Source: a virus. From it: a stretch of 23,620 bases of DNA. Under the pieces are notes generated by a model. The model had not been told where the DNA came from, ran no database searches, and saw nothing but the letters and a program-made list of their open reading frames with translations. Every line of letters begins with the position of its first letter. Position 1 is the stretch's first letter. Made by a program: the position numbers and the translations under genes. Location: IMG/VR virus record IMGVR_UViG_3300042507_000302, positions 1 to 23,620 of that record. One strand, written 5' to 3'. Positions 1-23,620 of this stretch are shown one piece after another.

Positions 1-193
1 TCTCCTCCGGAGTCATCTCTACGTAGTCGCAACAGATAGCGACTACATCAAGCTCCACGGCTGAGCCGGTAGAGTCTTCGTACTCCTCAAGGTATTCAAA
101 GATGACGCGCAGTCCATCGTAACTGAACTGGTCACGGCGACCATGAGAACGGAAGGCGTCACGGAAGTCTGAGAGGGTTACACGAGTGAACAT
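1..193 (-). CDS. Conserved small phage protein, 3' end cut by window edge
   Basis: Reads leftward from ATG at 193-191 and remains open to the window edge, giving at least 64 residues. It starts MFTRVTLSDFRDAFRSHGRR, and the visible part is acidic, with a stretch reading FEYLEEYEDSTG followed by VELDVVAICCDY. An SD (GGAG) lies about 8-9 nt upstream of the ATG. From memory, the pattern (a short start, then FSYDGL, an EYLEEYE run and an ELDV.A.CC core) is a family common in phages and plasmids with no assigned function. It is the most distal visible gene of the leftward set and follows the hairpin element at 207-272. Function unknown. Confidence 0.75.
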   Translation of the reverse strand, partial: MFTRVTLSDFRDAFRSHGRRDQFSYDGLRVIFEYLEEYEDSTGSAVELDVVAICCDYVEMTPEE

Positions 194-206
194 GATGAAA
201 GGCTCC

Positions 207-272
207 GGTTAAGTGCAAGGTGCACATTTTAGAGCACTATCGTCCGACAATGCTCTAAGTGTAAACCCTTAG
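207..272 (-). promoter_or_regulatory. Intergenic hairpin element, copy 1
   Basis: Lies between the stop of the GP88-like gene (273) and the SD of the gene at 193. Arms TTAGAGCA (229-236) and TGCTCTAA (251-258) form a perfect 8-bp stem with a 14-nt loop. On the plus strand it is flanked by GGTTAAGTGCAAGGTGCACA on the left and CTAAGTGTAAACCCTTAG (255-272) on the right. It aligns along its whole length with the element at 1262-1325. There is no U-run, so it is not a clear terminator. It could be a processing site, a translational control hairpin or an operator. Confidence 0.6.
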
Positions 273-923
273 TCAAGCTTTAGACAATTTGATTGTGATA
301 ATTTTCTTCATGCCCTTGCCATGTGCAGGATAGGCAATCACGGGTACAGACTTATCATAGCATGCTCTGCACCCATTACACTTACCGTCATTTTCATATG
401 CTCTGCACAATGTAGCCCCTTCAGGGACGACAGCAGCATCAGGGACGATGGTAGACCCGTGAAGGCCTGCATAGTAGTCTCCCATGATGCTGTCAGAGGA
501 GAAACGCACGGACACATTGTCTAGTGCTTTCATGCTGTCAATGATGGCCTTGAACTTAGCGAACTTAGCCATGCGGGTAGGTAGCCAATGCTTAACCCAT
601 GGAGTCCGAACCATAACAGCATGGATCTTCTCTGCCAATTCTAGACTATACATATCGCCAGAATCGAACCACCGAAAGTATCGGTCTGAGTCTAATTGCT
701 TGACCATATCGTCAACCCATGAGTCTCGTTTCCAATCCTTTTTGTTCTCAATACGTGGAGCCTTGACGTTAGGATAACGATAGTTCCCTGTGGTGGCATA
801 ACAACCCTTGCAGGCATCGACCAAGCCCCCATCGTCTGCAATGGACCCTGGACAGGTCTCAAGGGCTTGCAGGGACCATGAACGAATGCCGTCAAGTTTC
901 GAGGTAACAGAGATGCGGACCAT
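273..923 (-). CDS. Cysteine-rich GP88-like phage protein
   Basis: 216 residues from ATG at 923-921. An in-frame GTG at 932-930 is less likely because the GAGGAG SD overlaps it and sits 8 nt before the ATG. The protein has an N-terminal cysteine group (Cys24, Cys38, Cys41 in DACKGCYATTGNY), a central FRWFDSGDMYS stretch near residue 90, and a C-terminal group LCRAYENDGKCNGCRACYD, then a basic tail. These features resemble the phage family known as gene product 88. The function of that family is not established, but the clustered cysteines suggest a metal or iron-sulfur site. It belongs to the leftward set, and its upstream neighbour's stop codon overlaps its SD. Confidence 0.75.
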   Translation of the reverse strand: MVRISVTSKLDGIRSWSLQALETCPGSIADDGGLVDACKGCYATTGNYRYPNVKAPRIENKKDWKRDSWVDDMVKQLDSDRYFRWFDSGDMYSLELAEKIHAVMVRTPWVKHWLPTRMAKFAKFKAIIDSMKALDNVSVRFSSDSIMGDYYAGLHGSTIVPDAAVVPEGATLCRAYENDGKCNGCRACYDKSVPVIAYPAHGKGMKKIITIKLSKA

Positions 924-935
924 TGGAAACACTCC

Positions 936-1022
936 TCAGATGTAAGCAGCAATCAAGAGACCCAGGGCGACACCATAGGCCACGGCAAAAACACAATCAG
1001 CAAGGGTGAAGGCTTTGTTCAT
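936..1022 (-). CDS. 28-residue single-pass membrane peptide
   Basis: Too short for standard ORF cut-offs. It runs from ATG at 1022-1020 to TGA at 938-936 and reads MNKAFTLADCVFAVAYGVAL, then GLLIAAYI. A GAGGAG SD sits 7 nt upstream of the ATG, and the stop overlaps the GAGGAG of the next gene (the GP88-like one), so it fits the tight leftward operon exactly. Residues 9-28 form one hydrophobic helix long enough to cross a membrane, with a short polar N-terminus. Small membrane peptides are common among early phage genes, sometimes as inhibitors of host functions, but nothing here identifies the role. Confidence 0.7.
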   Translation of the reverse strand: MNKAFTLADCVFAVAYGVALGLLIAAYI

Positions 1023-1033
1023 GTTAGTTCTCC

Positions 1034-1240
1034 TCAGGCTGTCGCAAGCATACGCTCGCATGCGGCATCATAGATCATACGTCCGTTCTCGGTCAGGTTG
1101 TCAACGTCAAGCAACGGCGACGGCTTGAACTTACGGGACAACTTGCAGAGCCTAGCGTATTCCCGCGACCATTGGCCGCCGTGGCAGTGTGACAGGGCCA
1201 GATAGTAGGCTTCGGCGATGTCGAATCGGTCAAAATACAT
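1034..1240 (-). CDS. Small conserved phage protein (YFDIAEAYY type)
   Basis: 68 residues from ATG at 1240-1238, starting MYFDRFDIAEAYYLALSHCH and containing GGQWSREYARLCKL. A longer reading to 1291 exists, but the SD (GGAG, 8 nt before this ATG) supports the shorter start. The sequence GGAGAACTAACATG at this start is repeated exactly at the start of the 28-residue peptide (1022). The family, with its FDIAEAYY and GQWSR motifs and a NLTENG.MIYD end, is frequent in phages and conjugative elements from memory; its function is unknown. The stop TGA overlaps the SD of the next gene, so the two are likely translationally coupled. Confidence 0.8.
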   Translation of the reverse strand: MYFDRFDIAEAYYLALSHCHGGQWSREYARLCKLSRKFKPSPLLDVDNLTENGRMIYDAACERMLATA

Positions 1241-1261
1241 GTTAGTTCTCCAGTGTGTCAG

Positions 1262-1325
1262 GGTTGAGGGAAGGTGTACAGTGTAGGGCACCAGTGTCTG
1301 TAGTGCCCTAGGTGTAAACCCTCAC
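1262..1325 (-). promoter_or_regulatory. Intergenic hairpin element, copy 2
   Basis: Perfect 8-bp stem TAGGGCAC (1284-1291) and GTGCCCTA (1303-1310) with an 11-nt loop, flanked by GGTTGAGGGAAGGTGTACA on the left and CTAGGTGTAAACCCT on the right. It matches copy 1 (207-272) along its length, and the stem changes in a compensated way (AGAGCA/TGCTCT to AGGGCA/TGCCCT). The right end overlaps the stop codon of the 1322-1702 gene, and the left end lies just before the SD of the 1034-1240 gene, the same placement as copy 1. Confidence 0.6.
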
Positions 1326-1702
1326 CAAGCATGGATTGCCCGGATGATACCAAAGCGACCTTTAGGCGTGTCCTCGACAGTCATCCTCACATGATTCGCT
1401 GATGTCACGGGAGACTCATCAAGACGGTCGACGAAGGTGCTGTACTTGTAAGGATTGTAAGTGATCAGCACATCGTCATCGTTGATGATACGCGGACAAT
1501 CAATGTGACCGACAACCCCAGCGTGTACGTTCTTCCGCTTCTCTTTGATGACACGCTGACGACCAGCCTCAGAGACCTTGAACTGTACACCGTGGAGGAA
1601 CACCTCGTCAGTGTGCTTGATAACCCTTCCCTTGTTAGGCCCCTCAAGAGCCTTGACAGAGAAGGTCCGCTTGTGAAGATTGAAGTAGACAAAGACCTTC
1701 AT
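1322..1702 (-). CDS. Conserved phage protein of unknown function
   Basis: 126 residues starting MKVFVYFNLHKRTFSVKALE, with a clear AGGAG SD 6 nt before the ATG. The stretch SEAGRQRVIKEKRKNVHAGV around residues 44-63 is basic and appears strongly conserved in many phage genomes, from memory. I know no experimentally assigned role. The protein is soluble and basic with no membrane segment, so nucleic acid binding is possible but unproven. Its SD overlaps the stop of the upstream gene (1712-1900), and its own stop lies in the hairpin element at 1262-1325. Confidence 0.8.
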   Translation of the reverse strand: MKVFVYFNLHKRTFSVKALEGPNKGRVIKHTDEVFLHGVQFKVSEAGRQRVIKEKRKNVHAGVVGHIDCPRIINDDDVLITYNPYKYSTFVDRLDESPVTSANHVRMTVEDTPKGRFGIIRAIHAW

Positions 1703-1711
1703 GGTGACTCC

Positions 1712-1900
1712 TCAGTACAGTTCAGGACGCAACAGCAGTTCGTCTGCGATGTCAATCAACATAGTGTGACTGACAACACGCCCGGTAGCGATGGCAACCA
1801 GCATGGAGATGTTGTCAAAATTCCTGTCATGCGCCTGCATTTTAGCATTCTCAATCAGACGATCCTTGATGAGTGCTTGGATGATCTCTTGCATATTCAT
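1712..1900 (-). CDS. Small unknown protein, first gene of the leftward operon
   Basis: 62 residues, MNMQEIIQALIKDRLIENAK and on. The start is ATG at 1900-1898 with GGAGA about 9 nt upstream; a second in-frame ATG lies two codons in. It is a mostly helical, soluble, methionine-rich protein with no motif I recognise. It is the first gene after the leftward promoter (-10 at 1952-1957), with a roughly 45-nt leader, and its stop codon overlaps the SD of the next gene, so the two are likely translationally coupled. Confidence 0.65.
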   Translation of the reverse strand: MNMQEIIQALIKDRLIENAKMQAHDRNFDNISMLVAIATGRVVSHTMLIDIADELLLRPELY

Positions 1901-1951
1901 GGTCTGTTCTCCTGGTTGCGTTGTCGCTGCGTTGTTTGCTGCGATGAATGA

Positions 1952-1979
1952 ACTATAGCGTATCTTTTGAGCCTGTCAA
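1952..1979 (-). promoter_or_regulatory. Leftward sigma70-type promoter
   Basis: On the minus strand, TTGACA (plus 1974-1979) and TATAGT (plus 1952-1957) are separated by 16 nt. Transcription would begin near 1945 and read the whole leftward gene set. It matches the host housekeeping consensus closely, so it would be active on entry without a phage polymerase. Confidence 0.75.
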
Positions 1980-1989
1980 TAACTATTTT

Positions 1990-2006
1990 CTAGGGACAAA
2001 CCCTAG
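1990..2006. promoter_or_regulatory. Palindrome next to leftward promoter, candidate operator
   Basis: CTAGGGACAAACCCTAG is a 6-bp inverted repeat around 5 nt. It starts 11 nt upstream of the -35 box of the leftward promoter. Its right half (AAACCCT) and the start CTAGG resemble the right ends of the two hairpin elements at 255-272 and 1308-1325. It could bind a regulator; which one is unknown. Confidence 0.45.
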
Positions 2007-2044
2007 TATCACTGTTGTATTTTTACCACACTATCATGCTGCAT

Positions 2045-2060
2045 TGTTTCACGTGGAACA
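2045..2060. other. parS-like ParB-binding site
   Basis: TGTTTCACGTGGAACA reads TGTTCCACGTGAAACA on the other strand, which agrees with the bacterial chromosomal parS consensus TGTTNCACGTGAAACA. The core CACGTG is intact and only the two wobble positions of the 16-bp palindrome differ between arms. It lies in the noncoding control region about 90 bp upstream of the leftward promoter. No ParA or ParB gene is in the window, so binding would depend on the host ParB or a phage gene elsewhere. Confidence 0.65.
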
Positions 2061-2248
2061 CCAATGGCCTGGAGCTTGAGTGCACTATCAAGTACCTGTC
2101 AGGTATGCTCAGGTATGCTTCAGAGGCACCACCAATGCTCCACACTTCAGTGTCTCCCACGATCTAAAACGTCATTCCATAATGTAAAACGCATTACATT
2201 GGTGCATCATCATAGACTTATATAAGCATATAAGCATGTACTTATATA

Positions 2249-2294
2249 GATCGTCAGTGTACTGATGATGTGTATGCTGATCGTCAGTGTGCTG
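2249..2294. repeat. 16-bp direct repeat, 30-bp period
   Basis: GATCGTCAGTGTACTG (2249-2264) and GATCGTCAGTGTGCTG (2279-2294) differ by one base and start 30 bp apart, close to three helical turns. They follow directly on the AT-rich TATATAAG/CTTATATA inverted repeat. Candidate binding sites for a phage regulator or initiator. Confidence 0.7.
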
Positions 2295-2350
2295 TGAAGA
2301 CCCGGGGGAGGGGTCAGACTGCTGTAGTAATTGTTGATGGAGCCTCTAAC

Positions 2351-2388
2351 GCTTACAAAAAAGTAAATAGAGCTTACAAAAAAGTAAA
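2351..2388. repeat. Iteron-like 17-bp repeat, 21-bp period
   Basis: GCTTACAAAAAAGTAAA occurs at 2351-2367 and again, identically, at 2372-2388. The 21-bp period is two helical turns, so two bound proteins would face the same side. Each unit has the small inverted arms TTAC and GTAA around an A-tract. This is typical of operator or iteron arrays, though only two units are present. Confidence 0.7.
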
Positions 2389-2582
2389 ACTAGAAAGACC
2401 TAAATAAGAATAATTCTCATTTACGTTTCATGCAAAAGACTAGGGTAAGTACTTATCAGATCTAGAAAAAGTAAGGAACTAGGGAGTCCAATCCGTACAC
2501 CCTGGATGGGGGACTTTAAAGTTAGCCACTGTTGTAAATAAACAACAATGTACATCTACTAAAAATAAATATTAAAAAGCTA

Positions 2583-2611
2583 TTGACAAAATGACAGAAA
2601 TGTGCTATGAT
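2583..2611 (+). promoter_or_regulatory. Rightward sigma70-type promoter for the structural genes
   Basis: TTGACA (2583-2588), 17-nt spacer, TATGAT (2606-2611). The predicted start is near 2618, about 200 nt before the small terminase gene. The same -35 and -10 words with the same spacing recur at 9037-9065. Confidence 0.85.
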
Positions 2612-2617
2612 AAGTAT

Positions 2618-2825
2618 TCTTGTACGATGAATACAAGACAGGGGCCTCAATGAAACCGAACAGTGGGCGGCTGTTCAGACACATCAAGGTTCTAACAATG
2701 ATTGCATTTAAACATACTTAGGGTAGTTCATTAGGAACCCCCTGACGTAAATGCAGCATGTCAGAACTTTATAGTACTATACTTAAGCTACCGCTCACAA
2801 TACCGTCTCCTATAAGGATAAAGAC
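2618..2825 (+). ncRNA. Structured leader RNA of the rightward operon
   Basis: The leader has a 5' hairpin CTTGTA/TACAAG (2619-2624, 2632-2637), GAACAG/CTGTTC (2658-2663, 2671-2676), a GTTC/GAAC hairpin (2726-2738), and CTGAC/GTCAG (2742-2746, 2760-2764). The loop of the last hairpin contains TAAATGCA (2748-2755), which can pair with TGCATTTA at 2703-2710, giving a possible pseudoknot. No known riboswitch class was recognised. Confidence 0.4.
2650..2721 (+). CDS. Possible 23-residue leader peptide
   Basis: ATG at 2650 to TAG at 2719-2721 gives MKPNSGRLFRHIKVLTMIAF and KHT. The purine-rich AGGGG ends 5-6 nt before the ATG, but it is followed by pyrimidines and is not a strong SD. A ribosome near the end of this frame would cover TGCATTTA (2703-2710), one arm of the proposed pseudoknot, so translation could alter leader folding. 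The peptide resembles nothing I know and may be chance. Confidence 0.25.
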   Translation: MKPNSGRLFRHIKVLTMIAFKHT

Positions 2826-3221
2826 ATGACCAAGCCTTCAGGCAACCCTAAGGGAAGACCAAGTAAGTCTGACCTTGCAGCAATCAAAGAGAATAGACCT
2901 GTCGGTAGACCTAAGGGCACCAAGGCAATTATTGATGGGTATGTACAGCGTATGCTTGCATCACCTAAGAGTGCTAAGGTCTTAGAGGCTATCTTTGATG
3001 CAGCATTGGATCCAGAGAATAAAAATCAAGCAGCAGCCTGGAAGCTAGTTATTGACAGAGTTGCACCCATCAGTGCCTTTGATGTTACCAATAAGAGTGG
3101 AGGTGGTGTACCTCAGATCAGCATCAACATTAGTGGGCTTAACTCACCAACGGTAAACACTGAGCAAGTGTATGATGTCAGCGATGCTGAGTACACGGAG
3201 GTGATTGATGACGAGTCTTAA
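2826..3221 (+). CDS. Putative terminase small subunit
   Basis: 131 residues with an AAGGA SD 7 nt before the ATG. The N-terminus carries two AT-hook-like basic words, NPKGRPSK and RPVGRPKG (about residues 7-30), suited to DNA binding. A helical middle (VQRMLASPKSAKVLEAIFDA and on) ends near residue 85, followed by a low-complexity acidic tail. The gene lies directly before TerL and overlaps it by 14 nt, the usual place of the DNA-recognition subunit of the packaging motor. Sequence alone gives only the basic DNA-binding character; the small-terminase assignment rests mainly on position. Its length fits the family. Confidence 0.65.
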   Translation: MTKPSGNPKGRPSKSDLAAIKENRPVGRPKGTKAIIDGYVQRMLASPKSAKVLEAIFDAALDPENKNQAAAWKLVIDRVAPISAFDVTNKSGGGVPQISINISGLNSPTVNTEQVYDVSDAEYTEVIDDES

Positions 3222-4467
3222 CTTCCAACTACTTAAGTGGCAGCAGGATGTCTTCAAGAGCGATAAACGGTTCAAGGTTGTAGCTGCTGGTCGTCGATGT
3301 GGTAAGTCTAGGTTGTCGGCAGTAACGCTTCTCATAGAGGCTCTAAACTGTCCTGAAGGCAGTCATGTGATGTATGTGGCTCCTACGCTAGGACAAGCAC
3401 GAACGATTATCTGGGATCTTCTACATGAGCTTGGAAGACCTGTAATCAAGAGCAGTCACGTTAACAACCTTGAGATCAGTCTTATCAACGGTAGAAAGAT
3501 TCTGATCAGAGGCGCAGACAATCCTGACAGTCTTCGTGGTGTGAGTTTAACATACTTAGTGTTGGACGAATGCGCCTTCATTAAAGAAGATGTATGGCAG
3601 AAGATTCTTCGTGCTGCATTGTCCGACAAAAAAGGTAGAGCTTTATTCATCTCAACTCCTAGCGGTAGAAACTGGTTCTACGATGTTTATAAGCTAGGGT
3701 TGTCGGATGAAGATGAAGAGTGGAAGGCATGGCACTTCACCACCCAAGATAACGAAACAATCGATCCTAAAGAAATTGAAGCTGCTAAACGAACACTAAG
3801 TTCCTTTGCTTTTAAGCAAGAGTACTTGAGTAGCTTTGACAACGCAGGTGCTGATGTCTTTAAGCAAGAATGGTTCAAGACAGCACCAGAGCCGCAGTAT
3901 GGCTCTTATGTCGTTGCTATTGACTTAGCAGGCTTTGAGGACGTAGGGTCTACTGCTAGCGCAGCAAAGAAGAGATTAGATGAATCAGCTATTGCTATTG
4001 TCAAGGTAACTGACAATGGTGATTGGTGGGTTAAAGAGATCAGACATGGACGATGGGATATCAGAACCACTGCTGTGAACATCCTAAAGTCCATCAGGGA
4101 TCATCAACCCATTGGTGTTGGTATTGAGCGTGGTTCATTAAAGAATGCAGTGTTACCGTATCTAACGGATCTGATGCGTAAAAACAACATCTATTCGCAC
4201 ATCACTGATCTGACACACGGTAACAAGAAGAAGGCTGAAAGAGTTGTGTGGGGTCTTCAGGGAAGACTTGAGCATGGTCGTATCAGCTTTAACGAGGACG
4301 AGGATTGGGAAGAGTTTGTCGATCAGCTTATCATGTTCCCTACAGCAGGTGTGCATGACGACTTGGTTGATGCTTTGTCCTATGTAGATCAATTAGCTGT
4401 TACTCCTTATCTTCAAGATTATGAAGAAGAAGAGTACGAAGTTTTTGACAAAATAGCGGGGTATTGA
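3208..4467 (+). CDS. terL: Terminase large subunit (packaging ATPase and nuclease)
   Basis: 419 residues from ATG at 3208, chosen over the preceding in-frame TTG because GGAGG lies 6 nt upstream of the ATG. The ATPase has Walker A GRRCGKS (28-34), Walker B YLVLDE (116-121) with catalytic Glu121, and coupling motif STPSG (149-153). The C-terminal RNase H-like nuclease shows VVAIDLAG with Asp239, a middle acidic motif GIERGS, and HDDLVDA near residue 388. The protein drives ATP-dependent DNA packaging into the prohead through the portal and cuts the concatemer. All key motifs are intact and the length is normal. Confidence 0.95.
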   Translation: MTSLNFQLLKWQQDVFKSDKRFKVVAAGRRCGKSRLSAVTLLIEALNCPEGSHVMYVAPTLGQARTIIWDLLHELGRPVIKSSHVNNLEISLINGRKILIRGADNPDSLRGVSLTYLVLDECAFIKEDVWQKILRAALSDKKGRALFISTPSGRNWFYDVYKLGLSDEDEEWKAWHFTTQDNETIDPKEIEAAKRTLSSFAFKQEYLSSFDNAGADVFKQEWFKTAPEPQYGSYVVAIDLAGFEDVGSTASAAKKRLDESAIAIVKVTDNGDWWVKEIRHGRWDIRTTAVNILKSIRDHQPIGVGIERGSLKNAVLPYLTDLMRKNNIYSHITDLTHGNKKKAERVVWGLQGRLEHGRISFNEDEDWEEFVDQLIMFPTAGVHDDLVDALSYVDQLAVTPYLQDYEEEEYEVFDKIAGY

Positions 4468-6488
4468 TGGACGATTATAACGACAAACCGCCTGAGAGCC
4501 TCTTTGAGGAACCTTCAGAAGAGGAACGTGAGTTAACTTCCTGGGTTGTTGACCACTGTGATCGGTGGCGTGACCATAGAGATTCTAACTTCCAAGAACT
4601 GTGGGAAGAATACGAGCGTATCTTCCGTGGTATTTGGGATGCTGCGGACAAGACCAGAGACTCTGAGCGTAGTCGTATCATCAGTCCTGCCACGCAGCAG
4701 GCTGTGGAGACCCGACATGCTGAGATCATGGAAGCTATCTTTGGTAACGGAGAGTTCTTTGATATCTCTGATGACCTCAAAGACATCGATGGCAACCCTC
4801 TGGACATTGAAGCCATCCGTAAACAGCTTCATGAAGACTTCAAGAAAGACAAGATCAAGAAGTCTGTAGACCAGATTGAGTTGATGGCTGAGATCTACGG
4901 TACTGGCATCGGTGAAATCCTTGTCGGTACTGAGATGGAATACACTCCTGCTACGCAACCGATGCCGGGGGTGCAAGCAGCAGCCATTGGTGTGTCGGAG
5001 TCTGAGCGTGTTACGGTCAAGATCAAGCCTGTAAACCCTAAGAATTTCCTTATTGACCCTAACGCAGACAGCATTGATGATGCTTTGGGTGTCGCTATTG
5101 AGAAGTATGTCTCAATTCACAAAGTAGTTGAGAACATTGAGAAGGGTATTTACAAGAAAGCCAACATCGGACCAGTGTATTCTGACGATGACTTGGAGCC
5201 TACGCAGGAACTTCGTACCTATCACGACGATAAGGTTAAGCTACTGACGTACTACGGCTTAGTTCCCAAAGAGTATCTGTATCCTGAAGAAGACGAATAC
5301 GAAGAGTTGTTCCCTGAAGGCTCAGAAGCAGACGAGCATTGCAACTTAGTTGAGGCTATTGTTGTGATTGCTAACGATGGTATCCTTCTAAAGGCTGAGG
5401 AAAGCCCGTACATGATGAAGGATCGTCCTGTGGTGGCCTATCAGGATGATACGGTGCCTGGACGCTTCTGGGGTCGCGGTACTGTTGAGAAGGCCTACAA
5501 CATGCAGAAGGCCATTGACGGTCAACTGCGTGCTCATATGGACTCTCTGGCCCTTACAACGGCTCCTATGATCGCTATGGACGCTACGCGACTGCCGCGT
5601 GGTGCCAAGTTTGAGATCAAGCCCGGTAAGGCTATTCTGACTAACGGTGCTCCAAGTGAAATCCTGTACCCGTTTAAGTTTGGTCAGACGGACGGTAATG
5701 CGGTGGCGGCTGCTCAGAACTTTGAGAGAATGCTTCTACAAGCTACTGGCACCGTTGACAGTGCTGGCATGCCTAGTAACGTACCCCGTGATGCTTCTGC
5801 CGGTGGTATGTCGATGGCTATGGCAGGAATTATCAAGAAGTATAAGCGAACCTTGACTAATTTCCAAGAAGATTTCATGATTCCGTTCATTAACAAGGCT
5901 GTATTCAGGTACATGCAGTTTGATCCTGAACGTTATCCTTCTGTGGATATGACGTTTGTGCCTACGGCAACGCTTGGTATCCTTGCTCGTGAGTTTGAAC
6001 AGCAACAGATGATTGCTTTGTTGCAGACTTTGGGGCCTGATACGCCTGTTCTGCCTCTGATCCTCAAGGGTATCCTTGAAAACAGTAGTTTGAGCAACCG
6101 TGGTGACTTGATTGCTGCACTGCAACAGATGAGTCAGCCTGATCCTGCTGCCCAAGAGGCTGCTATGGCTCAGCAACAGGCTCAAATGCAGCTTCTGGCA
6201 GCTCAAGTACAGGAATTGCAGGCTAAGGCTGCTAGAGAGTCTGCTGAAGCTCAAAAGGCTACTGTGGAGGCTCAGATTGCACCTCAAGTTGCACAAGCAA
6301 AATACATCGCTGCACTGTCTAACAACCTGAATGAAGACAACGAAAGCAAGGATTTTGAACGTCGAGTCAAACTTGCTGATATTGCCTTGAGGGAAAAGGA
6401 CATTGACAGCAATGAACGTATTGCTTTAGCTCAAATGGAAACAAAGCGCAAGGAAACGGAACGCTTTAATACAGCATTGGGTGAATAA
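4467..6488 (+). CDS. Portal protein
   Basis: 673 residues. The ATG at 4467 overlaps the TerL stop (ATGA type); an in-frame TTG precedes it. Identified from size, position directly after TerL and features typical of podovirus portals: acidic N-terminus, a helical core with ATQQAVETRHAEIMEAIFG near residue 80, KPVNPKNFLIDPNA near 185-200, and the stretch AGMPSNVPRDASAGGMSMAM near 430-450. The last 120 residues are Ala/Gln-rich and probably coiled-coil, like the C-terminal barrel seen in long portals. It forms the dodecameric ring at one capsid vertex through which DNA enters and leaves. Confidence 0.85.
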   Translation: MDDYNDKPPESLFEEPSEEERELTSWVVDHCDRWRDHRDSNFQELWEEYERIFRGIWDAADKTRDSERSRIISPATQQAVETRHAEIMEAIFGNGEFFDISDDLKDIDGNPLDIEAIRKQLHEDFKKDKIKKSVDQIELMAEIYGTGIGEILVGTEMEYTPATQPMPGVQAAAIGVSESERVTVKIKPVNPKNFLIDPNADSIDDALGVAIEKYVSIHKVVENIEKGIYKKANIGPVYSDDDLEPTQELRTYHDDKVKLLTYYGLVPKEYLYPEEDEYEELFPEGSEADEHCNLVEAIVVIANDGILLKAEESPYMMKDRPVVAYQDDTVPGRFWGRGTVEKAYNMQKAIDGQLRAHMDSLALTTAPMIAMDATRLPRGAKFEIKPGKAILTNGAPSEILYPFKFGQTDGNAVAAAQNFERMLLQATGTVDSAGMPSNVPRDASAGGMSMAMAGIIKKYKRTLTNFQEDFMIPFINKAVFRYMQFDPERYPSVDMTFVPTATLGILAREFEQQQMIALLQTLGPDTPVLPLILKGILENSSLSNRGDLIAALQQMSQPDPAAQEAAMAQQQAQMQLLAAQVQELQAKAARESAEAQKATVEAQIAPQVAQAKYIAALSNNLNEDNESKDFERRVKLADIALREKDIDSNERIALAQMETKRKETERFNTALGE

Positions 6489-6937
6489 TGGATGAAGATA
6501 AGCTCCTCATACTGGCTGAGAACATCGGTAAGCTCAAAAAACAGTTAAAGGAGCTTACCACTCAAGCTGACACAATTAAGAAGCTAGAAGGCCCTCAAGG
6601 AGTTCCTGGCAAAGAAGGAAAACAAGGTAAACAAGGCCCTTCGGGGCCTCAAGGACCGCAAGGTATTCCTGGCAAAGAAGGAAAAGAAGGGCCTGCTGGC
6701 GCTAAAGGCAAAGCAGGTGCTGATGGTGTGTCAGTAGTTGATGCCAAAGTAGACTTTGATAACTCCTTGGTGTTAAAACTGTCTGATGGATCTGAAATTG
6801 ATGCTGGTCAGCTTAATGTTGGACAATCTGGAAGCAATGTTTCAGTGATTCAGCAATACTCTGGTCCTACAACAACTGTTTCTGCTACTGAGCCTGTGTC
6901 TCCTCAAGTTGGTGACATTTGGTACGATATTTCTTAA
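6488..6937 (+). CDS. Collagen-like virion protein
   Basis: 149 residues; its ATG shares a base with the portal stop (TAATG). A short charged helix (about residues 5-33) is followed by 16 uninterrupted Gly-X-Y triplets (35-82) rich in GKE, GPQ and GKQ, which should form a collagen-type triple helix. The C-terminal 67 residues contain a small beta-type segment, VDFDNSLVLKLSDGSEIDAG, and end with VGDIWYDIS. In other phages, collagen-like segments occur in trimeric fibres and capsid decorations, so a trimeric surface appendage is likely here. The exact location on the virion cannot be told from sequence. Confidence 0.8.
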   Translation: MDEDKLLILAENIGKLKKQLKELTTQADTIKKLEGPQGVPGKEGKQGKQGPSGPQGPQGIPGKEGKEGPAGAKGKAGADGVSVVDAKVDFDNSLVLKLSDGSEIDAGQLNVGQSGSNVSVIQQYSGPTTTVSATEPVSPQVGDIWYDIS

Positions 6938-6947
6938 AGGATAAATC

Positions 6948-7322
6948 ATGGCTGTTACTTATACTACTGCTGTTAAAAATGCACGACTGAGTGCTGTGGT
7001 GTCTCAGATTGGTTCTACTGGTGTTCTTGAGATTGGAACCACTGGCATGGCTTCTGTGCTGGCTACGATTGCTCTAGACGCCACCGCAGGCACTGTAGCA
7101 AGCGGTGTGCTGACGTTCTCTGGCTTTCCTAAGTCTGATACGTCTGCCGATGCTACCGGTACTGCCGCTGCTGCACGTATTCGTACTGCTTCTGGCGGTA
7201 CTGACATCGTTACTGGCTTGAGTGTTGGTACTTCTGGTTCTGACATTAACCTGAACAGCACCAGCATTGCTTCGGGCCAAACCGTTACGATTAACTCTGC
7301 TACCATCACGCACGCAGCATGA
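6948..7322 (+). CDS. Unknown virion-type protein, Ala/Thr/Ser/Gly-rich
   Basis: 124 residues with an AAGGA SD. Composition (small residues, no cysteine, alternating beta-type strands such as TVASGVLTFSG and INLNSTSIASGQTVTINSA) suits a virion surface or fibre-associated protein. No family recognised with certainty. It sits in a run of accessory structural genes between portal and scaffold, and its stop overlaps the next start (ATGA). The start MAVTYTTAVKNARLSAVV is typical of small conserved phage structural proteins, from memory. Confidence 0.65.
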   Translation: MAVTYTTAVKNARLSAVVSQIGSTGVLEIGTTGMASVLATIALDATAGTVASGVLTFSGFPKSDTSADATGTAAAARIRTASGGTDIVTGLSVGTSGSDINLNSTSIASGQTVTINSATITHAA

Positions 7323-7972
7323 GTTTACCTAACGACTCCATTGCTATTACCCCAGGCATCGGAGCAACAGTAGCAACACAACTTGTTTCTTCTAAAGAAT
7401 ATCAGGTTGTGATGCTTGCCATGCCTGATGGTCATTTAGCAAACTCATTACCGCAATACCGGATGATTTGTCCCAGCCAAACAGTTGGTGCCAATAAGGT
7501 GTATCTTGACTTTTTTAACGCTACTGGCAGCGGTGTATCGCTTCGTATCTTATCTGCGTATTGCTTTGCAGACAACGACACTGCTGTGACGGGTACGCTG
7601 GGTGTTGAAGTCAACTTAACCCGTACAACGGCAGTAGGTACTGGTGGTACGGCAGCAACCTCAAACGGTACTGCACTAAACGCCATTACACTGAGTACGA
7701 TGGACACCAACAATGCTGCATTGTCTGCAAACATTACAGCACGTTCAGCCCCTACAGGTGGTGCAACTGCTGGTGCTTTGTTGGGACAACGTTGGATCTT
7801 TACTGAAGAGACTAACGCTGCGACTGCTATTGCAGGTACGGCAGGTGCTGAGTTTGTTCGTAACGAAGGTGCTGACCTAATTGTTCGTGAAAACTCAGGC
7901 CTTCGCTTTGTGCAAGGTACTGTGGCTTCTGTCGGTAACTTATCATTTGAAATCACATTTGAGGTGTTCTAA
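7319..7972 (+). CDS. Unknown virion-type protein
   Basis: 217 residues. The ATG overlaps the previous stop (ATGA), and its own stop overlaps the next ATG (TAATG). It is a beta-rich protein with the core VYLDFFNATGSGVSLRILSA and a C-terminal part ENSGLRFVQGTVASVGNLSF ending FEITFEVF. Strand-rich, with no signal peptide and no cysteine cluster. Likely a decoration or appendage protein given its neighbours; I do not recognise a named family. A shared role with the 6948 and 7972 genes is inferred only from coupling. Confidence 0.65.
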   Translation: MSLPNDSIAITPGIGATVATQLVSSKEYQVVMLAMPDGHLANSLPQYRMICPSQTVGANKVYLDFFNATGSGVSLRILSAYCFADNDTAVTGTLGVEVNLTRTTAVGTGGTAATSNGTALNAITLSTMDTNNAALSANITARSAPTGGATAGALLGQRWIFTEETNAATAIAGTAGAEFVRNEGADLIVRENSGLRFVQGTVASVGNLSFEITFEVF

Positions 7973-8748
7973 TGGCACTGTTACTGCTACTTTCTCAAGG
8001 CGGTGGCAGTGCTCCTATAGGTGTAACAGGTACTTTAGCAGCTTCTGAAACAGGATCTGATGTATTTGCTTCTACCGGAACTATCAGAAGTAGCGGTACT
8101 TTAGCAGCCTCTGAAACAACTGCTGATAACTTAGCTTCTACAGGCTCAGTTAGAACTGTAGGTACTTTAGCGGCTTCTGAGACAGGTAGTGATACATTCA
8201 CAGCTACCGTTGATAATGCAATTACTGGTTCCTTAGCTGTTTCAGAAGCAGGTAATGATGCTTACAGTGCTGCGGGTTCCGTAGTCACTTCTGGTTCTTT
8301 ATCAGCCACTGAAGTAGGAAACGACACCCTTAGTGCTACAGGGTCAATAAGAACCACAGGTACTCTAGCAGTATCTGAAATAGGCAGTGATACCTTTACT
8401 AGTACTGGATTACTAAGTTATCAGGGAACATTAGCTACAACTGAAGGAAGCGATGTATTTGCTTCTACCGGCATCGTAGTTGTTGTTGGCTCTAAGGTAG
8501 CTAATGAATCGTTATCAGATTCTTTTGCAGCACTTGCTGAGATATTAAGCACTGGAACTGGTGATTTAGCTGAAGTAGGTGCAGACGTTTTTGCTGCTAC
8601 AGGAACAGTAGTTATTCCTGTCACAGGCTCTTTTGCTGCTACTGAATCAGGCGGAGGTGTTCCTTTCGGTGGCGTCTCTGCTGTCTTGAAGTACTGGAAT
8701 GGTTCTTCATGGCAAGTTCTTTACAAAGACCCCACCATTTACACTTAA
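7972..8748 (+). CDS. Tandem 22-residue repeat virion protein
   Basis: 258 residues. After a hydrophobic start (MALLLLLSQGGG), residues 20-218 consist of nine head-to-tail units, followed by a partial one to about residue 230. The consensus is G-T/S-L-A-A/V-S-E-x-G-S-D-x-F-x-S-T-G-x, of which the first is GTLAASETGSDVFASTGTIR. Most units are exactly 22 residues (66 bp); one is 21 and one 24. The C-terminus (VLKYWNGSSWQVLYKDPTIY) is a separate aromatic segment. The regular beta-type repeats suggest an elongated, solenoid-like appendage whose length can change by gain or loss of units. No enzymatic motif. Stop/start overlap with the previous gene supports co-translation. Confidence 0.75.
   Translation: MALLLLLSQGGGSAPIGVTGTLAASETGSDVFASTGTIRSSGTLAASETTADNLASTGSVRTVGTLAASETGSDTFTATVDNAITGSLAVSEAGNDAYSAAGSVVTSGSLSATEVGNDTLSATGSIRTTGTLAVSEIGSDTFTSTGLLSYQGTLATTEGSDVFASTGIVVVVGSKVANESLSDSFAALAEILSTGTGDLAEVGADVFAATGTVVIPVTGSFAATESGGGVPFGGVSAVLKYWNGSSWQVLYKDPTIYT
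8029..8661 (+). repeat. 66-bp coding tandem repeats
   Basis: Nine diverged units plus a partial one, within the 7972-8748 gene, each starting with a Gly-Thr/Ser-Leu-type codon set (for example GGTACTTTAGCAGC at 8029, and similar words about every 66 bp). Units are related at the protein level more than at the DNA level. Confidence 0.7.
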
Positions 8749-8757
8749 GGAACATCA

Positions 8758-9030
8758 ATGTCTGATCCCGTCTCACAAGATGACTTTCGTCGGTTAGAAA
8801 CTAAAGTAGATAAACTTACTGATGCCATTCAAAGACTGATTCTTATTGAAGAACGACAGTCTTCTCAGGGAGAACGAATTGGTAAATGTGAAACTAAGTT
8901 AGCAGTCCACGAAAGTACCTTAAGCAAAACCGAAAAGAAAGTTGATCAGTGGATTAACCGAGGCATTGGTGTTTGGGTGTCTGCTGCTATTTTATTCAGT
9001 ATTTTACAATTTGGTGCAAAATTTCTGTAA
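8758..9030 (+). CDS. Coiled-coil protein with one C-terminal membrane segment
   Basis: 90 residues with SD-like AAGGAA upstream. Residues 8-65 are a heptad-type coiled coil (RRLETKVDKLTDAIQRLILI, then ERIGKCETKLAVHESTLSKT). Residues 69-88 (IGVWVSAAILFSILQFGAKF) form one membrane helix. From memory, similar small proteins with KKVDQWINRGIGVW-type ends are frequent among phage structural genes, sometimes compared with XhlA-type lysis accessory proteins. Its role could be membrane-linked (lysis, or the tail at the envelope). Last gene before the internal promoter. Confidence 0.7.
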   Translation: MSDPVSQDDFRRLETKVDKLTDAIQRLILIEERQSSQGERIGKCETKLAVHESTLSKTEKKVDQWINRGIGVWVSAAILFSILQFGAKFL

Positions 9031-9036
9031 AACCTC

Positions 9037-9065
9037 TTGACAACAAGAGCGTTTTGTGGTATGAT
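9037..9065 (+). promoter_or_regulatory. Internal sigma70-type promoter before the head genes
   Basis: TTGACA (9037-9042), 17-nt spacer, TATGAT (9060-9065): both boxes and the spacing equal those of the main rightward promoter. Start predicted near 9072, just upstream of the 9095 gene. It would boost scaffold and capsid transcription, with the terminator at 11974 closing the unit. Confidence 0.85.
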
Positions 9066-9094
9066 GCAACACTGTTTAACAACAAGGTTTCCTT

Positions 9095-9337
9095 ATGGAT
9101 AAAAGCCTAGAACGATATTACGAAGAAGCCTTTTCAATGTTTGTAACGCAAGGTTGGAAAGACCTTGTAGAAGACATGAAGGCTCTTCAATCTGAAGTTA
9201 TTAAGATAGAGAACATCAAAGACGAGAAGGATCTCTGGTTCCGAAAAGGACAACTAGACATCTTAGACTTGATTGTCAATCGTAAACAGATGTGTGAAAA
9301 GGTATTTGAGGAACTTCAGAATGAGACAAATCTTTGA
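9095..9337 (+). CDS. Small conserved phage protein before zinc-ribbon gene
   Basis: 80 residues, MDKSLERYYEEAFSMFVTQG and on, with AAGG 7 nt before the ATG. Charged and fully helical, with a WKDLVEDMKALQSEV core and a KGQLDILDLIVNRKQ end. From memory, proteins of this type recur in podoviruses just upstream of a small zinc-ribbon gene and the scaffold gene, with no assigned function. It overlaps the next gene by 17 nt and is first in the transcript from the internal promoter. Confidence 0.75.
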   Translation: MDKSLERYYEEAFSMFVTQGWKDLVEDMKALQSEVIKIENIKDEKDLWFRKGQLDILDLIVNRKQMCEKVFEELQNETNL

Positions 9338-9557
9338 ATTTGCATGCTCTAACGGGCATCTAACAGAGAAACTTGTAGAGAGTGAAATTAGAGAGATTCA
9401 GTGCCCAAGGTGTGCTGAGCAATCTGTAAGGTTAATCTCTACGCCTAGAATCAACTTAGAAGGCTTTACCGGGGCTTTCCCTGGTGCTGCTGATAAGTGG
9501 ATACGTACCCGTGCTGAAAAGTACAGACAAGCAGCCTCTGAGAAAGACTCAGACTAA
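9321..9557 (+). CDS. Small zinc-ribbon-like protein
   Basis: 78 residues from ATG at 9321, with GAGGA 8 nt upstream. An upstream in-frame start at 9273 is rejected because it would sit deep inside the preceding gene and lacks an SD. The sequence MRQIFEFACSNGH followed by REIQCPRC gives Cys9, His13, Cys28 and Cys31, resembling FmdB-type zinc ribbons; whether His13 is a ligand is not certain. After the ribbon come INLEGFTGAFPGAADKW and a basic tail. Such proteins accompany phage head genes; a structural or assembly role is possible but not shown. Confidence 0.75.
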   Translation: MRQIFEFACSNGHLTEKLVESEIREIQCPRCAEQSVRLISTPRINLEGFTGAFPGAADKWIRTRAEKYRQAASEKDSD

Positions 9558-9606
9558 GCTGACATTTTTATACTCCTAGAACCGCAAGGCAGGAGAAAGG
9601 TTAGGT

Positions 9607-10389
9607 ATGATTGTTGATGATGACGAACTGGGTAACGACAGTGAAATTTCTGCTGTCGAGGAACTTCAAGCTGCTCAGGCTGCAAAGCCAGAAGTCAGTG
9701 AACCACCGGTAAACATTCCTGATAAGTATCGGGGCAAAAGTGTTGAAGACATTGTACGTATGCACCAAGAGGCTGAAAAGCTCATTGGTAAGCAGGCACA
9801 AGAGGTTGGTGAAGTACGTCGATTAGCGGATGAACTGCTTAAACAGCAACTCGCTCAAAAGCCACAAGCACAACCCAAAGAAGAACCAGAAGTTGAACTG
9901 GATTTCTTTGAAGATCCCAAACTGGCAGTTCAGAAGGCTGTAGCAAGTCACCCTGATGTCCTCGCTGCAAAGCAGGCAGCAGCACAAATGAAGCAGCTTC
10001 AGACGCAGGCAATGCTTGCTAAGAAGCACCCTGATTTTGCTGATGTCGTGCGTGACGGTGATTTCGTTGAATGGGTGAAGGCTTCTCCGCTTCGATTGAA
10101 TATGTTTGCTATGGCAGACAGTCAGTATGATTTTACTGCTGCTGATGAACTTATCAGTACTTTTAAGCAGATCCGTGGTGTAAAGCAGACTCAGGTAACT
10201 GATAGTGCTAAGCAGACCCGAGATGCTCAGATGAAGACTGCAATGGTCAACACGGCAGGTACAGGGGAAACTTCAAAGAAGGTTTATCGTCGTGCCGACC
10301 TTATCCGGCTACGTTTAGAAAATCCCGACCGATATGATGCCTTATCTGACGAAATCATGAGGGCGTATTCAGAAGGTCGCGTGAAGTAA
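9607..10389 (+). CDS. Capsid assembly scaffolding protein
   Basis: 260 residues. SD-type purines (AGGAGAAAGG) upstream; a small inverted repeat (CTCCT 9573-9577, AGGAG 9591-9595, with an inner CC-GCAA-GG) may fold over them. The protein is acidic at the N-terminus, then IPDKYRGKSVEDIVRMHQEA (residues 37-56) and a long Gln/Ala/Lys helical region, as in T7-group scaffolds. The C-terminus (YRRADLIRLRLENPDRYDAL) is basic and helical, as needed for capsid binding. It lies immediately before the major capsid gene, the standard scaffold position. It guides prohead assembly and leaves before maturation. Confidence 0.85.
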   Translation: MIVDDDELGNDSEISAVEELQAAQAAKPEVSEPPVNIPDKYRGKSVEDIVRMHQEAEKLIGKQAQEVGEVRRLADELLKQQLAQKPQAQPKEEPEVELDFFEDPKLAVQKAVASHPDVLAAKQAAAQMKQLQTQAMLAKKHPDFADVVRDGDFVEWVKASPLRLNMFAMADSQYDFTAADELISTFKQIRGVKQTQVTDSAKQTRDAQMKTAMVNTAGTGETSKKVYRRADLIRLRLENPDRYDALSDEIMRAYSEGRVK

Positions 10390-10410
10390 ATTTAATCAAG
10401 GAGTATTAAA

Positions 10411-11965
10411 ATGGCTGTTTCCAATGGCGCTTACGGTAGTGCTAACAACGTAACGACTACCACCGCTGCTTCGTTTATCCCAGAAGTTTGGTTGTCGTAA
10501 TGGCCAAATAAAAACCGTTTCTGAATAACTGGGAAGGGCGTAGAAAACCCTAATCAGAGGGAACACGAAATACCAAAGTCGCAATTCACTACAGGAGGTA
10601 GTATGAAGCGAGTAAGTTGGAAGTATTTAGCAGGATTGATTGACGGCGAAGGTTGTATTGACCTCGCCACGACAAAAGTAAACGAACAGTTCTACATTCA
10701 GCCGCGTATGCGTATAGGCATGGCGAATGTTGCACAGTTTTTACTGGTACAGTGTCAAGCCAACTTCGGCGGGCATCTGGAACATCGTGAAAGCAAGAAC
10801 GATAAGTGGCAAAACTCCACTTCTTGGACATTATCTGGCTACAAAGCAGCTTGTCCCGTTCTTCGCAATGTTGTTAATCATCTTATCTTGAAGAAAGAAC
10901 AAGCTCGGTTTTGTCTTTGGATGGAGACAAACTTGAAGGGTACACGGCTTCAGCAAGAAGTGCTGGATGCTGTACGAGAAGAGCTTAAGCTAATGAAGCG
11001 TGACCCGCACAGACTAAGTGAAACGGCTCAAGAGCATATTCTAATGCTTTTGGGAAGCTATAGTCGAAAGGATTGAAAAATCCTTAGCAGACGAAGTTAT
11101 CGCTGCCTACAAGAAGAATCTTGTGATGGCAAATCTGGTTCGCAAGATGAACCACAAGGGCAAGAAGGGTGACACGATCAACATCCCGATGCCCAGCCGT
11201 GCTGTGGCTCAGGCTAAGGGCGCTAACGCTACCGTCAAGATTCAGCAAGACACTGAGTCTAACGTGCAGGTTCTCATCAACAAGCACTTCGAAGTGTCGC
11301 GTCTGATCGAAGACATCGTGTCGGTGCAGGCTCTGTCCTCGCTGCGTCGGTTCTACACTGATGACGCTGGCTACGCTCTGGCTCGTCAAGTGGACACGGA
11401 TCTGATCCAGTTGGGTCGCTCTGCCAACAACGGTGCTGGCACCAACGTGTACGCTACCGCCTTTGCTGGTGGCAACGGTACGACCGCTTATGTGGCTGCT
11501 TCTAATAACGAATCCGCTCTGACCGATGCCGGTATCCGTCGTATGATTCAGCGTCTGGACGACAACGATCTGCCGATGGAAGACCGCTTCCTGATCGTTC
11601 CTCCGTCTGCTCGCAACACGCTGATGGGCATTGCTCGTTACACTGAGCAGGCTTTCGTTGGTGAAGGCGGTGCTGCTAACACGATCCGCAATGGTCGTAT
11701 TGGTAACGTGTACGGCGTGGAAGTCTACGTGACTCCTAACTGCGACACGACCTCTGGCTCTGGCGCTGCTCGTATCGCTCTGTTGTTCCAGAAGGAAGCT
11801 CTGGTGCTGGCTGAGCAAATGGGTGTGCGTTCGCAGACTCAGTACAAGCAAGAGTACCTGGGTGACCTGCTGACGGTTGACACGCTGTACGGTGTGCAGA
11901 TTGTCCGTAAGGGCGATGACGCCGATGTGCCCACGGGTGCGTTCGCTATCGCTGTTCCGGCCTAA
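10411..11965 (+). CDS. Major capsid protein, split by a group I intron
   Basis: Joined from exon 1 (10411-10492) and exon 2 (11088-11965): 960 nt, 319 residues. SD AAGGAG 7 nt before the ATG. Exon 1 encodes MAVSNGAYGSANNVTTTTAA then SFIPEVW; exon 2 continues in phase with Ser28 (split codon T|CA), then DEVIAAYKKNLVMANLVRKM. Unspliced mRNA stops at TAA 10498-10500 after 29 codons, so capsid production depends on splicing. The exon 2 sequence (HKGKKGDTINIPMPSRAVAQ, DDAGYALARQVDTDLIQLGR) is typical of the HK97-fold capsid proteins of T7-related phages, from memory. GC and codon use are more biased than in neighbours, as expected for the most expressed gene. A terminator follows 9 nt after the stop. 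Confidence 0.92.
10493..11087 (+). ncRNA. Group I self-splicing intron in the capsid gene
   Basis: 595 nt. P1: exon GTTTGGT (10486-10492) pairs with GCCAAAT (10503-10509), giving the required U-G pair at the 5' splice site. P3: CCGTTTC (10515-10521) with GAAACGG (11020-11026). P4: CTGG/TCAG (10529-10532, 10554-10557). P5: AGGG/CCCT (10535-10538, 10548-10551). P6: GGG+CACG (10559-10567) with CGTG+CCC (10999-11006). P7: GACTA/TAGTC (11012-11016, 11061-11065). P8: AAGAGCAT/ATGCTTTT (11030-11037, 11044-11051). P9: AAGGATT, GAAA loop, AATCCTT (11068-11085). It ends in G at 11087. The endonuclease gene lies in the P6 loop. Subgroup not assigned. Confidence 0.92.
10603..11076 (+). CDS. LAGLIDADG homing endonuclease of the intron
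   Basis: 157 residues with a strong SD (AGGAGG, 4 nt before the ATG). One clear motif YLAGLIDGEG at residues 8-17, with Glu16 in the position of the catalytic acid. A single motif implies a homodimer cutting a roughly palindromic site. The rest has the usual mixed helix/strand pattern (SWTLSGYKAACPVLRNVVNH). It would cut intronless capsid genes near the exon junction and so spread the intron by repair. The gene starts inside the P6 loop, and its 3' end contains P6, P3, P7, P8 and part of P9 (stop at 11074-11076), so the same bases are under protein and RNA constraint. Confidence 0.9.
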   Translation: MKRVSWKYLAGLIDGEGCIDLATTKVNEQFYIQPRMRIGMANVAQFLLVQCQANFGGHLEHRESKNDKWQNSTSWTLSGYKAACPVLRNVVNHLILKKEQARFCLWMETNLKGTRLQQEVLDAVREELKLMKRDPHRLSETAQEHILMLLGSYSRKD

Positions 11966-11973
11966 TTGACATA

Positions 11974-11998
11974 GGAGCCCCTACGGGGGCTTCTTTAT
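11974..11998 (+). terminator. Rho-independent terminator after the capsid gene
   Basis: Stem AGCCCC (11976-11981) with GGGGCT (11986-11991), loop TACG, extendable by G-U and G-C pairs, followed by TCTTTAT. It lies 9 nt after the capsid stop. The T-run is short, so readthrough to the downstream genes is expected. Confidence 0.8.
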
Positions 11999-12013
11999 AA
12001 CTTAGGAGGAATT

Positions 12014-12352
12014 ATGCCTTTTACTACCGCTACCGTCGCCAGTGTCAAGCAAGGGCGTGAACAGTTTGGTGGTGTCTTCAATGAAATGTGGCAAGCTACG
12101 TTGACGGTTGATCCGGCTTCGATTGCTGCTGGCGCAGAAGACACCGGTACGTTCACGATCCCTGGCCTTGCTCTTGGTGACATGGTTTTGGGTGTTGGTC
12201 CTGGCGTGAACTTGACTGCTGACGCAGAAGTTCTGGCCTATGTGTCTGCTGCTAACACGCTGGTTATTCGTATCTCTAACTTGAATGCTTCTGCGGCTCT
12301 TGACTTAGCTTCTTCCACTTGGAAGGTTGTCATTGGTCGTCCTGCGTTCTAA
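12014..12352 (+). CDS. Capsid decoration-type protein (putative)
   Basis: 112 residues, SD TAGGAGG. It starts MPFTTATVASVKQGREQFGG and is beta-rich, with a GTFTIPGLALGDMVLGVGPG middle. Small, soluble, with no cysteine or membrane segment. It lies directly after the capsid gene, where many phages encode decoration or head-stabilising proteins; similar proteins occur there in related podoviruses, from memory. The call is mainly positional. It is downstream of the capsid terminator and followed by another hairpin. Confidence 0.65.
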   Translation: MPFTTATVASVKQGREQFGGVFNEMWQATLTVDPASIAAGAEDTGTFTIPGLALGDMVLGVGPGVNLTADAEVLAYVSAANTLVIRISNLNASAALDLASSTWKVVIGRPAF

Positions 12353-12364
12353 TTGTTAACTTTG

Positions 12365-12384
12365 GTGCCCTCTTCGGAGGGCAT
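12365..12384 (+). terminator. TTCG-loop hairpin, weak terminator or processing site
   Basis: TGCCCTC (12366-12372), TTCG loop, GAGGGCA (12377-12383), plus a closing G-T pair. Very stable stem but no T-run after it (ATCATCAG), so a weak terminator or an mRNA-stabilising 3' hairpin is more likely than a full stop signal. Confidence 0.5.
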
Positions 12385-12408
12385 CATCAGTCTCCTTGGA
12401 GGTAACTG

Positions 12409-12564
12409 ATGAAGTGGAAATGTAAACTTACCGGTAACGTAATTGAGTTTACCGAAGATCATGACAACGATGCAATGAAGACCCATGACGGGTATGAGCT
12501 TCTTGTCGAAGATAAAGAACAACCTGAGGTGCGTCGAGGACGACCTCCTAAAGAGGATAAGTAA
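12409..12564 (+). CDS. 51-residue protein with AT-hook-like basic tail
   Basis: Short gene between the hairpin and the long tail gene: ATG 12409, TAA 12562-12564, SD GGAGG 5-6 nt upstream. It reads MKWKCKLTGNVIEFTEDHDN and ends with RRGRPPKEDK. The end resembles an AT-hook core (GRP) and could bind DNA, but the rest is acidic. The last base of its stop is the first base of the next ATG. Function unknown; its position among head and tail genes suggests a small virion or assembly role. Confidence 0.7.
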   Translation: MKWKCKLTGNVIEFTEDHDNDAMKTHDGYELLVEDKEQPEVRRGRPPKEDK

Positions 12565-14759
12565 TGATTCCTGTAACCTATCCATCGTCAGTCAGTACCA
12601 GTAAAGAATCACAGATGGTTGTATTCGCTCTGCCCAGTGTTACTGGTCTTCAGCGGTGGACGGATTACATTCCTGTGAAGTTGCAAGCAACTGGTGCGGA
12701 CATTGCTAACTCTTTTAATACCAACGGATATCTTGCTTGTGACTTCTTAGTTACCACTACTGGCAAACAGGCATGGATTGACTACATTCCTGTGTTTGTA
12801 GACAATGCTGCAACTACTGCTTGGCAGGTATCAGATACTGGTTTTATTCCTTTTAATACGCTTGCTGGTGGTGGTTTATACTACTTAGGCCCTTCGTTAG
12901 ATTTGAACTTTGTTGGTTCATTGTCTAACCCTTTGTTTGCTTCTACGGCTGAAGATTACACCTTAAATACTAACTTTCTTTCTTTATTCTATCAGGTAGA
13001 AGCACAGTATTCTGTTCAAGGCCCTACCGGGATTGAACAAAAGAACTTCGCCGACATCGTGACGTTCACGCGGGGCAGTAATGCCACGCAGTTTGACTCT
13101 ACCGGCACGTTGGTATACGCGCCGATGAATGCGATCCGCAACAACATGATGGTTGGTGCGGTGCCCCCATCAACATTTCCGACCAACTGGCAAAGCGTGC
13201 TTGTGGCGGGGTTGACTTCAACTGTCGTAGGCACTGGCACGCTGAATGGCATTACCTACCTTGATGTTCGTGTCAATGGCACGCCTTCAGTCTCGTCGTA
13301 CTACAACCTTGTGCCGGACATTTTGGTCGCCGGGTTGTCTGGACAGGCGTGGACAGGGAGTTTTTGGGCGGCCATAGTCGGTGGATCACTGGCTAACACA
13401 AATGCAAACATCGAACTAAGAGAGTCAGACGCTGTTCAAGGTTTCTTGACCAATTCTCTGACAAATATTGCAATTACATCATCTCTTACAAGATACTCGC
13501 AAGTTAGAACCCTGAACAACGCAGCAACAGCGTTTGTTTCAGTTCGATTTGTATGGCAGGTAACGTCTGGTCAGCCAGTTGACTTTACTCTGCGCATCGG
13601 CATGCCGCAGCTAGAGCTTGGCTCTGTGGCAACCGCGGTGAATGCGACTTCAGGCACAGCCTACTATGGCCCCCGCTTCGACTACAACCCTTCGACGCTT
13701 GCTGCACAGGGTTTGTTGATTGAGGAGTCCCGCACCAATTCCATCCGCAATAACACCGCTCAAGGGGCGGTAGCTGGGACGCCTGGGACGCTGCCGACGA
13801 ATTGGACGATTCTTGGCATCGGGCTTGGAACTTTAACGCAGCAAGTAGTTGGAACGGGAACGACAAACGGCGTCAACTATATTGACTATCGTGTAAGCGG
13901 GACGACCAGCACAACCGGCTTCACGCTTAGTTTTGAACAAGCTGCACAAATTGTTGCAGTGAATGGTCAAACATGGGCAAGCTCGGCTTGGGCTTCTTTA
14001 ATTGGCGGTTCCACAACAAACATAAATGCATTAAATCTAACCATTGATGGGCGTACAGCGGCGGGGGCGTTTGTTGGAGCAGTCAATAATCTGAGTTTGT
14101 TAGGCGTAACTTCAACGCTTACAAGGTACACAAGTACCGGAACTATCGCTAACGCATCTGTAGAGCGAGTCGTTTTAGGCATAGCGTTCGGATTTGCCTC
14201 CGGTGTCACCATCGACATCACCTTGCGTATTGGATTACCTCAGCTAGAGCAAGGTGCCTTCGCAACGAGCGTGATCCCCACCACGACCACAGCCCTCACG
14301 CGCTCTGCTGATGTGGCGTCGGTGAATACGTTGTCGCCTTGGTATAACGCGACGGAAGGTACTGCTTATGCAGAGGTCGCTTTAATTGGCCTGTCTGCAA
14401 CAGCAAACCAAAATGCGCTGCAATTTTCTGATGGAACATCAAGCAATCGCATTGCGTTGTACAGACAAAGTTCGGCTCTGAGCACTGCGCTGTCGTTTGG
14501 TGCGACCATAAACGGTTCTTCATGGACCACAACTGCAATCAGAAAAATTGCACTTGGAAACAAATCTGGTGATTCAGCTTTGGCGGATAGCGGCGCGATT
14601 GCTGGGACTGGTGTTGGCACTACGGTTCAAAACGTAAATCAGTTGCGACTTGGTTCAAACCATGACGGGACTGGTGGTTTCTTCAACGGCTACCTCCGCC
14701 GCATCACCTACTACCCTCGGAGACTCAGTAACGCTGATCTCCAAACTATAACTACTTAA
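12564..14759 (+). CDS. Large receptor-binding/tail protein with duplicated lectin-like domains
   Basis: 731 residues; ATG overlaps the upstream stop. Residues 1-155 (PSSVSTSKESQMVVFALPSV and on) differ in style and are probably the virion-binding part. Then come two related beta-rich blocks, about 185-370 and 385-580. Each begins with an IRNN sequence, contains P-T-N-W and VVGTGT-NG motifs, and ends with an LRIG-PQLE motif. The C-terminus (about 590-731) resembles concanavalin/LamG-type folds, ending YLRRITYYPRRLSNADLQTI. Such proteins bind sugars on the host surface. GC rises from about 13020 onward. The same domains recur in the next gene. Confidence 0.75.
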   Translation: MIPVTYPSSVSTSKESQMVVFALPSVTGLQRWTDYIPVKLQATGADIANSFNTNGYLACDFLVTTTGKQAWIDYIPVFVDNAATTAWQVSDTGFIPFNTLAGGGLYYLGPSLDLNFVGSLSNPLFASTAEDYTLNTNFLSLFYQVEAQYSVQGPTGIEQKNFADIVTFTRGSNATQFDSTGTLVYAPMNAIRNNMMVGAVPPSTFPTNWQSVLVAGLTSTVVGTGTLNGITYLDVRVNGTPSVSSYYNLVPDILVAGLSGQAWTGSFWAAIVGGSLANTNANIELRESDAVQGFLTNSLTNIAITSSLTRYSQVRTLNNAATAFVSVRFVWQVTSGQPVDFTLRIGMPQLELGSVATAVNATSGTAYYGPRFDYNPSTLAAQGLLIEESRTNSIRNNTAQGAVAGTPGTLPTNWTILGIGLGTLTQQVVGTGTTNGVNYIDYRVSGTTSTTGFTLSFEQAAQIVAVNGQTWASSAWASLIGGSTTNINALNLTIDGRTAAGAFVGAVNNLSLLGVTSTLTRYTSTGTIANASVERVVLGIAFGFASGVTIDITLRIGLPQLEQGAFATSVIPTTTTALTRSADVASVNTLSPWYNATEGTAYAEVALIGLSATANQNALQFSDGTSSNRIALYRQSSALSTALSFGATINGSSWTTTAIRKIALGNKSGDSALADSGAIAGTGVGTTVQNVNQLRLGSNHDGTGGFFNGYLRRITYYPRRLSNADLQTITT

Positions 14760-14774
14760 CGGGAGGAGAAGATC

Positions 14775-15989
14775 ATGGCACTCGTCACTAAAAACTTCAG
14801 CGACATCATCACCTTCACCCGTGCGTCCACGGCCACGTTCTTCAACTCGGCTGGGGTGCTGACCAGCGCAGCAACCAACGCCCCACGCCTCGACTACAAC
14901 CCCAGCACGCTGGCGGCTCAGGGGCTGCTGATTGAAGAGTCCCGCACCAATTCCATCCGCAACAACACGATGGTAGGAGCGGTGGCAGGCACGCCGGGGA
15001 CGTTGCCGACGAATTGGGCGACTGCAAGTCTTGGCACGCTGACCCAGCAGGTAGTTGGCACCGGAACCAGTAATGGGATTACTTACATCGATATCCGTCT
15101 TAGTGGCACGACCAGCACAACTCAGTTTTCATTAAGGTTGGAGCCTAACGGAACCGCTGCAATTCCGGCAGTCAATGGTCAGACATGGACTGGTTCGGCG
15201 TGGTTAGCACTTGTTGGCGGAAGCACAACAAATATCTCGCAGGTTGGTCAGAGCGGATTACTGTGGGACGCGGGGGGCGCGTTTCTTGGTGGGGGCTACG
15301 CAGGCCCACTCAGTCCATCCTCGATAACTGCAAACCTCACAAGATTTACGGCTTCAGGCACAAACGCCATTGTCGGAACTGCTTTTATACAGCCGCAAAT
15401 TTATTTCGTGTTTGCCTCTGGCGTCGCCATCGACATCACCTTACGCATCGGCCTGCCGCAGCTAGAGCTTGGCTCGTTTGCCACCTCCGTCATCCCCACC
15501 ACCACCACCGCGCTGACCCGTGCAGCCGATGTGGCTTCAGTGAATACGTTGTCGCCTTGGTATAACGCGAGTGCTGGTAGCTTTTATGTGGAAGCAACGG
15601 TGGCCCCTGGGCTGTCGGCCTTCCCTAACACCATTGCTGTTAACGATGGCACGGTTAATAACCGGATTATTTCTTACTTGTTCACAAACGGTTTTTACTC
15701 ATCAATAACTACCGGCGGTGCATCTCAGGGAACAGGTGGATTAGTAACACCACCAACTGTTGGCGCGGCGTCTAAATTTGCTTTTGCTTACGCCACAAAC
15801 CGCCTTCAAGGTGCTGCCAATGGCGCGGCGGGCACAGAAGACACAACAGTCACTTTGCCGTCTGGATTGAACATTATGAGAATTGGTGCGGTTTCTGCGA
15901 CCACCAATTTTTATAACTCTCACATACAGAGAATTACTTACTATCCGCGTTCATTGTCACAAGCGGAACTCATCTCCATTACGACATGA
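14775..15989 (+). CDS. Second lectin-like tail protein, paralogue of the previous gene
   Basis: 404 residues, SD GGAGGAG. It starts MALVTKNFSDIITFTRASTA, then PRLDYNPSTLAAQGLLIEES, matching the middle of the preceding protein, and continues with one beta-block ending LRIGLPQLELG and FATSVIPTTTTALTR, then a LamG-like C-terminus ending YYPRSLSQAELISITT. It lacks the 155-residue N-terminal region of its neighbour. Both DNA and protein are alike: a 31-nt identical run (14322-14352 and 15540-15570) marks recent duplication or recombination. Probably a co-assembling or alternative receptor-binding component. Its end overlaps the next ATG. Confidence 0.75.
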   Translation: MALVTKNFSDIITFTRASTATFFNSAGVLTSAATNAPRLDYNPSTLAAQGLLIEESRTNSIRNNTMVGAVAGTPGTLPTNWATASLGTLTQQVVGTGTSNGITYIDIRLSGTTSTTQFSLRLEPNGTAAIPAVNGQTWTGSAWLALVGGSTTNISQVGQSGLLWDAGGAFLGGGYAGPLSPSSITANLTRFTASGTNAIVGTAFIQPQIYFVFASGVAIDITLRIGLPQLELGSFATSVIPTTTTALTRAADVASVNTLSPWYNASAGSFYVEATVAPGLSAFPNTIAVNDGTVNNRIISYLFTNGFYSSITTGGASQGTGGLVTPPTVGAASKFAFAYATNRLQGAANGAAGTEDTTVTLPSGLNIMRIGAVSATTNFYNSHIQRITYYPRSLSQAELISITT

Positions 15990-16063
15990 CCCACTTCCTA
16001 CGCGGATTCCTAGACGGCTTGGCGTTGATGCCGCTGGTGCGCTGGATCAGGAAACGCAAATGA
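15986..16063 (+). CDS. 25-residue peptide, translationally coupled
   Basis: ATG at 15986 overlaps the stop of the lectin-like gene (ATGA), and its own TGA at 16061-16063 overlaps the next ATG (16060). It reads MTHFLRGFLDGLALMPLVRW, then IRKRK: one short hydrophobic helix with a basic end. Double stop/start overlap argues that it is translated; no SD of its own is evident. Similar very short peptides beside tail genes exist in related phages, from memory. Function unknown. Confidence 0.55.
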   Translation: MTHFLRGFLDGLALMPLVRWIRKRK

Positions 16064-16398
16064 ACGACCCCTTCGACCCATTCAGTGAGGCACCCATGTA
16101 CTTTGACTTCTTCCTACGTTTCGACACCGAAGCCGAGGCCAACGCGGCGCTGTTCACCGAGCAGACCAACGTCCAGGGTGACACCGTGGAGACGGTCTTG
16201 TTGCCCAAGTACGCGGCGGTGGATGTCGTTGGCGTGATCTACAAGCCCACGGGCAAGACGCTGAAGACCCCGGAAGGCCCGGTGGATGAGATGGCTCCGA
16301 TTGATGGCTGGCATGTCAACGTCAGACACAATGTAGAAGCACCTGAACTACAACCATTCCAAGTCTATCCTGTAGCACCTAAGAGGATGTGGGCATAA
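16060..16398 (+). CDS. Small conserved tail-region protein
   Basis: 112 residues from ATG 16060, coupled to the 25-residue peptide (ATGA). A start at 16096 (MYFDFFLRF) is an alternative. Upstream in-frame codons to 15883 lie inside the lectin-like gene and are rejected. Body: LRFDTEAEANAALFTEQTNV, then VVGVIYKPTGKTLKTPEGPV, ending VYPVAPKRMWA. The first 270 nt are GC-rich like the preceding genes, while the last 70 nt return to the AT-richer style of the phage, so the gene spans a recombination edge. Function unknown. Confidence 0.65.
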   Translation: MNDPFDPFSEAPMYFDFFLRFDTEAEANAALFTEQTNVQGDTVETVLLPKYAAVDVVGVIYKPTGKTLKTPEGPVDEMAPIDGWHVNVRHNVEAPELQPFQVYPVAPKRMWA

Positions 16399-16727
16399 TG
16401 AGACAATACTCCGTAGGAAACAATCTAGCAGCTAACGTAAAAACAACTGTATACACTGTTCCTACGGGGTACTATGCTCTTTGGAATCTGTGTTACGTTG
16501 TTAATACTACAGGCAACAACAAGACAGTCGATGTGTACTGGTACGATAAGAGCGCTAACACTGAAATTGTTATTCTTGATGCTTATTTGTTAACACACAC
16601 TAACTTCATCAAGTTTGATGGTGGTGCTTACATTGTACTTGAAGAAGGCGACGAAGTTCGTATTCTGTCTGAAGCTGCTTCAGTGATGAGTACTGTCAAT
16701 ACATTTGAAGTCTACAGGAAGGCATAA
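16398..16727 (+). CDS. Unknown small virion-type protein
   Basis: 109 residues. The ATG at 16398 shares a base with the previous stop (TAATG); the GTG at 16389 is too close to the GAGGA SD. It is beta-rich with many Tyr and Asn (VKTTVYTVPTGYYALWNLCY; KTVDVYWYDKSANTEIVILD), a pattern of jelly-roll-like small structural proteins. AT-richer than the upstream genes. Similar small proteins accompany tail fibre genes in phages, from memory. Role not identifiable. Confidence 0.65.
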   Translation: MRQYSVGNNLAANVKTTVYTVPTGYYALWNLCYVVNTTGNNKTVDVYWYDKSANTEIVILDAYLLTHTNFIKFDGGAYIVLEEGDEVRILSEAASVMSTVNTFEVYRKA

Positions 16728-16729
16728 TA

Positions 16730-18460
16730 ATGTGGCAATTCGATCCTGATACAAGAGAGATTATTTGGGTAGATGATTCCGCCCAGGATACTGAGAATAG
16801 TTTGTTTTATTCTCCTCAGCGATTTGATAATGCTTTATTCATGCCGCCTGCTACAGTATCTGCACCAGCGCCTGCTCCTGCTGTTTCTACTCAGACCCAG
16901 CAAAGCAACGGTGTGCCTACTCCTGAACAATGGCAGCGCATTGCTAATGGCGAGACGATGATATTGGATGGGGTGTATTACTACCCCGAGGCAACTGGTC
17001 AGACGGGTAGCATTGAGCAGGGCGATTTGTCGGGCGGTGAGCTTACCGGACGTATTCTCCGCTACACAAATACTGGCGGCGGCACCCCGTATGAAATATT
17101 GGATACGTCTGGTAACGTAATTGGTGCTGACAAATTTAAAGGCTCTAAAGGGTTCTTTGGCGATGCGTTCAGCGGCCTTGCCGATATAGTTAAAGAAACC
17201 GCACCAATTTGGGCTACTGCATTAACAATGGGCGGTGCTGGTGGTTTGCTCGGTAGTTCTCTTTCTGGTGGATCATTAACTGGAACTGCTGCAAGTGCTT
17301 TAGGAAACGCAGCGATTGCGGGCACAGCAGGCGCTGCTACCGGACAAGATCCTCTGAAGGCTGCTCTGTTGTCTGCTGGTGGGACTTTTGCTGGTGGACT
17401 CTTTGGTGGTGCTGAAGCAGCTACTCCTTCTACGCTAACTGATGCTCAATTCATTGCTGCTGATGCTGCTCAGTTAGCTGGTCAGGGCTTAGGTGCAGCA
17501 CAGATTGAACAAGTATTGCAAGCTAGTGGTGTTAACGCTGTTGCTGCCATCGGTGCCGCTGATGCAGCTACTTCTGGTTTGTCTGTAGATCAGATTGCCA
17601 ATGAGATCACGTTAGGTAATCGTGGTCTATTCACTGAAGCTGCTGCTCCTGTAGCTCCTCCACCACCCGCACCTGTAGAAGTTGCTCCAGTGGCCCCAGA
17701 AGCACTACAGACTATTTCGGTTACTGCCGCTGCTCCTGTAGCCAGCATTGCTGACATAGCTGCTGCTATCCCCGCTGCTGTGGCATCACAGCCTGAGATT
17801 GTGTCTGCTCCTTTGCCACCATTGGAGCAGCAAGTAACTATTACTGGAAGCCAGCAGCCTACTGTTACACTAGAAGACATCTTAGCTGCTGTTGCTTCTC
17901 CTGTAGCACCTACACCAGCACCTGTAGCACCGGAGCCTGCTCCTGTAGTTCTGGCTCCTGCTGAGCAAGTAGTTGAAGTCCCTGGAACTAAAGAAACTCA
18001 AAATAATCTTGAAGATGCAATTGCTGCTCTTGTTAATCCTGTAGTTGAAGCACCTGTAGCACCTCCTGCTGATCAAGTAATTGAAACTACAGCCAAGAAA
18101 GAAGAACCTGTTTCAGTCCCAACAACGGGTGTAAGCACTGATCTTCCTTCTCAACCTTCTGGTGGTGGTGTAGAGACACAAGATCAAGCAACCAGGACTG
18201 AGAAACAGAATACTGGCTTATCATTAGACGATGTGATGAATGCCTTAAAAGCCTTTGCTGCTTTATCAGGTACTGGCTTGTTTGGAGGCGGTGGTGGAAC
18301 TTCACAGCGTCCCTTTGTAGCTCCTACAGCAACTGTACCGCAGGGCAATGAAGACTACTACAGAGCAATCCAACAATACTACAACACTTACATGCCTCAA
18401 ACTCCTAGAGATGTGGCTACTCCCTTGCAACAATGGTATGAAGGTAAATTCGGAGGTTAA
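16730..18460 (+). CDS. Pro/Ala-rich virion protein, possible internal or tail component
   Basis: 576 residues. N-terminus MWQFDPDTREIIWVDDSAQD; a Gly/Ala-rich hydrophobic stretch (about 155-215, WATALTMGGAGGLLGSSLSG) that could enter membranes; a long Ala/Pro/Val region (about 300-455) with repeats such as VAPEPAPV and VAPPP; and a C-terminus EDYYRAIQQYYNTYMPQTPR, ending QQWYEGKFGG. No enzyme motif. Long Pro/Ala regions act as flexible linkers. The C-terminal end is a type seen in phage genes near tail-fibre genes, from memory. The codons for FGG supply the SD (GGAGG) for the next gene. Confidence 0.65.
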   Translation: MWQFDPDTREIIWVDDSAQDTENSLFYSPQRFDNALFMPPATVSAPAPAPAVSTQTQQSNGVPTPEQWQRIANGETMILDGVYYYPEATGQTGSIEQGDLSGGELTGRILRYTNTGGGTPYEILDTSGNVIGADKFKGSKGFFGDAFSGLADIVKETAPIWATALTMGGAGGLLGSSLSGGSLTGTAASALGNAAIAGTAGAATGQDPLKAALLSAGGTFAGGLFGGAEAATPSTLTDAQFIAADAAQLAGQGLGAAQIEQVLQASGVNAVAAIGAADAATSGLSVDQIANEITLGNRGLFTEAAAPVAPPPPAPVEVAPVAPEALQTISVTAAAPVASIADIAAAIPAAVASQPEIVSAPLPPLEQQVTITGSQQPTVTLEDILAAVASPVAPTPAPVAPEPAPVVLAPAEQVVEVPGTKETQNNLEDAIAALVNPVVEAPVAPPADQVIETTAKKEEPVSVPTTGVSTDLPSQPSGGGVETQDQATRTEKQNTGLSLDDVMNALKAFAALSGTGLFGGGGGTSQRPFVAPTATVPQGNEDYYRAIQQYYNTYMPQTPRDVATPLQQWYEGKFGG

Positions 18461-19690
18461 ATGGCAACACTGATTACAAAGAATAGTAGCACCGCTGCTG
18501 CTGTGCCGGGCACTGGTGCTCTTGTTCAGGGTGAACTGGCTGTTAACGTTACTGATAAGCGACTGTTCACTAAGAATTCTGGCGGTACTGTTGTTGAAGT
18601 TGGTACTAATCCTTCTTCTTTGGTTGTTACTGGTGATGTTGGAATTGGGACGAGTTCGCCTGCACAAAGATTGGACGTCTCTGGGGCAGAAAATTCTGTG
18701 CAGGCCCGGTTTGGAAAAGTTGCGGGGCGTGGTCTAGAAATATCGACGTCTGTGATTGCTGGCACTAACGACGCTGGAAGCGTTTTGAACGCAAAAGGCG
18801 CTACTTCAGGGACACTAATTTTCCAGACTGACAGCACCGAGCGCATGCGCCTCGACGCCACCGGCAACCTCGGCTTGGGGGTGACGCCGAGTGCTCAAGG
18901 CATTTATCGAACAATGCAGTTCGGCAACTACACGACCATTGGTCAGCAAACAACTGGTACTGCACAGTCGTTCTTTGGCTGGAATGTTCGTGGTAGCTCC
19001 ACTGCAAACCAATATCTTTACAACGTAACCGCAGACAAGGCAGCGCTCTACGAAATAGTTTCCGATGCCTCTCACCGCTGGTCTGTCACAAACACATCCG
19101 GCACCGCAGGCAACGCGATCACTTTCACGGAAGCGATGAGGCTGGATGCTTCCGCCAACCTGCTGGTGGGCTTGGCAAGCCCCACGTTCGTCAGCACTCG
19201 GACTGAAATCCTTGCAGCAACAAACAACAACGCCTTGGGTGCCAAGACGACGCAGAACAACTATGCGCCGCTGATGGCATGGAACAGCGCAACCACGGGC
19301 GACAACCTGTTCCAGTACTTCTACACGGAAGGCACGCTCACGCTGCGGGGCTCCATCGACTACAACCGCGCTGGCGGGCTGGTCCGGTACAACACCACCT
19401 CCGACTATCGCGCCAAGGACATCCTCGGCCCTGTTGCTGATCCCGGCGCAACTATCGACGCGCTGAAGGTCTACGAAGGCCGGATGAAGGGCGCAACGCA
19501 AAGCCGCCCGATGCTGGTGGCGCACGAGGCGCAGGAAGTTACCCCCTACGCGGTCAGCGGCGTCAAGGATGAGGTCAACGAGGACGGAACGCCGAAGTTC
19601 CAGCAGATCGATGTGTCCTCGCTGGTGCCGCTTCTGCTGGCCGAAATTCAATCCCTCCGCGCCCGCGTGGCTGCACTGGAGCAAATATGA
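18461..19690 (+). CDS. Tail fibre/spike with S74 self-cleaving chaperone end
   Basis: 409 residues. The N-terminal part (MATLITKNSSTAAAVPGTGA, then NVTDKRLFTKNSGGTVVEVG) is the usual fibre attachment region; the middle has repeats of DVGIGTSSPAQRLDVSG and ERMRLDATGNLGLG type. The C-terminal 96 residues are a peptidase S74 intramolecular chaperone: SDYRAKDILGP with the putative cleavage Ser314 (codon 19400-19402), then HEAQEVTPYAV and a coiled coil LLLAEIQSLRARVAALE. In this family the chaperone trimerises the fibre and then cuts itself off. GC rises sharply after about 18640, so the receptor-facing part seems imported. It overlaps the holin-like gene (ATGA). Confidence 0.9.
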   Translation: MATLITKNSSTAAAVPGTGALVQGELAVNVTDKRLFTKNSGGTVVEVGTNPSSLVVTGDVGIGTSSPAQRLDVSGAENSVQARFGKVAGRGLEISTSVIAGTNDAGSVLNAKGATSGTLIFQTDSTERMRLDATGNLGLGVTPSAQGIYRTMQFGNYTTIGQQTTGTAQSFFGWNVRGSSTANQYLYNVTADKAALYEIVSDASHRWSVTNTSGTAGNAITFTEAMRLDASANLLVGLASPTFVSTRTEILAATNNNALGAKTTQNNYAPLMAWNSATTGDNLFQYFYTEGTLTLRGSIDYNRAGGLVRYNTTSDYRAKDILGPVADPGATIDALKVYEGRMKGATQSRPMLVAHEAQEVTPYAVSGVKDEVNEDGTPKFQQIDVSSLVPLLLAEIQSLRARVAALEQI

Positions 19691-19878
19691 ATTTATCTCA
19701 AATGTTAAAATCCAAGACAGTTCTGTTTGCACTGTTGTTGGCAGTTCTTAGTGTCCTCCAAGGATTCGTGTTTGCTTTACCGATTCCTCCTTGGGGACAA
19801 GCTGCTGTAGGCTGTGCAATCGCTGTTGCTGTGACTCTTCTACGCATTGTAACCACTCAGCCTTTAAGTCAAAAATAA
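19687..19878 (+). CDS. Holin-like small membrane protein
   Basis: 63 residues, ATG overlapping the fibre stop. It has two hydrophobic helices, roughly residues 11-30 (TVLFALLLAVLSVLQGFVFA) and 36-55 (WGQAAVGCAIAVAVTLLRIV), joined by a Pro-rich turn, and a short polar tail LSQK. Size, two membrane segments and charged tail suit a class II-type holin, which permeabilises the inner membrane at lysis. No endolysin or spanin is adjacent in this window, so the call is from topology and memory of similar phage proteins (MNLSQMLKSKTVLFALLLAV type). Confidence 0.65.
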   Translation: MNLSQMLKSKTVLFALLLAVLSVLQGFVFALPIPPWGQAAVGCAIAVAVTLLRIVTTQPLSQK

Positions 19879-19891
19879 CTGAAGGAACAGC

Positions 19892-20542
19892 ATGTCTTCT
19901 ACTTACTTACAACTTGTTAACAATGTACTTGTAAGGCTTAGGGAAAATGAAGTATCTAGTGTGTCGGATACTCCTTATAGTAGTCTTATTGGTATTTTAG
20001 TCAATGACGCTAAACGAGAAGTTGAAGACGCACATGACTGGAATTGCCTGTCTGAGACTATTGTAATCCCTACAGTGGCAGGAACGAGTGCGTATACTTT
20101 AACAGGCTCAGGACAACGATTCACCACTGGTGATGTTCTTAACGACACCAGTGACTATGCTCTTGATCAGGCTCCTAGAGCATGGATGAATCGTCAGTTC
20201 TATATCAGTCCTACGATGAGCAAGGCACCTGAGTACTATGTGTACGATGGTGTCTCTGGTGACGATACTGTTGTCAAGGTTTGGCCTATTCCAGACAATG
20301 TGTATAGTCTTCGCTTTGAATTAAAAGTACCTCAAGTAGACTTGTCTGCCAATGCAGATGTCCTTAAAGTTCCTGCTCACTTGATTGTACTCTTAGCGCA
20401 TGCTAAGGCTATCTCAGAGCGTGGTGAAGACTCAGGACAACCTTTTGCGGAACTCTATCAGCAGTATCGTCTTGCCTTGGCTGATGCTATTGCACTGGAG
20501 CGTAACAGGTACAATGAGGATGTTGTCTGGACGGACATCTAA
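19892..20542 (+). CDS. Tail tubular protein A-like (head-tail adaptor)
   Basis: 216 residues, SD GAAGGA. The pattern matches the podovirus gp11 family: MSSTYLQLVNNVLVRLRENE at the start, ILVNDAKREVEDAHDWN (about residues 34-50), VKVWPIPDNVYSLRFELK (about 128-147), and a helical C-terminus with LAHAKAISERGED. In that family it forms the ring joining portal and nozzle. Its stop shares a base with the ATG of the nozzle-type gene, the same A-then-B order as T7 11-12. Confidence 0.8.
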   Translation: MSSTYLQLVNNVLVRLRENEVSSVSDTPYSSLIGILVNDAKREVEDAHDWNCLSETIVIPTVAGTSAYTLTGSGQRFTTGDVLNDTSDYALDQAPRAWMNRQFYISPTMSKAPEYYVYDGVSGDDTVVKVWPIPDNVYSLRFELKVPQVDLSANADVLKVPAHLIVLLAHAKAISERGEDSGQPFAELYQQYRLALADAIALERNRYNEDVVWTDI

Positions 20543-22077
20543 TGGCTGCAAAACTATTAACTAATACCATCGCCGCCCCTGGCTTTCAAGGACTGAACAC
20601 ACAAGAAAGTTCAGTAACCTTGGAGTCAGGATTTGCAACCACTGCTGAGAATTGTGTAATTGATAAGTTTGGTCGTATTGGTGCTCGTAAAGGCTGGCTA
20701 CCTAAACACTCTACGTTAGGTGCTTTAGGGTCTGCTGAAATTAAAAGCATCGGACAGCTAATCACTGAAGATGGCACTACATACACTGTAGCAGCAGGCA
20801 ATAACAAGCTGTTTAAGCTCGTAGGTTCTACGCTGTCTGAGTTAACTTATGGCGGTGGTGGTGTTGCTCCAGGCATCAGTGATAGTCATTGGCAGATGTG
20901 TTCCTTGAACAACATTCTGTATCTGTATCAGTCTGGACATGATCCCTTGATCTTTGATCCTACTGTGTCTGCTGTGACGTACCGTAGGGTGTCTGAGAAG
21001 ACAGGATACTTAGGCACTGTTCAGTCTGCTGCTAGTGTTATCAGCGCCTATGGTCGCACATGGTCAGCATCAACTACTTCTGACAAATCTCTGATTCAGT
21101 TCTCTGATCTCCTTCTGGGCTATGTGCTTAGCACAGGCTCTAGCGGTACTCTAGACATTACACAGATTTGGCCTCATGGGTCTGATGAGATTACTGCTTT
21201 AGCGGCCCATAACGGATTCCTGATTGTCTTTGGTAAGCGTCAGATTCTGATCTACAACAATCCTCAAGATCCTGCTGCAATGAGTCTTCAGGATGCTATC
21301 ACTGGTGTGGGCTGTATCGCTAGGGATTCGGTAATCAATACCGGTACTGATGTCATCTTCTTGTCGGACAATGGTGTACGCTCTTTGATGCGAGTGATCC
21401 AAGAGAAATCATCACCAATGCGTGATTTGAGTTCTAATATCCGTGATGACTTAGTAAGCACTATTGCTGGGGCTGTTCCTGCAACTATCAAAGCTGCTTA
21501 CTCGGAAAAAGAAGCATTCTATTTGTTATCTTTTAGTGATTCATCCTTGACATATTGCTTTGATATGCGTACAATGCTTCAGAATGGAGCAGCTAGGGCA
21601 ACATCTTGGACACTAGATCCTACAGCTTTTTGCTATACAAAAGATAAAGAATTGCTCATGGGTTTTGCTGGATACATCGGGTATCATACAGGATACTTAG
21701 ATAATACCAGTACCTACAACATGAGATACTTTACCAACTACTTTGACTTTGGTGCTCCCACTGTTGTTAAGATCCTAAAGAAAGTCGGTGTTGTTACTGT
21801 AGGAGGTCAGGGTTATACTGTGTCGTTGAACATTGGCTATGACTTCACAGACAACTACACTTATCGTTCCTTCTCAATTCCTGCTGGTGTGCCTTCTGAA
21901 TATGGTGTTGCAGAGTATGGCATTGCTGAGTTTACTCCTTCGTCACTGAACAGCATTGCTGTTAACGTAGGTGGTCAAGGTAAAGTTATTCAGCTAGGAT
22001 TAGAGACTGTAGTAAATACCAATGCAATTTCAATCCAAAAACTAGACATATATGTTAAGACAGGAAAGACAGCATGA
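20542..22077 (+). CDS. Tail tubular protein B/nozzle-like protein
   Basis: 511 residues. Starts MAAKLLTNTIAAPGFQGLNT; early APGFQGLNTQ and ENCVIDKFGRIGARKGW motifs are typical of the phage stabilisation/nozzle family (related to P22 gp10). Then repeated beta-blades (HWQMCSLNNILYLYQSGHDP; ITALAAHNGFLIVFGKRQIL; GTDVIFLSDNGVRSLMR) fit a beta-propeller. A final beta-domain ends LDIYVKTGKTA. It follows the adaptor by stop/start overlap and would form the lower tube of the short tail, where fibres attach. Confidence 0.85.
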   Translation: MAAKLLTNTIAAPGFQGLNTQESSVTLESGFATTAENCVIDKFGRIGARKGWLPKHSTLGALGSAEIKSIGQLITEDGTTYTVAAGNNKLFKLVGSTLSELTYGGGGVAPGISDSHWQMCSLNNILYLYQSGHDPLIFDPTVSAVTYRRVSEKTGYLGTVQSAASVISAYGRTWSASTTSDKSLIQFSDLLLGYVLSTGSSGTLDITQIWPHGSDEITALAAHNGFLIVFGKRQILIYNNPQDPAAMSLQDAITGVGCIARDSVINTGTDVIFLSDNGVRSLMRVIQEKSSPMRDLSSNIRDDLVSTIAGAVPATIKAAYSEKEAFYLLSFSDSSLTYCFDMRTMLQNGAARATSWTLDPTAFCYTKDKELLMGFAGYIGYHTGYLDNTSTYNMRYFTNYFDFGAPTVVKILKKVGVVTVGGQGYTVSLNIGYDFTDNYTYRSFSIPAGVPSEYGVAEYGIAEFTPSSLNSIAVNVGGQGKVIQLGLETVVNTNAISIQKLDIYVKTGKTA

Positions 22078-22304
22078 GTAATTACACAAAAACAACTAAC
22101 TTTGCAGTGAAGGATTCCTTGGCAACAGGTAATCCTTCTAAGAAGGTTAAAGGAACTGAAATTGATGCTGAGTTTGTAGCTATCGCTGCTGCTATCTCTT
22201 CTAAGGTAGACGCTAATGATTCTACGCTCACTGGTACTACTTCTGTAGTTAATATCTCAGCATCTGGAACCTACACAGGAACTATTAACGGAGGAACCTA
22301 CTAA
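22074..22304 (+). CDS. Short protein resembling the N-terminus of phage tail fibres
   Basis: 76 residues; ATG overlaps the nozzle stop and its stop overlaps the next ATG. MSNYTKTTNFAVKDSLATGN, then SKKVKGTEIDAEFVAIAAAI is the typical start of many podovirus tail-fibre proteins, but here the protein ends after a short threonine-rich stretch (GTTSVVNISASGTYTGTING). It may be a free adaptor to which separate fibre proteins bind, or a fibre remnant that has lost its distal part. No frameshifted continuation was seen in the following sequence, which encodes the next gene. Confidence 0.75.
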   Translation: MSNYTKTTNFAVKDSLATGNPSKKVKGTEIDAEFVAIAAAISSKVDANDSTLTGTTSVVNISASGTYTGTINGGTY

Positions 22305-23209
22305 TGGCTACCCTTGGCGATGTCTTAGGACTGTTTGGTTCTATCTATTCTTCTAATAGGGCTGCTGATGCTGCTCAACAGGCAGGACAGCAGGCTGCTC
22401 AAGCCTCTCAGTTTAGGCCTGTAGGCGTAACTACTCGCTTTGGTCGTAGTGGCTTTGAGTACGATCCTAGTGGTCAACTCATCGGTGCTGGCTACCAAGC
22501 TGCTCCTGATGTGGCAGCTATGCGTGAGTCGCTGCTGGGCATCGGTGGTGGTGCTCTACAGCAAGCACAGCAGGCTCAACAGTTCTTCCCGCAGGTTCAG
22601 CAAGGCGCTCAAGGCTTGTTCAACCTAGGTGGTCAGTATGTCGCTCAGACTCCTCAAGCAGCCGCTGCTGATTGGATGAGCAAGCAACAGGCTCTACTGG
22701 CTCCTCAGCGTGAGCAACAGCTTGCTGGTGTGCGTAATCGTCTATTCCAGACAGGCCGTAGTGGTCTTGCTACGGGTGCTACTGCTGCCGGTAATATGGC
22801 TGCTACGAACCCTGAGATGGCTGCTTATTACAATGCTCTTGCACAGCAGGATGCTCAGTTGGCTGCCTCGGCTCAACAACAAGGTATGGAACAGGCTCGC
22901 TTCGGTCAAGGCCTTATGTCTGGTGCTCTTGGCTTACAAGGCGCTGGTTACAATCTTCAGAATCAAGCATTGGCTCCGTTCACTGGTGCCTTCCAAGCTG
23001 CTACTGGTGTTGAACAGCAGGCTCTGCAACCGCTGACTCTTGGTCAAGGCTTAGGTTCTTCTGCTGCTGCAACCGCTGCACAAGCTGCGCAGATGCAGTT
23101 ACAAGGACAACAGCAAGCCAATGCAATTAACGCAGCTACCCGCAGTACTGCTATCAATCAGTTATCTGATCCTGTCGCTGCTTTGATCGGTAAGTTATTC
23201 GGAGGTTAA
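22304..23209 (+). CDS. Ala/Gln-rich internal virion (ejection) protein
   Basis: 301 residues. N-terminus MATLGDVLGLFGSIYSSNRA, then ADAAQQAGQQAAQASQ and long Gln/Ala-rich helices throughout; the short conserved part (RFGRSGFEYDPSGQLIGAGY) is near residues 45-65. C-terminus ISDP-type, ending LIGKLFGG. Composition and position after the tail-tube genes are as in podovirus internal virion proteins that line the ejection channel. No membrane segment. The codons for the last FGG supply GGAGG, the SD of the next gene. Confidence 0.7.
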   Translation: MATLGDVLGLFGSIYSSNRAADAAQQAGQQAAQASQFRPVGVTTRFGRSGFEYDPSGQLIGAGYQAAPDVAAMRESLLGIGGGALQQAQQAQQFFPQVQQGAQGLFNLGGQYVAQTPQAAAADWMSKQQALLAPQREQQLAGVRNRLFQTGRSGLATGATAAGNMAATNPEMAAYYNALAQQDAQLAASAQQQGMEQARFGQGLMSGALGLQGAGYNLQNQALAPFTGAFQAATGVEQQALQPLTLGQGLGSSAAATAAQAAQMQLQGQQQANAINAATRSTAINQLSDPVAALIGKLFGG

Positions 23210-23620
23210 ATGGCTACTGACATGATGACACAACTGGCTACCTTGGTTCAAGGTGGCATGCCTCCTAAGCAGGCTATCCAGTACCTCCGTGACGCACAGG
23301 CTCAGCAGTTTGCTCAGATGCCCGTACAGCAGCAGTTAGCCGCTAATGTGGGTAAGTATGCTGGTCGAGTAGGTCAAGGACTGATGAGGGCTGCTGGTGT
23401 TCAAGACCCTATGCTGGCTCAGGCTTCTAAGATGCGTGATCTGGCTACTCAGTTTGACACTAGCACTGCTGATGGCATGATGCAGTATGCTAAGGCTTTG
23501 CAGAGTATTAACCCTGCATTGGCTCAGCAGGCTGCTATGAAGGCTCGGGAACTGGCCCTTGAAGAATCTAAACTGACTACTGAGAAGGCTCGTCAGGGAC
23601 AGATCGCTGCTCAAGAACAA
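23210..23620 (+). CDS. Next ejection-type protein, 3' end cut by window edge
   Basis: Open from ATG 23210 (GGAGG 4 nt upstream) to the window end, at least 137 residues. Starts MATDMMTQLATLVQGGMPPK, then QAIQYLRDAQAQQFAQ and further Ala/Gln-rich helices (MMQYAKALQSINPALAQQAA). Like the preceding gene in style, it is probably a further internal virion protein. Any enzymatic domain, such as a transglycosylase, would lie beyond the window. Confidence 0.75.
   Translation, partial: MATDMMTQLATLVQGGMPPKQAIQYLRDAQAQQFAQMPVQQQLAANVGKYAGRVGQGLMRAAGVQDPMLAQASKMRDLATQFDTSTADGMMQYAKALQSINPALAQQAAMKARELALEESKLTTEKARQGQIAAQEQ

Follow-up and report, generated by a model that had tools for sequence, protein, structure and literature searches.

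The capsid gene and its insert

The major capsid gene in the stretch of viral DNA analysed here (23,620 nt of IMG/VR record IMGVR_UViG_3300042507_000302, hereafter the window) is divided by an insert, for which the sequence supports a group I intron as the best reading. The gene and its insert comprise three parts:

10411..10492, + strand: capsid exon 1, ending at U10492, the first base of a Ser codon, as placed from the sequence and from intronless relatives
10493..11087, + strand: group I intron as read here, 595 nt, with a terminal G
11088..11965, + strand: capsid exon 2 including the stop codon, matching the major head protein families PHROG 267 (1.1e-39) and PF19821 (5.9e-11)

The capsid reading frame opens at ATG 10411, meets an in-frame TAA at 10498-10500, resumes at C11088, and ends with the stop codon at 11963-11965. 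With the 5' splice site after U10492, which pairs with G10503 (U10492.G10503), and with G11087 closing the intron, the exons join into a frame of 960 nt that encodes 319 aa plus stop, and the join restores the phase (T plus CA, Ser). An earlier note on this DNA had placed the exon 1 stop at 10498-10500 and the continuation at 11088, with the same restored Ser codon and the same terminal G; the coordinates agree everywhere we checked, and the phase and terminal G are borne out by the sequence. It had also described the spliced protein as continuous. Among the 80 best exon-2 relatives in IMG/VR, a sample that does not give a frequency of intron carriage, the motif F-x-P-x-x-W-S-D is uninterrupted in 77, and the other three end at a contig edge. 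All 77 readable relatives run unbroken through the join into the start of exon 2, as the continuous protein would require. The end of exon 1 is likewise conserved among intronless relatives.

A nucleotide search of named phages found no relative, and the capsids matched in protein searches were all below 60% identity. The window's portal (4464-6488) and adaptor (19892-20542) genes match SU10 phage families (PF23899 and PF24175), which suggests a podovirus-like phage. Two neighbouring ORFs, 12564-14759 and 14775-15989, have long stretches in common, e.g., GLLIEESRTNSIRNNT, and thus look like duplication paralogues. The ORF at 7972-8748 consists mostly of degenerate repeats of the type GTLAASETGSDTFTSTG.

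RNA structure of the intron

The helices assigned to the intron are as follows, where percentages and counts refer to the aligned relatives described below:

10486..10509, + strand: P1, exon 10486-10492 with guide 10503-10509, 7 bp, U10492.G10503 at the splice site
10501..10502, + strand: 5' side of P10, whose partners are 11088-11089 in exon 2; this helix has just 2 bp in the window
10515..10521, + strand: 5' strand of P3, with 11020-11026; paired in 24/24, four covarying pairs
10529..10557, + strand: P4 (10529-10532/10554-10557) and P5 (10536-10538/10548-10550)
10559..10567, + strand: 5' strand of P6, with 10999-11006; four covarying pairs, one sequence each
10999..11006, + strand: 3' strand of P6, doubling as endonuclease codons
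11012..11016, + strand: 5' strand of P7, with 11061-11065, doubling as endonuclease codons
11020..11026, + strand: 3' strand of P3, doubling as endonuclease codons, including that of residue 141
11029..11052, + strand: P8, 11029-11037 with 11044-11052; 87.9% of cells paired
11061..11065, + strand: 3' strand of P7, pairing with 11012-11016
11070..11083, + strand: P9 hairpin, 11070-11074 with 11079-11083; 80.8% of cells paired, the weakest helix

Relatives of the intron-encoded protein were collected by a protein search, which gave 42 loci on 41 contigs. Both intron ends are present in 37 of these loci (one end is missing in L006, L039, L040, L041, and L042); together with the window, they form a set of 38 introns, 25 of which are distinct at their ends. 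The ends were found by a script that required a U at the exon end, a terminal G, an open frame, and the FxPxxW motif. It gave exactly one solution in 34 of the 37 loci and none for L008, L031, and L032; the solution for L038 was wrong, and the ends of these four loci were placed by hand. All 38 introns have a U at the exon end (this U and the P1 G were required by the search), and all 38 end in G, which was a search requirement in 34 and was seen in the four placed by hand. P1 measures 6–7 bp in every intron, with one pair in L037 involving an N. P1 and P10 were counted by script because P1 is misaligned between site types in our alignment (A1). The mean P10 length over the 25 distinct introns was 4.56 bp, compared with 0.24–2.64 bp when the exon was slid by 1–3 bases, 0.95 bp at downstream positions chosen at random (maximum over 1000 draws: 2.12), and 0.09 bp with exons from another site.

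Covariation was assessed in 24 of the 38 introns over 40 pairs of P3–P9. Overall, 95.1% of cells were paired, reaching 100% in P3, P4, P5, P6, and P7. Changes on both sides occurred in 22 of the 40 pairs (117 cells), compared with 9–30 cells for slid 3' partners, and none of 500 shuffles reached 117. The count of further pair types was less striking (41 versus 36.2 in shuffles, with 11 of 500 shuffles as high). Covariation was seen in P3, P5 (all three pairs), P6, P7, P8, and P9; P4 is nearly invariant, and as P4 and P7 hardly vary, they say little. In addition, a 641-nt stretch folded 4.1 sd below the mean of 20 shuffles. The helices that the earlier note had proposed, namely P1 with a U-G pair at the splice site, P3, P6, P7, P8, and P9, are all present, and the P3–P9 core covaries; the note had not mentioned the 2-bp P10, the 157-aa endonuclease ORF, or the hairpin at the endonuclease Shine-Dalgarno.

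The group I reading follows from the precise join, the P1 and P10 matched to the exon, the covarying P3–P9, the terminal G, and the relatives free of the insert. The intron would split the major capsid gene within the codon for Ser in FIPEVW-S-DEV. Once transcribed, the RNA would fold (P1–P10) and remove itself through two transesterifications, leaving the message for the 319-aa capsid protein. As far as can be judged from sequence, the RNA element very probably cuts itself out of the capsid message, and many uncultured phages probably rely on splicing to make the protein most abundant in their virions.

The search with the Rfam group I covariance model, which the earlier note had suggested as a check, stayed below threshold: RF00028 scored 13.8 bits in the window versus a gathering cut-off of 50 (E 0.92). 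At the gathering level, Rfam gave nothing in the window and no match in 19 relatives, and a relaxed scan of 12 relatives (E up to 5) gave eight matches, none of them to RF00028. This cut-off is a database threshold, not a defining feature of group I introns, and we take the low score to result from the ORF in P6, which splits the core. The intron thus illustrates why a standard family model can miss such cases, as the endonuclease frame fills P6 and continues through the core. Rfam isrG gave sub-threshold matches to each strand of L018 (6059-6703), the best with E 2.9e-6 and 37.1 of 100 bits; the stretch may be repetitive.

The intron-encoded endonuclease

Two further features lie within the intron:

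10603..11076, + strand: LAGLIDADG homing endonuclease ORF, 157 aa, within P6 and overlapping the 3' core
10588..10602, + strand: hairpin ACUAC-AGGAG-GUAGU, adjoining the endonuclease start codon, with the Shine-Dalgarno in the loop

The ORF is the likely reason for the presence and spread of the intron. Its motif reads LAGLIDGEG, with an acidic last position, and the protein matches PF00961 (27.6 bits versus 23.1, 5.8e-6); E16, the last acid of the LAGLIDADG motif, is invariant in 23 of 23 sequences. A profile of the endonuclease family matches LAGLIDADG chains in the PDB (best 8.3e-6; I-CvuI 7.4e-5). The predicted fold has a pLDDT of 91.7, with only two of five models above 90, and I-CvuI (5a72, E 4.7e-9), I-CreI, and I-MsoI led the Foldseek matches (TM about 0.6). 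The label of HNH endonuclease (PHROG 5046) is contradicted by the Pfam and fold results. The protein resembles I-CreI, I-CvuI, and I-MsoI in length, single motif, and predicted fold, but differs from them in its identity (below 25%), in the overlap of its ORF 3' end with the ribozyme core, and in having a phage capsid target. The single motif, together with the pattern of intron occupancy, suggests that the endonuclease cuts the intronless allele as a dimer. Probably as an I-CreI-like homodimer, it would cut intronless capsid alleles at the conserved coding stretch, and repair of the cut allele would copy the intron in.

The 3' end of the endonuclease gene doubles as P6', P7, P3', and P8. When pairs of the 27 distinct ORFs have the same amino acid, they use the same codon with a share of 0.93 (2885/3107) at codons 131-140 and 0.88 at codons 1-10, compared with 0.36-0.48 at codons 31-90; the share is 0.59 at codons 141-150, which lie over P3' and the variable P8. 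Residue 141 varies (T, K, Q, S, E, or R), and its codon is part of P3', paired in all 24 introns, so that the helix appears to set the residue. Overlap of an intron core by endonuclease ORFs is known in principle, as treated in parts of an earlier paper (PMC3984707). In L002, L015, L024, and L025, the endonuclease frame is 162 aa long and its stop codon finishes in exon 2, 4 nt beyond the 3' splice site; only unspliced RNA would thus contain the complete frame.

The stem sequence of the start-codon hairpin changes, and its pairing is kept in most of the 14 distinct upstream sequences (21 loci). The mean stem length is 5.07 bp versus 3.22 bp in shuffled sequences (0 of 300 as high), with a poor fit in L026 and L034. 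RNA structure at the ribosome-binding site is a likeness to the T4 intron endonucleases (I-TevI and others), whose ribosome-binding sites are hidden by RNA structure according to the sections we used (PMC2988022). Unlike those cases, the window has another endonuclease family and other genes, and its short hairpin abuts the start codon.

Probable mobility, capsid restriction, and splice positions

Endonuclease protein identity exceeded exon-2 protein identity in 392 of 406 pairs (29 distinct loci), and at third codon positions the endonuclease genes were more alike than the capsid genes in 250 of 276 pairs (24 loci). For example, L003 and L010 are alike at 0.98 of third positions in their endonuclease genes and at 0.54 in their capsid genes. 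The identities of the two proteins also correlate with each other (rho 0.80, 406 pairs), and hence the history may be partly one of shared descent.

We examined where related introns lie by three kinds of search. From an endonuclease profile search, of which the best 80 of 106 relatives were kept, a capsid match accompanied 39 of the 43 new viral loci tested, the identity of these capsids falling to about 20%. Of the other four, L168 precedes a PHROG 267 frame; in L182 and L187, the exon motif was seen by eye, in part through other loci on the same contigs. At L199 (2490-3245), an endonuclease relative (41%) lies just before a capsid gene that is seemingly uninterrupted at FLPEIWS, with no intron visible, and this relative is possibly a free-standing form. 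A scan for the core motif listed 80 of 94 stretches, all 80 of which were examined: 76 had both endonuclease and capsid matches, one had a capsid match only, and three had an endonuclease match only. These three could also be placed in a capsid gene: in L233, an EIWSDEV exon can still be read before the sequence stops, the contig of L263 gave its capsid match under the handle L197, and L224 and L168 are one contig. Scanning for the P4–P6 motif, which is independent of the protein, listed 80 of 90 stretches, with both matches in 63, an endonuclease match only in eight, and neither in nine. Five of these nine are introns cut by a contig end; the other four (L298, L300, L311, and L314), judged by eye, lack any further sign of an intron and were counted as chance matches.

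None of the matches listed places an intron of this core type in another gene; among them, such introns were seen only at this capsid stretch. The wider endonuclease family is not bound to capsids: among named phages, its nearest relatives (19 records, identity up to 44%) sit in genes that carry the annotation DNA methylase or endonuclease. A scan of genome contigs gave six weak endonuclease matches, none with a capsid match. A whole intron lineage is tied to one capsid coding stretch, in phages that are often very different.

The splice position varies within this stretch. Four positions fall within 10 bp: B (between FIP and EVW), and, 6, 7, and 10 bp downstream of it, C (between V and W), D, and A (following base 1 of the Ser codon). 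Sorted by 3' exon, the core-motif loci (80 of 94, near-copies included) comprised 63 at B, 15 at A, one at C, and one unclassified, the last being the contig of L160, at site D. The guide sequence and P10 fit the local exon at all four positions. The B rows are scattered across the endonuclease tree, in which a single change accounts for A (weak support of 55/86, with A forming one group in 59% of 200 bootstrap trees) and another for C; the simplest reading of this tree, which is midpoint-rooted only, is that B is the ancestral position.

Introns at A and B also occur in nearly identical genes. L308 (site A) is identical to L281 over 1,245 nt upstream, and it matches two site B loci, L231 and L315, at 98.2% over 1,111 nt and 98.5% over 1,233 nt, respectively. 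L231 and L281 are 99.8% identical in exon 2 over 900 nt, whereas their endonucleases agree in just 91 of 147 residues; the coding letters around both sites are identical but for one synonymous base, in the P1 of the B intron. Related introns at four positions, two of them in near-identical genes, amount to a natural experiment on splice-site change.

Some genes carry two introns. At L160 (2310-3910), introns at D (591 nt) and A (915 nt) are separated by a 3-nt exon, GGT, and the joined frame reads TFIPEIWSDEIIAAY. The second encodes a 250-aa two-motif LAGLIDADG endonuclease, which in a search matched its own contig only; its P1 has 4 bp if the first intron is removed before, and otherwise 3 bp, and its P10 has 2 bp. 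At L168 (2390-3900), a second group I-like intron, seen by eye, lies about 32 nt downstream of a B intron and has a 256-aa ORF matching PHROG 5046.

Taken as a whole, it is likely that the element is a homing group I intron that specialises in a single coding stretch of the capsid gene, where its splice position can shift. At least two such changes probably took place inside a single endonuclease target, through re-fitting of P1 and P10. More tentatively, we propose a joint picture, to which as a whole we give slightly less than an even chance: the 10-bp stretch, kept in very divergent capsids, may be an arena of competing introns, in which a capsid-bound lineage shifts its splice position a few bases at a time inside one target by rewriting P1 and P10, and in which rivals displace or exclude each other and occasionally stack around a 3-nt exon. 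Introns at neighbouring positions make such competition among mobile introns directly testable.

A different account needs no shift: distinct introns at neighbouring positions may have swapped endonuclease genes. Movement of endonuclease genes between introns at neighbouring sites has been described for rDNA, in the portion of that work drawn on here (PMC1299323), the unity of site A in our tree is weak, and the second intron of L160, at site A, has a different endonuclease. We regard the swap as a genuine possibility but lean to doubt it, as the A and B introns have both the endonuclease (up to 87% to that of the window) and the core RNA in common and differ mainly in P1, P9, and P10; the endonuclease ORF is interlocked with the core, so both would need to move together. 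The capsid introns are like the rDNA introns and endonuclease genes of the same source (PMC1299323) in that related elements occupy insertion sites close together. The difference is that the capsid positions are spaced by 1 to 10 bp within a single protein-coding phage gene, and that two of these positions are used in genes that are nearly identical.

It is also conceivable that the intron splices but has lost homing, with an inactive endonuclease and a pattern left by old inheritance and losses. The correlation between endonuclease and capsid identities would fit such a history, but the intact motif and frame, the invariant E16, the third positions of L003 and L010, and the different introns in nearly identical genes make it unlikely. 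We consider it very improbable that the insert is a non-splicing remnant, with the virion protein made from exon 2 only by way of an internal start, e.g., GTG 11123, where the exon 2 frame opens: a dead element would not keep a P1 and P10 that match the exon or core helices that covary, intronless relatives conserve the end of exon 1, and no Shine-Dalgarno is visible by eye ahead of 11123. An intein, suggested by the LAGLIDADG protein that many inteins also encode, or translational bypassing can practically be dismissed, as the frame ends 6 nt into the insert with the stop at 10498-10500, exon 2 is in another frame, and the RNA structure accounts for the ends of the insert.

The homing intron that we favour is ordinary in kind and unusual in pattern, its type being seen at one capsid stretch with a varying splice position. 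Capsid introns are known from single phages. The intron in the capsid gene of mycobacteriophage LittleE (JF937101), for which splicing was shown by RT-PCR and N-terminal sequencing, and that of Tuc2009, named in the same paper, precede the present one (PMC3706429), and the novelty of a capsid-gene intron that the earlier note had implied is therefore not right. According to the parts of that paper used here, the LittleE intron is also group I-like, lies near the N-terminal part of the major capsid gene, carries an I-CreI-like LAGLIDADG ORF, and occurs in one phage of its cluster (PMC3706429). The window intron shares with it neither the strand of the ORF, which is the opposite one in LittleE, nor the insertion point, which is GG-Y-AVPPLW there and thus a different sequence; the LittleE ORF and the endonuclease of the window are 28% identical over 72 residues. 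The huge Jug phages have many group I introns, in essential genes, with splicing partly supported by metatranscriptomes, and the genes named in the sections consulted are terL, nrdD, and DNA polymerase, with no capsid gene among them (PMC12363816). In the open-access literature, with subscription papers mostly outside the scope, we found no description of this intron lineage or of its shifted positions, and the lineage looks new. The LittleE intron (L297, 921-1770) lies just before AVPPLW, which may correspond to FIPEVW of the window; one region of the capsid gene might be preferred by two introns that are unrelated to each other.
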